In this document: positions 1 to 64,000 of the stretch, one piece after another
How the letters are laid out: every line of letters begins with the position of its first letter
How positions within the stretch are numbered: position 1 is the first letter of the stretch
Origin: an uncultured Lachnospiraceae bacterium
Lineage (GTDB): Bacteria > Bacillota > Clostridia > Lachnospirales > Lachnospiraceae
Assembly (NCBI GenBank): GCA_947178145.1
Contig: CAMWXE010000019.1
Coordinates: forward strand, 1-64,000
Direction of reading: 5' to 3'
Length of the DNA stretch: 64,000 bases
Made by a program: the position numbers and the translations under genes
Notes under the pieces: generated by a model
Database searches by the model: none
Seen by the model: only the letters and a program-made list of their open reading frames with translations
What the model was told of the DNA's origin: nothing

Positions 1-84
1 TTCTATATATTGTGGTCATTTTCCTTGATTACCCCTTTTGACGCTTTAATCATTACATATGTTACAAAAACGGCAAATTTTACC

Positions 85-578
85 TCAATAATTATCTTCG
101 ATTGGGTAGTATAGTTCATCTGCACCTACACCCACTTTATGCAGCCAGTTAAGAATTGCCCCACGTTCAGAGCACTCCTTGCCAAATGCCTCATGTACTA
201 TAAACACAACAAGCGGTTTATGCCGCAGATCCATCTGTATTACCAATCTCTCTATGTTATCGCTAAGCCTGTTCATAAAGTCCGCAATATCTATAGTATC
301 CAGCTGTCGAGAATATGCCTTCAAAAATCACATGTTCCTGGGTCTTTTGTCGGGCAGGTTTCAAATCCACGACACAGATTGTTGCAAGTATAATCTGGCA
401 TTAATGATTTAATCCGTAGTCCATTTACTACCCCTCGCTTATCTATGAAAACATGATCCTGTCCCTTAAAGTTATGATACCACTTTGGATCAAAAACCGC
501 TGTACTCACAGGTATCATAGATGGTTTAAAAAATCTTATCTGATAAAAATATGATGTTGCAATCTCCAACTGCTGCAT
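85..578 (-). pseudogene. DUF488-like protein, split by a frameshift
   Basis: Two overlapping minus-strand frames read as one protein of about 163 residues. The upstream part (578 to 321) ends DPGTCDF-stop; the downstream part (from 324) begins LKAYSRQL. Adding one T to the T5 run at 323-327 joins them smoothly. The N-terminal TSYF and PKWYHNF motifs and the C-terminal HEAFGKECSERGAILNWL resemble the TSYFA, WY and CHR-W blocks of phage-type DUF488 proteins, whose function is unknown. Four cysteines (CNNLC, ETC, GTC) in the middle could bind metal. It lies at the 3' end of a block of small accessory genes. Either it is a real one-base loss or a sequencing error in the homopolymer. The family assignment is from memory of motif order and is moderate. 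Confidence 0.55.
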
Positions 579-644
579 TGTTATTCGCTCCTTTCTGGTT
601 TTTTATTCCTTTTCCCTTTCATTTTTATATGTCTGGAGACTACT

Positions 645-863
645 TTAATTTTCGGGCACTGCATTTATGACTGTAACTCCGCCCTTCTTTTCATCATAAC
701 AGAAAGGTAGAATCATACAAATCTCTAAACTATTCTTGACAATTATAGGCGAAATTTCCTTTTTATCACCAGGATGCCAAACTACAGCTTTTTCTCCGTC
801 ATTTATAACACTGTACACATTATCTATAATAACAAAATCCTTTAAGTCAATATTCTGAACCAT
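645..863 (-). CDS. Hypothetical protein, 72 aa
   Basis: A 72-residue acidic protein with no motif I recognise. It begins MVQNIDLKDFVIID and ends VINAVPEN, and it has alternating hydrophobic stretches that suggest a small beta-rich fold. It sits between the cysteine-rich 48-residue gene upstream (33 bp gap) and the DUF488-like pseudogene downstream, all on the minus strand, so it may share their transcript. No clear signal peptide or membrane segment is visible. Coding status rests on position, strand and spacing only. Confidence 0.45.
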   Translation of the reverse strand: MVQNIDLKDFVIIDNVYSVINDGEKAVVWHPGDKKEISPIIVKNSLEICMILPFCYDEKKGGVTVINAVPEN

Positions 864-895
864 TCACTGACAATCGAATCGTCTCAACACCGTGC

Positions 896-1042
896 TTAGT
901 TTATCTTGTCAAGTGGACATTTGCCGCCGTTCTTAATCCAGACACATGGCTCATCTTCAGTCTCCGTATCCTGATATTTACAGAAATTATTACATATGTC
1001 CGTCGCGACCTCTTGCAACACTTGAACTATTGTTTTGTCCAT
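896..1042 (-). CDS. Small cysteine-rich protein, 48 aa
   Basis: A 48-residue frame starting ATG at 1042 with AGAGG about 8 bases upstream. It reads MDKTIVQVLQEV, then has four cysteines arranged C-N-N-F-C, then C-V-W and K-C-P-L. A small C-x3-C...C...CP protein of this length is common in prophage and integrative-element gene runs of Clostridia, where it is taken to bind zinc. Here it is the second gene of a decayed accessory block. The function is unknown. The start is well supported by the ribosome binding site. Confidence 0.55.
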   Translation of the reverse strand: MDKTIVQVLQEVATDICNNFCKYQDTETEDEPCVWIKNGGKCPLDKIN

Positions 1043-1125
1043 AAACAAACCTCTTATAAGACCTTATTTCATTAATAGCCAATCATTGTGTTTTTATTTT
1101 ACAAAATCCTTCCTTAAAGCAAAGC

Positions 1126-1491
1126 TTAAATTTGATTGTCATTACTCGGCTTCCAATCTCTGTCTGTTATGGCATCTGGCGCAACATTTGTATAAAATAT
1201 TGCTGCGTGTAATATTACATTCTTTATCTCACCCTCTAACGTTGCACATAAATCAACGCCCTCTGCACAGCGGCTAATCAGCCAGTCAAATGCAGTATTT
1301 GCAGTACGTACATCCATACCTGCTATATTGAATTCTTTCCACAATATCTTTTTTAAATTCTCCTGCGTCTCTTTATATACACTAAGAATTGGTTCTATCG
1401 CATCTGCCTTTAGTTCAAATATTTTATCGAATACTATTTTATTCAATGGACTTAACATGAACTGCTTTTCTAATAAAGATAATTCTTTCAT
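1126..1491 (-). CDS. Hypothetical protein, 121 aa
   Basis: A 121-residue, mainly helical, acidic protein (MKELSLLEKQF at the start, DRDWKPSNDNQI at the end). There is no signal peptide or transmembrane helix and I do not recognise a family. A rho-independent terminator (1511-1543) lies just upstream, so this gene starts its own transcription unit or is read through. It lies in an accessory block with two broken genes, which suggests acquired DNA. Confidence 0.5.
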   Translation of the reverse strand: MKELSLLEKQFMLSPLNKIVFDKIFELKADAIEPILSVYKETQENLKKILWKEFNIAGMDVRTANTAFDWLISRCAEGVDLCATLEGEIKNVILHAAIFYTNVAPDAITDRDWKPSNDNQI

Positions 1492-1510
1492 ATGATCCCT
1501 CTTTCAAAAT

Positions 1511-1543
1511 AAAAAGGCTTTGCTATAATACACGCAAAGCCTG
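1511..1543 (-). terminator. Rho-independent terminator
   Basis: Perfect 9-bp inverted repeat AGGCTTTGC / GCAAAGCCT (1515-1523 and 1534-1542) with a 10-base loop, followed on the minus strand by TTTTATTTT. It is the second of two terminators downstream of the Rpn-like pseudogene. Confidence 0.75.
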
Positions 1544-1610
1544 TCATTTATTAACTCTTTGTAATCTTCATTTTTGACATTTAGTAATGCTGCAACACTC
1601 CTGTCAAATG

Positions 1611-1643
1611 TAAAAATAAAAAGAACACCCGAAAGATGTTCTT
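1611..1643 (-). terminator. Rho-independent terminator
   Basis: Inverted repeat AAGAACA / TGTTCTT (1621-1627 and 1637-1643) with a TCTTTCGGG loop, followed on the minus strand by TTTATTTTT. It lies about 65 bp after the stop codon of the Rpn-like pseudogene and is its natural terminator. Confidence 0.8.
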
Positions 1644-1707
1644 GTGTAACCTCTGCCAGCCTACCACATACACAAACGCATTATGCTTATACCGACTTCA
1701 CCAATGA

Positions 1708-2609
1708 CTATTCATAAATTACTGCGATAATTGAATTAATAGAGTCTTTGCCAATACTAGGATATTTCTTTATAACAGTATCTCTTGCAGCTTCCTTTGG
1801 CAGTCCAAACTGAAAACATAGTTCTACCATATTTCTGATACTTAACTTTCTCTCTTCCTCTGCCTTCCTTCTCTCTTCCTCTATCTTAGGTGCTGCTAAT
1901 TCCATTATAGTCATGATATCATCCTCCTTCACATCTTTTTCAAGCACAACATCGCTTGCACGTGATACATAATCCACAACTGCTTCCGCATTTAATAAAT
2001 CAACCTTAGATCCGCTCTCACGCATTAAGTGATACTGATAAGCCAAACTCTTTGCCCTCTGCACAGTTATTTGTCTGGTAAGTGATTTCAACCATATATG
2101 CCCTTCTTCGTTGAGTTCACTGGCAACAATTATTTGTATGGAAATATCAGACCACCCACCTCATAAATACCTTTACAGCGTGTATCGATTTGAAAATTTC
2201 TCTTTCTAAGCATGTCAAGCAGCTTCACTGGCTTGCCTTCTCGTACAATTGACATCGTTATGTCATTGTCTTTGACTGCGTCTACGTATCCACCTGTTTC
2301 TGCTTTATAAAGAGCTGCATATGCTATAACTTTGTACAGTGTGTCAATATTCACCTCATCGCCAGGTGACTTATATTCAATAACATTATGCCCTCTAAAG
2401 AAGTCCTTAGCAATCTCATTCTTCAATATGACGTTATCTTTTACACGTACCACTAGCATATCTATTTTTATTGGTTCTTTGCCCAAGATATATTCTCTGT
2501 GAAATTCAAGGACATCTGCATTATCTGCAAGCTCTAATTCAGTCGCTGCACAAAAAGCACTATGCCAGCGAATGCTTTCATCATCTTCCGTATTTTGCTG
2601 TTTTCCCAA
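1708..2609 (-). pseudogene. Rpn-like PD-(D/E)XK nuclease family protein, frameshifted
   Basis: The N-terminal frame (to 2130) carries the PD-(D/E)XK core: KIDMLVV (the Asp), FRGHNVIEYKSP (the E-x-K) and DTLYKVIAYAALYK, the usual helix after the active site. It ends GGLIFPYK-stop. The other frame continues exactly from there: with one extra A in the AAA run near 2129-2131 the reading becomes PYKIIVASELNEEGHIWLKSLTRQ, and the GHIWLKSL block is typical of this family. The C-terminal frame to 1708 has an EEERRKAEEERK coiled segment. Intact length would be about 300 aa, normal for Rpn-like putative nucleases or transposases. A TTG start at 2609 has GGGGTGG upstream; the frame itself opens at a GTG at 2624 with no ribosome binding site. 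Confidence 0.75.
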
Positions 2610-2740
2610 TCTATACCACCCCACTATTTTTTAGCGTTAACTTTTCCAATTTGCTATACCCTGTGTGTTACTTAAATGATAAGATAACCACTCACCTTTG
2701 TCAATAATTTTCAAATTTTGTATACATTACTTCACTCTTG

Positions 2741-2875
2741 GATATTCAAAAATATACCAAAACACATCAGGTCTTTAAACTCGATATGGTAATTTTGAGC
2801 ATAGTGATCCTCTGCGTGATTGCGATGGGAATCTATGGACTATTGAATTTACTGGAAAAGAAAATAAGCTATTAA
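2741..2875 (+). pseudogene. C-terminal stub of an ABC transporter permease
   Basis: The plus frame reads HQVFKLDMVILSIVILC, one hydrophobic helix, then LLNLLEKKISY-stop. A final transmembrane helix followed by LLxxLEKK is the usual tail of nitrate/taurine/thiamine-type ABC permeases. Nothing upstream in frame continues the protein and there is no ribosome binding site, so this is a remnant. The hairpin right after it is likely the old terminator. The subfamily is uncertain. Confidence 0.5.
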
Positions 2876-2878
2876 ACT

Positions 2879-2912
2879 CAAGAGGTAGATTCTGCAAAGA
2901 ATCTGCCTCTTG
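2879..2912. terminator. Hairpin between convergent genes
   Basis: A 14-bp stem CAAGAGGTAGATTC / GAATCTGCCTCTTG with one wobble and a TGCAAA loop, between the permease stub (+) and the AIM24 gene (-). There is no long T run on either side, so termination would be weak. It could serve both strands. Confidence 0.5.
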
Positions 2913-2926
2913 TATAATATTATACT

Positions 2927-3688
2927 TTATACTAAAGCCATCATGACGCGGCCTGTACCTCTATAGACATTTACCAGTCCTTCCCCTGACGCAGCAGATC
3001 CGACAAGTGTTTTCGTTGTCCGTTCAACAGTAAAGCTCAGGCTTGGTGACCAGCACACGGCATAATTTCCGTCAATCTTCAGGACATCATTGTCAAGCTC
3101 GACTGTCACAAGCTCTTCTCTTGGACAGGGTGACTCCAATAAACAGATTCCATTTCCCTGAACGCTGAGATTAAACAATCCCTCTCCGCCCAACAGCGCA
3201 CCACTCACAGAATTAATGGGCACCGTCTTGAGTGTGAGCCCGACACTTGCATAGTAAAATCCGTCGTTCATTACCATCGCGCCACCCCATTCGCGGATAT
3301 CTTCAATAATCAGATGCTTATATGTAGGTTCGAGAATGAGCACACCGTCACCTGTGTATTCCGGTTTGATGCCCTTTTCCCCTGTTACCGCGCCGCCAAA
3401 AGCCTTTCTCACAAGGTCGCCTGCACTTTTTACACCGGTTTCCACGGACACATTTCCGACCATCACCTGCATGGCGCCTGCACTGATTGTCCATCGATTA
3501 TTATTCAGACTGATAATCGCCTGTCTCTTGCAGACATTCATTTTTGAAGCATAATATTCTGTCACCACCTGAGATTTGTTCAATGACAAATCCCTGACCA
3601 TCTTTATAATAGTCACGCCGGCCTGCTCGTTTTCACTCACGATTTCTACATTTTTGTTGTCCAGTAAATTCAAAATATTTGTTCCCAT
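2927..3688 (-). CDS. AIM24 family protein (TIGR00266-like)
   Basis: A 253-residue soluble protein of the AIM24 family, a beta-rich fold of unknown biochemical role in bacteria. Visible features are the repeated Gly-rich turns: MVGNVSVETGVKSAGDLVRKAF, GDGVLILEPTYKHL, ALLGGEGLFNLSVQGNG and, near the end, ASGEGLVNVYRGTGRV. This pattern of F/Y-x-G-x-G-x-L repeats is characteristic. AGGAGAACGAT precedes the ATG. It is probably monocistronic, with a Ham1-family gene upstream on the same strand about 60 bp away. No membrane segment is seen. Family assignment is firm; cellular role unknown. Confidence 0.85.
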   Translation of the reverse strand: MGTNILNLLDNKNVEIVSENEQAGVTIIKMVRDLSLNKSQVVTEYYASKMNVCKRQAIISLNNNRWTISAGAMQVMVGNVSVETGVKSAGDLVRKAFGGAVTGEKGIKPEYTGDGVLILEPTYKHLIIEDIREWGGAMVMNDGFYYASVGLTLKTVPINSVSGALLGGEGLFNLSVQGNGICLLESPCPREELVTVELDNDVLKIDGNYAVCWSPSLSFTVERTTKTLVGSAASGEGLVNVYRGTGRVMMALV

Positions 3689-3749
3689 ATCGTTCTCCTT
3701 GTATATTTATGTTTTTGTTTCTCTTACCTGTCTCTTTTCTATAATTTAT

Positions 3750-4388
3750 TCAGCAGTACCTAAAGCGTGTTTGGAAAATTTCCGCCAGCGCCCGCTCAAA
3801 AAACTGTAAAAAGCCATCCTCCACTGCCACTTGATCTAACTCCTGCTCCGGCAGGTCATAGTAGTATTTTCCGGACTTGATATCAACAGATATGCTGTCA
3901 AGCGGAAATCCTTTTCTCCTTATGGCAGAATGAGGCTTTGCAGTCAGCAAAAATTTTTCGCTCTCCATAGACGGCTCCATGGCCTCGAACTGCAGCGTGT
4001 CATCATAGACAAAACAGATCGCATTTTTATAGCATGCTGTCAGATCACCGTATTTCCTGGCAAGACCCGAGTAATAGTCAAGCATCTCCTCATCTGTGAG
4101 AGAGCTGCCATTCACTGTCCGCACATGAACCCCTGGCTGGACTTCATCGGGAACGTTGTCAAAATACAACCCGGAATCACACGAAAATACAGGCATATGA
4201 AACGCTTTGTAATATGCGGAAGTCTTCTGTCGGGCATTTTCCAGCGGTGTACTGCCTTCCTCCGGAACGTGTGGTATTTTCATATCCAAATCCTTCAATC
4301 CAAGAATTTCTATTTTGCCTGGCTCTTCCAGACGCCTTTTCATGGCGGAAAGTTTCGCCTGATTGCCTGTTCCATACAAGATTTTCAT
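3750..4388 (-). CDS. Ham1/RdgB-like non-canonical purine NTP pyrophosphatase
   Basis: A 212-residue Ham1-superfamily protein expected to hydrolyse dITP/XTP-type nucleotides to monophosphates. The N-terminal LYGTGNQAKLSAMKRRL matches the substrate-binding T-x-N-x-x-K motif. FSCDSGLYFD matches the catalytic-site (T/S)-x-D-(D/S)-(S/G)-L block, followed by PGVHVRTV. The C-terminus is unusual: the last residues, FQTRFRYC, are translated from a degenerate end of the family A repeat (3757-3784), so the original 3' end of the gene has been replaced. The divergence from RdgB and the length suggest a paralogue rather than the housekeeping copy. Confidence 0.7.
   Translation of the reverse strand: MKILYGTGNQAKLSAMKRRLEEPGKIEILGLKDLDMKIPHVPEEGSTPLENARQKTSAYYKAFHMPVFSCDSGLYFDNVPDEVQPGVHVRTVNGSSLTDEEMLDYYSGLARKYGDLTACYKNAICFVYDDTLQFEAMEPSMESEKFLLTAKPHSAIRRKGFPLDSISVDIKSGKYYYDLPEQELDQVAVEDGFLQFFERALAEIFQTRFRYC
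3757..3784. repeat. Degenerate end of family A palindromic repeat
   Basis: CCTAAAGCGTGTTTGGAAAA differs by few bases from the family A end CTAGAGCGTGTTTGAAAA seen at 20229, 34792 and 49003. Only the terminal part remains. It overlaps the last codons and lies close to the stop codon of the Ham1-family gene. Confidence 0.5.
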
Positions 4389-4542
4389 TTGTACAATTTC
4401 CCTTTTTCATACCCTATGACATAACCACCAAGTTCTTTAACACCGCTTATCTCTTACGTTCTGTCATCCTATGGACTTTCACCACAGACTGACGGCATGC
4501 CCGTCATCGTAAAAAGACGCGACAAACGTCACGTCTCCAAAA

Positions 4543-4615
4543 AGCTTCCAAAGGGACTCGAACCCTCGACCTACTGATTACGAATCAGTTGCGCTACCAA
4601 CTGCGCTATGGAAGC
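4543..4615 (-). tRNA. tRNA-Thr(CGT)
   Basis: A full cloverleaf can be drawn on the minus strand: acceptor GCTTCCA / TGGAAGC, D arm GCGC...GCGC, anticodon stem ACTGA / TCAGT with loop TTCGTAA (anticodon CGT), and T arm GAGGG-TTCGAGT-CCCTT. CCA is not encoded. The variable loop is short (AGGTC). CGT reads the Thr codon ACG. Confidence 0.95.
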
Positions 4616-4717
4616 CTGGTCTGTCAACCACGAAGACTATTATACAAAACTTTTTACAATTTGTAAAGGATTATTTTACAAAAAATTTCACAATTTAGTC
4701 AGGGATATACGGAATTG

Positions 4718-5593
4718 TCATTGCATATCAGTCCGCATATGCACGGAGACCTGCTGATATGGAATCTCGATCTCTGCGTCATCCAGCGCATTTTTCGCAT
4801 TTTCCAACAGACGCCAGCGCACGTCCCAGTATACAGGATTCTCACAGTAACAGCGCATGCCAAGCTCCACTGCACTGTCGCCAAGGTCACTGACATACAC
4901 GAGAATCGGTTCACTGTGAAGCACATCCGCATCGCTGTCCATCACACCCTGCAAGACCTCCTTTGCTTCCCTGATATCGGCGTTATAAGATATCCCAACT
5001 GTGAGGTCAATACGTCTGACAGGCGCATCTGTCGCGTTTGTGATGGAGCTGTTTGCAAGATTGCCGTTTGGCAGTACAACCACCTTTCCGTCTGTCATGC
5101 TAAGTTTTGTGTAAAAGATTCCTATCTCTTTTACCGTTCCCTCTGTGCCATGGCCGGATTCTATGATAAAATCACCTACCCGAAAAGGCTTTAGCAGCAG
5201 AATCAGCATACCGCCTGCAAGATTGCTGAGACTTCCCTGCAATGCAAGGCCGACTGTCACGCCGGCAGAGCCCACAAGCGCCACGACACTTGCCGCATCA
5301 AATCCAAAGTTCCCGGCAATAACCAGTACCAGCAAACCGTACAGACATACCTTGATCAGTCCGTCAAGAAACTGAATAATACCTGTTTCCACATTGGCCC
5401 GCTGAAGGGACTTTTTTGTTAACCTGCGTATGAATTTTATAAGCTTGGAGCCCACAAAAAATAATATTGCCGCAACCAACACCCTTACGCCAAGCCCCAG
5501 CGCCTTCTCTGGCAATGTATCAAGAAATTTCTCAAAAGCATTCAGATTCTCGGTAATCTGGTCAATATCTAATTCCATCTCGTTTATCAGCAT
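4718..5593 (-). CDS. Small-conductance mechanosensitive channel (MscS family)
   Basis: An about 291-residue channel that opens under membrane tension to release osmolytes. Three N-terminal hydrophobic helices (roughly residues 28-48, 70-92 and 96-128) are followed by the MscS beta domain with PFRVGDFI and by V-V-V-L-P-N-G at the usual place. The pore helix is Gly/Ala-rich (GSAGVTVGLALQGSLSNLAGG), as in MscS. The start was set at the ATG at 5593, behind GGGAAGAGAA; another in-frame ATG lies 12 bases upstream. The DUF1015 gene precedes it on the same strand by about 30 bp. Confidence 0.9.
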   Translation of the reverse strand: MLINEMELDIDQITENLNAFEKFLDTLPEKALGLGVRVLVAAILFFVGSKLIKFIRRLTKKSLQRANVETGIIQFLDGLIKVCLYGLLVLVIAGNFGFDAASVVALVGSAGVTVGLALQGSLSNLAGGMLILLLKPFRVGDFIIESGHGTEGTVKEIGIFYTKLSMTDGKVVVLPNGNLANSSITNATDAPVRRIDLTVGISYNADIREAKEVLQGVMDSDADVLHSEPILVYVSDLGDSAVELGMRCYCENPVYWDVRWRLLENAKNALDDAEIEIPYQQVSVHMRTDMQ

Positions 5594-5625
5594 TTCTCTT
5601 CCCATCCATTAGTATAATTTATGTA

Positions 5626-6867
5626 CTAATCTTTCATCACATGAATGAATAGTCCACTCCTGAGCTTTGGCTCGAACCAGGTTGACTTCGGCGGCATCAG
5701 CATATTCGCATCGGCAACGCGGAACAGTTCGTGTATGGAGGTCGGATACATGGCAAATGCTGCTTTAGAGTCCGTCTTTACTCTTCTCTCGAGCTCACAA
5801 ATCCCCCGGATGCCACCCACAAAATCAATGCGTTTATCGGTCTTGGGATCTTTGATGCCAAGAATCGGGTCCAATATGTGGTTTTGAAGAATCGCCACGT
5901 CAAGACCGTCTACAGGATCACTGCTCTGGTATTCTTCCTTTCCTTCCAGCAAGTACCATGTACCATCCACCAGCAAGGATACTTGTCCTTTGTGCGCTGG
6001 TTTCTGACAGACAGCACTCTTTGAGACCAAATGGTAAACCTTGCTGACATCCTCCAGAAACTGCGCTGGCGTCAATCCGTTCAGGTCTTTTACAACCCTG
6101 TTGTAATCCATAATCATAAGCTCTTCATCAGCAAACAAAACAGACAGGAAATAATTAAACGCTTCCTCTCCCGTATAGCCTGGATTCTCTTCACGCTTTT
6201 TCAGGCCTGCCTTGACAGCCGATGCGCAGCGATGATGCCCGTCGGCAATATAAATCTGTGAGATACCTGCAAAAGCATTCTGAATTGCAGTGATATCTGC
6301 ATCGGCGCGGATGCACCAGACTCTGTGTGTGATATTGTCATCGGACACAAAATCATAGAGAGTCTGTTCCGCCTTTGTCTTTGTGATGATTTCCCGGATC
6401 GTATCATTCGCTCTGTACGCCAGGAAAATCGGCCCTGTCTGCGCTTCACAGGCCTCCACATGGCGGATGCGGTCAAGCTCCTTGTCCGCACGTGTGTTTT
6501 CATGCTTTTTGATCACCTGATTCTGGTAATCGTCAACACTCGCACAGGCCACAATGCCTGTCTGTACACGCCCGTCCATCGTGAGCTCATAAATGTAGTA
6601 AACGGGCTTGTCCTCCTGAACAAACTCACCCTTTTGAATCATATCCCACAGCATATCGTGGGCTTTCTGATAAACTTCATCCGCATATGTGTCAACGCTG
6701 CTGTCAAATTGTGTCTCCGCCCTGTCAATGTTCAGAAACGACAGCGGGTTGCCCTTCACCGCCTCACACGCTTCCTCCCTGTTATAGACGTCATACGGGA
6801 GCGCTGCGATTTTTTCCTCCAATCCTTTCCTGGGTCTGTATGCCTGAAATGGTCTGATTACTGCCAT
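5626..6867 (-). CDS. DUF1015 domain protein
   Basis: A 413-residue soluble protein of the DUF1015 family. The N-terminal RPFQAYRP and LPYDVYNREEA blocks, the central ADGHHRCASAVKA motif and the C-terminal PPKSTWFEPKLRSGLF are characteristic. The family is widespread in Firmicutes, often near serA/serC, and its reaction is not established. Here the serine genes lie 6 kb away on the same strand. AAGGAGGAGAAAACAC precedes the ATG. A 59-residue gene lies immediately upstream. Confidence 0.9.
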   Translation of the reverse strand: MAVIRPFQAYRPRKGLEEKIAALPYDVYNREEACEAVKGNPLSFLNIDRAETQFDSSVDTYADEVYQKAHDMLWDMIQKGEFVQEDKPVYYIYELTMDGRVQTGIVACASVDDYQNQVIKKHENTRADKELDRIRHVEACEAQTGPIFLAYRANDTIREIITKTKAEQTLYDFVSDDNITHRVWCIRADADITAIQNAFAGISQIYIADGHHRCASAVKAGLKKREENPGYTGEEAFNYFLSVLFADEELMIMDYNRVVKDLNGLTPAQFLEDVSKVYHLVSKSAVCQKPAHKGQVSLLVDGTWYLLEGKEEYQSSDPVDGLDVAILQNHILDPILGIKDPKTDKRIDFVGGIRGICELERRVKTDSKAAFAMYPTSIHELFRVADANMLMPPKSTWFEPKLRSGLFIHVMKD

Positions 6868-6913
6868 GTGTTTTCTCCTCCTTAACTTTTTTACATCACT
6901 GGATTATCTTTTT

Positions 6914-7093
6914 TCAGTCGCTTCGCTTCGCCTCGCCGCGCAGCTGCTGTGTGCGTTCAATGTCGTATTTACAATCCATGGGTTTCTTCTGAAACTCTTC
7001 AAGTGCCTGATCATAAAGCGCAATCGCACGGTCCAGATTTACTTTATAATTCCATCCTTTTCCCTCTCCTTCTGTCGCACTGCCACATATCAT
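6914..7093 (-). CDS. Small hypothetical protein, 59 aa
   Basis: A 59-residue charged helical protein starting MICGSATEGEGKGWNYKVNL and ending GEAKRSD. The middle part, DRAIALYDQALEEFQ, looks like one amphipathic helix of a TPR-like repeat. It ends 47 bp before DUF1015 and is likely co-transcribed with it. The ribosome binding site is weak (AAAGG). There is no close family that I recognise; amino-acid usage looks genuinely coding. Confidence 0.5.
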   Translation of the reverse strand: MICGSATEGEGKGWNYKVNLDRAIALYDQALEEFQKKPMDCKYDIERTQQLRGEAKRSD

Positions 7094-7236
7094 AAAATAT
7101 GCCCTTTACCCCCAGCCCGCATTCATTTCATTTTTGCTTTTCTTTCAAATTACAATCTGTGACAGTTTCTTATTTAAAATATTATCAGTCCTGATGTAAA
7201 TTGTCAAGAAACAGCTCTGATACCGCGTGCCGAGAG

Positions 7237-7275
7237 CAATACAGGAAGCCTTGTTTTTGGAGGCTTCCTGTATTG
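7237..7275 (-). terminator. Strong hairpin after the serpin operon
   Basis: Perfect 15-bp inverted repeat CAATACAGGAAGCCT / AGGCTTCCTGTATTG with a 9-base loop, about 40 bp after the last serpin stop codon. The T run is poor on both strands, so it may work mainly as an mRNA 3' end or transcript barrier. Confidence 0.6.
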
Positions 7276-7312
7276 TAATCTTCAAACATATATTCTTTAT
7301 ATAGTGAACAGC

Positions 7313-8647
7313 TCATGAGACTGGATTGTCCAGAATGCCAATAAACAGCGGTATCTCTTTGTCCATATCCAGAATCATATATACAAAAGGTTCATTAAAG
7401 TAAACTTCCTTCGGTTCCTGTGGTTCAACCATTGCCGCGCCGCACGCCATGATCACCTCCGTCGCAGCAGCAGCCTCAGTGCCTTCTTCATCCACAATGA
7501 TTTTTGCCTTCTGCCGCACCAAACCGATATAAAGATTGTCGCCGCTCTGTGTTTTACCCATCTGGTCAAAGTTTGCTTTGTCCAGATCAAAGCATTCAAC
7601 CAACCCCATATTTTCCAAGGCTTTGTTTAACTCTTTGTCAAATGTTATCTCAAATTTAGGGAGCTTTAAATTGACTAATTCAGTCTGCTTATTGACCAGA
7701 ATATCTGTCATGACTTCACTGGTCAATCCGTTGTAGACATCCCTGACGTCACCGTTCTCTAATGGCTTTAATGCCACAAATGCCAGATTCTCGCTTCTGC
7801 TGCTGTCACTGTTTTTCTGATATGGCAAGATAACACCTTCTGCAAATTCATTTGCGATGTAATCCAAATCCGTCAGATATAGGTTCATCATATCTACCTG
7901 TTCTGTCACATCCTGTCCTTTGTGCAGATAGAAATCTTCCTTGCGTGTATCGCCAGCCTCGAAAGGTATCTCCCACTTTCCCTTAAAATATACAGTATTA
8001 ATCAGCGCAAGTCTTGCCATCTCATCCAGCGGTTGTTCCAACATTTTATCGATCAGTCCGTTTGTCTGCTCCTCAATCCAGCGGTTAATTTCATGCATGG
8101 TTTTCTCTGAGGAGAGATCTGCCTGAAAGGCCTCCGCATCCATCAGAGAGCGCACCGTGCCAAGCCACACCTCATCCACAATAAACGCATCGTCTATCCA
8201 CGCAGAATCTGCAATGGACAAATTCAGCGAGTCCCCCTTTGTCGGAAATGTGTTCATCATGTCATCAGACAATGTCATCATATCATTTCCAAGCACATTG
8301 TAAAATTCCTCTCTGGTTGTCCCGTCCGCCCCACAGCCGGCCATAGAAAGCGCCAGATAGGCTGACACGGGTGACAGCACAGGGTTGTTGTCCTGGATGT
8401 TCTGTGCAAGCAAATCATATCCAAATTTCCGGACACTTTCATAGGATTCGATGTTATAGTCAATCGTGACTGCCTTCGCGGTCTGTCCCGTCAAATCTGT
8501 TTCTGCTGAATCCATTTGATTCCCCTCCATTTCGCTGTTTACAGATATTTCTTTCTGTGTGTTTTCATTTGTTTGCTTTGCGCATGCTCCCATAAGGCAT
8601 GCTGTTGTCATTGCCGTAGACAAAATCAAAATTTGTTTTCTTCTCAT
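7313..8647 (-). CDS. Serpin family lipoprotein (second of a tandem pair)
   Basis: An about 444-residue serine/cysteine protease inhibitor of the serpin fold. An N-terminal signal with a lipobox-like end (ACLMGAC) predicts a lipid anchor outside the membrane. The serpin body runs from about residue 70. Key motifs are NTVYFKGKW (breach/strand 6B), the inhibitory hinge EEGTEAAAATEV and the C-terminal PLFIGILDNP. The alanine-rich hinge indicates a functional inhibitor. Counting 17 residues from the hinge Glu puts P1 near Cys-Gly-Ala (IMACGAAM). The chosen ATG at 8647 is 7 bases behind AAGGGGG at the end of the upstream serpin, so translation is probably coupled. Another ATG 6 bases upstream overlaps the stop. 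Confidence 0.9.
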   Translation of the reverse strand: MRRKQILILSTAMTTACLMGACAKQTNENTQKEISVNSEMEGNQMDSAETDLTGQTAKAVTIDYNIESYESVRKFGYDLLAQNIQDNNPVLSPVSAYLALSMAGCGADGTTREEFYNVLGNDMMTLSDDMMNTFPTKGDSLNLSIADSAWIDDAFIVDEVWLGTVRSLMDAEAFQADLSSEKTMHEINRWIEEQTNGLIDKMLEQPLDEMARLALINTVYFKGKWEIPFEAGDTRKEDFYLHKGQDVTEQVDMMNLYLTDLDYIANEFAEGVILPYQKNSDSSRSENLAFVALKPLENGDVRDVYNGLTSEVMTDILVNKQTELVNLKLPKFEITFDKELNKALENMGLVECFDLDKANFDQMGKTQSGDNLYIGLVRQKAKIIVDEEGTEAAAATEVIMACGAAMVEPQEPKEVYFNEPFVYMILDMDKEIPLFIGILDNPVS

Positions 8648-8649
8648 AT

Positions 8650-9984
8650 TCATTCCCCCTTCGGATCATCCAAAATGCCAATAAACAATGGAAGTTCTCT
8701 GTCCATGTCCATTATCATGTAAAGAAATGGCTCGTCAAAGTAAAGTGCTCTTGGCTCGGATCCGAACATCACGCCGCCATCCCTCATATCAATCTCAGTC
8801 ACGGCAGCAGCTTCCGTTCCCTCCTCGTCCACAATGATTTTCGCCTTCTGCCTCACCAGGCTGATAAACAAATTCATGCCGCTCTGTGTCGTGCCCATCT
8901 GGCTAAAATCAGCCTTCACAGGATCAAAGCACTCTGTCAGTCCCATATCAAACAAATACTTGTTTAATTCCCTGTCAAATGTCACTTCAAATTTGGGAAG
9001 TTTTAGATGAACCCGTTCGTTTTGTCTGCTAAGGAGCATACTCCTGACGACTTCAACTGTCAATTTCCCGTACATCTCCCTGATATCGTCATTTCCTGTC
9101 GGTTTCAATGCGATCAATGCCATATTTACGCTTGTATCGCTATCGCTCTGGTAAGGCAGGATAACCCCTTCTGCAAATTCATTTGCGATGCAATCCAGAT
9201 TTGTCATATAGAGGTTCATCATATCAACTTGTTGCGCTGCGCTCCGTGCCCTGTCCGTGAAAAAATCTTCTGTATACGTATGCTCCGCCGCAAAAGGTGT
9301 CTCCCATTTTCCCTTGAAATACACGGCATCAAAAAGTACAAGCCTCGTCATGCTATCCACGGGACTTTCAATCATATTGTCAATCATGCCGTTTGTTTTG
9401 TCAAAAACCCACCTGTTCATACAGTTCATAGCCTCTTGTGTGGACAGATTCGTCTGAAAGGCCTCTGCGCCCATCAGGGATTTGATTGTGCCAAGCCATG
9501 CATCCTCCACGAGAAATTCATCGTCTATCCACGCAGAATTTGCTATCGATATCTTGAGTGTATCCCCGTTCTGTGGGAACGTGTTTGTCATATCATCCGA
9601 AAATACCTCCATATCCCCAAGCACATTGCCAAATTCGTCCAGTGTCGCGCCGTCCGCCCCGCAGCCTGCCATGGAAAGTGCCAGATAAGCCGATACTGGT
9701 GAGAGCACAGGATTCTTATCACCGATACTCTGTGCAAACAGCTCATATCCAAACTGCTGCACATCTTCATACGATGTAATAGAATAATCGATGCACACAC
9801 CCTGCGTTGTGTTTTCTGTCAGATTCTCCACAGATATTTGACTCTCCTTCTCCTCTGAAATAACTGCCTGATTTTGTTCTGTTATCTGCCAGTCAGGCCG
9901 CTCACTGTTTCTGCTGGCACAGCCGCTGAAAAGACAAGCAGCTGCGATAATTACGGATGTTGTTATCATACATTTTCGAGCCAT
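8650..9984 (-). CDS. Serpin family lipoprotein (first of a tandem pair)
   Basis: An about 444-residue serpin closely similar to the next gene, so a tandem duplication. The signal peptide ends LFSGC, a lipobox. Shared motifs are NPVLSPVSAYLALSMAGCGADG, DAVYFKGKWETPF, the hinge EEGTEAAAVTEI and PLFIGILDDP. The reactive loop differs from its neighbour (IDMRDGGVMFGSEP against VIMACGAAMVEPQEP), so the two should inhibit different proteases. The start at 9984 has AAGGAGGGATGCACT directly upstream; an in-frame ATG 75 bp further up is not supported. The anti-sigma gene ends 13 bp upstream. Confidence 0.9.
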   Translation of the reverse strand: MARKCMITTSVIIAAACLFSGCASRNSERPDWQITEQNQAVISEEKESQISVENLTENTTQGVCIDYSITSYEDVQQFGYELFAQSIGDKNPVLSPVSAYLALSMAGCGADGATLDEFGNVLGDMEVFSDDMTNTFPQNGDTLKISIANSAWIDDEFLVEDAWLGTIKSLMGAEAFQTNLSTQEAMNCMNRWVFDKTNGMIDNMIESPVDSMTRLVLFDAVYFKGKWETPFAAEHTYTEDFFTDRARSAAQQVDMMNLYMTNLDCIANEFAEGVILPYQSDSDTSVNMALIALKPTGNDDIREMYGKLTVEVVRSMLLSRQNERVHLKLPKFEVTFDRELNKYLFDMGLTECFDPVKADFSQMGTTQSGMNLFISLVRQKAKIIVDEEGTEAAAVTEIDMRDGGVMFGSEPRALYFDEPFLYMIMDMDRELPLFIGILDDPKGE

Positions 9985-9997
9985 AGTGCATCCCTCC

Positions 9998-10924
9998 TTA
10001 ATATTCATTGGCAAACCGGAATATATAGCCGTACTCCGGCGATGCCTGAAATGTATCAAACTCTATTTTTGTAAAAGTTCCTGTGAGCTGGAAATCTTCG
10101 GAAAGCTTCACGGCGTATCCAAGTTCTGCCAAACGTCTGTACTCCTGCTCGATTTTCACACTGCCAGTGTCCAACATATTCAACTGTTCATAATGAATCC
10201 CTCTGTCATCGTCTTTTTCAACGTCACCATAAAGGTCAATCACAACTTCATATGCATAAACGGGGCTGTCAGCAGTATCCAGTGCATTTTCCTGCGCTGT
10301 ATAATACGCTATCGTCTCCTGCAAATAATGAGAACAGAAATAGTCTCCCTTCCCGGGAACCGGATAATCGTAGACTGAATTGTCTTTTTCGCCATAATAG
10401 TCGCGAACGACTGTGTATGAAAGGCGTTCTGTCTCTGTTTCCACGATATCTCTTGATTGATCCTGCAGTTCACCAGTTGTTGCTGCGTAATCCTTGAAGG
10501 ACGCCGAAGCCTCCTCAGTACTTTGTTTGGTATCGGTATTGTCTGCCATAGCATCACTGCCTGCTGTCCCCTGACCGCCTGCCACCATATCGGTTTGTGT
10601 ATCCGATGCCATATTGTTTTCCGCTGGCATATTTTCTGTTGTGCTTCCTTCGCCGCCGCTGTCATTGGCTACTGTGGCATCCATTGCAATCGGAGATGCT
10701 GTATCGGCACCCGCATTTCCAGAATACTCCTCCTGGGCGTCCTGATGCAGCCAGAACGCAGATACTGAGATGCCAATCATGGCAATGCATGCCGCTGCCA
10801 CGCCCCATTTTCCGAATCGTTTCGTTTTATTTCTATACAGCACATTGGCTGGTGCTTCCAGCGCTTCTTGAATCAGTGCATCATCAATATACTCCATACA
10901 TTCCAGCAGATCTTTTCCTCTCAT
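9998..10924 (-). CDS. Membrane anti-sigma factor-like protein
   Basis: A 308-residue protein with an acidic cytoplasmic N-terminus (LLECMEYIDDALIQEALEA), one transmembrane helix (about residues 40-60, GVAAACIAMIGISVSAFWL) and an outside domain. The outside part starts with a long low-complexity Ala/Asp/Thr-rich linker (about 65-150) before a compact C-terminal domain with repeated YxYxVxxD-like strands. Its ATG overlaps the sigma stop codon (ATGA, 10921-10924), the usual coupling of sigma and anti-sigma. It would hold the sigma factor until an external signal releases it; the trigger is unknown. Confidence 0.75.
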   Translation of the reverse strand: MRGKDLLECMEYIDDALIQEALEAPANVLYRNKTKRFGKWGVAAACIAMIGISVSAFWLHQDAQEEYSGNAGADTASPIAMDATVANDSGGEGSTTENMPAENNMASDTQTDMVAGGQGTAGSDAMADNTDTKQSTEEASASFKDYAATTGELQDQSRDIVETETERLSYTVVRDYYGEKDNSVYDYPVPGKGDYFCSHYLQETIAYYTAQENALDTADSPVYAYEVVIDLYGDVEKDDDRGIHYEQLNMLDTGSVKIEQEYRRLAELGYAVKLSEDFQLTGTFTKIEFDTFQASPEYGYIFRFANEY

Positions 10925-11478
10925 AAATGAATGCCCTCCTTCTCCAGATGTTCACGCAGTTTCTTTCGCATGCGGAAAAGAATTGATTTCACTTTGCTCT
11001 CGCTAATCCGAAATGTGCCGGAAATATCTTTCACGGAATCCATATACCAATAGCGGCGCACAAACACCCTCCGCATCTCTGTCGGCTGCTGATACAAAAA
11101 TTCACTGATAATACGCCCAATCTCCTTACTGTCGAGCTTCTGCTCCAGATCGTCCGGCGAAGGGATGCAGTTCTCAATCTCGTCGCTCAGCTCCACGACC
11201 GTCACGCACCGTTTCTGCGCATGGTAGTAATCGTACTTTCCAAAGGAAAAATTACGCGTAAGTTTTGCAAGATATGCAAAAAAGAAATTTGGTCTCTCCG
11301 GCGGCAGTGTATTCCATGTAGCGTGGTATGTATCATTCACACACTCCTCCGCGTCCTGTCTGTCATGCAGAATATTCATTGACAGATTCTGGAGCCTCCC
11401 ACCGTATTTTCCATCCGTTTCTGTTATCGCCTGCTGTGAGCGCTTCCAGTATAATTCGATAATCTCGTTGTCCTCCAA
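10921..11478 (-). CDS. ECF-type RNA polymerase sigma factor
   Basis: About 185 residues. Region 2 is recognisable (LQNLSMNILHDRQDAEECVNDTY) and region 4 carries the helix-turn-helix (RRYWYMDSVKDISGTFRISESKVKSILFRMRKKL). The best start is TTG at 11478 behind AAAGGAGGACATCAC, giving the family-typical MEDNEIIELYWKRS; an ATG 45 bp upstream has no ribosome binding site. It heads the operon sigma, anti-sigma, serpin, serpin, and so probably controls serpin output. The 5' leader holds an inverted repeat ATTCCCT / AGGGAAT (11540-11565). A promoter of its own type could not be identified with confidence. Confidence 0.85.
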   Translation of the reverse strand: MEDNEIIELYWKRSQQAITETDGKYGGRLQNLSMNILHDRQDAEECVNDTYHATWNTLPPERPNFFFAYLAKLTRNFSFGKYDYYHAQKRCVTVVELSDEIENCIPSPDDLEQKLDSKEIGRIISEFLYQQPTEMRRVFVRRYWYMDSVKDISGTFRISESKVKSILFRMRKKLREHLEKEGIHL

Positions 11479-11658
11479 AGTGATGTCCTCCTTTGTTTCA
11501 TTTAGCGTATGGTTCACATACACTGTGGAACTGCGTGCAATTCCCTATACTTATTAAGAGGGAATCTGTAACGTATGGTTGCAGATTTCATATATTTATA
11601 TCATCATTATATATGCATAGACTCATTTTTTACAGAATTTTTTATTGCGCATTCCATT

Positions 11659-11687
11659 TTGACAACTGTTCTTTATAGTGGTATAGT
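11659..11687 (+). promoter_or_regulatory. Sigma-A type promoter
   Basis: TTGACA (11659-11664), 17-base spacer, TATAGT (11682-11687), upstream of the 91-residue gene. A perfect 9-bp hairpin GAATACAGT / ACTGTATTC follows at 11699-11722, in the 5' untranslated region. Confidence 0.75.
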
Positions 11688-11751
11688 TATTATTTAGAGA
11701 ATACAGTCATATTACTGTATTCCCGCTAATATTTGTGAAAGGATGATAAAC

Positions 11752-12024
11752 ATGACACCTGAAGATAAGAAATTATTGGAACGAATCAATGACTATGCTG
11801 ACCGGGTGCTGAAAGATTTCGATCCGCAGAAAACACGCGTTTCATTTCAGTTGGAGAAGCTCAAACCGATCATGGAGGAAATCGCAAAAGAGACTGGGGC
11901 AACTGTGGAAGAAATTTTTATCAAATATATGGACCTGGCAAGTCAGGTCACTGTCAGCCGCGAGACGAAGTTTCAGAACACCATCGGAAACATGACCAAA
12001 TATGGTGATGTTCATGACGCTTAG
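11752..12024 (+). CDS. Hypothetical protein, 90 aa
   Basis: A charged, probably helical protein (MTPEDKKLLERINDYAD to KYGDVHDA) with no membrane segment. It is conserved-looking but I do not recognise the family. The ATG at 11752 has AAAGGATGATAAAC upstream; an in-frame ATG 9 bp earlier overlaps that site. It has its own strong promoter and a strong terminator, so it is monocistronic. It is the only plus-strand gene between 2.9 and 21.8 kb. Confidence 0.7.
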   Translation: MTPEDKKLLERINDYADRVLKDFDPQKTRVSFQLEKLKPIMEEIAKETGATVEEIFIKYMDLASQVTVSRETKFQNTIGNMTKYGDVHDA

Positions 12025-12068
12025 CAAGGAACTGTTAACAGTTACTAAGAATATCATTTAAGGCAACA

Positions 12069-12095
12069 AAAAAAGGATGTTATGCATCCTTTTTT
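12069..12095. terminator. Bidirectional rho-independent terminator
   Basis: AAAAAAGGATG / CATCCTTTTTT, an 11-bp perfect stem with a 5-base loop. It ends the 90-residue gene on the plus strand and the putative small RNA on the minus strand. Confidence 0.9.
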
Positions 12096-12302
12096 GAATG
12101 TTCCTTTTACACATTTTTCAACACGGTTCCTCTGTATCGTTTTCCTCTCACACACTTCCCCATACACATCATAACTTTCTATACAAACTTCCCCAAGTTT
12201 GCCTCCGAAAGCCTATCCCTTTTACACAAAAGACGTTCCGCTAAATCCCTCTATGGTACTTTATAAAAACCTTGTTTTCGAAATATGTAACGATGTTTCT
12301 AT
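12070..12302 (-). ncRNA. Putative GGA-rich small RNA, about 230 nt
   Basis: The minus strand from a perfect -35/-10 promoter (12309-12337) to the terminator at 12069-12095 has no plausible reading frame. The predicted RNA contains about ten GGA triplets, several in predicted loops: a perfect 7-bp hairpin CAAACTT-GGGG-AAGTTTG with GGA at the loop/stem edge, GCTT-TCGG-AGGC, and AATGT-GTAAAAGGA-ACATT. A nearby AUGGGGAAGU resembles the CsrA site (A-x-GGA-x-GU). Repeated GGA loops are the hallmark of CsrA/RsmA-sequestering RNAs in other phyla; applying that here is inference. It does not look like 6S, tmRNA, SRP RNA or RNase P. The ends are estimated from the promoter and terminator. Confidence 0.6.
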
Positions 12303-12308
12303 GTATAG

Positions 12309-12337
12309 ATTATTGCATATTTATTACGCATTGTCAA
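12309..12337 (-). promoter_or_regulatory. Promoter of the putative small RNA
   Basis: On the minus strand: TTGACA (12332-12337), 17-base spacer, AATAAT (12309-12314). There is no coding sequence downstream before the terminator. Confidence 0.75.
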
Positions 12338-12510
12338 CCTTTTTTTAAACTTTTCATTAATATATTGTTACATAAACGATGCAATTTTTATGTATTGCGC
12401 GTGCAGTTTTCACAAAGAACGCTGTTACTCTTTGGCTATACTTCTTCACCCAGCTTTTCTTTTGCATCTCCTCGAGCCAACAAGTGTAAGCATGCACAAA
12501 TATTGTGCGC

Positions 12511-12553
12511 AAAAAGCAGAACATGAATTCTTTAAGAACGCTGTTCTGCTTTT
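12511..12553 (-). terminator. Terminator of the leu-ilv-ser operon
   Basis: Inverted repeat AAAAAGCAGAACA / TGTTCTGCTTTT (12511-12523 and 12542-12553). On the minus strand the stem is followed by a T run. It lies 22 bp after the serA stop codon. Confidence 0.85.
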
Positions 12554-12574
12554 CTGGTTATTCTCAATATAGAA

Positions 12575-13738
12575 TTATTTCACAACACGCACCCGGAACA
12601 CGCCGTCAATCCCATTCAACTGCGCAATAATCCTGTCGTCAGCAGACTGTTCAATATCAATCATGGTATAGGCATATCCGCCCCTCGACTTGTTGGTCAT
12701 GTCGCTGATGTTGATACCTGCTGCACCAAAAGCAGCGGTAAACTGTGTGATCATGTTTGCAATATTCTTATGAAGAATTGCTACTCTTCCCACATTGCTG
12801 CACACACCCATGTCGCATGCCGGATAGTTTACACTGTTTCTGATATTACCGCTCTCAAGATAATCCTTGAGCTCATCCACTGCCATCACTGCACAGTTAT
12901 CTTCTGATTCCTCTGTGGAAGCTCCAAGATGCGGAATCACAATACATCCCTTCTGACCAGCTGTCGTCGGATTGGGGAAGTCCGAAACATACTTTCTGAC
13001 TTTTCCTGACTCGAGCGCAGAGAGCATATCCTTTTCATTGACAAGGAGATCGCGCGCAAAATTCAGCACTACGACACCCGGCTTCATCTTTGCGATGGCA
13101 GCAGCGTTGATCATCCCCTTTGTGGCATCCATAAGCGGTACATGGATTGTCACAAAATCACATTCTGCATAAATGTCATCGACATTGATGACATGCTTTA
13201 CCTCGCGGGAAAGCTTCAATGCCGCATCGACAGAGAGATAAGGGTCATATCCATAGACATCCATACCGAGGGCCACTGCCGCATTGGCCACCCTGATACC
13301 GATTGCCCCAAGACCGATGATGCCAAGCTTTTTGCCCTGTATTTCCGTACCAGCAAAGTTCTTCTTCTCCTTCTCGGCATCTTTGGCAATCGACTCCGCA
13401 CCAGTGTTGGCTTTCACCCAGTCAATGCCGCCTGTGATATCCCTCGATGCCAGCAGCATACCCGCAATCACAAGCTCCTTAACACCGTTTGCATTGGCAC
13501 CCGGCGTGTTAAATACGACAATCCCCTTATCTGCACACTTGTCAAGGGGGATATTGTTCACACCGGCTCCGGCTCTTGCAACAGCCAGAAGCGTCTCCGG
13601 CAGCTCCATCTCATGCATGGACGCACTTCTGACAAGCACCCCCTCCGCCTTTGCGATGTCATCCGTTGTCTGATAATTTTCTGTAAATCTTGACAATCCT
13701 ATATCGGAGATAGGATTCAGACATTTATACTGATACAT
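12575..13738 (-). CDS. serA: D-3-phosphoglycerate dehydrogenase
   Basis: 387 residues. Oxidises 3-phosphoglycerate to 3-phosphohydroxypyruvate with NAD+, the first step of serine synthesis. The NAD-binding motif GKKLGIIGLGAIGIRVANAA (about 134-153) and the catalytic His in IPHLGASTEESE are present. The C-terminal ACT domain (about 315-387) is likely the serine-feedback site. The ATG overlaps the serC stop by one base (TAATG), so the two are translated together. It is the last gene of the leuB-ilvD-ilvB-serC-serA run, followed by a strong terminator. Confidence 0.95.
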   Translation of the reverse strand: MYQYKCLNPISDIGLSRFTENYQTTDDIAKAEGVLVRSASMHEMELPETLLAVARAGAGVNNIPLDKCADKGIVVFNTPGANANGVKELVIAGMLLASRDITGGIDWVKANTGAESIAKDAEKEKKNFAGTEIQGKKLGIIGLGAIGIRVANAAVALGMDVYGYDPYLSVDAALKLSREVKHVINVDDIYAECDFVTIHVPLMDATKGMINAAAIAKMKPGVVVLNFARDLLVNEKDMLSALESGKVRKYVSDFPNPTTAGQKGCIVIPHLGASTEESEDNCAVMAVDELKDYLESGNIRNSVNYPACDMGVCSNVGRVAILHKNIANMITQFTAAFGAAGINISDMTNKSRGGYAYTMIDIEQSADDRIIAQLNGIDGVFRVRVVK

Positions 13739-14820
13739 TATACATTTGCCTCCTCAAATTTCTTCATAAACGCCACAAGCTTCTCCACGCCCTCGATTGG
13801 CATCGCATTGTAGATGCTTGCACGCATACCGCCAACTGTCCTGTGCCCTTTCAGGTTCTCAAAGCCTGCTTCCTTTGCTTCCTTGACAAATCTGGCATCC
13901 AGTTCCTCGCTTCCTGTCACGAAAGGCACATTCATCAGAGAGCGATCCTCTTTTCTGACCGTTCCCTTGAAGAGCTTGCTCTCATCCAGGAAATCATAGA
14001 GAATCTTTGCCTTTTTCTCATTGTGCTCTTTCATCTTCTCAAGTCCGCCCATCTTCTTGATCCACTTGAACACCTTTCCGCAGATATAGATACCATATGC
14101 GGGCGGTGTGTTGTATAAAGAGTCATTATCTGCATGTGTCTTGTACTTCAGCATGGTTGGCGTTCCCGGAAGCACATCATCCGTAATCAGATCTTCCCTG
14201 ATGATTACAATGACAACACCTGCTGGTCCGATGTTCTTCTGCACGCCGCCATAGATCACACCATATTTTGTGACATCCACAGGCTCTGACAGGAAACAGG
14301 AAGACACATCAGCCACGAGCGTCTTTCCTTTTGTGTTTGGCAAAGCCTTGAACTTTGTGCCGTAGATCGTATTGTTCTCACAGATATACACATAATCCGC
14401 ATCCTCGGAAATCGGCAGATCAGAACAGTCTGGTATATAAGAAAACGTCTGATCCTCACTGGACGCAATCTTGTTTGCCTTGCCGAAGAGACACGCCTCC
14501 TGATAAGCTTTCTTAGCCCACTGGCCTGTGACAATATAGTCCGCGACACCGTTTTTCATGAGGTTCATGGGAATCATGGCAAACTGCTGACTTGCGCCGC
14601 CCTGCAGAAACAGAACCTTGTAGTTGTCAGGAATATTCATGAGCTCCCTCAAATCCGCTTCCGCTTCCTTGATAATGGTATCATAAGCTTTCGAACGGTG
14701 GCTCATCTCCATAACCGACATACCGGTTCCTCTATAATCTAACATCTCGTCTGCAGCTTCTTTAAGAACTTCTTCAGGTAAAACTGCGGGACCTGCTGAA
14801 AAGTTGTACACTCTGGACAT
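13738..14820 (-). CDS. serC: Phosphoserine aminotransferase
   Basis: 360 residues. PLP enzyme that converts 3-phosphohydroxypyruvate and glutamate to phosphoserine and 2-oxoglutarate. The start MSRVYNFSAGPAVLPEEVL, the phosphate-binding GGASQQFAMIP and the PLP-lysine region YGGVQKNIGPAG are clear. AGGAGGAGT-type site before the ATG. No serB (phosphoserine phosphatase) is seen in the window. Confidence 0.95.
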   Translation of the reverse strand: MSRVYNFSAGPAVLPEEVLKEAADEMLDYRGTGMSVMEMSHRSKAYDTIIKEAEADLRELMNIPDNYKVLFLQGGASQQFAMIPMNLMKNGVADYIVTGQWAKKAYQEACLFGKANKIASSEDQTFSYIPDCSDLPISEDADYVYICENNTIYGTKFKALPNTKGKTLVADVSSCFLSEPVDVTKYGVIYGGVQKNIGPAGVVIVIIREDLITDDVLPGTPTMLKYKTHADNDSLYNTPPAYGIYICGKVFKWIKKMGGLEKMKEHNEKKAKILYDFLDESKLFKGTVRKEDRSLMNVPFVTGSEELDARFVKEAKEAGFENLKGHRTVGGMRASIYNAMPIEGVEKLVAFMKKFEEANV

Positions 14821-14874
14821 TTCTGACTCCTCCTGATTTTCTTTTTTGATGCGCCCTCTTGCAGATGCAGCAGA

Positions 14875-14988
14875 TTACTTTACAACGCAAAAGCAGCATA
14901 TTACACTATTGTTCCAATGCAATGACAGCGCCAATCCCAGCACTGCCATCACACCACCTATGATGAAACCAAGCAAAAATTTTCTCAT
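14875..14988 (-). CDS. Possible 37-aa membrane peptide
   Basis: A short frame starting 14 bp after the ilvB stop: MRKFLLGFIIGGVMAVLGLA, one hydrophobic helix, then a short tail with CCFC near the end. The N-terminal two basic residues plus helix fit a single-pass membrane peptide. The ribosome binding site is only GGAA at about 9 bases. It fills most of the ilvB-serC gap and would be made from the same transcript. It could be chance. Confidence 0.35.
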   Translation of the reverse strand: MRKFLLGFIIGGVMAVLGLALSLHWNNSVICCFCVVK

Positions 14989-15001
14989 ATATCATTCCAT
15001 A

Positions 15002-16681
15002 TTACTGGCGCTGTTTCAAGTCCTCCGCATCAAACGCCTCACTGATTGCCGCTCCTGCCGGAACCATCGGAAATACCTTGTCATCCTCCTCGATCACACA
15101 CTCAATCACGACAGGCTTATTCAGGGAAACAGCCCTCTCAAGAGCAGGCCCTACTTCCTCGCGTTTTGTGACGCGTATCGCCTCACAGCCAAGTCCCTCA
15201 GAAACTTTCACGAAATCGACTTTATCAGTCAACACAGTCTGCGAATATCTCTTTTCATAGAACAATGTCTGCCACTGTCTTACCATGCCAAGCACATGGT
15301 TGTTAATAACAATCTGAATAATCGGAATGTTGTAGCGGCTTGCAGTTGCCAGCTCATTCATATTCATGCGGAAACAGCCATCTCCGGCAATGTTGACACA
15401 GATTTTACCAGGCATGCCTACTTTGGCGCCGATACAGGCACCAAGTCCGTATCCCATCGTGCCAAGACCTCCCGACGAAAGGAATGTGCGGGGCTCTGTG
15501 TACTGATAAAACTGTGCAGCCCACATCTGATGCTGTCCGACATCCGTCGAAACAATCGCCTTTCCCTCTGTCACCCGGTCGAGCTCTTCGATAATGTATG
15601 GACAAGTCAGCTTGTCGGATTCATACCTTAAAGGATACTTTGCCTTAAACTCTTTGATCTGGGCAATCCACGCATCATGCTCCTGCTGTTCAAGCTTGCT
15701 GTTCAGCTCCTTCAAAACAGTCTTTAAATCACCGATAATCGAGGCGTCCGTCTTAATATTCTTGTTAATCTCCGCAGCGTCAATGTCAATATGCAGGATC
15801 TTTGCATTTTCCGCAAATTTCCTGGGATTCCCGACAACGCGGTCAGAGAATCGCGCGCCCAGGGCAATCAGTAAATCGCACTGGCTGACACCGTAGTTGG
15901 ATGTCTTCGTTCCGTGCATACCAATCATACCCGTATAGAGCGCACTCTTTCCGTCAAAAGCGCCCTTTGCCATAAGTGTGTCGCACACAGGCGCCTGTAT
16001 CTTGTCTGCAAATTCCTTGACTTCCCTGGAAGCGTTTGAGAGAATCGCGCCGCCGCCCAGATAAATATACGGTTTTTGGGCATTTTTGATCATCTCAAGA
16101 GCTGTGTCAATATCTTTTTCTGTGTACGAGTTGATGATAACAGGAGCCTCCGGTTTCACAGGAACGAACTCGCACTTGTTTGCTGTCACATCTTTTGTGA
16201 TGTCAACCAATACCGGTCCTGGTCTCCCTGACTTTGCAATCTTAAACGCTTTTCTGATAGTGTCGGCGAGTTTTGTTACATCTTTTACAATATATCCATG
16301 TTTTGTGATCGGCATGGTCACGCCTGCAATGTCGACCTCCTGAAAGGAGTCTTTTCCAAGCAGCGGCAATGTAACATTTGCCGTGATTGCAACCATCGGC
16401 ACAGAATCCATGTACGCTGTGGCGATGCCCGTAACCAGATTTGTCGCACCAGGACCGCTCGTCGCAAGGCAGACACCGACCTTACCTGTGGCGCGCGCAT
16501 AGCCATCCGCAGCGTGAGAAGCTCCCTGTTCGTGGGATGTCAGAATATGCTTAATCTCATCGCTGTGCTTGTATAACTCATCATAAATATTTAATATCGA
16601 GCCGCCGGGATAGCCAAATACAGTGTCTACCCCCTGCTCCTTCAGACATTCGATAACAATTTGTGAACCTGTCAACTGCAT
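15002..16681 (-). CDS. ilvB: Acetolactate synthase, large (catalytic) subunit
   Basis: 559 residues. ThDP enzyme that condenses pyruvate to acetolactate (valine/leucine) or with 2-ketobutyrate (isoleucine). The N-terminal VFGYPGGSILNIYDEL, the catalytic Glu in LTSHEQGASHAADGYARA and the ThDP/Mg motif GDGCFRMNMNELATA with the following NN are present. No regulatory subunit gene (ilvN) follows, which is unusual; it may lie elsewhere. Between ilvD and serC in a minus-strand operon. Confidence 0.93.
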   Translation of the reverse strand: MQLTGSQIVIECLKEQGVDTVFGYPGGSILNIYDELYKHSDEIKHILTSHEQGASHAADGYARATGKVGVCLATSGPGATNLVTGIATAYMDSVPMVAITANVTLPLLGKDSFQEVDIAGVTMPITKHGYIVKDVTKLADTIRKAFKIAKSGRPGPVLVDITKDVTANKCEFVPVKPEAPVIINSYTEKDIDTALEMIKNAQKPYIYLGGGAILSNASREVKEFADKIQAPVCDTLMAKGAFDGKSALYTGMIGMHGTKTSNYGVSQCDLLIALGARFSDRVVGNPRKFAENAKILHIDIDAAEINKNIKTDASIIGDLKTVLKELNSKLEQQEHDAWIAQIKEFKAKYPLRYESDKLTCPYIIEELDRVTEGKAIVSTDVGQHQMWAAQFYQYTEPRTFLSSGGLGTMGYGLGACIGAKVGMPGKICVNIAGDGCFRMNMNELATASRYNIPIIQIVINNHVLGMVRQWQTLFYEKRYSQTVLTDKVDFVKVSEGLGCEAIRVTKREEVGPALERAVSLNKPVVIECVIEEDDKVFPMVPAGAAISEAFDAEDLKQRQ

Positions 16682-16721
16682 ATTAAAAATCTCCTTTGGT
16701 CATAGAATGATATTGTGTACA

Positions 16722-18392
16722 TCAATTTCGTGGTATCTCGAGGATTGCTCCCCTGTTGCCGCTTGTGACGAGCTCGCGGTATCTTGCAAGATAACCTGTC
16801 GTAATCTTTGGCTCTCTCGGCTGCCAGTCTGCACGGCGCTTTGCCAGCTCCTCATCTGATACTTTGACATTCAAAGTACACTCTGTAATGTTGATGGAAA
16901 TAATATCGCCCTCCTCGACAAGTGCAATTGGTCCGCACACAGCTGCCTCCGGCGACACATGGCCAATCGATGCGCCGCGCGATGCGCCGGAGAATCGTCC
17001 GTCTGTGATTAACGCCACCGTAGAGCCAAGCCCCATTCCGGCAATCGCCGATGTGGGATTCAGCATCTCACGCATACCAGGACCACCCTTGGGACCTTCG
17101 TAACGGATTACCACCACATCACCTGCAACAATTTTGCCGCCTTTGATTGCCTCAATCGCATCCTCCTCGCACTCAAACACGCGCGCCGGTCCCTCGTGGA
17201 CAAGCATCTCAGGAGCTACAGCAGAACGCTTTACCACACTTCCATCAGGGGCAAGATTTCCCTTTAGCACGGCAAGCCCGCCTGTTTTGCTGTATGGGTT
17301 GTCAAGCGGCCTGATAACCTCTGGATTTTTATTCGCAACACCCTTTATATTTTCTCCGATGGTCTTTCCTGTCACTGTCATGCAGTCTTCATTCAGCAGA
17401 CCAAGCTCTGACAGCTCATTCATCACAGCATACACACCGCCCGCCTCATTCAGGTCTTCCATATAAGTCGGACCAGCCGGCGCAAGATGACAGAGATTTG
17501 GTGTCTTTGCACTAATCTCATTTGCATAAGAAATATCAAAATCAAATCCAATCTCATGCGCGATAGCAGGCAGATGGAGCATGGAGTTTGTTGAACATCC
17601 CAGTGCCATGTCGACTGTGAGCGCATTGATAATCGCCTCTTTTGTCATAATATCACGCGGACAGATGTTTTTCCTGAGCATTTCCATAACTGCCATGCCA
17701 GCATGTTTTGCAAGCTTGATTCGCTCGGAATACACTGCCGGAATCGTGCCATTTCCCTGTAAGCCCATTCCGAGTGCCTCTGTCAGACAGTTCATGGAGT
17801 TTGCAGTGTACATACCGGAACAAGATCCACAGGTCGGACACGCCTTGTTCTCAAACTCGCACACATCTTCCTCTGTCATAGTCCCGGCGGCATAGGAACC
17901 CACTGCCTCAAACATGGAGGAAAGACTGCGCTTCTGTCCTTTCACATGCCCTGCAAGCATCGGTCCGCCCGACACAAACACCGTAGGCACATTGATGCGC
18001 GCAGCTGCCATCAGCAGTCCCGGAACATTCTTGTCACAATTTGGAACCATGACAAGCGCGTCAAACTGATGCGCCAGAGCCATACATTCCGTCGAGTCAG
18101 CGATCAGATCTCTTGTAACAAGCGAATATTTCATGCCGATATGTCCCATCGCAATACCATCGCAGACAGCGATTGCCGGAAATACGACAGGTACACCACC
18201 CGCTTCCGCCACGCCGAGCTTCACTGCATTGACTATTTTATCCAGGTTCATATGACCTGGCACAATCTCATTGTATGAACTGACAATACCTACCATCGGT
18301 TTGTTCATTTCTTCTTCTGTAAATCCCAATGCATTAAACAGGCTTCTGTGCGGTGCCTGCTGCATTCCCTTTTTTACATTATCACTTCTCAT
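16722..18392 (-). CDS. ilvD: Dihydroxy-acid dehydratase
   Basis: About 556 residues. Iron-sulfur enzyme that dehydrates 2,3-dihydroxy acids to 2-keto acids in branched-chain synthesis. The cluster-ligand cysteines appear in PNCDKNVPG and [18 protein letters not shown], and the C-terminal [20 protein letters not shown] is typical. The start [17 protein letters not shown] is the family start; an ATG 39 bp upstream is less likely. A GGATGGAG site precedes it. Confidence 0.95.
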
Positions 18393-18442
18393 TTCAATTG
18401 CTCCATCCTTCCATATTGATTCATTTCGCAAGCTTTTTCGCT

Positions 18443-19543
18443 TTATACTCTCTCTGCAATCAGATCACCCATCTCAGCAGTGCCAATCTGTGTCACGCCA
18501 GCGCGCTTATGCTCCTCCTGAGGCATAATATCAATTGTGCGATACCCTTCCTCAAGCACCTTTTTGACAGCCATCTCAATCGCCTCAGCTTCCTTGTCAA
18601 GATCAAACGAATAGCGAAGCATCATTGCCGCACTCAAAATTGTCGCAATCGGATTTGCAATACCCTTTCCGGCGATATCAGGTGCGGAACCGCCGCTTGG
18701 CTCATAGAGCCCGAATTTTGTGTCATTCAGACTTGCCGATGACAGCATGCCGATAGAACCTGTGACCATACTTGCCTCATCCGAGAGAATATCTCCAAAC
18801 ATATTTTCTGTTAAAATTACGTCGAACTGCTTTGGATCTTTTACAAGCTGCATTGCACAGTTATCGACAAGCATATGCTCCAGTGTGACCTCAGGATAAT
18901 CTTTGGCAACCTCCTCGACAACCTTTCTCCAAAGTCTGGACGAGTCAAGCACATTTGCTTTGTCAACGCTTGTCACCTTTTTTCTGCGCTTCATTGCTAT
19001 ATCAAAACCCTTGACTGCGATGCGTCTGATTTCTTTTTCTGTATAAGTAAGTGTATCAATCGCTGTTACAACGCCATCCACTTCCTTTGTACTGCGCTCT
19101 CCGAAATAGAGACCGCCTGTGAGCTCGCGCATAATCATCATGTCAAACCCGCTGCCTATAATGTCATCTCTCAGCGGACACGCCTCTTTTAACTCTTCAT
19201 ATAAATATGCCGGTCTCAAATTTGCAAAAAGGTTCAGGGATTTTCTCAGCTTCAAAAGTCCCGCCTCCGGTCTTAAATGAGGTGGCAGCTTATACCATGG
19301 AGATGTGGAAGTATTTCCGCCAATAGAGCCCATGAGAACGGCATCTGCAGCCTTGGCTGCCGCAATCGCCTCCTCTGTAAGAGGTTCCCCGCACGCGTCA
19401 ATGGAGGCTCCTCCCATCAAAATATCTTTATACGAAATGCTGTGACCGTATTTCTCAGCAACCTGATTCAGTACTTTTTTCGCCTCAGCGACAATTTCCG
19501 GTCCGATTCCATCACCGGGTATACACACAATATTCAAATTCAT
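18443..19543 (-). CDS. leuB: 3-isopropylmalate dehydrogenase
   Basis: About 366 residues. NAD-dependent oxidative decarboxylation of 3-isopropylmalate in leucine synthesis. The start [18 protein letters not shown], the substrate arginines in [14 protein letters not shown] and [11 protein letters not shown], and the metal/NAD region DILSDEASM...[14 protein letters not shown] are diagnostic. The ATG at 19543 sits 9 bases from AAAGGAG; the ATG two codons upstream is too close. First gene of the operon. leuA, leuC and leuD are not nearby. No T-box leader was found. Confidence 0.95.
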
Positions 19544-19617
19544 TAACATTCTCTCCTTTTCTAATGGATGAAATTAATCGGTCTAATCTATCCCTTGAAT
19601 AAATATACACATATTCA

Positions 19618-19646
19618 ATCATATTACATTCGACAGAAAATTTCAA
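19618..19646 (-). promoter_or_regulatory. Promoter of the leuB operon
   Basis: On the minus strand: TTGAAA (19641-19646), 17-base spacer, TATGAT (19618-19623). The leader to leuB is about 70 nt and shows no T-box (no AGGGTGGNACC motif) and no evident leader peptide. Confidence 0.8.
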
Positions 19647-19715
19647 CAGAATACATAAAAAAAGATGGGATAGGATTGTATATTACAGTCCGACAGAGCC
19701 AAACGATAAAATTAT

Positions 19716-19746
19716 GAAAAAGTCCCCTGAAAAATCAGGAGACTTT
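19716..19746 (-). terminator. Terminator after yajC
   Basis: AAGTCTCCTGA / TCAGGGGACTT with one wobble pair and an ATTTTT-type loop, then TTTTT on the minus strand, about 25 bp after the yajC stop. Confidence 0.8.
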
Positions 19747-19770
19747 GACACAACGATTCACAAATACCCT

Positions 19771-20100
19771 TTATTCAGCTGTTTCCGGTTTCTCAACCTG
19801 CTCGATTGCCGCCTTTTTCATCGGTATACGGCAATGTCTGCTGTTGCCAAACTCCACGATGACATCCTCGTCAGTGACATCAATCACAACACCATAGAAA
19901 CCGCTGGTAGTCAAAATGCTGTCGCCAACTTCCACCGAATTGACAAGAGCTGCCTTTTTCTTCTGCTCTTTTCTCTGTGGGCGAATCATCAGAAAATACA
20001 TAAGAGCAAACCAGCCTACTACCACAATAACAAATGAAAAAATACTGCCAGCACCTTGTCCTGCTGCAATTGCATCTGCCTCTGTCAACAATAAATTCAT
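19771..20100 (-). CDS. yajC: Preprotein translocase subunit YajC
   Basis: 109 residues. Single-pass membrane partner of SecDF in protein export. One transmembrane helix (about 20-42, SIFSFVIVVVGWFALMYFLM) is followed by the YajC hallmark IRPQRKEQKKKAALVNSVEVGD and a small beta domain. AGGAGGAAT lies before the ATG. The usual tgt-yajC order is kept, but a 187-bp palindromic repeat sits between the two genes. Confidence 0.93.
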   Translation of the reverse strand: MNLLLTEADAIAAGQGAGSIFSFVIVVVGWFALMYFLMIRPQRKEQKKKAALVNSVEVGDSILTTSGFYGVVIDVTDEDVIVEFGNSRHCRIPMKKAAIEQVEKPETAE

Positions 20101-20228
20101 GTCTAATTATTCCTCCTAATCGATTAACATACCAAAAAACGACTATTGCGTAAAACACATAGTATATATCATACACAAAATTTGCCAATTCTTCAAGTAA
20201 AATATTTATTAAAATGCCTCCATTCCCT

Positions 20229-20415
20229 CTAGAGCGTGTTTGAAAATTCATTCCTACCACCTGCATAACGACGCGTACGCGTCGTATTCACCACTTTGCG
20301 TGAGATTTGCGCCAAATTCAGTCAACATAGCCCGCTATGCCTCCTTCATTTGGCACAAATCTCCCACAAACTGTGACGCACATCTGGCAGAAAGCATTTT
20401 TCAAACACGCTCTAG
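20229..20415. repeat. Family A palindromic repeat (MITE-like), copy 1
   Basis: A 187-bp element with terminal inverted repeats CTAGAGCGTGTTTGAAAA / TTTTTCAAACACGCTCTAG. Inside are the perfect palindrome GACGCGTACGCGTC and the motif CATAGCCCGCTATG. About 97 percent identical by eye to the inverted copy at 49003-49188. It encodes no protein. Its right end provides the last codons and stop of tgt (LERV-stop). Confidence 0.9.
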
Positions 20416-21519
20416 TTTACGCTTCTTGTAGGCAGCAAATTCGCCTGCATCAAGCGCATTCCGAATTTCCGTCATCATTGTATTGTAGAAATAGAGATTG
20501 TGGAGGACGCAAAGCCGCAAACCAAGCATCTCTTTCGCCTTCAATAAATGTCGGATATAAGCTCTCGAATACCTCCTGCACGCCGGGCAGTTACACCCTT
20601 CCTCAATCGGTCTGGAATCAAGCTCATACTTTGCATTGAACAGATTAATCTTGCCATGGTTTGTGTAGAGATGTCCATGACGCCCGTTTCTGGTTGGATA
20701 GACACAGTCAAAAAAGTCAATGCCGCGCTCCACGCCTTCCAGAATATTTGCCGGTGTCCCCACTCCCATCAGATAGGTCGGCTTGTCCTTTGGCAGATAA
20801 GGCAATGTTTCATCCAAAATGTAATACATTTCCTCGTGTGTTTCCCCTACAGCTAATCCGCCGACCGCATAACCGTCCAAGTCCATCTCGGCAATCCGTT
20901 TTGCGTGCTCGATGCGAATATCCGCATAGACAGCTCCCTGGTTGATACCAAACAACATTTGATTTTTGTTGATGGTATCCTCAAGGGAATTGAGTCTGTT
21001 CATCTCCTCTTTACATCGCGCGAGCCAGCGCGTCGTGCGCTCCACAGAATTCGAAACATACTGCCTGTCTGCCTTACTGGGTGCGCACTCGTCAAATGCC
21101 ATGGCAATCGTGGATGCCAGATTTGACTGAATCTGCATACTCTCCTCGGGTCCCATAAAAATTTTTCTGCCATCTATGTGAGAGTGAAAGTATACACCTT
21201 CCTCCTTAATTTTTCGAAGTCCTGCCAGAGAGAATACTTGAAATCCGCCGGAATCTGTCAATATTGGCTTATTCCAGGACATAAATTTGTGGAGGCCGCC
21301 AAGCTTCTTAATCGTTTCATCACCGGTCCTGACATGGAGGTGGTATGTGTTGGAAAGCTCTACCTGTGTGCCGATTTCTTCTAAATCTGCCGTCGATACA
21401 GCTCCCTTTATCGCTGCAACAGTACCAACATTCATAAATACCGGAGTCTGAATCGTGCCATGGACTGTAGTGACTTCCGCGCGTTTGGCACGTCCTTCCT
21501 GTTTTAGTAACTTATACAT
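20401..21519 (-). CDS. tgt: Queuine tRNA-ribosyltransferase
   Basis: About 372 residues. Exchanges guanine for the queuosine precursor at position 34 of GU(N)-anticodon tRNAs. The catalytic Asp in LTDSGGFQVFSL, MAFDECAPSKAD, GVGTPANILEGVERGIDFFDCVYPTRNGRHG and the zinc ligands CNCPACRRYSRAYIRHLL...LCVLHN are all present. The start MYKLLKQEGRAKRAEV at 21519 has AGAAAGGAA upstream; the frame is open further up but unsupported. The C-terminus ends KRKLERV-stop, where the last four codons and the stop come from the family A repeat. Confidence 0.95.
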   Translation of the reverse strand: MYKLLKQEGRAKRAEVTTVHGTIQTPVFMNVGTVAAIKGAVSTADLEEIGTQVELSNTYHLHVRTGDETIKKLGGLHKFMSWNKPILTDSGGFQVFSLAGLRKIKEEGVYFHSHIDGRKIFMGPEESMQIQSNLASTIAMAFDECAPSKADRQYVSNSVERTTRWLARCKEEMNRLNSLEDTINKNQMLFGINQGAVYADIRIEHAKRIAEMDLDGYAVGGLAVGETHEEMYYILDETLPYLPKDKPTYLMGVGTPANILEGVERGIDFFDCVYPTRNGRHGHLYTNHGKINLFNAKYELDSRPIEEGCNCPACRRYSRAYIRHLLKAKEMLGLRLCVLHNLYFYNTMMTEIRNALDAGEFAAYKKRKLERV

Positions 21520-21570
21520 TTTGTATTGATTTCCTTTCTTTATGTAATTTGTGCAAAAAACACTGGCACC

Positions 21571-21662
21571 TCTGAAGCTACTGTTCAGACATCCACAAAA
21601 GTAGTGGGAATCATGCGCCAAATTGATAAAAGCTTTCGCGGGCGTGAACAGTAACCCTCTGA
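21571..21662. repeat. Short inverted ACTGTTCA / TGAACAGT repeats
   Basis: TACTGTTCAG at 21579-21589 and GTGAACAGTAACC at 21643-21656 face each other across about 55 bp, upstream of the aroC promoter. The same word recurs as a perfect pair downstream (21769-21818). Four occurrences in 250 bp look like a small dispersed repeat or binding site. Confidence 0.4.
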
Positions 21663-21695
21663 ACAAGAGTGAAATAAAAAATAATACACTATTTC

Positions 21696-21724
21696 TTGAT
21701 TTTAAAATTTTTTACATCTATAAT
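21696..21724 (+). promoter_or_regulatory. Promoter of aroC
   Basis: TTGATT (21696-21701), 17-base spacer, TATAAT (21719-21724). The predicted leader to aroC is about 150 nt. Confidence 0.8.
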
Positions 21725-21768
21725 ATTAAATGGTGTGGTTCTCAAATGCAACCTTTATTTGAAAAAAT

Positions 21769-21818
21769 GTTACTGTTCACAGGTTTTAGCCCGTTACTGG
21801 AACAGAGTGAACAGTAAC
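21769..21818 (+). promoter_or_regulatory. Perfect 12-bp inverted repeat in the aroC leader
   Basis: GTTACTGTTCAC (21769-21780) and GTGAACAGTAAC (21807-21818) are exact reverse complements, 26 bases apart, within the 5' untranslated region of aroC. There is no long T run after it, so it is a leader hairpin or repressor site rather than a plain terminator. Confidence 0.55.
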
Positions 21819-21883
21819 AAAAAATAATAATGGATTACTGTTTGTTTTAAGTGCAGTTAAAGTACAGAAAGGAAAACAATGAT

Positions 21884-22999
21884 ATGGCTGGTTCAACATT
21901 TGGAAATATATTTCAACTCACCACATGGGGAGAATCCCACGGTCCAGGCATCGGTGTCGTCGTCGATGGATGCCCTGCTGGACTTGCATTGAGTGAGTCA
22001 GATATTCAGGCTTTTCTTGACAGAAGAAAGCCTGGTTCTTCCCGCTTTACAACGCAGCGGAAGGAATCGGACTGCGTCGAAATCTTATCCGGGATTTTTG
22101 AGGGAAGAACAACAGGTACTCCTATATCCATGCTTGTTCGCAACACTTCACAGAAATCTTCTGATTACAGTGATATTGCCTCCTACTATCGGCCTGGTCA
22201 TGCGGATTACACGTTTGACCAGAAGTATGGCTTTCGGGACTACCGCGGCGGTGGGCGTTCTTCAGGGCGCGAGACAATCGGACGCGTCGCTGCCGGTGCG
22301 ATAGCATCCAAGCTGCTGGCAGAGCTCGGGATTACTGTCACAGCCTACACGCAGGCAATCGGTGATATTGAAATACCAGATATCGATCGTCCTATGGAAA
22401 TGATTTCTATCGAAGAAGCCAGAAGCAATCCCACTGGTATGCCTGACAGAGAAACATCTCTCAGAGCGGAAGCCTACCTGAAGGAATGTATGGAAAGACT
22501 TGACTCTGCAGGCGGAATTGTTACCTGCCGCGTCTCTAATATGCCTGCTGGAATCGGCGAGCCGGTATTCGAAAAGCTTGACGCAAACCTTGCAAAGGCA
22601 ATCATGTCCATCGGAGCAGTCAAAGCATTTGAGATTGGTGATGGTGTAAAAGTATCATCCACAAACGGTTCCTCAAATAACGACAGCTTTCGTATGTGCG
22701 GTCGTAAAGTAACCAAAGCCACCAATCATGCAGGCGGGATACTCGGTGGCATCAGTGATGGCTCTGAACTCATATTGAGAGCTTATTTTAAACCTACTCC
22801 ATCCATTTTCCAAAAACAGGATACTGTGAACAGAGATGGAGAGAATATTACGATACAAATCAAGGGGCGCCATGATCCGATTATTGTTCCAAGAGCTGTT
22901 GTCGTTGTGGAATCCATGACTGCAATCACGATACTTGATATGCTTCTGCAAAATATGACCGCGAGAGTTGACAACATAAAAAGATTTTATGGCAAGTAA
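21884..22999 (+). CDS. aroC: Chorismate synthase
   Basis: About 371 residues. Needs reduced FMN to eliminate phosphate from EPSP and give chorismate, the last common step to aromatic amino acids. The start MAGSTFGNIFQLTTWGESHG, the FMN/substrate region DYRGGGRSSGRETIGRVAAG and GGILGGISDG are diagnostic. The ATG at 21884 has AAAGGAAAA at 9 bases. Monocistronic, with its own promoter, leader hairpin and terminator. Confidence 0.96.
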   Translation: MAGSTFGNIFQLTTWGESHGPGIGVVVDGCPAGLALSESDIQAFLDRRKPGSSRFTTQRKESDCVEILSGIFEGRTTGTPISMLVRNTSQKSSDYSDIASYYRPGHADYTFDQKYGFRDYRGGGRSSGRETIGRVAAGAIASKLLAELGITVTAYTQAIGDIEIPDIDRPMEMISIEEARSNPTGMPDRETSLRAEAYLKECMERLDSAGGIVTCRVSNMPAGIGEPVFEKLDANLAKAIMSIGAVKAFEIGDGVKVSSTNGSSNNDSFRMCGRKVTKATNHAGGILGGISDGSELILRAYFKPTPSIFQKQDTVNRDGENITIQIKGRHDPIIVPRAVVVVESMTAITILDMLLQNMTARVDNIKRFYGK

Positions 23000-23023
23000 A
23001 AAAAGTGGCAGAGCCACTTTTTT
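22998..23023. terminator. Bidirectional terminator between aroC and lactonase gene
   Basis: AAAAAAAGTGGC-AGA-GCCACTTTTTT, beginning at the aroC stop codon. The A and T runs make it usable from both strands. Confidence 0.9.
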
Positions 23024-23047
23024 ACTTTATTCTCTTCATTAGAGAAG

Positions 23048-24106
23048 CTATTGTGGAAGTTCATGAAAAATAATACAGTTTGCCTGATTGATTACAAGCT
23101 CCTTGCCATTCATTACCATATAATTCTCCTCATAATTCACCCTGAAGAATGTCATGGTATTGGATTCATGATTCAAGCTTACCAAATGTCTATTATCAGG
23201 AAACAGCGCTGCGTCCTTTGGATATTCGCCACTCACAGGCAGATAAAACAGTCTCGTCAGTTCGCCTGTCTCCCGGTTAATCTGAAACAGAGAGACACAA
23301 TTGTCCCCAGCAGTAGATGCAATAATATATTTTCCATCAAAGGAAATGTTTAACGCACTTGCCGCCACACCCTTCACCTCGAATTTATCCGAAGTTGGTA
23401 TTGTCTGTATCAGGTCAAAGTAAGGCACATTTTCTTCCTCATAATATCGATACACATCAATGCAGTTTTTCATCTCACTGATAATGTATAGAAAGCGCCC
23501 ATCCTCCGAAAACTTGAGATGTCTCGGAGCAGAGTCAATATCGCACCGGATAATATCCACTTGTCGCAAAACACCTCTCTCATGATCAAGACGGTAAATA
23601 TTTACATAATCAATACCAAGGTCTGCTGCGCACAGATACTTGTTGTCCCTCGTCATCTTAACACAGCTGATATGTGGTCTGTAGCTTCGTTCTGCGATAC
23701 TTCCGAGTCCCTTGTGAAAGACCTCGTCTGTGATAGCATCTACTGCACCTGTGTTGGAATCCAAATGCAGCACTGTGATCTTTCCATCATGATAACCTGC
23801 ACAAAACAAGAACTTGTCCTCATAATCGGTTGAGAGATAACATCCTCTCATACTGTTTGTAGAAGCAGTATTTACAAATTCCAGGTTCCCATCCGGCAAT
23901 ATCCGATAGCTTGAAACACCAGTATCTGTTATTGCGTAGAGATATTTTCTGTTGTGTGAGATTGTGACATAGGAAGAATTGGTGATATGCACCTCACCTT
24001 TCTCAGTTAAACGCCCATGCTCCATATCAACATCGTAGATCTTAATGCCGTGCTTGTCGCCCATTGTATAGGTTGATACATAGGCTACACATTTCTTTTC
24101 CGCCAT
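23048..24106 (-). CDS. Lactonase-family beta-propeller protein
   Basis: About 352 residues in the 6-phosphogluconolactonase (YbhE/Pgl) family: seven-bladed propeller with recurring F-S-x-D-G-R/K-Y-L/I blades (NKYLCAADLGIDYVNIYRL, EDGRFLYIISEMKNCIDVY, DGKYIIASTAGDNCVSLF). Members hydrolyse 6-phosphogluconolactone, but many homologues have other or unknown substrates, and no pentose phosphate genes are nearby. Start at 24106 behind AGGAGGAGAACAGG. Cytoplasmic; no signal peptide. Confidence 0.8.
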   Translation of the reverse strand: MAEKKCVAYVSTYTMGDKHGIKIYDVDMEHGRLTEKGEVHITNSSYVTISHNRKYLYAITDTGVSSYRILPDGNLEFVNTASTNSMRGCYLSTDYEDKFLFCAGYHDGKITVLHLDSNTGAVDAITDEVFHKGLGSIAERSYRPHISCVKMTRDNKYLCAADLGIDYVNIYRLDHERGVLRQVDIIRCDIDSAPRHLKFSEDGRFLYIISEMKNCIDVYRYYEEENVPYFDLIQTIPTSDKFEVKGVAASALNISFDGKYIIASTAGDNCVSLFQINRETGELTRLFYLPVSGEYPKDAALFPDNRHLVSLNHESNTMTFFRVNYEENYMVMNGKELVINQANCIIFHELPQ

Positions 24107-24260
24107 CCTGTTCTCCTCCTGATTACACATTTATATAAAATTTTTATTCACTAAAAATATATATAAGTATTTTATCACAAGAGATTGCATTTGTTAATTA
24201 TTTTTTGAAGATATTTTTTTACTTCGACTGCCTTCTTGCCGCCACAACGGTTCTTTTCTT

Positions 24261-26459
24261 CTATTTTACAAAATCAGGTATCTTTCCTTTTATGAAACAA
24301 TAATAGTCGGAACGTCTGCAATCTTCCATATCAAAACGGATCACAATGGTGTACTGCTTATCAAAAAAAACCGCAAAATCGCTGATATTCCACGAAAATT
24401 CCTCACTGATCACACTGTCAAGAATCTGTTGGATCTGTTCTTTGTCAGTATACTCTACAGTGTCTGTTTCTGCCGCCGGGTCCTCTATATAGGCGACACT
24501 CTCAGATATAGCATGTGCCGAATCGTCATAATCGTTTTTTTGCACAATGATTTTTTCTACATCGTCCGCTGTCAGTCTCTCCTCCATATCGAAACCGTAT
24601 TTCTTCAACAGTGCAATCGTCTCGACAAACTGCGGATACACAAACAATTCACCGGAATAGCTTGTATAACCGTATTTTTCGTCCTTTGTCTCAAAATCTA
24701 TTGTACCGACAGGTATCACATTCATGACGGTATCCAGAGCAAGGTTCCCGTACTCCTTTTGATACGTTTCTATCAGCTCTGCCTGCATATCCGGTGTCAG
24801 TTCAATCTTTGCTTTCATAAAATTATTCCCACATTCCACAGTATCAAATACAATATCCCAATTGTCGTTGAACAGCGGCGTAGAGCCAAGCTTATAGTCA
24901 TAGTCGCCAAAAATATCTGCAAGCAGCCTTATTGTATCTGCATCAGCGATATCAATGTAATAATTGCGGTAGATTGTCTTGCCGTTCAGAAGCTTATACC
25001 CAAAGGCAATCAACCGGTAATTCTCCTGTCTGTTCAACGCTTCAATATATTCCGGCGATTCTTCTATCCCCTCATAATAATCAAAATAACGATAGGTAAG
25101 CTGTTCCTTTGCCGCTTTCCAGGCAAGCTCCATAACACTGGGATTTCCCTGCATTTCCATATTGGCCATACGATAGTCCTCGGCATTCAAATAGTGGAAT
25201 CCAAATGCGCTCACTTTTACATTCTGTGACAGCGGCATCAGCTGGCAAATCGATACCGCACAGCTTTGCAGCTGGGAATCCGCGGGCACATAGGTATCAT
25301 ATCCTGCCACATCATATCGCACCACCACAAACAACAGTGCTGTGCATGCCGCATTGAACAAAAACTGTTTTTTGTGCATCAGCGCACCGCGGATGTCCAG
25401 TCGGAATATGATTTCTATTAAAATGCAGAACACGACAAACCCAAAGATCAACCCAAACAAAAACCAGTTATCTGAGGCGGTGTCAGAAGAAATCTCGCTA
25501 AAAAAGAACGCCGCATAGAAGGCAAACGGTATGACAGTCATTGTCTTGATCACAGGCTCGGCTACGTGAAACGCAATGGATTTCCCCGCAGCCTCCGATG
25601 CCCTTTTTATGTAAATAAAATACGCTGCCAGACTGTACACCGCAGCCGCAGCAATCAAAACCCACACATAGGAAGTATCATATTTATAGAATCTCTTTGC
25701 CGTCTCCAGCGTCGTGTTGTCCGGTCTGGCAAATAACTTTAACAGCATGGATAGCGGTGAAAAACACCAGATCTTTCCATTGATCCAGCCATTAGCACGA
25801 TTTCCATATGTGTAATATGTATCAAAAAAACGGTCAAACAATAAATTCGCAAGCATATTAACAATAGTACTATACGAAAATAATATCAGTGTTCCCAGAA
25901 TGCTGATAATGACATTTCCGGTAAGTCCCACTGTCATTACAGCCACACTGTATGCCAGGACAAAGATAACAAGATGCAGTCCGATATAGGATAGCATAGG
26001 AGGAACTGTCTCGATCGTAAAGGCGTCTCTCCCCGCAGCAATTCCTGCACAAATCAGCACATGCAGCACAAAAGGAAGGAAAAACTGCAAAATTCCGGAG
26101 AGGTACTTTGACCAGAAAAGCTGTGTCCTGCTGACCGGCAGACTGTGATACGTGTCGAGCTGTGTTCTGGAATGCAAAAAGGCATATCCGCTGATCCCGC
26201 ACAAAAACGCGGCAGCGCAGGTAACAATCGACAGCATCGCTGCATCCCTGCCGTAGAAATGCTCCCTTACAAATGTGACAGTATCATAAAAGCCAATACC
26301 ATAGCTGTACTCACCAGGATACTTCAGATATTGATCCGTCACCATGAGAAGACGAACCTCCATGCTGAGAAAATATGCGATAAATATCAGAATCGGACAC
26401 CATATTCTTTTCTTGATATCCTGCTTCACCATCTTAAAAAATAAGTTTTTTGATATCAT
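24261..26459 (-). CDS. ABC transporter permease, GntR-regulated type
   Basis: About 732 residues. The first 380 hold roughly nine hydrophobic helices of an ABC-2 type permease (early LIFIAYFLSMEVRLL, TLILFSYSTIVNMLANLLF and others); the rest is a large non-membrane domain, probably outside, rich in Tyr and acidic residues. The start at 26459 has GGAGG at 9 bases and overlaps the end of the ATPase gene by 26 bp. Third gene of gntR-ATPase-permease. The substrate is unknown; related YtrA-type operons respond to envelope-active antibiotics. Confidence 0.8.
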   Translation of the reverse strand: MISKNLFFKMVKQDIKKRIWCPILIFIAYFLSMEVRLLMVTDQYLKYPGEYSYGIGFYDTVTFVREHFYGRDAAMLSIVTCAAAFLCGISGYAFLHSRTQLDTYHSLPVSRTQLFWSKYLSGILQFFLPFVLHVLICAGIAAGRDAFTIETVPPMLSYIGLHLVIFVLAYSVAVMTVGLTGNVIISILGTLILFSYSTIVNMLANLLFDRFFDTYYTYGNRANGWINGKIWCFSPLSMLLKLFARPDNTTLETAKRFYKYDTSYVWVLIAAAAVYSLAAYFIYIKRASEAAGKSIAFHVAEPVIKTMTVIPFAFYAAFFFSEISSDTASDNWFLFGLIFGFVVFCILIEIIFRLDIRGALMHKKQFLFNAACTALLFVVVRYDVAGYDTYVPADSQLQSCAVSICQLMPLSQNVKVSAFGFHYLNAEDYRMANMEMQGNPSVMELAWKAAKEQLTYRYFDYYEGIEESPEYIEALNRQENYRLIAFGYKLLNGKTIYRNYYIDIADADTIRLLADIFGDYDYKLGSTPLFNDNWDIVFDTVECGNNFMKAKIELTPDMQAELIETYQKEYGNLALDTVMNVIPVGTIDFETKDEKYGYTSYSGELFVYPQFVETIALLKKYGFDMEERLTADDVEKIIVQKNDYDDSAHAISESVAYIEDPAAETDTVEYTDKEQIQQILDSVISEEFSWNISDFAVFFDKQYTIVIRFDMEDCRRSDYYCFIKGKIPDFVK

Positions 26460-27336
26460 ATCCAACTACCTCCGTTTCACTGATAAAGATCTCCTCAAGG
26501 GTAAGCGGAAGAATTTCCGCAAAAATCGGTGAGAAAGAATGTATCTTATTCATGATCTCTCTTTCTGAACCGCGGACAGTGATAAGATTCAGGGATCCTC
26601 TTCTCTCCGCCTTGACGATTTCGAGCAGCCCCAGGGCAGCCTGTTCCTCCTGCGCGTTTTGAAAGACGCACTGTATATTGTGAATATTCAGCTTCATCTC
26701 CTCCAAATCCTTCTGCAGCAGGACGCCGCCCTGGTGCAGGATGCCGACACAGTCACAGATGTCCTCGAGCTCCCTCAGGTTGTGGGAAGCAATCACCGGC
26801 GTAAAATCTCTCCCGGCAAGCTCCCCCGCAAAGATACTCTTCACCGCCTGGCGCATGACCGGATCAAGTCCGTCAAACGTCTCGTCGCAGAGCAGATATT
26901 TTGTGTTGGCACAGACACCCAGAAGCACGGAGAGCTGCTTCTTCATTCCTTTTGAGAAGGTGTTGATCTTCCTGTCCGGCTTTAGCTGAAAACTTCCAAG
27001 CATCTCCTCAAACCGCACTTTGTCAAAGGACGCATAATAATCACTGTAAAAATTTGCCATGTCCCCCGGCGTGGCATTGGGAAGAAAATACTGGTCGTCC
27101 GATATATAAAAAATATCAGCCTTGGCTGCCGGATTCTCATAGACTGGTCTTTCATTCACAAGGATTGTTCCGCTGTCCGGTCTTAACACACCGCTCGCCA
27201 TGCGCAGGAAAGTACTTTTCCCGGCACCGTTCGTGCCAATCAGTCCAAAAACTTCCCCATCTTTGATTGTCACAGTGATATCGTTCACCGCCGCTATTTC
27301 ACCAAAATGCTTTTTTACATTGGTCGCTGTTATCAT
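26434..27336 (-). CDS. ABC transporter ATP-binding protein
   Basis: About 300 residues. Walker A GTNGAGKST, a signature variant FSKGMKKQLSV in place of LSGGQ, Walker B YLLCDETFDGLD and the switch His in VIASHNLRELED. The C-terminal 80 residues form an extra domain found in ABC-2 exporters. Its start (27336, with GGGGATGAGTAGT upstream) lies directly after the gntR stop, so the two are coupled. Confidence 0.9.
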   Translation of the reverse strand: MITATNVKKHFGEIAAVNDITVTIKDGEVFGLIGTNGAGKSTFLRMASGVLRPDSGTILVNERPVYENPAAKADIFYISDDQYFLPNATPGDMANFYSDYYASFDKVRFEEMLGSFQLKPDRKINTFSKGMKKQLSVLLGVCANTKYLLCDETFDGLDPVMRQAVKSIFAGELAGRDFTPVIASHNLRELEDICDCVGILHQGGVLLQKDLEEMKLNIHNIQCVFQNAQEEQAALGLLEIVKAERRGSLNLITVRGSEREIMNKIHSFSPIFAEILPLTLEEIFISETEVVGYDIKKLIF

Positions 27337-27337
27337 A

Positions 27338-27733
27338 CTACTCATCCCCCGTTTTGTTTGTTAGCACGCTGCTGTTCTGCACACATGATATAAACATTTC
27401 CTGCAATTCCTGTGCCAGAACACCAGCAAGCAATGCTTTGTCGACAAATCCCTGCAGTTCCTTCCTGAGCTGCCGGCGTTTGTTCGACGCAGCTGTCGCC
27501 GTCTCACTCACAAAGCTGCCTTTCCCCTTGATCGTATAGATATACCCTGCGCGCTCCAGCTCCTGGTAGGCGCGCTGTATGGTATTTGGATTTAATGACA
27601 ATTCCATCGCAAGGCTTCTGACAGAAGGCATGGGCGTATTGGGCTGTATTGCGCCGCACAAGATCATCTGCTGAAACCGTTCAATGACCTGTTCATAAAT
27701 CGGGCGTCTGTCCTTGTGGTCTATCAAAATCAT
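27338..27733 (-). CDS. GntR-family regulator (YtrA type)
   Basis: About 131 residues. Winged helix N-terminus DRRPIYEQVIERFQQMILCG, recognition part MPSVRSLAMELSLNPNTIQRAYQELERAG, and only a short helical C-terminus (about 40 residues), which defines the YtrA subfamily. It represses its own ABC operon in known cases. The ATG at 27733 has AAAGGAGAGATGGCA upstream. A 12-bp perfect palindrome lies between promoter and start (27753-27764). Confidence 0.9.
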   Translation of the reverse strand: MILIDHKDRRPIYEQVIERFQQMILCGAIQPNTPMPSVRSLAMELSLNPNTIQRAYQELERAGYIYTIKGKGSFVSETATAASNKRRQLRKELQGFVDKALLAGVLAQELQEMFISCVQNSSVLTNKTGDE

Positions 27734-27752
27734 TGCCATCTCTCCTTTTAAC

Positions 27753-27764
27753 TGTATTAATACA
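27753..27764. promoter_or_regulatory. Likely GntR operator
   Basis: TGTATTAATACA, a perfect 12-bp palindrome, 14 bp downstream of the -10 box and about 20 bp before the gntR ATG. Position and symmetry fit autorepression by the downstream GntR protein. Confidence 0.6.
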
Positions 27765-27777
27765 CTTGACACAGTTG

Positions 27778-27806
27778 AGTATACTATATCTGTAAAATGT
27801 TGTCAA
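27778..27806 (-). promoter_or_regulatory. Promoter of gntR-ABC operon
   Basis: On the minus strand: TTGACA (27801-27806), 17-base spacer, TATACT (27778-27783). Confidence 0.85.
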
Positions 27807-27817
27807 CTAAAAACAAA

Positions 27818-27859
27818 AACTGTTCAGAAATAACCTGTACAGATCATTTCTAAACAGTT
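27818..27859 (-). terminator. Terminator after metH
   Basis: AACTGTTTAGAAAT pairs with ATTTCTGAACAGTT around a CTGTACAG palindrome; TTTGTTTTT follows on the minus strand. The outer bases CTAAGGAACTGTT recall the family B repeat ends. Confidence 0.7.
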
Positions 27860-27885
27860 CCTTAGTGAAATCCTGCGGCATCCTG

Positions 27886-30312
27886 TCACAGTTCCCCATT
27901 ATCATGCAGCTCATTCGCATAGCGCACAGAGCCCATCGCATCTTTGGAATAAAAGTCTGCGCCGATCATGTCTGCGTACTCCTGGGTGAGCACTGCCCCG
28001 CCCACCATGACTTTGCAGTCTGCGCCATTCTCACGCAGAAGCCTGATGGTTGCCTCCATATTGACGACTGTGGTGGTCATGAGCGCACTGAGTCCCACTA
28101 ATTTCACGTTCTGTTCCTGAACCGTTTTTAATATCAGTTCCGGCTCAACATCTTTTCCGAGATCAATCATGTCAAATCCGTAGTTTTCCAGCAGCGTTTT
28201 GACGATATTTTTCCCGATATCATGAATATCGCCCTTCACCGTGGCGATCACTATCTTTCCTTTGCTCTCGCTGCTCTTTCCCTGCTTTGACATGACGGTC
28301 TTGATCGCCTCGAAGGAAGCCTTCGCCGCATCCGCACTCATCAAAAGCTGCGGCAGGAACATTTTCTTCTCCTCAAAACCTTTTCCGACGATATCCAGAG
28401 CCGGAATCAGCTTTTCGTTGATGATGGTCAGCGAATCGACATTCTGCGCGAGCAGCTTGACAGTCGCCTCGTGGGCACTCTCCGCCAATCCCTTCACAAT
28501 CGCCTCGTCAAGCGTCAGCTCACTTTTGGGGGACGCCGCAGCAACAGGCTTGTCTGTTGTCTGAGACGCACTTTTCGCGATATATTCCATACACTGGTCG
28601 TCCTCGCCGATCAGCGCGTTAAAGCTGTAATACGCCGCCATCATCGGCTCGCTGGAGGGATTCACGATGCCGGCGCTCAGACCATTGTTCATCGCCATCG
28701 TGAAAAATGCCGTGTTGATACGGCTCCTCTCCGGAAGTCCAAAGGAAATGTTGGACACGCCAAGTACCGTGTGAAGCCCCAGTTCATACCGGATCCTGCG
28801 CAGGGTTTCCAGCGTGATATTGGCGTTGTCCTGACCAGTGCTGATCGTGAGCACGAGCGCATCCATCACAAGATTTTTCTTCGGAATACCATACTCAGCA
28901 GCAGTTTTGATCAGTTTCTCCGCCACCTTCAATCGCCCTTCGACTGTCTCAGGGATTCCGCCCTCGTCGAGACACAGACATACCAACACAGCGCCGTATT
29001 TCTTTGCAATCGGGAAGACACTCTCCATGGATTCCTTCTTGCCATTGACAGAATTCAGCATCGGTTTTCCATTATAATAACGCAGTCCCCGCTCCATCGC
29101 CTCGGTGTCGGAAGTATCGATCTGAAGGGGCAGGTCAATGATCGCCTGTATTCCGGTGACAGCCTCCTCCATGAGCTGCGGCTCATCGATCTCCGGCAGT
29201 CCTACATTGACATCCAGAATGTGTGCACCATTCTCTTCCTGTGTAAGCCCCTCCTTATAGAGATACTCCATGTCATGATCCCGAAGAGCCTGCTTGAACT
29301 TCGATTTGCCGGTCGGATTGATGCGCTCTCCGATAATCAGCGGTTTTCTGGTAAAGTACACCGCATGATTGTACGACGACACGACTGTCAGCTTTTTGTC
29401 TGTGACGGGCTTGATATCCATCCCCCCACAGAGCTCCACGACGCGCCTGATATGCGCTGGTGTCGTTCCGCAGCAGCCGCCGACTGCACTTGCCCCCATC
29501 TCGACCAGCGTCCTGACGCTCTGTGCAAACTCGTCCGGCTCCACATTGAATACAGTCTGCCCATTGACGACGACCGGAAGTCCGGCATTTGGATTGATCA
29601 CAATCGGAAGCGAACAGCATGTGGTCAGCTGTGGCAGCAGCTTTTTCATCTGCTCCGGACCCAATCCACAATTAAATCCAATCGCATCAACACCCAGACC
29701 TTCAAGCATGGCTGTAGCACTCGCGACGTCACCGCCCGTCAGAAGCTTTCCGTTCTCGTCAAAGATCATTGTGACAACGACTGGCAGATCGCTGTTTTCT
29801 TTTGCCGCGAGAACCGCCGCCTTAATCTCATAGGAGTCACTCACTGTCTCAATTAAAATCAAATCTGCGCCCGCCCTGTCGCCTGCTATGACAATTTCTT
29901 TGAATGTGTTATACGCCTCGTCAAAAGCAATTTCCCCAAGAGGTTTCAGCAGTTTTCCAATCGATCCGATATCCAGCACAGAATACATCGGATGACTCGT
30001 TTCTCCGCACTTCGCCGCGCTGCGCACCTCTTCGATCGCTTCCTTCGTGAGCCGTATGCCGGCTGTCACCAACTCGTCCACTGTATAGTCAAGGTGTTTG
30101 CACTTAAAAGCATTCACACCAAATGTGTTAGCGGAAACCATGTTGCATCCCGCCATCAGATATTCCTTGTGAATCTGGCGGATTATCTCCGGGTGCAGGA
30201 TATTCCAGGTCTCAGGGACTTCTCCGGTCTGAAGTCCGCGCTCCTGCAGCAAAGTTCCCATGCCGCCATCGAAAAATAGTATCTGTTTTCCAAGTAATTC
30301 TCTAAAACTCAT
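27886..30312 (-). CDS. metH: Cobalamin-dependent methionine synthase, three-module form
   Basis: About 808 residues. Methylates homocysteine from methyltetrahydrofolate through cobalamin. Modules in order: homocysteine methyltransferase (about 1-300, FFDGGMGTLLQ and zinc ligands GFNCGLG, GGCCGTTP), pterin-binding barrel (about 315-580, GERINPTGKSKFK), B12 cap (about 590-680) and Rossmann B12 domain (about 690-808, KGDIHDIGKNIV with the cobalt-ligand His). The reactivation domain of E. coli MetH is missing here and is encoded by the gene just upstream. Start at 30312 behind GGGGGATTGTG. Confidence 0.93.
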   Translation of the reverse strand: MSFRELLGKQILFFDGGMGTLLQERGLQTGEVPETWNILHPEIIRQIHKEYLMAGCNMVSANTFGVNAFKCKHLDYTVDELVTAGIRLTKEAIEEVRSAAKCGETSHPMYSVLDIGSIGKLLKPLGEIAFDEAYNTFKEIVIAGDRAGADLILIETVSDSYEIKAAVLAAKENSDLPVVVTMIFDENGKLLTGGDVASATAMLEGLGVDAIGFNCGLGPEQMKKLLPQLTTCCSLPIVINPNAGLPVVVNGQTVFNVEPDEFAQSVRTLVEMGASAVGGCCGTTPAHIRRVVELCGGMDIKPVTDKKLTVVSSYNHAVYFTRKPLIIGERINPTGKSKFKQALRDHDMEYLYKEGLTQEENGAHILDVNVGLPEIDEPQLMEEAVTGIQAIIDLPLQIDTSDTEAMERGLRYYNGKPMLNSVNGKKESMESVFPIAKKYGAVLVCLCLDEGGIPETVEGRLKVAEKLIKTAAEYGIPKKNLVMDALVLTISTGQDNANITLETLRRIRYELGLHTVLGVSNISFGLPERSRINTAFFTMAMNNGLSAGIVNPSSEPMMAAYYSFNALIGEDDQCMEYIAKSASQTTDKPVAAASPKSELTLDEAIVKGLAESAHEATVKLLAQNVDSLTIINEKLIPALDIVGKGFEEKKMFLPQLLMSADAAKASFEAIKTVMSKQGKSSESKGKIVIATVKGDIHDIGKNIVKTLLENYGFDMIDLGKDVEPELILKTVQEQNVKLVGLSALMTTTVVNMEATIRLLRENGADCKVMVGGAVLTQEYADMIGADFYSKDAMGSVRYANELHDNGEL

Positions 30313-30353
30313 CACAATCCCCCATAACATTTATCTGTGTGGTTCAATCTGTT

Positions 30354-31040
30354 TCATGTTTCACGAAATTCACATTCTGTATTATCACAATTTTTACACT
30401 TTCCGATGTGGCAGCTCTGCGGATTGGCTGTCAGTCCGATCAATGCGCTTACGCTCTTTGTGGGATACATCAAAAGACTGTCTGTGAGCGTGAGACCTAT
30501 GCGTTTCGTACATTCCAGTTCCTCAAAGATCACCTTCTGATAACGCAGGGGCAAATCTCCGTATCCCGGACTGAAGCGTGGTCTTAAATATAGTTTGCGC
30601 TCATCTGTCGACACTTCCTCGCAAATCTGTTCCTGAAGAATATTGCAGTAGGCCTCAATGCACGCGGCGCCGCATGCCTGTGCAATTGTTGCTTTTGTCA
30701 TATTCAATATCTCATACTTCTGAAGAAGCTTGTCCGCCTCGAGACCCAGCGTGGCCGCAATCAAAATCACGCTTCTGCACTGCGCGAGGTTGTCGGCCAG
30801 ATTCCGGCTCTCAAAGGCAAGTGCCCTCTTCTCTCCCTTCAGGACGACAATATTCTCCGAAATACTGCAAGGATAGATTTTGTATATGTTTTTGGGTTGT
30901 ATCATATTGCTCAGACTGTCAAGGACTTCCACAATCATGGCCGCAATGTTGTCATCGGGAGTTCTTGTTCCATATCCCAGATACCGATATATTTCTCTGA
31001 GATTGGCTCTTTCTCTGATATCTTGATTTCTAATTTCCAT
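30354..31040 (-). CDS. Methionine synthase reactivation-domain protein
   Basis: About 228 residues corresponding to the C-terminal activation domain of MetH (Met_synt_B12), which uses SAM and an electron donor to rescue oxidised cobalamin. The SAM-binding RFSPGYGDLPL motif, SLLMYPTKSVSALIGL and a final CHIGKCKNC Cys cluster are visible. It lies 41 bp upstream of metH on the same strand, so the split enzyme is made from one transcript. Start at 31040 behind GGAG; a longer frame upstream runs into a hairpin. Confidence 0.9.
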   Translation of the reverse strand: MEIRNQDIRERANLREIYRYLGYGTRTPDDNIAAMIVEVLDSLSNMIQPKNIYKIYPCSISENIVVLKGEKRALAFESRNLADNLAQCRSVILIAATLGLEADKLLQKYEILNMTKATIAQACGAACIEAYCNILQEQICEEVSTDERKLYLRPRFSPGYGDLPLRYQKVIFEELECTKRIGLTLTDSLLMYPTKSVSALIGLTANPQSCHIGKCKNCDNTECEFRET

Positions 31041-31068
31041 GCCATACACTCCGCTCACATATGCATAT

Positions 31069-31089
31069 GCGCGCAGCATTGCTGCGCGC
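31069..31089. other. Strong GC-rich hairpin
   Basis: GCGCGCAG-CATTG-CTGCGCGC, an 8-bp all-strong stem. It lies between the stop codon of the Cys-rich gene (31098) and the start of the MetH activation gene (31040). There is no T run, so it is more likely an mRNA processing or translation-control structure than a terminator. Confidence 0.5.
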
Positions 31090-31097
31090 GTGCTTCG

Positions 31098-31355
31098 TTA
31101 GTTCTCTTTCTCTTCACATCCGCAGGTATTGTTGTCTCCAAACCCTGCAAACCCGCGCGGCTGTATCACTTCATTGCCGCAGCCGCATCCATTGTTTGGA
31201 GGCGGACAGGGAGGAGCGACTGGTGTCGGAAATACAGACTCGCAGCAATCTGAATCGTTATCGCGATCGCGATTGCAGGTACACATGCAATTGTTCCGAT
31301 TGCCGCCATTTCCGCAGAAACACCACAGTAAAATAATCCAAAACCAACAATTCAT
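31098..31355 (-). CDS. Cysteine-rich small protein, 85 aa
   Basis: 85 residues with 13 cysteines and many Asn, Gly and Pro. It starts with a short hydrophobic stretch (CWFWIILLWCFCGN), then Cys-rich turns (CMCTC, DCCES, CPPPNNGCGCG, CGCEEKEN). The composition recalls spore-coat or surface Cys-rich proteins of Clostridia, but there is no domain I can name. AGGAGTTG lies before the ATG. A strong hairpin follows the stop codon. Confidence 0.6.
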   Translation of the reverse strand: MNCWFWIILLWCFCGNGGNRNNCMCTCNRDRDNDSDCCESVFPTPVAPPCPPPNNGCGCGNEVIQPRGFAGFGDNNTCGCEEKEN

Positions 31356-31441
31356 AAAAACAACTCCTCATGCATCAAGCACTTTTTCTAATACTTAATA
31401 TATGAGGAGCTCTCATTTCGGTTACTTGTATCTCTTTTTTA

Positions 31442-31993
31442 TCATTCCAAAACTTTGTTTTTTATTTTCGGAATGATTTTCTTGCGAATATAGCGCATTG
31501 TGTATGCCTCGCCCTTATCAGCCAGCATATGCAACAATTTTTCAAGCTTTCTCTTCGTATCTGAATGAATAAAATTTTCGGAATTGCCACTCATATAATA
31601 TTTTAGCGGCATATCATCCTGATAGTTTTCCTTATTATAATTTTTGGAGGCTGCTATCCTGTCGATAAACATTTCGATCACATATCTGTCAGGCATTCTT
31701 GCCGGAATGATGCCATCCCCTGCATGGGCACTGTAATCCATCCAGTATTCATAGTGATGTTTGTTTCTTCCCTTGTGGTGCAGCCATGCCGACGAGTAGC
31801 CCTTCCGTCTCCGCTCTGCATTGTTGGGACTCTGTGTTCCCTGGTAATATTTCGCACCAACAATAAACTCACTTGGCATATACTTGGAAAGGTCATGTAA
31901 TAACCCCTGCCAATACAACCCGACAGAAAAACACCCCTTCATCACCATAAGCTTATGATGCGTAATTGTCTTAAAATGTTTCCAAATATGCAC
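31442..31993 (-). CDS. DUF5662 family protein
   Basis: 183 residues. His/Tyr/Trp-rich start (MHIWKHFKTITHHKLMVMKG), then LLHDLSKYMPSEFIVGAKYYQG, HHKGRNKHHYEYW and MPDRYVIEMFIDRIAASKNY. The HDLSK and H-x4-HHYEYW histidines look like an HD-like metal site. DUF5662 has no known function and is common in Lachnospiraceae and phages. It is the last gene after the GlgX-like gene, 20 bp apart, so probably co-transcribed. Confidence 0.8.
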   Translation of the reverse strand: MHIWKHFKTITHHKLMVMKGCFSVGLYWQGLLHDLSKYMPSEFIVGAKYYQGTQSPNNAERRRKGYSSAWLHHKGRNKHHYEYWMDYSAHAGDGIIPARMPDRYVIEMFIDRIAASKNYNKENYQDDMPLKYYMSGNSENFIHSDTKRKLEKLLHMLADKGEAYTMRYIRKKIIPKIKNKVLE

Positions 31994-32013
31994 TGCTGTT
32001 TACCTCATTCAAG

Positions 32014-33996
32014 TTATTTTTTGTTTTTAGCCTGACTCAACTGTTTTGTCTGCTTTGCCGCTTTTCCTGTCACAGATGCCACATTTTTCATATACATAGC
32101 TGTCTTTTGCTTTATCTCCTCTTCCGACAATTTTTTCCCTGTTAAAATGGAGACACTTCGCGGCGCAATCTCCACATATTCCATATTTCTTTCCTCGTCA
32201 AATACGACGCTGTTTTCCTCTGTGCTGAGCAAAGAAGTCCACTTATGATTCGCGATGGATGGAAGTGCGAAACGATGCGAATTCCAATGCATATTATAAG
32301 CAATATAGATATAATCGCCATCGCTATTATGGTTATTTTTTCCACAATACATGATACCGATATGTCTGTTATAGTTTTCTAATTGAGCTTTCCAGGCTTC
32401 CTCTCCATGATAAGACAGGTCTGGATAACCGAGATAATATTGGTCCAGTGTCGTTAAGCGTTCATTTAAGTGCAGAATGCTATGACTTTTTCGGAAAGAA
32501 ATCAAGTTCTTTGCGTAGGTAAAGAGATCCTGATTTCGGGAAAGCCCCCTCCAGTCAACCCATCCGGTCTCATTATCCTGACAATAACAGTTGTTATTCC
32601 CATCCTGACTATTTCCAAACTCATCCCCTGCAAACAAAAGCGGCGTCCCCTGCGCAGTAAACAGAAAACTTAACGCATTCTTCATCTGCTTCTGACGAAG
32701 CTGCTTGATTGCCTTCTTGCGCGACGGCCCCTCCGCGCCACAATTCCAGCTGAAATTGTAATTGGTTCCGTCTGTATTGTTCTCACCATTTGGCTCGTTA
32801 TGCTTTTTTTCATAAGACACAAGGTCATTCAGTGTAAATCCATAATAATTTGTAATATAGTTGATGACGCCGCACGCCGCATTGGTATTCCTCATATGAT
32901 ACTGGAAGCTTTTAAGCATATCCTGATCCCCTTTGAGGTACTTGCGCATATCGTACATATACTCATCTCTGTAATACCCCAGCACCTTATTTCTGGGTTT
33001 CATTCCATTCGGATAAATTTCATGCAGGTAAAAGTCCTCACACATAATCTTAGTGTTGGCCAGAAGAGGCTCTGTTGCAACCAGCGTTATAGGCAGCCTG
33101 CTTCCCTTGAGGTGTACGCCGTCGAGTTGATACTCCAAAACCCAGTGTTTGATAATTTCCAGAATATAGCCTTGCTGAATAAAATCAGGAAAATAAAACT
33201 GCATGACCACTTCTATTCCATTTTTGTGAAGCTCACGTACCATGCGGCGAAATTCCTCACAGGGACTTCCACTTGCAGAATAAGACGCCTTGGGTGCAAA
33301 GTAAAAAGCATTCTTATACCCCCAGCAGTTCAGTCTCTTCGCCTTCGGGGGCTCCTCGTCAGACGGCAGCTCCTCGTCAATGTGATTCACCTGATATGCA
33401 ATCTGTCTCTTTGTATTGTGATCGGTATTGTCCCATTCACATTCCTCATACTCATAGGCAGGCATTAGCTCAACTGAGTTAATACCAAGCTCCCTCAAAT
33501 AGGGAATCTTCTCCACAAGTCCCTCAAAAGTTCCCTTTCTCCTCACTTTTGACGAGGTATGCCTCGTAAAACTTCTGACATTAAGGCAGTACATAATACT
33601 TTCATGATATGGAATATGTAATGGTGCCGTCTCCTCCCAGTCGAAAGTGCCATAATCAAATCCACCGCGCAGCAGTGGACGCTCAAATTCGCCCGAACGC
33701 CATTTCTCATTTCCGACAATCTTTTTGGCATAAGGGTCTACAAAAACTTCATCTCCAATAAAAAAATTATACTCACAATCATGTGCCGTAATTCCCTCAA
33801 CCAGAGCACAGCAGATATTTCCGATTCTGTGTTTCTGGTCAAAAAAAATCCGTTCCTTCTGTTCCACACCTTTTCGATAGAAAATGATCCCACATTCTTT
33901 GTCTGAACTATTTACCATAGAAAAATTAATACCAGTCTCTCTGATGGAAGCGCCTAAAGGATATGGTTGTCCTATATTTATTTTTATCTTTTTCAT
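32014..33996 (-). CDS. GlgX/isoamylase-like protein with lost catalytic residues
   Basis: 660 residues with the layout of glycogen debranching GH13 enzymes: N-terminal CBM48-like beta domain (1-110), TIM barrel (about 130-550) and C-terminal beta domain. The fold markers YGFTLNDLVSYEKKHN, SWNCGAEGPS and FLFTAQGTPLLFAGDEFG are intact. The catalytic regions are not: region I DVVxNH reads MQFYFP, region II DGFRFDLA reads DGVHLKGS (nucleophile Asp to Lys, about residue 296), and region IV HDGFTL reads YYGFTL (about 384). Only the acid Glu (IMCEDF, about 320) remains. It is probably a non-catalytic glucan-binding protein. GAGGT precedes the ATG. The sirtuin-like gene lies 29 bp upstream. Confidence 0.85.
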   Translation of the reverse strand: MKKIKINIGQPYPLGASIRETGINFSMVNSSDKECGIIFYRKGVEQKERIFFDQKHRIGNICCALVEGITAHDCEYNFFIGDEVFVDPYAKKIVGNEKWRSGEFERPLLRGGFDYGTFDWEETAPLHIPYHESIMYCLNVRSFTRHTSSKVRRKGTFEGLVEKIPYLRELGINSVELMPAYEYEECEWDNTDHNTKRQIAYQVNHIDEELPSDEEPPKAKRLNCWGYKNAFYFAPKASYSASGSPCEEFRRMVRELHKNGIEVVMQFYFPDFIQQGYILEIIKHWVLEYQLDGVHLKGSRLPITLVATEPLLANTKIMCEDFYLHEIYPNGMKPRNKVLGYYRDEYMYDMRKYLKGDQDMLKSFQYHMRNTNAACGVINYITNYYGFTLNDLVSYEKKHNEPNGENNTDGTNYNFSWNCGAEGPSRKKAIKQLRQKQMKNALSFLFTAQGTPLLFAGDEFGNSQDGNNNCYCQDNETGWVDWRGLSRNQDLFTYAKNLISFRKSHSILHLNERLTTLDQYYLGYPDLSYHGEEAWKAQLENYNRHIGIMYCGKNNHNSDGDYIYIAYNMHWNSHRFALPSIANHKWTSLLSTEENSVVFDEERNMEYVEIAPRSVSILTGKKLSEEEIKQKTAMYMKNVASVTGKAAKQTKQLSQAKNKK

Positions 33997-34025
33997 AAAA
34001 CCTCGCTGTATTGGTTCATTGTAAT

Positions 34026-34772
34026 TTAATCGATAATAAGAGGCAAAAGTTTACATATATCATCTCTGATAATAAAATCAACTTTATCATTACACTCAAA
34101 TTCATTTTTGGAAAAAAGTACTTTGAGCTGTTTGTGTTCGGGTGCCGCACTGTACTCGAGTCTGTCATGGTATATATTCTTGCCAAGCAGGAGCAGAACA
34201 TCTGCCTTGTCGCATGCCACTGCTGCCTGTGTCATGAGCTCGCTGTCTACCCGCTCCCCGATCAGACGGATTCCCGGTCTTATTGCTACTTTACAGTGGT
34301 CGCACTGCGGAATCCCCTTTGAATTCATAATATAATGAATGTCAAAACCTTTATCACAATGCGGGCATTGATTAATATTGATATTTCCATTTAGATTAAT
34401 AACTTTATTCAGAATTACATCTTGCGGAATTCCATGGTAATTCTGACAGATTACGGCAGAAAGCTTACCTTTTGCCTGAAGTCTCATCAGTGCGTCATAG
34501 GCCGGCGTGGAATGCTGCTGCATTCCGAGAATCTCCTTTTTATAAAATCGATAAAACTTCTCTACCTTAGCGTTGAAAAAGCTGGTTGAAAGCATATCTT
34601 CAGGGCAAAATCCGTACTCCTCCTCGACGCGATAATTCTCATCATTGGAGTCGAGATCACATCCTCCCCCTTCTACCAGCATTTCAATACCCAGTACTGC
34701 AACGATGCTATGGGAATCACTAATTCTTTTCCTTATGAAATTGATAATTTTTTCATCCGTTTTGATTTCCAT
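34026..34772 (-). CDS. Sirtuin-like protein with degenerate active site
   Basis: About 248 residues aligned with SIR2 deacylases. The zinc ribbon (CPHC...CDHC) and the block IRPGIRLIGERVDSELMTQA are conserved. The catalytic histidine in the family motif HGN is Asn here (NLNGN, residue about 128), the NAD motif GAGxS reads LGIEM, and TQNID reads CQNYHG. Deacylase activity is therefore unlikely; NAD or ADP-ribose binding may remain. The start at 34772 has CCGAGGT upstream. A longer frame beginning MAGMIFQTRSRA is only the translated end of a family A repeat. Same operon as the GlgX-like gene. Confidence 0.8.
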   Translation of the reverse strand: MEIKTDEKIINFIRKRISDSHSIVAVLGIEMLVEGGGCDLDSNDENYRVEEEYGFCPEDMLSTSFFNAKVEKFYRFYKKEILGMQQHSTPAYDALMRLQAKGKLSAVICQNYHGIPQDVILNKVINLNGNININQCPHCDKGFDIHYIMNSKGIPQCDHCKVAIRPGIRLIGERVDSELMTQAAVACDKADVLLLLGKNIYHDRLEYSAAPEHKQLKVLFSKNEFECNDKVDFIIRDDICKLLPLIID

Positions 34773-34791
34773 CTCAGTACCTCGGTCTGCT

Positions 34792-34830
34792 CTAGAGCGT
34801 GTTTGAAAAATCATTCCTGCCATCTATGAT
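34792..34830. repeat. Remnant of family A palindromic repeat
   Basis: CTAGAGCGTGTTTGAAAAAT followed by CATTCCTGCCATC matches the left end of copy 1 for about 33 bp, then diverges. The other end is absent. It lies directly upstream of the sirtuin-like gene. Confidence 0.75.
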
Positions 34831-35029
34831 ACTATTTTGTATCTATATTGTTATAATACTCGCTTTTTATACTCCGTGTCAAGTAATTCGCAGTTTTAGA
34901 TATTCTTTTCATAGTCTCTTATGTTACCGTTCTCGCCCGTAACGCTCTTATCCCTCTGCTTCAATAAGCGCATGAACCACAACATTCCCTTTTATACCGT
35001 TATACATGAAATTTCAGAATTTTCTTGAT

Positions 35030-35058
35030 TTGTCCATACAATTTGGTTAAGATATAAG
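35030..35058 (+). promoter_or_regulatory. Promoter of the DUF1292-DUF2225 pair
   Basis: TTGTCC (35030-35035), 17-base spacer, TATAAG (35053-35058), 55 bp before the DUF1292 start. Confidence 0.6.
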
Positions 35059-35112
35059 TATTGGCAGCTGAATAACTGCATATTATTTATGAAAGGTTTG
35101 GTATACTGAACT

Positions 35113-35448
35113 ATGACAGACAAAAAAACAAATGGTTATGATGACGAGGAAATGACAGTCGAACTCGAACTGGATGATGGGAAAATCGTGAACTGCGCAA
35201 TCATCACAATTCTGACTGTTGATCAGAGAGACTACATTGCCCTGCTTCCGCTAGATGAGAACGGAAACAACGACGATGGCGAAGTATGGTTTTATCAATA
35301 TGAGGAAGACGAAAACAATCCTGATGCAGAGCCAAAACTAACTTATATTGACAATGATGAGGAATACGAAAATGTCGCGGATGCGTTCGATGAGTATCTT
35401 GACAATGTTGAATTCGATGAAATCGTCGATGTAGAAAATGAGGAATAA
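35113..35448 (+). CDS. DUF1292 domain protein
   Basis: 111 very acidic residues. The DUF1292 core is visible: MTVELELDDGKIVNCAIITI, YIALLPL, EVWFYQYEEDE, and a terminal V-A-D-A-F-D-E-Y. Usually next to Holliday-junction resolvase or alanyl-tRNA synthetase genes in Firmicutes; here it is paired with DUF2225 and probably co-transcribed (20 bp gap). The function is unknown. Confidence 0.85.
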   Translation: MTDKKTNGYDDEEMTVELELDDGKIVNCAIITILTVDQRDYIALLPLDENGNNDDGEVWFYQYEEDENNPDAEPKLTYIDNDEEYENVADAFDEYLDNVEFDEIVDVENEE

Positions 35449-35468
35449 ATCTGGAGGAATACAACGAA

Positions 35469-36197
35469 ATGGAAACAAACGAAAAAACACTTCTTATCGA
35501 TAAGAAATATGACTGTCCGATTTGCGAGAAGCAGCTGCACGCCAAGACTGTAAAATCCAACGCGGCAAGATTTGTCGACACAATGGCAGATTTAAGGCCA
35601 ATCCACAGCAATATTGTCGTCACAAAATACGACGCTGTGTGCTGTCCCCACTGTGGTTATGCCGCTCTTGCCAAAAACTTCGGCAGTCCCACAGCTACCC
35701 AGCGCAAGCTTATCCGCGAAAAAATACAGACAAACTATAAATCCCATGAGGAAGCTGAATGTGATTTCTACACGGTAGAAACAGCAATCAGCCGCATGAA
35801 AATGGCATTGTTATGTACAATTACAAAAGAGGGTAAGGACAGCGAAATTGGTAATATATGTCTCAAGATCAGCTGGCTGTATCAGGATCTGGCAGACGAA
35901 GTCCCCGAAGATGACCCCAATGCTGCTGCCAGGAAGGAACACTATCTCAAAGAAGCTGATCATGCTGCAATGAATGCTTATGAGCGTCTCACCAATGCCC
36001 GCATGCATGAGAGCTTCCCGATTGCTGGCATGAATGAGACGACACTTGACTATCTTCTGGCCTATTTCGCATACAAGAAGGGCGAGCACCAGACTGCCAT
36101 GCAGCTCTTGTCCGGTGTTGTCACCAGCCGGAGTGTCACCCCCCGTCTAAAGGACAAAGCTTTAGAACTCAAGGACTTGATTAGTCAGGCGAAATAG
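35469..36197 (+). CDS. DUF2225 domain protein
   Basis: 242 residues. N-terminal zinc ribbon pair (CPICEKQL and CCPHCGYAA) followed by an all-helical, TPR-like region (EAADHAAMNAYERL-type helices, LLAYFAYKKGEHQTAMQLL). DUF2225 is conserved in Firmicutes with no known role. CTGGAGGAATACAACGAA precedes the ATG. Its last 17 bp overlap the end of the convergent helicase gene. Confidence 0.88.
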   Translation: METNEKTLLIDKKYDCPICEKQLHAKTVKSNAARFVDTMADLRPIHSNIVVTKYDAVCCPHCGYAALAKNFGSPTATQRKLIREKIQTNYKSHEEAECDFYTVETAISRMKMALLCTITKEGKDSEIGNICLKISWLYQDLADEVPEDDPNAAARKEHYLKEADHAAMNAYERLTNARMHESFPIAGMNETTLDYLLAYFAYKKGEHQTAMQLLSGVVTSRSVTPRLKDKALELKDLISQAK

Positions 36198-38064
36198 GCG
36201 CTGTAATCTCATCGAGAAAGCGTGAAGGCAGGAGGTTTCCTGCCTCCTTTTCCTGTATGTAGAAAATAAATAAATACTCCTTTGCACGTGTCATCGCCAC
36301 ATAGAACATTCGGCGCTCCTCCTCCAGCTCGTTGTCCGTAACTGCCTTTTTGTGCGGAATGACACCTTCGTTTACATCAGGAAGTACCACGACTTTCCAC
36401 TCCAATCCCTTCGAAGCGTGCATTGTCACCATACTCACAGCATCCGTGTCAGACTGCTTCTGTCTGCTCTCCTGCCGTGCAATCTCCTGCAGCAATGCAT
36501 CATAATTCTGTATCTGTTCCAGCCACTCCGGGATTGTCTCAAAGCCCTTGGCCAACTGCATCAGTTCCTCCAGCTCTTCAAAATCCTTTGACACATCCCG
36601 GCCCTGTTCTACTGCCTGCTTTTTCAGAAAAGACTCATATCCCACACCTTTTCGAATAAAATTAACTGCCGAAAAGGGATTCAGATTTTTGATAAAGTGA
36701 AGATTGTCATAGAAATCGTGAATATTCTGTATGACATAACCTGCAGCGCGATTGTTAGCTATTAATTCCTGCATTGCAAAGGGCTTTCGCGGCACAGTAC
36801 ATCTCTTGATATACCGCACGGGCTTGTTCATAATGCGCAGAAAGTCTTCAAGATTGTCCTCATACAAGGCATATCGCAGATAGGCAATGATATCCTTTGC
36901 CACAGCACTGTCATAAATATTCTTAGGCTTCTCTTTCATGGTAAAAGGAATTCCTTCCTTCATCAGCCTGTCTGCTGTGTACACGGTATGGTTGTTCGTG
37001 CGGTACAAAATTGCGATATCGCTGTAGCGAGCATTGGGCTGATTCATATACTGCTTAATTAACAATACAATGTTCTCTGCCTGTTTCAGTTTGGAATGAA
37101 AAGAAAAAATCTTCACACCGCCAAGTTGTTCATTCTGTGTCCTGACTTTCTTGTCATACCGCGCCTTATTATGGGCAATCAGCTTCCCGGCCACATCGAC
37201 AATATCCCGTCTGCTTCTATAATTCACATCCAAAAGCACCCGCTCGGCATCAGGATAATCCTTGGGAAAATTCAGCATAATTTCCGGTTTAGAGCCACGG
37301 AACCCATAAATCGACTGGTCATCATCGCCCACGATAAACAGATTGTTCTGCGGTTTCGCAAGCAGCCTTACAACCTCATACTGCAAAGGGCAGATATCCT
37401 GAAATTCATCGACAAGAATATATTGAAAGCGCTCCTGCCATATTTTCAGCGTATCTGGTCTGGAAACAAGAAGATCACGGCACAAGAGCACCATATCATC
37501 GAAGTCAATCAGCTTGCTGCGGTTCATTTCCTGTTTGTAAATCTGAAAGATATACTCAAATTCCGCCTGCGATACAGTAGTGCTCTTGACTTCCTGCGGC
37601 GTAATTCCATTGTTTTTTACAGTGCTAATCTCCGACAAAAGTCTCTGCAGTGTATCTGTACTGTCATCGCCCTGTGACTGTGTTCTGATTTCTTCTGGCA
37701 TTTCGTTGATAATCTGGGACAAAAGTCTGTATTTGTCCCCCTCGCGTATAATATTCTGCGCAGTAAAACGATAGGTATGCCGCAAAATCTGGAAAAAAAC
37801 GGAATGAAAGGTGCCAAACTGAACCGGATAGCTTCTTCCTTCATTGAGCTTCACAAAACGTTCCTGCATCTCTGCAGCAGCCGCTTTTGTAAAGGTGATG
37901 ACAAGAATACTCTCCGGTTTGACATGATGATGTTCAATCAGATATTTGATTCTCCGGGTGACGACAAATGTCTTTCCAGAGCCGGGGCCTGCCAATACAA
38001 GCATCGCTCCGGCTCCGTGGGTAATCGCCCTGTACTGGGCTTCATTTACATTTTGATCAAGCAT
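36181..38064 (-). CDS. UvrD/PcrA-family ATP-dependent DNA helicase
   Basis: About 627 residues, shorter than PcrA (about 730). SF1 motifs in order: Q motif (NEAQYRAI), Walker A AGPGSGKTFVVTRRI, ITFTKAAAAEMQ, DEFQDICPLQ, GDDDQSIYGFRGSKP, LDVNYRS, MTMHASKGLEWKVVVLP and MFYVAMTRAKEYL. Likely acts in repair or replication restart. The start ATG at 38064 lies within the end of gltX. Convergent overlap with DUF2225. Confidence 0.92.
   Translation of the reverse strand: MLDQNVNEAQYRAITHGAGAMLVLAGPGSGKTFVVTRRIKYLIEHHHVKPESILVITFTKAAAAEMQERFVKLNEGRSYPVQFGTFHSVFFQILRHTYRFTAQNIIREGDKYRLLSQIINEMPEEIRTQSQGDDSTDTLQRLLSEISTVKNNGITPQEVKSTTVSQAEFEYIFQIYKQEMNRSKLIDFDDMVLLCRDLLVSRPDTLKIWQERFQYILVDEFQDICPLQYEVVRLLAKPQNNLFIVGDDDQSIYGFRGSKPEIMLNFPKDYPDAERVLLDVNYRSRRDIVDVAGKLIAHNKARYDKKVRTQNEQLGGVKIFSFHSKLKQAENIVLLIKQYMNQPNARYSDIAILYRTNNHTVYTADRLMKEGIPFTMKEKPKNIYDSAVAKDIIAYLRYALYEDNLEDFLRIMNKPVRYIKRCTVPRKPFAMQELIANNRAAGYVIQNIHDFYDNLHFIKNLNPFSAVNFIRKGVGYESFLKKQAVEQGRDVSKDFEELEELMQLAKGFETIPEWLEQIQNYDALLQEIARQESRQKQSDTDAVSMVTMHASKGLEWKVVVLPDVNEGVIPHKKAVTDNELEEERRMFYVAMTRAKEYLFIFYIQEKEAGNLLPSRFLDEITAPISPD
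36227..36252 (+). terminator. Terminator for DUF2225, inside the helicase 3' end
   Basis: GGCAGGA-GGTT-TCCTGCC followed by TCCTTTTCC on the plus strand. It falls within the last codons of the helicase gene. Confidence 0.6.
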
Positions 38065-39517
38065 TTTCAAGTAACTCAATACCCTTTCTGATTCTCACAA
38101 GGGTTTCCTCTTTGCCAAGTATTTCCATGATTTCCGTCGCTCCAGCAGGCGTCATCTGCAGTCCTGAGGCCGCTGTCCTGACTGGCCACATGACATAGCC
38201 GTTCTTCACTTCCTTCTCCGCCACATACGACAGCAGAAGCTGATAAAGTGCATCGTTCGAATAGTCCTCCTGCGCCTCGAGCAGCGGAAGCACGTCCTTT
38301 AATACCGCAAGAGAGCTCTCTGCGGTTGTCTTCATCTTCTTGTGCGTGTACATTGCAATGTCATATTCCGGCAAAGTCTCAAAAAAGCCAATCAGGTCTC
38401 TTATATCCGGAAATACCTCGATTCTGGTCTTGACCATGGCAGCAATCTTTTTCAGATCAAGGTCTTTGCTGATGACTTCCTTCATATAGGGCAGTGCCAT
38501 GTCATAAAAGCGGTCAAAATCCATCGCCTTGATATATTCGCCGTTCATCCATCTGAGCTTGTTCATATCAAATACAGACGGCGATTTGTTGATTCTGGTA
38601 TAGTCAAAGTCTCGAATCAACTCGTCAAGCGTAAAGATTTCCCTGTTATCCTCCGGACTCCATCCGAGCAGTGCGACAAAGTTCACAATGGTCTCCGGCA
38701 GAATCCCCTGCTCCACAATATCCTCGAAGGAGGAATGTCCGCTTCTCTTGCTGAGCTTCTTGTGCTCCTCGTCAGTGATAAGCGGCAGATGTACATAAGT
38801 CGGTATCTCCCAGCCAAACGCCTCGTACAGACGGTTGTATTTTGGCGTGGAGGAAAGATACTCATTCCCGCGCACGACATGGGTAATCTCCATCAGATGG
38901 TCGTCCACCACATTTGCAAAATTGTAAGTAGGGTATCCGTCAGATTTGATCAGAATCATATCGTCAAGCTCTGAGTTGTCAATCGAAATATCGCCATAGA
39001 GCTCATCGTGAAAACTCGTTGTCCCCTCAGTCGGGTTGTTCTGTCTGATAACATAAGGAATTCCGCTCGCAAGTTTTTCCTCGACTTCCTCTTTCGGGAG
39101 ACCAAGACAATGCTTGTCGTAGACCGTGATTTCCTTGCCCTCAACAACCTCTGATTTCAACGTGGCAAGCCTTTCCTTATCACAAAAACAATAGTATGCC
39201 TCGCCCTTGTCAATCAGCTCTTTCGCGTACTTCATGTAAATCCCCGCCTGCACGCGCTCACTCTGCACATAAGGTCCGAAACCCTTGTCCTTGTCCGGAC
39301 CTTCATCGTATGTCAGACCTGTCTTTTCCAATGTATTGTATATCACATCAACTGCGCCTTCAACATAACGTTCGCGGTCGGTATCCTCCAGGCGGAAGAT
39401 AAAGTCTCCCCCTGCGTGTTTCGCAATCAAAAACTCATACAATGCCGAACGTAAGTTCCCAACGTGCATCCGTCCCGTCGGGCTTGGCGCAAATCTGCAT
39501 CTTACTTTCTGTGCCAT
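38057..39517 (-). CDS. gltX: Glutamyl-tRNA synthetase
   Basis: 486 residues. Charges tRNA-Glu (and perhaps tRNA-Gln, corrected by GatCAB). Class I motifs: HIGH variant in PSPTGRMHVGNLRSALYE, KMSKS variant in HKKLSKRSG, and FRLEDTDRERYVEGA. AGGAGGTATGAAAA precedes the ATG. The helicase start overlaps its end. Confidence 0.95.
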   Translation of the reverse strand: MAQKVRCRFAPSPTGRMHVGNLRSALYEFLIAKHAGGDFIFRLEDTDRERYVEGAVDVIYNTLEKTGLTYDEGPDKDKGFGPYVQSERVQAGIYMKYAKELIDKGEAYYCFCDKERLATLKSEVVEGKEITVYDKHCLGLPKEEVEEKLASGIPYVIRQNNPTEGTTSFHDELYGDISIDNSELDDMILIKSDGYPTYNFANVVDDHLMEITHVVRGNEYLSSTPKYNRLYEAFGWEIPTYVHLPLITDEEHKKLSKRSGHSSFEDIVEQGILPETIVNFVALLGWSPEDNREIFTLDELIRDFDYTRINKSPSVFDMNKLRWMNGEYIKAMDFDRFYDMALPYMKEVISKDLDLKKIAAMVKTRIEVFPDIRDLIGFFETLPEYDIAMYTHKKMKTTAESSLAVLKDVLPLLEAQEDYSNDALYQLLLSYVAEKEVKNGYVMWPVRTAASGLQMTPAGATEIMEILGKEETLVRIRKGIELLENA

Positions 39518-39607
39518 TTTTTCATACCTCCTCTAATTGTCCTCTATTCCGTACTTTTCCTATTATAACGCGGAACCAATCCCTGTCCAACCGTTAAAAT
39601 CACCCGC

Positions 39608-41104
39608 TCACTCAGGCTGACGGACATCGTGTTCCGGCAGCTTCTTCTCCGAAGAATTTTTGAAGCTCAATAAATCCTTGGTCGCTGTAGGAATCGCGAT
39701 ATTGGTGCCTGCACCGGCAACGCATCCGCCCGGACACGCCATGCCTTCAATGAGGCATCCGTTTTTCTTGCCGGCTTTTGCGAGCATCAGAATTTTCTTG
39801 CACTCAGCAAGGCTCTCTGCATGCTCAATATGAATCTCCGTGTCGGGATAATACTCTTTGATACAATTCTCAATAGCGCTTGCCACACCGCCGGCCACAC
39901 CATAGCCGCGCCCCGCCGCGGTAGCGTCATTCATGGAGTCCATCGCCTCGATTTCCTCCAGGAGGATTCCCTTTGCCTCAAACATGCCTGTGAGCTCCTC
40001 AAACGTTATGACAAAATCCACGTCGGAGCGAATCGTTCTGCGGCTTGCCTCAAGCTTTTTGCTTGCACATGGTCCGATAAACACAACACTCGCATCCGGG
40101 TGCTCCTCCTTGATGACCCTAGCAGTCGCCACCATCGGCGTCAGCGCATTGCTGATTTTATCAATCGTTTCCGGGAAAAATTTTTTTGCAAGCATTGACC
40201 ACGATGGACAACATGACGTGAGAAGGAATGGAACCTCCCCTGTCGCGACTTCTTTCACATAATGCTCTGCCTCTGTCATGGCCCCCATATCGGCACCGAT
40301 TGCTGTCTCGTACACATCATAAAAACCGAGTTCTTTGAGCGCCGTCTTTAACATATCCGGTGTCACCTTCGGTCCAAACTGTCCGACAAACGCGGGCGCC
40401 ACCTGCGCGATAATCTTTCTGCCTGACTGCATCGCGCGAATCAGCTGGAAAATCTGCGATTTATCTGCGATAGCCCCGAATGGACAGCTGACCATACACT
40501 GTCCACAGGAGACACATTTATCATTGTCAATCACTGCCCGTCCATGGCTGTCAGAATGAATCGCATTTACGCCGCAGTGGGCGAGACATGGACGCTGCTG
40601 GTGGGATATCGCATCATAGGGGCACACAGTCTTGCACTTACCACACCTGATGCATTTCTCCTGGTCAATGACCGAATGCCCATTCTTCATGGTAATCGCC
40701 CCTCTTGGACAGACTTCATTGCACGGATGTGCAAGACAGCCCATACATTTGTCGGTCACTTCATATCGGTTTTCCGGACATGCATTGCACGCAGACGCAA
40801 TCACCTGCATCAGAGGGGGCTCATAATATTTCTCGTCAATATTGCTCTCCTCCACGCCCTGGCTGACCTGCACCGGCTCATCCTCCGGGCGCAGCGACAT
40901 TCCCATTGCAAGTCTTGTGCGCTCGCGGATAATCTCACGCTCCCGGTAAATATTGTCCCAATACGGTGAATTTTCTGCATCTGCAAGTTTATAGGGAAGC
41001 GCCTCCATGTCATCCACAAGATTCGTGGAATGATAGGCCATGTTTGCTACTTCCCTGAAAATCGCGCGCCGCGTCTTGCGAACCTGTGTATCTATCCCTC
41101 TCAT
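39608..41104 (-). CDS. [FeFe]-hydrogenase, monomeric, group B-like
   Basis: 498 residues. N-terminal ferredoxin-like region with several Cys clusters (CNACPE, CMGCLAHPCNEVCPRG, CIRCGKCKTVCPYD, CVSCGQCMVSCPFG), then the H-cluster domain: L1 TSCCPSW, L2 GPCASKKLEA (the usual MPC reads GPC) and L3 EGMACPGGCVAGAG. These fit group B enzymes of fermentative Clostridia, thought to exchange electrons between ferredoxin and H2. No maturation genes (hydE, F, G) in the window. AGGAGGCATAGAGT lies before the ATG. Confidence 0.88.
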   Translation of the reverse strand: MRGIDTQVRKTRRAIFREVANMAYHSTNLVDDMEALPYKLADAENSPYWDNIYREREIIRERTRLAMGMSLRPEDEPVQVSQGVEESNIDEKYYEPPLMQVIASACNACPENRYEVTDKCMGCLAHPCNEVCPRGAITMKNGHSVIDQEKCIRCGKCKTVCPYDAISHQQRPCLAHCGVNAIHSDSHGRAVIDNDKCVSCGQCMVSCPFGAIADKSQIFQLIRAMQSGRKIIAQVAPAFVGQFGPKVTPDMLKTALKELGFYDVYETAIGADMGAMTEAEHYVKEVATGEVPFLLTSCCPSWSMLAKKFFPETIDKISNALTPMVATARVIKEEHPDASVVFIGPCASKKLEASRRTIRSDVDFVITFEELTGMFEAKGILLEEIEAMDSMNDATAAGRGYGVAGGVASAIENCIKEYYPDTEIHIEHAESLAECKKILMLAKAGKKNGCLIEGMACPGGCVAGAGTNIAIPTATKDLLSFKNSSEKKLPEHDVRQPE

Positions 41105-41325
41105 ACTCTATGCCTCCTGCGTATTAATCTGTGAAACAATATAATACTGTCCAAATGCACCCTTAAAACTTATAACATTCAGAGACAACTTGCGAAACTG
41201 ACTTTGGACTGTTGTCTTGGGTGACTATGAACAGTATTATTTTGACATATTTTTAACAATATTTCAATATAGATACGCAAATTTTTCATTTCGTTTTTTC
41301 AAAAGGGCTTTTTATCTTATGCAAA

Positions 41326-41445
41326 CTATAGTCCATACACTTCTGCTATGATGGAATCTATCAGCACTTCATCCACATCAGGATATTTATCGATAATTTC
41401 GCGTTTGGCAGATTCAGGATTGATGACATATCCCCCTTTATGTTC
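41326..41445 (-). pseudogene. C-terminal gene fragment
   Basis: In frame after the stop codon of the 61-residue membrane protein, the minus strand reads GGYVINPESAKREIIDKYPD and then VDEVLIDSIIAEVYGL-stop. There is no start codon or ribosome binding site. The ending resembles the tail of the Rpn-like protein at 1.7 kb (AARDTVIKKYPSIGKDS...), so it may be a relic of the same family; this is tentative. Confidence 0.45.
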
Positions 41446-41631
41446 TCACCACAGTGGCAATTCAATAACACCTGTAAGCACATAATAGATCTGTACAACA
41501 CCATAAACGATCAGTATTACTCCACTCACGGCAAAAATGGCATTAAGTCCATTTTTGTCAAGCGTATTCTTTGCTTTATACAAAAGTAAAATGCCACAAA
41601 TAATCTGCATCACGAATAATATAGCAAACAT
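41446..41631 (-). CDS. Small two-helix membrane protein, 61 aa
   Basis: 61 residues with two hydrophobic helices (about 1-18, MFAILFVMQIICGILLLY, and 30-50, AIFAVSGVILIVYGVVQIYY) joined by a short NTLDKNGLN loop. Strong site AGGGGGAACATAA before the ATG. Last gene of the pectin run. The function is unknown. Confidence 0.65.
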   Translation of the reverse strand: MFAILFVMQIICGILLLYKAKNTLDKNGLNAIFAVSGVILIVYGVVQIYYVLTGVIELPLW

Positions 41632-41667
41632 TTATGTTCCCCCTCGGCATTTGCTTCCTATACTCGT

Positions 41668-42504
41668 CTATGCATCTTCATAAATCTTTGTGATATAGTC
41701 CAGCGCTGCCACTGCATTGTCCGGCTTGGTATCTTCGAGCGTTGCGTGCATAAACGGCTTCTCCTTCTTCATGTAGGGAATGATTCTGTCCCAGTGGCAC
41801 TGTCCCTGTCCTACAGGAACGGATACCAGCTTGCCATCCTTCATGACAAAATCCTTCACATGCAGCACTGCGACGTCCTTGCCGAGCAGTTCAATGGCCT
41901 CGTCGATGATCTCGTCCTGCTTCTCATAATTATAGCTCTCTAAGAGATTAACCGGATCTAAGATAATTCTAAGATTGGGAGAATCAATCTCATCAAGCAC
42001 GCGTCTGGCGCGGACAGGATTGCACACGATATGCCGCACCACCGGCTCAATCGCCATGAGCACGCCCATCTGCTCTGCATATTTCACAACAGGTCTGAGA
42101 TTATTAATAAAAATCTGTAAGGATTCTTCGTTCCAGCAAGCCTCCTCAAATTTGTATTCCACATTTGGCGCGCCTGTCTCTGTGCCGACCACACCTGCGC
42201 CCATATGCGCCGCAAAGCGGATATTTGCCTTATACTTCTCCTGAATCGCCTTTAACTGTGTCTCATCAGGATTAGCCAGATTCAGATAGCAGCCAAGGAC
42301 AGCACAGTCAAGCTCATTCTTGTCAAACAAACGCTTTAAGTACATGGCATACCCGGGTGTAAGCGCTTCCGGCGCTACGGAATTCTCGCTGATTACTTTT
42401 GACAGCGCCACATGCGCACAGGTAAATCCCTGCTCCTTTACAATCTTTAGTCTCTCCTCAATCGGTGCTTTGACGGCATCGTGTAATCTGATTCCAAACT
42501 GCAT
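41668..42504 (-). CDS. Sugar phosphate isomerase/epimerase family TIM barrel
   Basis: 278 residues of the xylose isomerase-like TIM barrel (AP endonuclease family 2). Metal-binding residues appear at the expected places: MAIEPVV, LDPVNLL, VLHVKDFV and GQGQCHWDRII. Members isomerise keto sugars or inosose. Its place after CE8 and GH105 suggests use of a galacturonate- or rhamnose-derived sugar, but the substrate cannot be read from sequence. AGGAGGGAACATCA before the ATG. Confidence 0.8.
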   Translation of the reverse strand: MQFGIRLHDAVKAPIEERLKIVKEQGFTCAHVALSKVISENSVAPEALTPGYAMYLKRLFDKNELDCAVLGCYLNLANPDETQLKAIQEKYKANIRFAAHMGAGVVGTETGAPNVEYKFEEACWNEESLQIFINNLRPVVKYAEQMGVLMAIEPVVRHIVCNPVRARRVLDEIDSPNLRIILDPVNLLESYNYEKQDEIIDEAIELLGKDVAVLHVKDFVMKDGKLVSVPVGQGQCHWDRIIPYMKKEKPFMHATLEDTKPDNAVAALDYITKIYEDA

Positions 42505-42582
42505 TGATGTTCCCTCCTAACACTTATTTCCTCATTTCATGCCCGGCTGAAGTGCTCTTCAACCGGAAAAACTGTTTCACTG

Positions 42583-43539
42583 CTAAAACCCAATCACATT
42601 CTCTCTGGTATATTCCGCAGCTTCCTCCTCAGTGAGCATTTTCACAAACGGCGCACGCTCCTTTGCGGCACCGGCTCCATAATTGCCATACTCTGCAAAA
42701 AACATGGTCTCCCACGCTTCCTTGTTGTCCCAGTCATGCCAGCCTTCTTTGCGGATATGCGCTCCAATCTCAGAATTGAGGATAACACATTTCGCATGCT
42801 TTCTCCACGGTCTGCCAAGGTAGGCGCTCTCAGGGGGACAGTCACTTGTAAAGCGGCAGTTCTGAAACACATAGCCGTATTTCTGCTCCTCGTAAGTTGA
42901 GGGAGCTGTCACATAACCGTTTATTTCGCCCTTTCTCTGCTTCATAAACAGCTCGCAGTTTTCAAAATAGGCGGTGGCGCTGCCAAAGATATAGTCGACA
43001 TTGCCCGCGATATAACAGTCCTTATACAAATGCCGTCCCATGCGCCGCGGTGCAAACTCTTTTGGACCCTTAAACCCTCCTGCCTGCTTTTCCTTTTTCG
43101 GAAGCGGCGCCGTAAAAAGCGTGTCCTGATGCCCGTCAAAACGGCAATCCTCAAAAACCAGATGGTCTCCGTCCGCATACACTGCAAGCGCCTGACCGAC
43201 TTTGTTTCCCTGTCCTGCCTCATTGCAGAAAGAGATGTTGCGGGCATAAAAATAATCGGCGTCAATAAAGACACTCGGCGTCCGAAATGTTCCTCGCTTA
43301 TCGCCCTCTGGCATGAGATCGAAAGCCCCGTCTGAATATGTTATCTTCGTTTGCTCTGCATCTGTACCGATAAACGAAATGTGGTTCTGCTTTATCTCGA
43401 GACGCTCTTTGTAAGTACCCGGCGCAATATGTATGACAACCTCCATATCTGCATACAGCTTTGCAGCCTCCAACGCGTCATGGATGCCAGAAAACTGTTG
43501 TTTGCCGCCGATATCCACGTACAATTCTATTTTCTCCAT
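42583..43539 (-). CDS. Pectinesterase (CE8), no signal peptide
   Basis: 318 residues. Removes methyl esters from pectin or oligogalacturonides. CE8 motifs: DGHQDTLF (Gln and Asp), GNVDYIFGSATAYFENC (catalytic Asp) and YLGRPWRKHAKCV (Arg). The parallel beta-helix pattern is clear. It starts MEKIELYVDIGGKQQFSGIH with no export signal, so it should act inside the cell on imported oligosaccharides, like PemB-type enzymes. It follows GH105 after a 330-bp gap filled with tandem repeats. Confidence 0.92.
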   Translation of the reverse strand: MEKIELYVDIGGKQQFSGIHDALEAAKLYADMEVVIHIAPGTYKERLEIKQNHISFIGTDAEQTKITYSDGAFDLMPEGDKRGTFRTPSVFIDADYFYARNISFCNEAGQGNKVGQALAVYADGDHLVFEDCRFDGHQDTLFTAPLPKKEKQAGGFKGPKEFAPRRMGRHLYKDCYIAGNVDYIFGSATAYFENCELFMKQRKGEINGYVTAPSTYEEQKYGYVFQNCRFTSDCPPESAYLGRPWRKHAKCVILNSEIGAHIRKEGWHDWDNKEAWETMFFAEYGNYGAGAAKERAPFVKMLTEEEAAEYTRENVIGF

Positions 43540-43642
43540 AATTAAGTGCCTTTCTTATCGATTTACTTCCTAATTTCAATATCACTGTGGATCTATCGTA
43601 TGAAAGATACGCTCCTGTCTCAATAGTTCCACATAGGCGAGC

Positions 43643-43926
43643 CTATACGTTCTCTTTTCCAGTCTTAGTATTTCCGCATACGCAAGCCTATGCGGAACCT
43701 ACGCTTTCTCTTCCTCCAGTCTTAATATCTCCTCATACGCTAGCCTATGCGGAGTCTACGCTTTCTCTTCCTCTAATCTTAATATCTCCTCATAGGCAAG
43801 CCTATGCGGAGTCTACGCTTTCTCTTCCTCCAGTCTTAATATCTCCTCATACGCAAGCCTATGCGGAGTCTACGCTTTCTCCTCCTCCAGTCTCAACATT
43901 TCCGCATAGGCTAGCAAGAATGGGGC
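43643..43926 (-). repeat. 57-bp tandem repeat of the GH105 3' end, including its stop codon
   Basis: The last 14 codons and stop of the GH105 gene plus 4 codons form a unit (LAYAEMLRLEEEKA-stop-TPHR) repeated downstream in the same frame. Stop codons recur at 43870, 43813, 43756 and 43699, exactly 57 bp apart; a fourth, degenerate unit follows (56 bp). Units differ by only a few bases. Each holds a palindrome CATAGGC-TT-GCCTATG (or one mismatch), so each can form a hairpin. They lie between GH105 and CE8 in the operon. Confidence 0.9.
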
Positions 43927-45012
43927 GGTTCCTTTCGCATCGTCTTTTACGACGGGCTCTGACATATAGTACTCATATGTTCCATCTCTCCTTGGATTAT
44001 TGTCCGGGCCAAGACCTGCCACAAGGCAGATGCCGCCGAGACTCATCTCGCCCTCTACTGTAGAAAGGTATGTATCACAGATTCCCTTGAAAGCCTTCAC
44101 ACCATACGCACTGTATTCTTTTGGAAGATATCCCAGGCGTGCCCCTTTCATCAGGCAATACGCCATGATGGAGCTTCCGCTTGTCTCCAGATAGTTTTTC
44201 TCCCTGCCCGGGAAGTTCGGCACCTGATACCACATACCTTCCGGCGACTGGAATTTCAGCATGGAATCAATCAAATCCTGATACATTTTCAGCAGATGAT
44301 TGTAATCGGGATATTCGGTGTCTGCCAGCGCCAATGTGTCAAGCAGCGCCATGGAAAACCAGCCGAGCGCCCGCAGCCAGAAATTCTGTGAGAGGCCAGT
44401 CTCCTTGTCTGCCCAGAACATCAGCCTCTCAGAGTCATATGCATGATAGTACAATCCTGTCTCAGAATCTCTCTGATTCTTTTCCACATTAAAAAACTGC
44501 GAGAAAATGTCCTTATAATTTTTCTTATCATGAAATCGGTTTTCATACTCCATGTAAAAAGGCTGTGCCATATACAGACCGTCCAGCCATACCTGATGCG
44601 GGTAAATCTTTTTATGCCAAAAATTGCCCTCTTTCGTGCGTGGCATCTCGAGAATCTGCTGATAAATCTTCTCTGTCGCCCTGGCATATTTTTCCTTTCC
44701 AGTCAGGTCATAGAGCGTGAACAGATTCTTGCCCTCGTTGATGTTGTCAAGGTTTAGATCATCCTTCTTATATCCAGTGATTGTGCCGTTCTCCTCAATG
44801 CGGTGATCAATGTACTTCTCGGCAAACTCAAAATACTTCTGATTGTCTGTAACCTTATACAACTCCAACAGAGACATAATCATACAACCGTCAATATAAT
44901 CCCACGAAGACTTTTTTCCGGCTCGTATCTTTTCAATATTCCACACCGGTTCGTCCAATGTGCTGCGGTCAATCAGTTCATTTACATATTTTTCTACTAT
45001 AGCAATCGCCAT
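43870..45012 (-). CDS. Unsaturated rhamnogalacturonyl/glucuronyl hydrolase (GH105/GH88-like)
   Basis: 380 residues, (alpha/alpha)6 barrel. Hydrolyses unsaturated uronic acids from the non-reducing end of pectin lyase products. Family motifs: YYHAYDSERLMFWADK, then SQNFWLRALGWFSMALLDTL (catalytic region) and ETSGSSIMAYCLMKGARLGYL. No signal peptide. AAAGGAGTTGTGATATC precedes the ATG. Its 3' end has been tandemly copied (57-bp units). Translated just after GH28 (17 bp gap). Confidence 0.92.
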   Translation of the reverse strand: MAIAIVEKYVNELIDRSTLDEPVWNIEKIRAGKKSSWDYIDGCMIMSLLELYKVTDNQKYFEFAEKYIDHRIEENGTITGYKKDDLNLDNINEGKNLFTLYDLTGKEKYARATEKIYQQILEMPRTKEGNFWHKKIYPHQVWLDGLYMAQPFYMEYENRFHDKKNYKDIFSQFFNVEKNQRDSETGLYYHAYDSERLMFWADKETGLSQNFWLRALGWFSMALLDTLALADTEYPDYNHLLKMYQDLIDSMLKFQSPEGMWYQVPNFPGREKNYLETSGSSIMAYCLMKGARLGYLPKEYSAYGVKAFKGICDTYLSTVEGEMSLGGICLVAGLGPDNNPRRDGTYEYYMSEPVVKDDAKGTAPFLLAYAEMLRLEEEKA

Positions 45013-45029
45013 GATATCACAACTCCTTT

Positions 45030-46586
45030 TTAATTATTTTCAAACTGGTCAATCCCGTCGCGAATCACAGCTTCGCCGTTCTGCCCGGACACCGTCACAT
45101 TCCTCAGCTCCAGCTTCTCAATATTCCTGGCAAAAATACCAGTATTCGTCTGCTTATCGGCGCCGTCCATCATTGCCGGAACGCCGGCTGTCGGATTTTC
45201 TGCAAAGGAGAAAGAAGCATTCTCAAATACGACATGGTGAATCTTCTGCTCAGGAAGTCCATACAGGTAAGAAGCCGCCGCATGACAGTTTGTCGCCTTC
45301 AGGTTTTTGAACAGAAAATCCCCAAGATAAGGCGTCCTCTCATCCACTGGATGAAATTCCTTGGACTGCACATAGTCAGAGTGTCCATCCGCATCACAGA
45401 AATAGAAGGAATTCATCACTACCGGTGTCATGACATGGTCCATAATAATGTTCTCAAATTTAATACCTGTCACGATGGCGTCCTTGCCGCGCCCGCGTCT
45501 GGTCTTGATGCGGAGTCCTCTGTCTGTGTGCAGGAACAGACAATTCTCGACATTGAGGTTCTTCACACCGCCCGCCATCTCACTTCCAATCGTAATTGAG
45601 CCATGTCCATCACGCATACAGCACTGCCGGATTGTGAGATTCTCAGATGGCGTCTTGTACTTTGCACCCATGTAAATCTTGCCGGATTTAATCGCGATAC
45701 AGTCGTCTCCAACAGAGAAATAAACGCCTATGATATCCACATTTTTGCAGGATTCCGGGTCTAATCCGTCTGTGTTTGGTGAATCCTTTGGCCCGAGGAC
45801 TGAAATGCCGATGAACTTCAAATCCTCTGAAAAATAAGGGTGAATATTCCATGAGGGACTGTTCTTAACCGTGATACCGTGAAGAACAACATTCTTACAT
45901 TTATTCAGGAAAATCATTCTCGGACGCCATGCGATGCGCTTTACCTTGGGATTGTCCCACCAGTTTTCCCGGCTTGCACAGCCATCAATGGTTCCCTGTC
46001 CCGTAATCACGACATTCTCTACGTTGATTCCTGTGATAATTCCGGCAAACATGTCAAGCGGATCTCCCTCCCATGTGCCGAGCAGATATTCCTTTTCCTT
46101 ATCGACACACTCGATTTTACCTGGAAGGATGGGGAATTTTGTCCTGTCTGTAAACGCGGACAGCGTCGCATCCTTTCCGATATCCAACACCAGATCACTC
46201 TTTAAGAAAAGAGGATAAATCTTGTACACACCCGCCGGAATATAAACCCTTCCACCCTTCGGGCACGCGTTGATTGCACACTGAATAAAGTGTGTATCGT
46301 CGGTCTCTCCGTCTCCCTTTGCGCCAAAATCTTTTACATTCAGTGTGACATACTCTGTCTCTGTCGTGACTTTAAAATCCCCGGACTCGTCTGCCCCGCA
46401 CTTAATCCTGACATCATATGTAGTCGCCGGTTTCAAACCGAATACTGTAGCCACATTTCGGTCGCTCTTCTCCGCAAGATTTCCATTCACATAAATCTCA
46501 TGCTCCTGTTCTGACGAAAAATAGCCATTTTCCTTGATTTCCACCACAAAGCTTGTGGAAGTTTTGTAGATTACTTCGAACTTCAT
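45030..46586 (-). CDS. Polygalacturonase (GH28) with N-terminal FN3-like domain
   Basis: About 518 residues. A short FN3-like beta domain (about 1-78) precedes the GH28 beta-helix (starts VKDFGAKGDGETDDT). Catalytic motifs are complete: SPNTDGLDPESC, GDDCIAIKSG, GHGSITIGSE and RIK in RGLRIKTRRG. There is no signal peptide, so it likely acts on oligogalacturonides in the cytoplasm as an exo-enzyme. Start at 46586 behind GGAGGATGCG. First gene of the pectin operon. Confidence 0.92.
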   Translation of the reverse strand: MKFEVIYKTSTSFVVEIKENGYFSSEQEHEIYVNGNLAEKSDRNVATVFGLKPATTYDVRIKCGADESGDFKVTTETEYVTLNVKDFGAKGDGETDDTHFIQCAINACPKGGRVYIPAGVYKIYPLFLKSDLVLDIGKDATLSAFTDRTKFPILPGKIECVDKEKEYLLGTWEGDPLDMFAGIITGINVENVVITGQGTIDGCASRENWWDNPKVKRIAWRPRMIFLNKCKNVVLHGITVKNSPSWNIHPYFSEDLKFIGISVLGPKDSPNTDGLDPESCKNVDIIGVYFSVGDDCIAIKSGKIYMGAKYKTPSENLTIRQCCMRDGHGSITIGSEMAGGVKNLNVENCLFLHTDRGLRIKTRRGRGKDAIVTGIKFENIIMDHVMTPVVMNSFYFCDADGHSDYVQSKEFHPVDERTPYLGDFLFKNLKATNCHAAASYLYGLPEQKIHHVVFENASFSFAENPTAGVPAMMDGADKQTNTGIFARNIEKLELRNVTVSGQNGEAVIRDGIDQFENN

Positions 46587-46824
46587 CGCATCCTCCATTC
46601 TGACAGAGCTGTGATTCATAGCAGTACAAACTTTTGTTCCTGCCGTGCTTTCACACCGTCGCTCTGACACATATCATAATATCTTTGCATTTATTGATGT
46701 CATGATCTGCACAACGCATCACCACATCAACACTTGTGCAGCAGTGCCAATGTCCGGACTCATCAGAACTGTTACACACCTATATATTAAAGATATCACA
46801 AATGAGAATAAATATCTACAAAAA

Positions 46825-46840
46825 ATGTAAGCGTTTACAT
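46825..46840. promoter_or_regulatory. cre-like / LacI-type operator
   Basis: ATGTAAGCGTTTACAT fits the CcpA cre consensus (WTGNNARCGNWWWCAW) throughout and is nearly palindromic around CG. It lies about 240 bp upstream of the GH28 start and touches the GH133 stop codon. It is probably the carbon-catabolite or pectin-specific LacI-family operator for the pectin operon. The -10/-35 boxes downstream are unclear. Confidence 0.7.
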
Positions 46841-48852
46841 CACATTTTTTCAAAATCATATACAGCGCGCAGAAGTTCTGTGACACTCCATGCCTGCGCA
46901 AAGCACCCTCTTGACACCGTCGGCGTACCGCCGTCATAAATCTCAGCAATCTGGGACACGCAGCCTTCTCTGAGCCAGGCCGTAAGCGCCTCAAATCCCT
47001 GCGTCAGTTCTGCTCTGATCCGCTCCTTTTCGGCAGTGTCCGTGCATTGTGCAGCATATCGGATACAGGCCCTGTAATAAGCACCCAGCGGAAAGGCCCA
47101 CACGGTTCCCTGATGGTAGGCTCTGTCGCGCTCCTCCATCGGTCCGATGTATACGCTGTGAAAGTCAGGATCTTCTTTTGCCAGTGTGCGCAGGCCGACC
47201 GTCGTGTACAGTGATTCCTTCACCTTTCTGATGACAAGTGCTTCCTTTTCCACAGGCAGCATGGTGAATGGCATCGTCAGCGCCCATATTTGGTTGCATC
47301 GTATCTGATTCTCATCTTTTTCACCTGACAGTACATCCTTCAGGCACTGTTCCCTTTCATTCCAGAATTTTTCCAGAAAAGAGTCTTTCACTTTCTCTGC
47401 AAGTTCCTCATATGCGGTATCCTGTGTCAGTTTATACATGATCACCAGCGCACTGTACCAGTATGCGTTGATCTCCACCGGCTTTCCATGCCTCGGCGTC
47501 GGCAGAAAATCTCCCACGCGGACATCCATCCATGTAAGCTGTTCCAACCCGGCGCCTGCCATAATCAGACCGTCGCTGTCCATTTTGATATGAAAATCGG
47601 TTCCGTTTTGATATGCGGCCATAATCTGTTCCAGCACAGGAAGTATTTCATCTTTAAATGCGGTATCTCTGGAATACTCCATATATTCATACACAGCATT
47701 CACAAAAAGCAGCGGCGCGTCAGCCGAATTGTACATCGGATTCTCTCCCCCCTCCGGAAACAGATTGGGAAGAAGACCGTTCTTTACATATTTGGCAAAA
47801 GTTCTTAATATACACTTACACTCTTCAAACCGCCCTGTTACCATCGTCGCGCCGGCAAGCGATATCATCGTATCCCGTCCCCAGTCCTCGAAAAACGGGT
47901 ATCCTGCTATGATGCTCCTGCCGTCGGTTGACTCGCGCCTTACAACGTACGCATCCGCGCTCAGCACAAGCTGCCGCCCAAGCTCCGAGGACAGCCCCGA
48001 CTGTGCGAGCAGCTGCTCTTTTCGCTCTTTATTTTGCTGTTTCAATCGCTCATAGAGCGTTTTCGCATCCAAATTGTCATAACGCTTTGTGCTAACGATA
48101 ACATAAATGTCACTTTTGGCAGAAACTGGTTCTCTGAGTACACAATTGCAAAAAGCATTGCCGTATGCCACACGCCCATCGCGCTCATCCTGCGAGAAAT
48201 ACAGTTCCCCAAACAGACTGGGCTGTTGTGTCTGCAGTGCTGCGTTTGTTGTGAGATACAGCCCAATATCCCTGCCCCTGATGCAGTACGAACAGTCTGG
48301 CTGATCTGCATTTGTGCCTGTATTACATGTCTCTATCTCATATCCGTCAACTGCCCGCGATGCATCGAAATCCTCTTTTTTCGAAGTAAAACGCAATAGT
48401 GGCGTCAGCTCCAATGTTACAGCTTTCCCGGCTGGATGCTCTGCCTCATACCTGATCGCCACTGTATTCTCGTCATATGCCATCAACAAATGCTTTGTTA
48501 TGGTCACTCCATCGACCTGAAAAATCCAGAATGGCGCATTTTCATCAAAATCATCGTAGACAAACCTTTCAAGATATCGAAAACCCTCATAATCCTCTCC
48601 CGTTTTCATGCGCTGTGAGGTCAGAATATGCTCTTTGTCATCAATGACCAGCTTTTCTAAAATGTTCGTTACAAGATGCATTCTGACATTTGGTGCCTTC
48701 TTCGCCGACATCAGAAGTGCCTGGTCTCCCCTTGCCGCTGCCCCTGTAATCGACAGGCTGCTGTAGCCGCCCAATCCGTTTGCGAGCAGATAGCAGTCCT
48801 TCTCCCCCTCTGCTATCGTTGTCCAGTTTTTTTTGTCAAATTCAAATCTCAT
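46840..48852 (-). CDS. Amylo-alpha-1,6-glucosidase / glycogen debranching enzyme (GH133)
   Basis: 670 residues. N-terminal beta-sandwich (about 1-270; LLANGLGGYSSLSITG) and C-terminal (alpha/alpha)6 domain of the GDE_C/GH133 type (AGYPFFEDWGRDTMISLAG, LTWMDVRVGDFLPTPRHGKPVEINAYWY, YHQGTVWAFPLGAYY). Acid residues typical of the family are kept. This is a likely working debranching enzyme, in contrast to the degenerate GlgX-like protein at 32-34 kb. AGGAGGGATTGC lies before the ATG. Confidence 0.9.
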   Translation of the reverse strand: MRFEFDKKNWTTIAEGEKDCYLLANGLGGYSSLSITGAAARGDQALLMSAKKAPNVRMHLVTNILEKLVIDDKEHILTSQRMKTGEDYEGFRYLERFVYDDFDENAPFWIFQVDGVTITKHLLMAYDENTVAIRYEAEHPAGKAVTLELTPLLRFTSKKEDFDASRAVDGYEIETCNTGTNADQPDCSYCIRGRDIGLYLTTNAALQTQQPSLFGELYFSQDERDGRVAYGNAFCNCVLREPVSAKSDIYVIVSTKRYDNLDAKTLYERLKQQNKERKEQLLAQSGLSSELGRQLVLSADAYVVRRESTDGRSIIAGYPFFEDWGRDTMISLAGATMVTGRFEECKCILRTFAKYVKNGLLPNLFPEGGENPMYNSADAPLLFVNAVYEYMEYSRDTAFKDEILPVLEQIMAAYQNGTDFHIKMDSDGLIMAGAGLEQLTWMDVRVGDFLPTPRHGKPVEINAYWYSALVIMYKLTQDTAYEELAEKVKDSFLEKFWNEREQCLKDVLSGEKDENQIRCNQIWALTMPFTMLPVEKEALVIRKVKESLYTTVGLRTLAKEDPDFHSVYIGPMEERDRAYHQGTVWAFPLGAYYRACIRYAAQCTDTAEKERIRAELTQGFEALTAWLREGCVSQIAEIYDGGTPTVSRGCFAQAWSVTELLRAVYDFEKM

Positions 48853-49002
48853 GCAATCCCTCCTGCTTTCCTTTTATTTTCGTCTTTTTTCGCCCTTTGG
48901 TATTCTCCTATATTACCATAGAAAGCTTTTCCAAACAATAAAGAATTTACTTGAATATTTTTTTAACTGTGGTATAGTTATAATCACCTGTATCATGCAG
49001 AT

Positions 49003-49188
49003 TAGAGCGTGTTTGAAAAATGCTTTCTGCCAGATGTGCGTCACAGTTTGTGGGAGATTTGTGCCAAATGAAGGAGGCATAGCGGGCTATGTTGACTGAA
49101 TTTGGCGCAAATATCTCGCAAAGTGGTGAATACGACGCGTACGCGCCGTTATGCAGGTGGTAGGAATGATTTTTCAAACACGCTCTAG
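49003..49188. repeat. Family A palindromic repeat (MITE-like), copy 2
   Basis: The reverse complement of this segment matches the copy at 20229-20415 almost base for base, with identical terminal inverted repeats (TAGAGCGTGTTTGAAAAA / TTTTTCAAACACGCTCTAG). It lies between the divergent GH133 and 138-residue membrane protein genes. The left flank is AT and the right flank is GGAACTG. Confidence 0.9.
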
Positions 49189-49227
49189 GAACTGTCAATA
49201 AATAACTCATCAATTTGACTTGTCAGG
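49189..49227. repeat. Remnant of family B palindromic repeat
   Basis: GGAACTGTCAATAAATAACT then CATCAATTTGACTTGTCA resembles the left 38 bp of the full family B copy at 60726 (GGAACTGTAGAAAAATAAGT, CATCTTGACTTGTC). It abuts family A copy 2 directly. Confidence 0.55.
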
Positions 49228-49245
49228 TACTGACATGGATATGAT
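49216..49245 (+). promoter_or_regulatory. Promoter with palindrome in the spacer
   Basis: TTGACT (49216-49221), 18-base spacer, TATGAT (49240-49245). The spacer holds TGTCAG-GTA-CTGACA (49221-49235), a perfect 6-bp inverted repeat likely to bind a regulator. The -35 box lies inside the family B remnant. Confidence 0.55.
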
Positions 49246-49289
49246 ATTCAGGTCACTACATAAGAAAATTTGCCGAAAGGAAAGCATCT

Positions 49290-49706
49290 ATGAAAAAGAG
49301 CGTACATAGCAGACGGATTTGCATTCTTTTAATCGCATCAATGCTTGTACTGGGAATTTACTGTGAGGATATTCACAATAATTCCTCTTTTTCTCGTGTT
49401 TTTGGCGGGTCCTGCACAGTTTCCTTACAGGCAGCAGGCTATCTTGCAGACACACACATTTATTATGAGAAAAGCTCTCTGCGTCTAATTGAGGAATTTG
49501 TCCTCACCAGACAATCAGTTCGCACTTCCACAGCATTGCGAATCAATCTGTATATGCTCACTGCTCTGCTTCTGATCAGTGCGTATCTGTTATCTCTTTC
49601 TTTCCGAAATTCCAATCTGCATACTGACGGATATCATAATCAGTACAACAGACGGACTCTGGAATACATACACCACCACGATGGTAAAAAATTCCATCTT
49701 TCATAA
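49290..49706 (+). CDS. Hypothetical membrane protein, 138 aa
   Basis: 138 residues with a signal-like N-terminal helix (RRICILLIASMLVLGIYC) and a second helix at about 90-108 (INLYMLTALLLISAYLLSLSF). The part between is outside and has two cysteines (YCEDIH, GGSCTVS); the tail is His-rich and inside. There is no family that I recognise. GAAAGGAAAGCATCT precedes the ATG. Monocistronic, with terminator at 49730. Confidence 0.65.
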   Translation: MKKSVHSRRICILLIASMLVLGIYCEDIHNNSSFSRVFGGSCTVSLQAAGYLADTHIYYEKSSLRLIEEFVLTRQSVRTSTALRINLYMLTALLLISAYLLSLSFRNSNLHTDGYHNQYNRRTLEYIHHHDGKKFHLS

Positions 49707-49729
49707 TTATAACTTTGAACTGGCTTGAA

Positions 49730-49769
49730 ACGCTCTTATAACTATAAAAATATGAAAGCGTCTTTTTTG
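49730..49769 (+). terminator. Rho-independent terminator
   Basis: ACGCTCTTATA pairs with TATGAAAGCGT (one mismatch, one wobble) around a 10-base A-rich loop, followed by CTTTTTT. 24 bp after the 138-residue gene. Confidence 0.65.
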
Positions 49770-49842
49770 CGTGTCTTTTTGTAAGAATTTTATCAGGAAT
49801 GCAGTTCCTTACATGCCCAAAAGAACGATGGAGGTTTTTATC

Positions 49843-49980
49843 ATGGAGAATATCATATTTGGCATCTTGGTTCTTATTGTTGTCGGTGCGGGTGTATTTA
49901 CCTGCATCTACGAAGTCGGAGAATCTTTCAATGCCAGAGAAGAATCAAACACAGAACAAATTGATAAAAAGAATGAATAA
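49843..49980 (+). CDS. Single-pass membrane microprotein, 45 aa
   Basis: 45 residues: MENIIFGILVLIVVGAGVFTCIYE (one helix) and an acidic tail (ESFNAREESNTEQIDKKNE). The ATG at 49843 has GGAGG at 8 bases; the frame is open 72 bp further up without a site. It is followed after 22 bp by another membrane microprotein, then by a K+/H+ antiporter. Confidence 0.55.
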   Translation: MENIIFGILVLIVVGAGVFTCIYEVGESFNAREESNTEQIDKKNE

Positions 49981-50002
49981 CAGATTACGGAGGTTACAAT
50001 TT

Positions 50003-50146
50003 ATGAATATATTTATGTGGATTTTAATTTTAATCGGCGGCGTCACTGGGGCACTCTCAACGCTTTACATTATCGTATCACTGTTTGGTGTCATTTTCTA
50101 TAAGATTTATCGCAAGGTAAAGTACCATACTTCCTTATTTGATTAA
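50003..50146 (+). CDS. Single-pass membrane microprotein, 47 aa
   Basis: 47 residues: MNIFMWILILIGGVTGALST, a long hydrophobic stretch that could make one or two helices, and a basic tail (YKIYRKVKYHTSLFD). GGAGG lies 9 bases before the ATG. The opposite tail charge to its 45-residue neighbour (acidic against basic) suggests a paired membrane unit. The function is unknown. Confidence 0.6.
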   Translation: MNIFMWILILIGGVTGALSTLYIIVSLFGVIFYKIYRKVKYHTSLFD

Positions 50147-50296
50147 AGAACTTAAAATGCTTTAATGGATGTGCAAACGGAGACATAATTTCTTAACAGT
50201 TCCTTAGGAATTAAAACAAGGCTTGCATATTCCAACGGAAAAAGTTAGTATTAAAGTTAGGTACTTAAAATGAGGACAGGAAAAGGGGATGGATTT

Positions 50297-51889
50297 ATGA
50301 CTGTTATCTTACTGCTTGTGGCTGCTGTGATTTTGCTCTGCGTAATAGCAGAAAAATTTTCCGGGAAGTTTGGCATGCCAGCACTGATTTTGTTTATGTT
50401 TATCGGCATGCTGTTTGGAAGCGATGGTTTTTTCAAAATTCCGTTTAATGACTATAAGCTCGCGGAAAATATATGTTCGATCGCGCTATTATTTATCATG
50501 TTCTACGGTGGTTTCAATCTAAAGTGGACGCTTGCAAAAGATGTAGCTGTGCGATCTGTTCTCCTTTCAACACTCGGTGTAGCTGTCACTGCGATTGTCA
50601 CTGCACTGTTTGTCAAGATGATTTTGGGTTATACCTGGCCGGAAAGTTTCCTGGTAGGCGCAGTGCTGGGATCTACAGATGCTGCAAGTGTGTTCGCTAT
50701 CCTGCGCCAGAAAAAATTGAATCTGAAAGATGGCACTGCCTCCCTACTGGAGTTGGAAAGCGGAAGTAATGACCCTATGGCGTACATGCTTACCTTTATC
50801 GCACTGGGAATCATTTTTTCTGGAGAATCGGAACATATCGTGATGCGGATTTTCCTGCAGCTGGTAGTCGGCTCCCTGACTGGAATTGTTCTTGCTGTAC
50901 TGACAATACGACTGATCACTAAGACTGCTCTCGTCTCTGACGGATTGGACACAATATTTATGATTGCGATGGTTCTAATCTGTTATGGACTGTCAGAGCT
51001 ATTAAACGGGAATGCATATCTGAGTGTGTATATTATGGGAGTTATTATCGGAAACAGTCCAATCAAAAACAAGGCGACGCTGATTCCGTTTTTTGACGGC
51101 GTCACCTCGCTCGCACAGATACTGATATTTTTCCTGTTGGGACTTTTGACCATACCGCACGAAATGTCAAATGGAATCTTTACCGCAATTGTTATTACTG
51201 TTATCCTTACACTGGTTGCCAGGCCAGTCGCGGTCTTCCTGCTCCTGAAGCCGTTCCGCTGCTCCACAAGACAGTGTCTGCTGGTATCCTGGGCCGGACT
51301 CCGTGGAGCTTCCTCCTCCGTTTTTGCAATTATGGCAGTCGCCGGCGGTGTGGTCATGCCCCACAATCTGTTTCACATTGTGTTTATGGTATCGCTATTC
51401 TCTGTCGCGATACAGGGGACGCTGCTGCCAAGGGTGGCTGAAAAGCTGGATATGCTCGATGAGGAGGCTGACGTGCGAAAGACCTTCAACGATTATCAGG
51501 AGGACTCTTCCATCACCCTGATTCGCATGTACATACCAAAGGGACACAACTGGGAAAACAAGCTGGTCAAGGAAGTGAATTTTCCTACCGGCTCGCTTGC
51601 CCTTATGATCAAACGGAACCATGAGACGATCATCACCAAGGGCAATACCCTGATTTTAGCCGGAGACAGCATTATCTTAAGTGCCCCGGCCTACAATCCC
51701 AGCGGTAACGAACTGCTTGATGAGATCTTTATAGACCGATATCACCCATGGTGCAACCGCACGATCGCAGACCTGAAGCTGGCATCGGATGAGCTGATTG
51801 CGATGATCATGCGCGGGGAAGAGTCTTTGATTCCAGACGGAAAGACAAGAATATTAGAAGGTGACAGAGTGGTGACCTACCGGGAGTAG
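50297..51889 (+). CDS. K+/H+ (or Na+/H+) antiporter, CPA1/NhaP2-like with RCK-C domain
   Basis: About 530 residues. Twelve or so transmembrane helices (to about residue 390), with FIGMLFGSDGFFKI, the ion-site region GAVLGSTDAASVFAIL and LELESGSNDPMAYML. The C-terminal regulatory RCK-C (TrkA-C) domain ends in two copies of a GD-x-I/V-xx-x motif (LAGDSIILSAP, LEGDRVVTYRE). Start at 50297 after GGGGATGG. It controls cell K+/pH; the exact cation is inferred from the NhaP2/CvrA relation. Confidence 0.88.
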   Translation: MTVILLLVAAVILLCVIAEKFSGKFGMPALILFMFIGMLFGSDGFFKIPFNDYKLAENICSIALLFIMFYGGFNLKWTLAKDVAVRSVLLSTLGVAVTAIVTALFVKMILGYTWPESFLVGAVLGSTDAASVFAILRQKKLNLKDGTASLLELESGSNDPMAYMLTFIALGIIFSGESEHIVMRIFLQLVVGSLTGIVLAVLTIRLITKTALVSDGLDTIFMIAMVLICYGLSELLNGNAYLSVYIMGVIIGNSPIKNKATLIPFFDGVTSLAQILIFFLLGLLTIPHEMSNGIFTAIVITVILTLVARPVAVFLLLKPFRCSTRQCLLVSWAGLRGASSSVFAIMAVAGGVVMPHNLFHIVFMVSLFSVAIQGTLLPRVAEKLDMLDEEADVRKTFNDYQEDSSITLIRMYIPKGHNWENKLVKEVNFPTGSLALMIKRNHETIITKGNTLILAGDSIILSAPAYNPSGNELLDEIFIDRYHPWCNRTIADLKLASDELIAMIMRGEESLIPDGKTRILEGDRVVTYRE

Positions 51890-51902
51890 GCACCACTCTG
51901 TC
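51863..51902. terminator. Hairpin overlapping the antiporter stop codon
   Basis: Perfect 12-bp inverted repeat GACAGAGTGGTG / CACCACTCTGTC. The left arm encodes the last antiporter codons. There is no strong T run (ATTTG), so termination for the convergent antiporter and flavodiiron genes is possible but not certain. Confidence 0.55.
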
Positions 51903-51924
51903 ATTTGAACAAATAGAACGCTTT

Positions 51925-53088
51925 TTATTGTGCATTCAGCAGCGCACTGGCAAGTGCTTCGAGCTGAGGGATATTTTCTGCCTTCAGAGCTGATTTGACA
52001 GTCACAACAGGTTCTGCAAATGTGAGCGCTTTTGCCCCTTCCAGCATTGTTTTGATACTCCTTGCTGCTGTCGGCGCCCACGAACCGTTTTCAATGATAC
52101 CGACTGTGCGCTTCTGGTAATTCTTCGCTTTCAGTCTGTTTAAGAATTCTTCCATGGGCGGAAATACACTGGCATCGTAGGACGCTGCCGCAAGTAACAG
52201 ATGGCTGTAGCGGAACGCGTCACCAACTGCTTCATGAATGTCATCTCTCGTCAAATCTGCAATGACAACTTTCTTTGCACCTTTTTGTTCCAATAATTCT
52301 TTCATTTTCTCTGCAGCTTTCATGGTATGTCCATGGATGGACGCACAGGCAACCAGCACGCCTTCGTCCTCCGGCTCATAGCTGCTCCATATCTGATATT
52401 TATTGATATAATATTCCAGATTTTCAGACAGTACTGGTCCATGTAGTGGACAAATAGTATTGATTTCCAACGTGGCTGCCTTTTTCAGCAGCGCCTGTAC
52501 CTGCATACCATATTTGCCGCAGATATTAATATAATATCTTCTCGCCTCGTCTGCCCAGTCCTCATCCGCATCGCGTGTTCCGAACTTTCCAAAACCATCG
52601 GCACTAAAAAAAATATTTTTTGACTGTTCGTACGTAACCATTACCTCCGGCCAGTGAACCATTGGTGCCATGAAAAACTGCAATGTATGCTTTCCGACAG
52701 AAAGCGTATCTCCCTCCTTCACTGTGATGGCTTTATCCTCGGGACTGACATCAAAAAACTGCTGGAGCATCTGAAATGTCTTTGCATTACCGACAAGCTT
52801 CATATCCGGATAACGCCCGATCAGCTGCATGATGCTGCCGCCATGGTCCGGCTCCATATGCTGAATGACCAGATAGTCCACTTTTCTTGTTCCCAGCGCT
52901 TCCTCCAGATTTTTCAGCCACTCTGCTGTGGCACGGGGATCGACGGTGTCCATCACGACAACCTGCTCGTCCAGTATGACATAAGAGTTGTACGCCATAC
53001 CTTTTTTTACTTTGTATTGTCCCTCAAAAAGCGTGATCTCCCTGTCATTGACTCCAATATTAACAATATCTTCTGTAACCTTTTCCAC
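51925..53088 (-). CDS. Flavodiiron protein (FprA family)
   Basis: 387 residues. Reduces O2 to water and/or NO to N2O with electrons from rubredoxin or similar. N-terminal metallo-lactamase domain with the diiron ligands HMEPDHGG, VHWPEVMV, FSADGFGKFG and PLHGPVL; C-terminal flavodoxin domain from about 253 (CASIHGHTMKAAEKM). Starts with GTG behind GGAGGAAGAGAACA. Sits alone; likely oxygen defence of an anaerobe. Confidence 0.93.
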   Translation of the reverse strand: MEKVTEDIVNIGVNDREITLFEGQYKVKKGMAYNSYVILDEQVVVMDTVDPRATAEWLKNLEEALGTRKVDYLVIQHMEPDHGGSIMQLIGRYPDMKLVGNAKTFQMLQQFFDVSPEDKAITVKEGDTLSVGKHTLQFFMAPMVHWPEVMVTYEQSKNIFFSADGFGKFGTRDADEDWADEARRYYINICGKYGMQVQALLKKAATLEINTICPLHGPVLSENLEYYINKYQIWSSYEPEDEGVLVACASIHGHTMKAAEKMKELLEQKGAKKVVIADLTRDDIHEAVGDAFRYSHLLLAAASYDASVFPPMEEFLNRLKAKNYQKRTVGIIENGSWAPTAARSIKTMLEGAKALTFAEPVVTVKSALKAENIPQLEALASALLNAQ

Positions 53089-53137
53089 TGTTCTCTTCCT
53101 CCTTGAAATATTTTACCTGTCATATCACTGCAGGCTA

Positions 53138-53166
53138 ATAGTATTTTACCATAATTATTTGCACAA
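53138..53166 (-). promoter_or_regulatory. Promoter of the flavodiiron gene
   Basis: On the minus strand: TTGTGC (53161-53166), 17-base spacer, TACTAT (53138-53143). A second, overlapping choice (TTGCCA with a TAAAAT-like -10) exists. Confidence 0.45.
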
Positions 53167-53261
53167 TTGTGGCAAGGGTATGTCCATTCGGGCAAATATA
53201 ATGACTAGCGATATTATAACATAAAATGGTATGGATACCAAACTGTTTACAGATTTTTAAC

Positions 53262-53316
53262 AAAAAACTCCTATTCAGTATGCGGCGGTTTTGTCAAATG
53301 CATACTGATATAGGAG
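53262..53316 (-). terminator. Long terminator hairpin
   Basis: GCTCCTATATCAGTATGC pairs with GCATACTGAATAGGAG, with TTTTTTG after it on the minus strand. It is the terminator of the truncated gene at 53338. Confidence 0.8.
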
Positions 53317-53337
53317 CTTTTATCTGCTATGGCTTAA

Positions 53338-53427
53338 TTATTTGTCAAACTCCGGGTTAAACGCATAGAAGTTGCGCGAGTCGAGATTCTCCTGCGCGAT
53401 GCGGAGCGCTTCGCCGAAATTATGAAT
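53338..53427 (-). pseudogene. C-terminal stub of an unidentified gene
   Basis: The minus strand reads GEALRIAQENLDSRNFYAFN, then PEFDK-stop, a convincing protein tail of about 29 codons with no start. It still has its strong terminator. The rest of the gene has been lost, probably when the Rpn-like gene region arrived. I do not recognise the parent family. Confidence 0.45.
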
Positions 53428-53533
53428 TTAAGTAACTGGCTTCAAACCCAGTGTTCACAGGTGTTTGAGGACAATTGCTGTCATTCAGTCAAACGCTTCT
53501 TTCCGTGGAACTAAAGCCGTATTTCGCCCATGC

Positions 53534-54547
53534 TTACTTCCAATATAACCTCATAAGCTCTTCCGTCTCCTCTTCATTCTTCTGGTACTTGACCATAAAT
53601 GACTTTTTCACATCTTCTCTCGATACCCCTAATTCTTTTGCAAACGTAATTGCACCTATGATTTCACCTTCATTCCTTCCCTCGTTTCTTCCTTCCTTTC
53701 TTCCTTCCTTTCTTCCTTCCTTTCTTCCTTCAAGTCTACTCTCTTCTCGCATTTCCTGTATTGCAAGGCACATGTCAATGGTCTCCTTTCCCTCATCAAT
53801 CTTCATATTGGAATTTGTTGCCGCATTGATGATCTCAACCGCGCTTCTCTCTACATTTTTGAATCTCTGTTCCGTTCCGATAATCTCGTCAAGTCTCTTT
53901 TTATCATTAGAATACTTAATGTATTTCATTATCTCCCGCATATTTGTTTGAAATTCATCAATTTCATCATCTGACAATCCTCTGGGTGCGATCAAATTAA
54001 CGCGATAGTCTGCAACATATTTAAGGACTTCCTCGCCACAGTCTGTATACATTTCCCGCAGGCTCAACGGTCCGTCCCACTCTTCCGCTCCAAAGTATAT
54101 GACAATTGTCATCACCGGGAGCAGCTTGTCACTTTTCCAGAAACCACTTAAAAACTCATCTCCTGATGGCCTGTTATCCTTCGACTTGGTGTCCTTATGC
54201 GAAATGGACGCCTTTGTTACCTGATGCGCAAGCTGCAGAAAATCGTATAATCCGTCCTTCACAGGCATTGCATAATTGATCTTTCCTTCGTTCTCAACTG
54301 CCAGTAAACAATAGGCAACCAATCCATCTGTCATAGTCAACAACATCTTTAATACATCGCGGTATCGCTGCTCTGGTACAGATGCCTGGTCCGCTCCATA
54401 TGGAACCGCAATCTCCGTAGTGTCAAGTTCAACCAGTCTGTCAGGAACAATTACCTGCCGTCCGTGATATAGAAACTGATTAAAAACATCTGCAAATATA
54501 GATGGTTGTTTCATATATTCTTTTGTGAGTGTATCCAGCCTCCCCAT
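53534..54547 (-). CDS. Rpn-like PD-(D/E)XK nuclease/transposase family protein
   Basis: About 337 residues. The N-terminus MGRLDTLTKEYMKQPSIFAD with FNQFLYHGRQ is typical of Lachnospiraceae Rpn-family proteins. The core includes QRYRDVLKMLL, YCLLAVENEGKINYAMP (the conserved E-N-E) and TIVIYFGAEEWDGP. The C-terminal third has a repeat RLEGRKEGRKEGRKEGRNEG from 12-bp DNA repeats, then a helical end. Rpn proteins promote RecA-independent recombination; this copy is intact, unlike the one at 1.7-2.6 kb. Start at 54547 (CGAGGTGAAGAAC); it has its own promoter. Confidence 0.8.
   Translation of the reverse strand: MGRLDTLTKEYMKQPSIFADVFNQFLYHGRQVIVPDRLVELDTTEIAVPYGADQASVPEQRYRDVLKMLLTMTDGLVAYCLLAVENEGKINYAMPVKDGLYDFLQLAHQVTKASISHKDTKSKDNRPSGDEFLSGFWKSDKLLPVMTIVIYFGAEEWDGPLSLREMYTDCGEEVLKYVADYRVNLIAPRGLSDDEIDEFQTNMREIMKYIKYSNDKKRLDEIIGTEQRFKNVERSAVEIINAATNSNMKIDEGKETIDMCLAIQEMREESRLEGRKEGRKEGRKEGRNEGRNEGEIIGAITFAKELGVSREDVKKSFMVKYQKNEEETEELMRLYWK
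53688..53730. repeat. 12-bp tandem repeat in the Rpn-like gene
   Basis: CTTCCTTCCTTT-type unit repeated three to four times, encoding GRKE repeats. Such tracts change length by slippage in whole codons and are usual in this family. Confidence 0.8.
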
Positions 54548-54622
54548 GTTCTTCACCTCGTTATTTCTGCAGTTTTTCCCAGCGTATCCATCCTATTATC
54601 ATCCCATGATTCGTATATAACT

Positions 54623-54651
54623 ATCATACCTTATACGCAAAATCGTATCAA
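54623..54651 (-). promoter_or_regulatory. Promoter of the Rpn-like gene
   Basis: On the minus strand: TTGATA (54646-54651), 17-base spacer, TATGAT (54623-54628). Confidence 0.7.
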
Positions 54652-54955
54652 GAATTATTTTGACTTTCTAACCTGATATCCTATAACTTCCAGCTCCGTC
54701 CCCTATATACCCTCATAAGTTCTCTGACTAAATCACCGCTCTTTTGTACTCAAACGTAAAAATATCGTATTACAGTTCACTCCGTTCCAGTAACAGGCAA
54801 AAATCCATGCAAAATTATCAGTTTTCTGAAAGCATGGAAGAAAAGCAGCCACCGCAAACCGCTCGACTGATTCGCCACACACAGGATACCATTCTTGCAA
54901 GCTATTCCCTATTCCCATTCCTTTTTGAGGCCGCTTCACGGATTCAGGTATACTC
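54652..54955. other. Intergenic stretch, nothing recognised
   Basis: About 300 bp between the Rpn promoter and the end of the AlgX-like gene. It holds no gene I can support, no clear hairpin with a T run and no copy of the repeats found elsewhere. Short frames on both strands lack ribosome binding sites. Confidence 0.5.
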
Positions 54956-56044
54956 TTATTCGATCGTATTTAATGGAATCTCAATATTTCCAAGAGCTTC
55001 CAGATTCCGCTCCACAATCTCAATCAATACAAAGTCGCATTCTGTATTCTCCACAAGCGAAAGGTCGTACGGCATGGAACGATAAAATGCAGCCTGTCTA
55101 AATGTTCCACCTATATATGGAATCAGTGCCCTGCCAAAGCTGTCGCGATACACAAGAATTGATCTGCCATTTCCTTCTTCTGAGAAGGTACCGATTTTCA
55201 TATCATCCAGACTATGCACTCTGCCTGTATATTCATATTCCTTGCCATCATCATACATGTGCTGATTATCAAAGTGATCCTCTGTCGGGAAAAGAATGTT
55301 ATAAAGATCTGGTTCATGACTTTTTTCCACCGTATAATCTGCAAGCCCATATCGGTCCGGCAGGTCAAATGCCGCATATATCTCGTTTAAAACAAGTCTT
55401 GCACCTGTATTGTTCCAGTGTGTGTCCTCCCGAAAATACAAATACTGCGCATCCTGTGTCTTTGCATCAAGCAGTATCTGATATGCATCCACAAAAGGAA
55501 CCTCCTTCTCCCTCATCCGCTCCTGGAGCAGTGTAAGATTCGTCACTTCTGCCCTCTTTCCAAATCGTGCTGGCATATATTCGGGATAAATACTATTTTT
55601 ATTTGGCACGATGACTATGAGCGGTTCTTTGCCCTGCTCACGGATATAGCTGCACACTTCGCAGAGCCTGACAGATATCCTCTCAATCTCTGTATCACAT
55701 AATCTGATTCCGACATAATCACCAAGCGTTTCATCAAAGAACAGCCATCCTTCTCTTCCAATCACCACCTGATCGTCACATGGTGTGCGAAGCAGCCTCA
55801 GTTTCAACAGACTGTCCGCTCTGATCAGCTCACTGCGGAAAGCAAAATGCTCTGCCGCATACGTCTGCAGATCACCAGTATAGTCAGCATTCCATGTCCC
55901 ATCTTCTGCCCGGAGAACCGGATACCTCGATAAGATCCGGTTCTCTGTCAACTCGTTCCTGTAAAACAGCATCCCTGTCGAGGGAACCATGCAGATAATC
56001 CAGAATAACAAAACATAAGCCCACAATCCAATTTTCTTTTTCAT
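54956..56044 (-). CDS. AlgX/AlgJ-like SGNH acetyltransferase
   Basis: About 362 residues. One N-terminal membrane anchor (WAYVLLFWIICMVPSTG), then an extracytoplasmic SGNH-like domain: IGREGWLFFDE, the D-x-H motif in FREDTHWNNTGARL and the serine in LVYRDSFGRALIPY. These three match the AlgJ/AlgX catalytic residues that move acetyl groups to exopolysaccharide. Start at 56044 behind GGGAGTG. It follows the MBOAT gene, its expected partner. Confidence 0.82.
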   Translation of the reverse strand: MKKKIGLWAYVLLFWIICMVPSTGMLFYRNELTENRILSRYPVLRAEDGTWNADYTGDLQTYAAEHFAFRSELIRADSLLKLRLLRTPCDDQVVIGREGWLFFDETLGDYVGIRLCDTEIERISVRLCEVCSYIREQGKEPLIVIVPNKNSIYPEYMPARFGKRAEVTNLTLLQERMREKEVPFVDAYQILLDAKTQDAQYLYFREDTHWNNTGARLVLNEIYAAFDLPDRYGLADYTVEKSHEPDLYNILFPTEDHFDNQHMYDDGKEYEYTGRVHSLDDMKIGTFSEEGNGRSILVYRDSFGRALIPYIGGTFRQAAFYRSMPYDLSLVENTECDFVLIEIVERNLEALGNIEIPLNTIE

Positions 56045-56125
56045 ATAAACACTCCCTGTCACTTGTGCAATTCCATTGATGAAGCACGCCCATTCATTCC
56101 TCGTACTTCTATGATATAATAGCAA

Positions 56126-57499
56126 TCAAAATCTGAAATAAATAAACGGATTGTAACTGCCTGAAGCCAGCTCCATGATGCACGCAACCAGCAGGGCCAC
56201 AGACGCCGCATAGAAAACAATCTCATTTTTTATTTTTTGTTTGAGTATGCAGGAAACTGGTGTAGAAAGTACTGCAGCTGCAATGACACAAACTGCATGC
56301 CAGGGCGTCAGAAGCTTTGCCAGCATCATCATCTCGAACGCTTCCATTTGAAAACCTGTAAACATTGCGCCGAGAATATGTACCGCCTGTCCGACTGTAT
56401 CCGCCCTGAAGATCACAAACCCACAGATTATCACAAGCATTGTATAGGTATGCGCAAATATTCTGTTTTTGGGCGGAACCCACCCTTTATCTTCCAGTAT
56501 CATAAACAGTCCATGAAACAGCCCCCACAGCAAAAATGTCCAGTTTGCACCATGCCAAATTCCTGTTGCCATAAATACCACCAATTTGTTCCGCATTGTA
56601 CGCACTTCGCCATTCCTGTTTCCGCCCAACGGAATATAAAGATATTCCTTAAACCACGTTGACAGGGAAATATGCCATCTGTGCCAAAATTCCCGTATGT
56701 TTGTAGAAATATATGGATACTGGAAATTTTCCTGGAACGTAAACCCGAACATCCTTCCAAGCCCGACCGCCATATCGGAATATCCGCTAAAATCAAAGTA
56801 AATCTGAAAAATGTAGCAGACCGCTGACACCCACGCTGTAAGTGCCATATTCAACTGTGTCGTATAAAGTGTATCGACAATATAAGCCATTGTGTTTGCA
56901 ATCAGCAGTTTCTTTCCTAATCCGCTGATAAATCGTCTAATCCCGACAGCTGCATCCTCTATCGTGACAGCTCTGTCTGACAGGTATTTTTCTATGTCAT
57001 GGTACTTTATAATTGGTCCTGCGATCAGCTGTGGAAAAAACGAGATATAGAGCATCAGCTTCCAGACATTTTTCTGTACCAGCTCTCTGTCCCTGTACAC
57101 ATCGATACAATATGAAAGCGCCTGAAAAGTATAAAAAGAGATGCCAATTGGAAGTGCAATTTCAGGAAAGGATGGCTGCCCTCCAAGCAGCCCTCCTATC
57201 GTTTGAACAAACAGCGTCGCATATTTGAATATGACAAGCAGTCCGAGATTGAACACAACTGCCATGCAGAGGAAAATCCTTGATCCGCTCTGATAACCAG
57301 CAATCAACCGCGCTATTACATAATTTACCAGGATAGAAAGCACCATCAAAATGAGGTACATCGGTTCCCCAAATGCATAGAAGGATAGGCTTGCCAGTAT
57401 CAGCAAAGCATTTTTCATTTTTATGCCAGGACAGAGACAGTACGCGATGTATACGGCAGGAAGAAAGAAAAACAGGAATATGACAGAACTAAATACCAT
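56126..57499 (-). CDS. MBOAT-family O-acyltransferase (AlgI-like)
   Basis: 457 residues, about eleven membrane helices. Takes acetyl groups across the membrane for polysaccharide O-acetylation. Motifs: FPQLIAGPIIKYHDI, FSGYSDMAVGLGRMFGF, REFWHRWHISLSTWFKEYLY-type block, and the active-site His in GIWHGANWTFLLWGLFHG. GGAAGGTAGGTAACAGAA lies before the ATG. Third of four genes with an SGNH protein, a lipoprotein and an AlgX-like protein. Confidence 0.92.
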   Translation of the reverse strand: MVFSSVIFLFFFLPAVYIAYCLCPGIKMKNALLILASLSFYAFGEPMYLILMVLSILVNYVIARLIAGYQSGSRIFLCMAVVFNLGLLVIFKYATLFVQTIGGLLGGQPSFPEIALPIGISFYTFQALSYCIDVYRDRELVQKNVWKLMLYISFFPQLIAGPIIKYHDIEKYLSDRAVTIEDAAVGIRRFISGLGKKLLIANTMAYIVDTLYTTQLNMALTAWVSAVCYIFQIYFDFSGYSDMAVGLGRMFGFTFQENFQYPYISTNIREFWHRWHISLSTWFKEYLYIPLGGNRNGEVRTMRNKLVVFMATGIWHGANWTFLLWGLFHGLFMILEDKGWVPPKNRIFAHTYTMLVIICGFVIFRADTVGQAVHILGAMFTGFQMEAFEMMMLAKLLTPWHAVCVIAAAVLSTPVSCILKQKIKNEIVFYAASVALLVACIMELASGSYNPFIYFRF

Positions 57500-57508
57500 T
57501 TCTGTTAC

Positions 57509-58297
57509 CTACCTTCCAAACAATTCTATGAAGGATACTGTATCGCCCTCCATCTGCAGCCCCAGTGTCTTTCCGTCTGTTTCATACAAAAGCTCTGTGC
57601 CTTCCTCCGTATAACCACTCCCGTATGCCGCAATCACATCTGCTTTCGTACTCCCTATATGAATTCCTGACGGGAGTGCCTCATGGCCTGTAATCTCGAT
57701 AATCGCAATGCGATCTGCCCCACTTGTAACATAAGTGTAGATGGTGACACCTCCGTAAATGTATATTTTGTCCTCGCCTGCCTCCACACAGCTTTTTGCG
57801 GCGCTGTATTCATCCGGCTCACCTAACGCTGACACATAGTCACGCATATCTCCCTGGAGCGCAACTGCCGTCCCCCTTACAGATACCATGTAATCCGACA
57901 CTGACACAAGGCCCTCTGTTGCGAACTGCTGCGTCTCTGTATTGAATTGCATTTCCGTTTTTGGTGCTGCAGTTGTTTCAGACTGCATCTCAGATTCGGT
58001 TTCTGATTTGTCCATCTTGGGCTCTTCTAACTCATCCTCCGCTTTTTGCGATTTCGTCTGCAAATGCGTTTCGGTTTCGGGAGCTGCTTCCTCTTCGTTT
58101 CTGGTATCTGCCTGCATCACTGCTTCTGTTTCCGTCCCTGTCTGTGTTTCTTCTAGTTTTATATCTGTTTCTATATCTGTCTCTGTCACAGATTCCTGTG
58201 GAATCGTTGGAACCTCATTCTTTGATGTACCGCAGCCCACCACTGTTATGGCAAGTATGACTGTGGTAACCAGCTGTATCAATTGACTTTTCCGCAT
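57509..58297 (-). CDS. Lipoprotein with acidic linker and small C-terminal domain
   Basis: 262 residues. Signal peptide ending VVGCGTS (lipobox). Residues about 25-125 are a Glu/Thr-rich disordered linker. The C-terminal domain (about 130-262) has the pattern ALGEPDEYSAAKSC, KIYIYGGVTIYTY and GIHIGSTKADVIAAYG, reminiscent of SmpA/BLIP-like repeats (G-x-S/T-xx-D-V). It probably binds a partner at the membrane surface of the acetylation complex. AAAAAGGAGAGAATCAGTT before the ATG. The function is inferred from position only. Confidence 0.65.
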   Translation of the reverse strand: MRKSQLIQLVTTVILAITVVGCGTSKNEVPTIPQESVTETDIETDIKLEETQTGTETEAVMQADTRNEEEAAPETETHLQTKSQKAEDELEEPKMDKSETESEMQSETTAAPKTEMQFNTETQQFATEGLVSVSDYMVSVRGTAVALQGDMRDYVSALGEPDEYSAAKSCVEAGEDKIYIYGGVTIYTYVTSGADRIAIIEITGHEALPSGIHIGSTKADVIAAYGSGYTEEGTELLYETDGKTLGLQMEGDTVSFIELFGR

Positions 58298-58334
58298 AAC
58301 TGATTCTCTCCTTTTTCTGTTGTCTGCTATTTTA

Positions 58335-59255
58335 TCAGCCCATCTCCCGGCTGTGCATATATGGCAGTACTGTTTGTTGTCTCCTGCACCTCTTCAATCG
58401 TGAATTTTGAACTACTGGCATTATTGCCGCAGATGTCCGCTGCATCTGCTGGATTGTCAGGAGCACATCTGAGAGCAGGTCCACATAAGTCCCATCATCC
58501 CAGTGAACAGTGTCAATCATCCGGTCCGGACAGCGCTCTGCGTAGAATGCGGTATAGTCCAGAAAACGATCTGGAAATGCTGCTGCAAGCGCATTGTTGA
58601 TCGCATCCTTATGCTTTATGCCGCGGTAATATTTCTTCATTGTGCCAATCGACATAAAATAGCAATCCGCCTCTGGAAATTCGTATTCTATCCAGTTCCG
58701 ATAAGAATTTACATAAAAATCACCGACAGCCAGAGTGTCTTCCAGCGCGGCATTCGCTCCGTGAAAGGAGATAATATTCCAATGTTCGATGTTGGGATTC
58801 GTATCCATGATCTCATGAATCTTTTCTACTCCCCGTCCCCGGGTTCCCATACCGTCACTGTAGATATAATTTTTGCTCATCTGTATAAATATCTCCTCTT
58901 CGCTGTCGTTTCCCTCAAACACGAAAAACAGGTTTCCCATCATGGTAAATGTGTTTGGTTTCCCATCCTGCGTGACAGACTGGCTGTCATCCCAAATATA
59001 TCCATAAATGACAGGAACTGTCCCGCCATAGTCCCATACACCCCCATTATCGACTGTCTCAAATGCAACCGCGTGCGATGCGATAACACTGTGGCTCTCC
59101 CCCACAAATATGTACCCTTCCTCATGATAAACCCCGTCACTTATATATATGGTCAGCGCACTGGCCGTTCCCCCTGACTCAAACAACATTGTAAGCAACA
59201 GTACTACTGCCATAACCACCTTAATCACTTCTTTTTTTCTCATATGACTCTGCAT
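58335..59255 (-). CDS. Secreted SGNH-like hydrolase/acetyltransferase
   Basis: 306 residues. Signal peptide (VIKVVMAVVLLLTMLFESG). The catalytic Ser is likely in FVGESHS, with the D-x-x-H pair in MIDTVHWDDGTY near the end and a conserved Asn/Gly in FHGANAALEDT. It may transfer or remove acetyl groups on the same polysaccharide as the AlgX-like enzyme. The final 25 residues are basic and of odd composition, which may be an altered 3' end. CCAGGAGGAAAAAAC precedes the ATG. Confidence 0.7.
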   Translation of the reverse strand: MQSHMRKKEVIKVVMAVVLLLTMLFESGGTASALTIYISDGVYHEEGYIFVGESHSVIASHAVAFETVDNGGVWDYGGTVPVIYGYIWDDSQSVTQDGKPNTFTMMGNLFFVFEGNDSEEEIFIQMSKNYIYSDGMGTRGRGVEKIHEIMDTNPNIEHWNIISFHGANAALEDTLAVGDFYVNSYRNWIEYEFPEADCYFMSIGTMKKYYRGIKHKDAINNALAAAFPDRFLDYTAFYAERCPDRMIDTVHWDDGTYVDLLSDVLLTIQQMQRTSAAIMPVVQNSRLKRCRRQQTVLPYMHSREMG

Positions 59256-59272
59256 GTTTTTTCCTCCTGGAA

Positions 59273-59602
59273 TTACTCAATCTCATTCTCTTTTCGACGT
59301 TTGTTCAACAGCCTCTCTATTGCCGTTGCCGAATATCCTCCGGCTCTTGCGATCTTAGCCCGTTCATGTCTGCTTGGTTCCTTTTCCGCAAGATCTGCAA
59401 TAAACTCCGGGCGATACAGACGCATTGGACAGTCAATCTTATCCCCATGATAATGTTTGAACAGTTTCAGCATTGCATCACGTCCGATAATGTCAAAAAG
59501 CTCTAAGTAGCTGTCACTCAAAGCCTCCGCCTCCCTTCCATCAACCTGAAAGGATTCATAAATAATTTCATCATTAATATTATTAAAATCAATTGGAACC
59601 AC
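59273..59602 (-). CDS. Small Mor-like / HTH protein, first gene of the acetylation cluster
   Basis: 109 residues. The central part (IGRDAMLKLFKHYHGDKIDCP) resembles the L-x-x-x-F/Y-G-G-x-x-I-x-x-P block of Mor transcription activators, and the C-terminus (ARAGGYSATAIERLLNKRRK) looks like a helix-turn-helix. It starts with GTG behind ACAGGAGGTGATAAG and ends 18 bp before the SGNH gene, so it may regulate the cluster. The family call is tentative. Confidence 0.5.
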   Translation of the reverse strand: MVPIDFNNINDEIIYESFQVDGREAEALSDSYLELFDIIGRDAMLKLFKHYHGDKIDCPMRLYRPEFIADLAEKEPSRHERAKIARAGGYSATAIERLLNKRRKENEIE

Positions 59603-59680
59603 CTTATCACCTCCTGTTTCAAAGTGTATCAGTATTCATGATACAAATCTAATAGCAAAGAATATGCTTTTGATTACGGT

Positions 59681-59727
59681 AAATGCATATACTTTTACAA
59701 TGCAAAATGCATACACTTTTGCATTGC
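59681..59727. repeat. 24-bp direct repeats upstream of the Mor-like gene
   Basis: AAATGCATATACTTTTACAATG (59681) and AAATGCATACACTTTTGCATTG (59705), 24 bp apart, with further TGCATTTT-like words nearby. They lie about 80-125 bp upstream of the Mor-like gene and could be its operators. The rest of the 59603-59938 gap shows no gene. Confidence 0.5.
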
Positions 59728-59938
59728 CAAATATTTGCATTTTGATAACAACATGACTACTATTATAACCAGCGACATGGTGTCAAAGTAACACCATCAC
59801 TGTTGACAAGCTGTTTCTTTCCATACAGTCAGTAGGGCATTTTAAATCTGCTGAATCATGAAATATGCTGCAATTTCACTCATATGATAGTAACCAACGC
59901 TGTCCATCTCTGTGGAGCAATATAAGGAGGTCGTCAAT

Positions 59939-60037
59939 ATGGCTAATCTGGCAAAAGAATACACTGACATCAAAAATGTCAAACACAACGTCGAACATCT
60001 TATTTTAGCATCTGATAAGAGAAATAATACAGAATAG
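59939..60037 (+). CDS. Short 32-aa frame with a strong ribosome binding site, probably truncated
   Basis: [20 protein letters not shown] then [12 protein letters not shown]-stop, with AAGGAGGTCGTCAAT before the ATG. After the TAG the same frame goes on [20 protein letters not shown]-stop, which also looks like protein, so a nonsense change in a longer gene is possible. It overlaps the 3' end of the zinc-ribbon gene on the other strand by 38 bp. Confidence 0.35.
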
Positions 60038-60365
60038 ATTTTCGAAGAATTGTTACATGCCCTGACTGGACCACGTAAACATTTTCTAAATAATTCCTAA
60101 GTAATACAGGCGCTTTTTCAACTAATTCTTTAGCTTCCTTTAATCCAAGCCCAGTCCACTCCCGTACTGTCCGTATAACGCTGACTTTATTAACACCTAC
60201 ATCCATTAATACTACATCCAGTTTGTCTGACATCTGTTCATCTCCAACATCAGATGTATGTATCTGAGCATCCATAACTTCTTCGTTATATACCACTTTT
60301 GCTCCACATTGCGTACAAAACGATGCTCCTTCCTCTATTTGATTGCCACACTTATTGCAAAACAT
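60000..60365 (-). CDS. Zinc-ribbon protein with L7/L12 C-terminal-like domain, altered 3' end
   Basis: About 121 residues. Zinc ribbon [21 protein letters not shown], then an L7/L12 C-terminal-like segment ([27 protein letters not shown]). After VLLRNYLEN the normal end of this domain is missing and the sequence is unlike the family ([20 protein letters not shown]), which suggests that the gene was cut by a rearrangement. Start at 60365 behind GAGGAGGAAGAAT. Similar fusions occur in Clostridia; role unknown. Confidence 0.6.
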
Positions 60366-60501
60366 ATTCTTCCTCCTCATATAAAATCTTTTGCTGCTCA
60401 ATACGAAAGCTACAAGGTACTACTAATTACCCCTCTACTTATTATAATCAGATTTTTGTTCTTTTTGGTCTGCTGCCAGCAGACATTTTCATGGCACATG
60501 C

Positions 60502-60547
60502 AAAAAGCTGGAAACTTCCATAATCTATGTGAACTTTCCAGCTTTTT
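60502..60547. terminator. Bidirectional terminator
   Basis: Perfect 13-bp stem AAAAAGCTGGAAA / TTTCCAGCTTTTT with a 20-base loop. It ends the minus-strand stub at 60560. Confidence 0.85.
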
Positions 60548-60559
60548 CGCTTCCTGTAT

Positions 60560-60715
60560 TCAATTCTCCGCATTGAGTTGTGTTAAAATTTCATCAGAGG
60601 TTTTATCACCGGAAATCCAATCGTAATCCCCATGAAATTGATAAGATGTATATTCCTTTTCCGTAATTTCAGTATTTCCATAATAATAAAATGGTTCCTC
60701 ACTGCTACATATTTA
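60560..60715 (-). pseudogene. C-terminal gene stub beside a family B repeat
   Basis: The minus strand reads SEEPFYYYGNTEITEKEYTS, then YQFHGDYDWISGDKTSDEIL and TQLNAEN-stop: about 50 coding-looking codons without a start. The upstream part is cut off within 10 bp of the family B repeat (60726), so insertion or recombination at the repeat removed it. The parent family is unknown. Confidence 0.5.
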
Positions 60716-60725
60716 GTCAACTATA

Positions 60726-60885
60726 AGGAACTGTAGAAAAATAAGTGACACATCTTGACTTGTCTATTTCTCCGATTGTGCATGTCAAAAAGCCTCGCCG
60801 TAGCCCACTACGCCTACGTTTTTTGACATACACCCTCGAAGAAATATCCTGCGCAATCTGCATCACTTATTTTCCTACAGTTCCT
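60726..60885. repeat. Family B palindromic repeat (MITE-like)
   Basis: 160 bp with imperfect terminal inverted repeats AGGAACTGTAGAAAAATAAG / CTTATTTTCCTACAGTTCCT. The centre has GTAGCCCACTACG, like CATAGCCCGCTATG in family A, flanked by TGTCAAAAAG / CTTTTTGACA-like arms. It encodes no protein. A further end fragment (TTATTTTTCTACAATTCCTTA) is at 60908-60928. Confidence 0.75.
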
Positions 60886-60978
60886 AACTTATGTCTTAAG
60901 TTTAAGCAATTATTTTTCTACAATTCCTTATTGACTGCCCAGTAGGATTCATAAATTATGGCGCCACACTGATCCATA

Positions 60979-61125
60979 TTATATATCCCTTTCCTGAATA
61001 GGAGTACCACAATTACCACAGAATGCAGAATCACCGGCAAGTGCCATACTGTAATTTTGACAATGCACTCCACTTTGTGGCATCTTTTCCCGTGCAAAAT
61101 CCGAAATAACTTCACTATTTGATGC
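60979..61125 (-). pseudogene. Zinc-ribbon gene stub
   Basis: The minus strand reads SEVISDFAREKMPQSGVHCQ and then LAGDSAFCGNCGTPIQERDI-stop. C-x-N-C-G is a zinc-ribbon half; the preceding HCQ would be the damaged other half. There is no start or ribosome binding site. Probably a relic of a zinc-ribbon protein of the same type as the one at 60 kb or of a kinase-linked protein. Confidence 0.4.
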
Positions 61126-61199
61126 TCATATTTTGTATTTTCTTATTTTTACATTATAATTAGTGACTGAATGCGTTAAATACCAGCATCGACAAGCTA

Positions 61200-62400
61200 T
61201 TACGAGACTTTCCGAACCCATATCTCCCATGCTACTCCGTCAAATGACGTGAAATAAATAGTGTAATTTCTCGTACCATCATAACTATGCTCAAAGTATG
61301 TCATATAGTATTGTCCCGAGTTCTCTTCTTGGCCTGAAAGATGCGGTTCTCCTAAAATTTCGGGCAGTGTTTTCCAATCCACATCAAGTGCTGCTCCATT
61401 ATAGGTACATTCACTAGCATCCAATCCAAGCCTATAAACCTTATGCTGCTCATCAAAGAAAAACAAGATCCCCATATAAGAACACCAGCCCCATTCCTCT
61501 TCATCTGTATATTGCTCAAGAGGAGTCCCTCTTTCCTCTATGACATCTTCTATATACTGTCCAAAATAATCATTCACCGGAATATTGTTCCAAAGGACTT
61601 GGTTGGGATACCGCTCAGAAGCACCTTGATTTGCAGCCAAATCGTCTTCTGCCTGTGACGATTCCATTTTTGTCAATTTGGGAATTATGACATAATGATT
61701 GAAGCAGGCAACAAAAACAATCGCTATAAGACATAAAAGAAGCGTCCACTCACGATGAAAAAAAGCCTTTTCCAACTGCCTGACAGATTGGTACCTCCTA
61801 GCTGGATCCAATTTTGTACATTTTCGAATAATTCTTTTATAACGTGGTCTTTGCAACTTACCTTCTAAAATCTGTTGCAGCGTGATGCCAAGTGCATAGA
61901 TATCTGTCCGTGCATCTGTCTGTTCAAATCCATATTGCTCAGGCGGTGCATATCCGCGCGTACCCAAAAGCCGCGTATCCTGATTATAATCTTCCTTTGG
62001 CATGCGCGCAGCATCAAAATCAATCAAGCGGATATGTCCATCCGTTGCAAAAATAATATTAGATGGTTTGATGTCACGATGGATAATGCCCTTTCCATGC
62101 AAATATTTCAAAGTAGAGCACAGTTCCCTAACGATGTTCAGAAATTGCTTTTCAGACAAATCAACACTTCCTAATGATTCACCCTCTATGTATTCTTCGA
62201 TAATTGTTGTGGTATTATTAAACATTACAACATCATAGCTTTGGCAGGCTGGGATGTGCACATATTTGCAGCAACAAATATATCGGTTGGTAGCCCTTCA
62301 ATATTTTCCGCACAAAAAACTGCTCTCCGCCCTTTTCACGCACTAACTGCACGACACTTTTTTCACTTTGTTTTATAAGTTCGATCTCTTCGTATTCCAT
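61200..62400 (-). pseudogene. Membrane Ser/Thr protein kinase, frameshifted
   Basis: The start region (62400 to 62233; EEIELIKQ, VAIK-like FVRKIL) ends HPSLPKL-stop, and the kinase goes on in another frame as YDVVMFNNTTTIIEEYIEGE. The change lies at about 62237-62245 (two bases lost or one gained). The rest is intact: HRDIKPSN, LIDFD (DFG), GTRGYAPPEQYG, a transmembrane helix (WTLLLCLIAIVFVACF) and an outside domain of about 150 residues. Typical of Lachnospiraceae STKs. Without the N-lobe the kinase should be inactive. A divergent XRE regulator shares its promoter region. Confidence 0.75.
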
Positions 62401-62417
62401 AGTTCCCTCATTTGGTC

Positions 62418-62446
62418 TTGTCATATTATCAGTAATACTGTATAAT
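62418..62446 (+). promoter_or_regulatory. Promoter of the XRE gene with palindromic spacer
   Basis: TTGTCA (62418-62423), 17-base spacer, TATAAT (62441-62446). The spacer ends in CAGTA-A-TACTG (62430-62440), a perfect inverted repeat and likely operator. It overlaps the 5' end of the kinase gene. Confidence 0.7.
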
Positions 62447-62474
62447 TATATCAAATAATGCTAGGAGGTACAAC

Positions 62475-62960
62475 ATGAACTTCACCAGAGGTGTTTCTAA
62501 TGGTACTATATGTGCTGGGGATAAAAATACACCACCAACCGCCGAGTTGGTAAATGAAATCAAAAACACTACGAACATAGAGGACTACCTTGGAAAAAAT
62601 AACGAATACCTGATCACACACAGCCTGTCTGAACATTTGAATATGCTGTTGTCACAAAAAGGGATCAGCAGAGCTGATGTGGTGCGCGATTCCATGCTCG
62701 ACAAATCTTATGTTTATCAGATTTTTTCCGGGGATAAGTCACCATCGCGCGACAAGCTGATTGCTATCGCATTTGGTCTTAAACTCTCCGATGACGAGAC
62801 TCAGCAGATGCTCAAGCTATCTGGCAACAGGGAGCTGTACGCTAAAGATAAGCGCGATGCGATAATTTTGTTTTCTCTGCATCATAAAAAATCAGTGTTT
62901 GAGACGAATGAGTTATTGTTCCAACACGGACTTACTGTGCTTGGCACGCCAAAAGAGTGA
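62475..62960 (+). CDS. XRE-family DNA-binding protein next to the kinase
   Basis: 161 residues. Helix-turn-helix of Cro/CI type at about 58-100 (HLNMLLSQKGISRADVVRDS, LDKSYVYQIFSGDKSPSRDK), helical C-terminus (LKLSGNRELYAKDKRDAIIL). The first 50 residues are a Thr/Asn-rich extension. AGGAGGTACAAC precedes the ATG. Divergent from an STK, a pairing often seen in Lachnospiraceae; it probably binds the CAGTAATACTG palindrome in its promoter. Confidence 0.8.
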   Translation: MNFTRGVSNGTICAGDKNTPPTAELVNEIKNTTNIEDYLGKNNEYLITHSLSEHLNMLLSQKGISRADVVRDSMLDKSYVYQIFSGDKSPSRDKLIAIAFGLKLSDDETQQMLKLSGNRELYAKDKRDAIILFSLHHKKSVFETNELLFQHGLTVLGTPKE

Positions 62961-63006
62961 TTAGTTTTCTGACCACTTCTTCTGGAAAAGCGCAAATGTT
63001 TTATAC

Positions 63007-63501
63007 TTACTTCTTTTGCATCTGATTCTTAAACTGCTCTTTCATCATAGATGCACCCTTAGCCGAGATAAGATCAGACTCGCTCAGTTTTCCAAGCCTT
63101 ACTGCCTTGCAGACTTCAATAAATGCTTTCCCCATTGCAAGTGTAATCACTCCCGCTGTTCCAGCTGAAATCATACCTCCTACAACCGTACCAGCACCAG
63201 GTATTAATTTCAGAAGATTTGTTGCCACAGTTTTTCCTACAATAGTCGCTCCACCTGCACCTAACGCTGTTGTAGCCAACATCTTTAATCCATCCTTACC
63301 AACATCAATTCCGTAAATGCCACAAATAGTTGCCATCAATGTTACCTGCTCACCAATCAGTAATGGAGCATCTGCAAAGGGAAGAGGCACTGCACCAGTT
63401 GCTGCCGTAGCCGCCACTGCTATTGCCACCGCATTCTCCGCTTTCTCATTTAATGCGGTTATTTCAAGTTCCTTCAACTCATCATCAAGTTCTTTTTCCA
63501 T
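63007..63501 (-). CDS. Gly/Ala-rich membrane-associated protein (DUF697-like)
   Basis: About 164 residues. A charged helix at the start (KELDDELKELEITAL), then long Ala/Gly/Val-rich hydrophobic segments (AVAIAVAATAATGAVPLPFA, KMLATTALGAGGATIVGKTV, LIPGAGTVVGGMISAGTAGV). This pattern matches DUF697 proteins that accompany dynamin-like or other GTPases. Start at 63501 behind AGAAGGGTG; a GTG 18 bp upstream overlaps the preceding stop. Coupled to the next gene upstream. The exact role is unknown. Confidence 0.6.
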   Translation of the reverse strand: MEKELDDELKELEITALNEKAENAVAIAVAATAATGAVPLPFADAPLLIGEQVTLMATICGIYGIDVGKDGLKMLATTALGAGGATIVGKTVATNLLKLIPGAGTVVGGMISAGTAGVITLAMGKAFIEVCKAVRLGKLSESDLISAKGASMMKEQFKNQMQKK

Positions 63502-63515
63502 TGTTTTCACCCTTC

Positions 63516-64000
63516 TCACTCTAAAAAATAATTGTCAATTTGATCCTTCATTCTAAGAATTTGATTATCGTTCACTCCAAGCTCTTTTGCCAGATTCACA
63601 GATCCATTAAATGCTTGATTCATATCCATGCTGAATGCAAATTTTTCCAGATCCTCAAATTTTTTCAGCGCTTCTCGGATCTCCATAATAACCTGAAGCA
63701 ACTGTATATCAAGCTGCTGGTCAAGCCTAGACATTTCTTGATTGTATCTGGCAATTATCTCATTTGATTGTTTTGTACCTTCTTTCTTGCACAATTCATA
63801 AATAAACTCACCCGCAACGTTTCCGATAACAGCCCCCAATACAGGAATAGGAATAATAATCTGACCGGCGAGAGAAGCAATCGCACTGATCGAAACATCA
63901 AGGCATACTGTCTCACAATTTATTACGAAGTCCTCTTCGGACACCTTACCAGCCTCTAATGCTTTTATTTGTTCCGCTACACCGAAAGCAGCTGTGACAT
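63516..64000 (-). CDS. Partial membrane-associated helical protein, runs off the window
   Basis: At least 161 residues; the frame is open to the window edge (beginning TAAFGVAEQIKALEAGK before the VSEEDF stretch), so the GTG at 63944 is probably not the true start. It has a Gly-rich hydrophobic segment (LAGQIIIPIPVLGAVIGNVA) and a long helical, partly coiled-coil C-terminus (QQLDIQLLQVIMEIREALKK). Similar in build to its downstream neighbour; the two may form one membrane complex. No named family. Confidence 0.55.
   Translation of the reverse strand, partial: VTAAFGVAEQIKALEAGKVSEEDFVINCETVCLDVSISAIASLAGQIIIPIPVLGAVIGNVAGEFIYELCKKEGTKQSNEIIARYNQEMSRLDQQLDIQLLQVIMEIREALKKFEDLEKFAFSMDMNQAFNGSVNLAKELGVNDNQILRMKDQIDNYFLE

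Follow-up and report, generated by a model that had tools for sequence, protein, structure and literature searches.

A repeat-array small RNA family in a Lachnospiraceae genus, a candidate decoy for CsrA beside FliW

The closest described counterparts of the RNA reported here are CsrB/CsrC and RsmX/Y/Z of gammaproteobacteria, and CAGGAUG/ANGGA hexaloops are the motifs of the CsrB/RsmZ sRNAs. CsrA-antagonist sRNAs have been described as chiefly gammaproteobacterial, and in one survey BarA-UvrY, of the CsrB pathway, and FliW are given as strongly anti-correlated, almost to mutual exclusion (PMC4682653). The established CsrA target of B. subtilis is the hag leader, and the source that names it described the joint action of FliW and an sRNA as undetermined in any species as of 2020 (PMC7652899); B. 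subtilis and C. difficile were named in 2026 as being without such sRNAs (PMC13407953). Among the matches listed in a literature search, in which subscription journals were thinly covered, no title or beginning of an abstract concerned an sRNA of Lachnospiraceae, or of other Firmicutes, that sequesters CsrA.

The RNA resembles CsrB/CsrC and RsmX/Y/Z in being a free-standing transcript with its own promoter and terminator, in carrying many GGA motifs in loops or single strands, in its variable length and in occurring in several copies in some genomes. It is unlike CsrB/RsmZ in that its unit is GUGUAAAAGG(G)A rather than the hexaloops named above, in having UUGGGG(G)A loops and no Rfam match, and in combining AAC-N3-GTT dyads at the promoter with a host that encodes FliW; the dyads also differ in sequence from the UvrY/GacA box of the BarA-UvrY Csr circuit. 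With the hag/flaA leader of B. subtilis and C. jejuni, which is both a CsrA target and a sponge, the RNA shares a GUAAAAGGA-type site and a CsrA-FliW host, but it is non-coding, has many sites and is unattached to flagellin. The TwoAYGGAY motif of Rfam, which has been reported in Clostridia, likewise holds GGA in terminal loops, but has another loop sequence and gave no covariance-model match here. The novelty is in the host, the design of unit and loop, and the promoter dyads; the principle is already known.

The locus and its conservation in the genus

In the window (the whole stretch of 64 000 nucleotides that was analysed, from an uncultured Lachnospiraceae bacterium), a gap of 550 bp at 12025-12574 separates a plus-strand ORF of 93 amino acids (11743-12024) from serA on the minus strand (12575-13738). 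The phosphoglycerate dehydrogenase-like product of serA found its best NCBIfam match in TIGR01327, under the curated cut-off of that model. The 93-amino-acid protein, whose gene converges on the sRNA, is conserved and of unassigned family, with no match in Pfam or NCBIfam; it is present in 32/38 genomes of the genus. Elsewhere in the window a serpin is encoded on the minus strand at 8650-10059 (PF00079, E 8e-77), near a sigma-factor-like gene at 10921-11523, with an ORF of 308 amino acids without a Pfam match between them.

The sRNA, of about 237 nt, occupies 12067-12303 on the minus strand, its start being placed from the -10 element and its end from the terminator. A sigma-70-type promoter, TTGACA-17-AATAAT with TG before the -10, was found by scanning at 12337-12309 and matches the consensus at 11 of 12 positions. 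The same scan returned six promoter-like sites in 2.5 kb against 5.9 in shuffled sequence, so that the promoter by itself is weak evidence; in the alignment of homologues TTGAC and AATAAT were retained in 15/15. The intrinsic terminator, AAAAAAGGATG-CATAA-CATCCTTTTTTT at about 12095-12067, was read by eye from the sequence and is absent from the output of the promoter and terminator scan; its stem is paired in the predicted fold. Between promoter and terminator there are exactly 10 GGA in 237 nt, compared with 6.3 in dinucleotide shuffles (p 0.028), an excess that is real but modest on its own. The list of open reading frames holds none of at least 40 amino acids on the same strand within the sRNA. 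A leader peptide seems unlikely, the candidate being a 21-codon in-frame ORF near the middle of the RNA, seen by eye, that is without a good ribosome site. The predicted fold is more stable than that of shuffled sequences (z -3.4). The sequence-only reading of this DNA had called the minus-strand promoter, a strong terminator downstream, about ten GGA and the lack of a coding frame, and these calls all stand.

Its further proposal of a free-standing RNA is strongly supported by comparison with relatives. A DNA search matched 18/60 genomes at E 0.01, including the source genome and one weak match outside the genus, and the aligned homologues have promoter, layout and terminator in common. With a sequence model built from the promoter together with the 5' module, 18 of the 38 genomes in the genus gave hits under E 1e-6, the many weak matches near the limit of E 0.1 being left out of the count; in G013 (E 6e-4) an array like that of the other carriers adjoins the gene for the 93-amino-acid protein, and the RNA is therefore counted in 19/38. 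Lachnospiraceae bacterium A4 and IMSAGC_011 are among the named members, and G023, G001, G029 and G020 have two copies each. In 20 genomes the locus examined shows serA convergent with the gene for the 93-amino-acid protein; the RNA lies between them in 12, where the genes are 438-763 nt apart, and is absent in eight (G032, G030, G025, G018, G008, G031, G026 and G035), where the distance is 36-239 nt. The difference amounts to a clean insertion or loss. The RNA is also downstream of serA in G002, G014 and G017, where the other gene is located elsewhere.

Outside the genus the searches gave little. The 5'-module model matched 22/299 genomes of the family at E 0.01 (own included), with only weak matches beyond the genus, and none of 21 other 5'-module loci scored for motif density had a clear array. 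A pattern search of genome contigs gave 13 loci, eight of them Lachnospiraceae loci adjoining serA and five without serA, which look unrelated. Two repeat-pattern screens matched 4/397 and 10/397 family genomes, and in both a reversed control matched more genomes, so no enrichment beyond the genus is evident from them; the RNA of the window itself fails both patterns, which could thus miss RNAs of its kind. The four loci of the smaller set were read as sequence, G258 alone having a clear array, while for the larger set matched stretches only were seen. In viral contigs 39 stretches matched the repeat pattern, some of which look by eye like coding repeats; the eight densest of the scored loci were inspected and no viral one had the sRNA layout. 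Plasmid and phage collections gave no match to the window RNA. With Rfam 15, nothing but a tRNA reached the gathering score in the window, and at a loose threshold seven weak matches in the sRNA region, all far under gathering, included none that was credible; this search with covariance models, which the sequence-only reading had suggested, matched no known RNA class. It is close to certain that the element is an sRNA, of a conserved family for which no description was found in the searches.

Array units, G-rich loops and promoter dyads

Twenty-three RNAs of the family were compared, and since they are related they are not independent. The loci behind sequences G060 and G061 are L026 and L027, and L051 and L045 contain identical stretches; G029b is truncated at a contig end, and the arrays of L019 and G258 were excluded from the counts. 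The RNAs, of 167-507 nt, share a 5' module followed by an array of variable length, which is built from two elements, GUGUAAAAGG(G)A units and hairpins with UUGGGG(G)A loops. GTAAARGG occurs 64 times in the 23 RNAs where 1.6 would be expected, and GTGTAA 76 times where 3.9 would be expected; GGA lies inside 56 of the 64 units and is lacking from eight. One copy in G029 carries eleven units, of which ten follow one another at intervals of 18-22 nt, and this eleven-unit stretch is single-stranded in the centroid fold. Across the family, core spacings of 13-25 nt account for 60/106, a raw count with no null. Of 109 G-runs that end in A, 46 are part of a hairpin with five pairs or more, compared with 13.6 (sd 3.3, maximum 25) in 500 flank shuffles. 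The loop of these hairpins is nearly constant and the stems are unrelated, as in AAGU-UGGGGG-ACUU and AAUAAGCUUU-GGGG-AAGGCUUAUU, and in G020, G023 and G013 the terminator loop itself is G-rich and of the same kind. In 21 of the 23 RNAs the predicted accessibility of GGA exceeds the mean over all positions. G-rich loops and GGA units recur in the relatives, where the sequence-only reading had asked for conserved GGA loops. The covariation that it proposed as a check was no higher than in shuffles: in the syntenic alignment two hand-named helices had 85.3% of cells paired against 84.2% when shuffled, and RNAalifold found no credible common fold for the 12 aligned sequences (-1.64 kcal/mol). The unit number varies too widely between arrays for a good alignment.

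The window RNA is a small member of the family, with two units and a pair of G-loop hairpins, one strong and one weak (all on the minus strand). Unit 1 (GUGUAAAAGGGA, 12227-12216) and unit 2 (GUGUAAAAGGAA, 12112-12101) come from the unit counts and an exact-match search. Between them, a hairpin of eight pairs, GCAAACUU-GGGG-AAGUUUGU at 12202-12183, was identified from the fold and the G-run hairpin test. These three are stronger than the word singled out earlier as resembling a CsrA site, AUGGGGAAGU at 12163-12154, which proved a poor site: a G-rich loop on a weak, mostly G-U stem (seven pairs, one of them Watson-Crick). Three of the 10 GGA are predicted to be mostly paired, and that of unit 1 is among the mostly paired positions (unpaired probability 0.15).

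Dyads of the form AAC-N3-GTT recur around the promoters. In the window, probable operators on the minus strand lie at about -242 (CAGAACAGCGTTCTT, 12547-12535, in the serA terminator region), at about -123 (GTAACAGCGTTCT, 12428-12416) and at about +6 (GAAACATCGTTAC, 12299-12287, which is also part of the transcribed 5' module). A degenerate dyad at about +27 (AAAACAAGGTTTT, 12278-12266) reads AAGAACNNNGTTCTT in several relatives. The 23 promoter regions hold 58 such dyads compared with 3.6 (sd 2.0) in shuffles, and the top count for any other spacing (0-2 or 4-8) is 16. Their positions are restricted: 50/58 fall within -155 to -115 (16), +3 to +7 (18) or +26 to +29 (16). At least one is present in 19/23 RNAs, the exceptions being G021, G022, G015 and G060. 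The operator profile was trained on words including those of the window, which makes its top ranks in the window circular in part. From these patterns we infer that a dimeric repressor or activator binds the dyads, which may resemble Xre/SinR sites (AAAGAAC/GTTCTTT).

An array was also seen at about 1460-1650 of L019 (G013:C121), where GUGUAAAAGGG/UUGGGGGA repeats lie in the 3' UTR of a 65-codon ORF with a weak, sub-threshold match to GnsAB_toxin. The usual 5' module is not in view, and this is an mRNA-borne version of the array.

CsrA, FliW and the flagellin leader

The sequence-only reading had linked the RNA to CsrA and suggested looking for csrA in the genome; a single csrA was found there, within a fliW-csrA-hag cluster in which hag starts downstream of csrA. 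FliW and the upstream flagellin-domain protein were called by Pfam and CsrA by NCBIfam, while other flagellar genes were named by eye. By plain residue count this CsrA has Asn55, the residue named as key for FliW binding (PMC13407953). The cluster, and the units common to the RNA and hag leaders, give the proposed link independent, partial support.

In the hag leader of the source genome, GGGUAAAAGGAUUUGCUC forms a hairpin with a predicted loop of AGGA inside A-U pairs; with the last pair open the loop is an AAGGAU hexaloop, and a second hairpin of the same kind follows. The first of the two, GGUAAAAGGAUUUGCUC, holds GUAAAAGGAU in its AAGGAU loop, and GUAAAAGGA is common to this site and the sRNA unit. 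The E. coli CsrA SELEX site is RUACARGGAUGU with an invariant ACA (PMC7652899); GUAAAAGGA matches eight of the nine bases of RUACARGGA, with AAA in place of ACA. The AAAGGA of the unit fits the C. jejuni CsrA motif (C/A)A(A/T)GGA, and the optimal distance between sites for dimeric CsrA has been put at 18 nt (PMC4894983). The UUGGGG(G)A loops do not conform, their GGA lying one position off the canonical CsrA hexaloop.

Hag leaders were collected from 30 loci among more than 100 flagellin matches, a start-codon filter leaving 27 distinct leaders (one from L035), and 94 control leaders came from the same loci. With a profile built from 97 sRNA sites, 19/27 hag leaders exceeded the 95th percentile of the controls. 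After clustering, 18 hag leaders scored above 66 controls (p 3e-6), and also above the 46 controls that contain GGA (p 1.3e-5). One of 60 column-permuted profiles equalled the real one, and of the score difference of 9.0 the permuted profiles on average retained 5.5; GGA richness therefore makes up much, not all, of the signal. Exact AAAAGGA occurs in 7/27 hag leaders and 0/94 controls (clustered 3/18 and 0/66, p 0.009); the exact 9-mer GTAAAAGGA was found in 2/27 and 0/94, which is not significant after clustering. Hag leaders of this kind occur in species without the RNA too, and the hag site is therefore independent of it.

The gene csrA is present in 35/38 genomes of the genus, in 17 of the 19 RNA carriers and in all but one of the 19 genomes where no RNA was detected; presence and absence therefore do not link the two, and a correlation of RNA and csrA inside the genus was set aside as uninformative, csrA being nearly universal there. 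The two carriers without a csrA match, G021 and G015, are both 86% complete, and G060, whose RNA is by eye nearly identical to that of G015, has csrA. As a separate observation, G016, G028, G019 and G026 gave five, seven, eight and four CsrA-family matches respectively and no confident sRNA match, several of the CsrA-family matches lying within about 1 kb of flagellin genes.

In G258, from another genus of the family, the paired-GTGTAAARGG screen found a similar GUGUAAAAGGGGA array at L100, in a gap between genes before a penicillin-binding-protein-like gene (named by eye). csrA is absent from G258, which is 100% complete, and from all nine genomes of its genus, five of them at least 90% complete. 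Either this array is unrelated or its binder is not CsrA there; it is possibly an unrelated repeat because reversed control patterns matched more genomes in both screens. At L100 (G258:C26, minus strand) the GUGUAAAAGGGGAAUUUAC array looks like alternating stem-loops and linkers. In G281, a csrA-positive genome of another genus, two GTGTAAARGG units lie at about 1435-1555 of L099, between a TTGACA promoter-like site and the start codon of a gene that by eye is ABC-transporter-like; these look like a CsrA-type leader target.

A candidate decoy and its alternatives

The units and G-rich loops are similar to the site in flagellin mRNA to which the cell's own CsrA is expected to bind, and for this reason the sRNA family is probably a CsrB/RsmZ-like decoy for CsrA, acting beside FliW. 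Under this proposal a dimeric DNA-binding regulator would switch transcription of the sRNA from the dyads, two just downstream of the start and one about 122 bp upstream. The AAAAGG(G)A sites of the sRNA would then hold several CsrA dimers, and this sequestration would free hag and other mRNAs from CsrA as translational repressor; FliW, a protein, would antagonize this CsrA as well. The variable array length and the two copies in four genomes fit a decoy. Evidence against it includes the similar array in a csrA-less genus, covariation not above shuffles and the non-canonical UUGGGGA loops.

The same observations bear on a decoy array for an RNA-binding protein other than CsrA that recognizes GUGUAAAAGG, UUGGGGA loops or both. 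The array in csrA-less G258, a constant core that extends 5' of GGA (GUGUAA), the eight units without GGA and the G-loop hairpins off the CsrA register all speak for such a protein; the occurrence of comparable units in hag leaders, which are the classic target of CsrA, and the possibility that the G258 array is an unrelated repeat speak against it, and we regard this account as rather unlikely. Constant G-rich loops on variable stems would also suit kissing with C-rich loops, and C-rich sRNAs are common in Firmicutes, so the array might be an antisense sponge whose GGGGA loops and units pair with the UCCCC loops of such an sRNA. However, an exact-match search of the source genome with the 12-base unit gave four matches on both strands (reversed control eight), of which two are the window RNA itself, one lies inside a long ORF and one is in a stretch that by eye is without sRNA features; a sponge of this type is improbable.

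Many sRNAs act by pairing, and the position downstream of serA on the same strand and the conserved 5' module could be those of an ordinary trans-acting sRNA or a serA 3' by-product that uses a single seed to pair with mRNAs and has its repeats only incidentally. That RNA would hardly be expected to have its own conserved promoter, dyads in most copies, repeats far above shuffles and copies away from serA, and we give it little credence. A non-functional spacer, with promoter, terminator and GGA present by chance, draws on the promoter and the GGA count, each near chance when taken alone, but promoter, array and terminator are conserved in 19/38 genomes and the gap of 438-763 nt in 12 carriers falls to 36-239 nt in the eight sister genomes without the RNA; this explanation is extremely unlikely.

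The chances are about even that one Gram-positive host antagonizes CsrA doubly, through FliW and through repeat-array decoy sRNAs whose arrays grow and shrink from species to species and are mostly governed by a regulator that binds the dyads; the four of 23 promoters without dyads weaken this view. A bolder reading is that the arrays may titrate another RNA-binding protein, also present in csrA-less Lachnospiraceae. The flagellins of gut commensals are a target of host immunity, and the family described here would place a candidate decoy in a gut bacterium of the kind thought to control CsrA by protein only. As the genus combines FliW, an Asn55 CsrA and a candidate decoy RNA, the question of whether FliW and an sRNA act jointly becomes directly testable in gut commensals.
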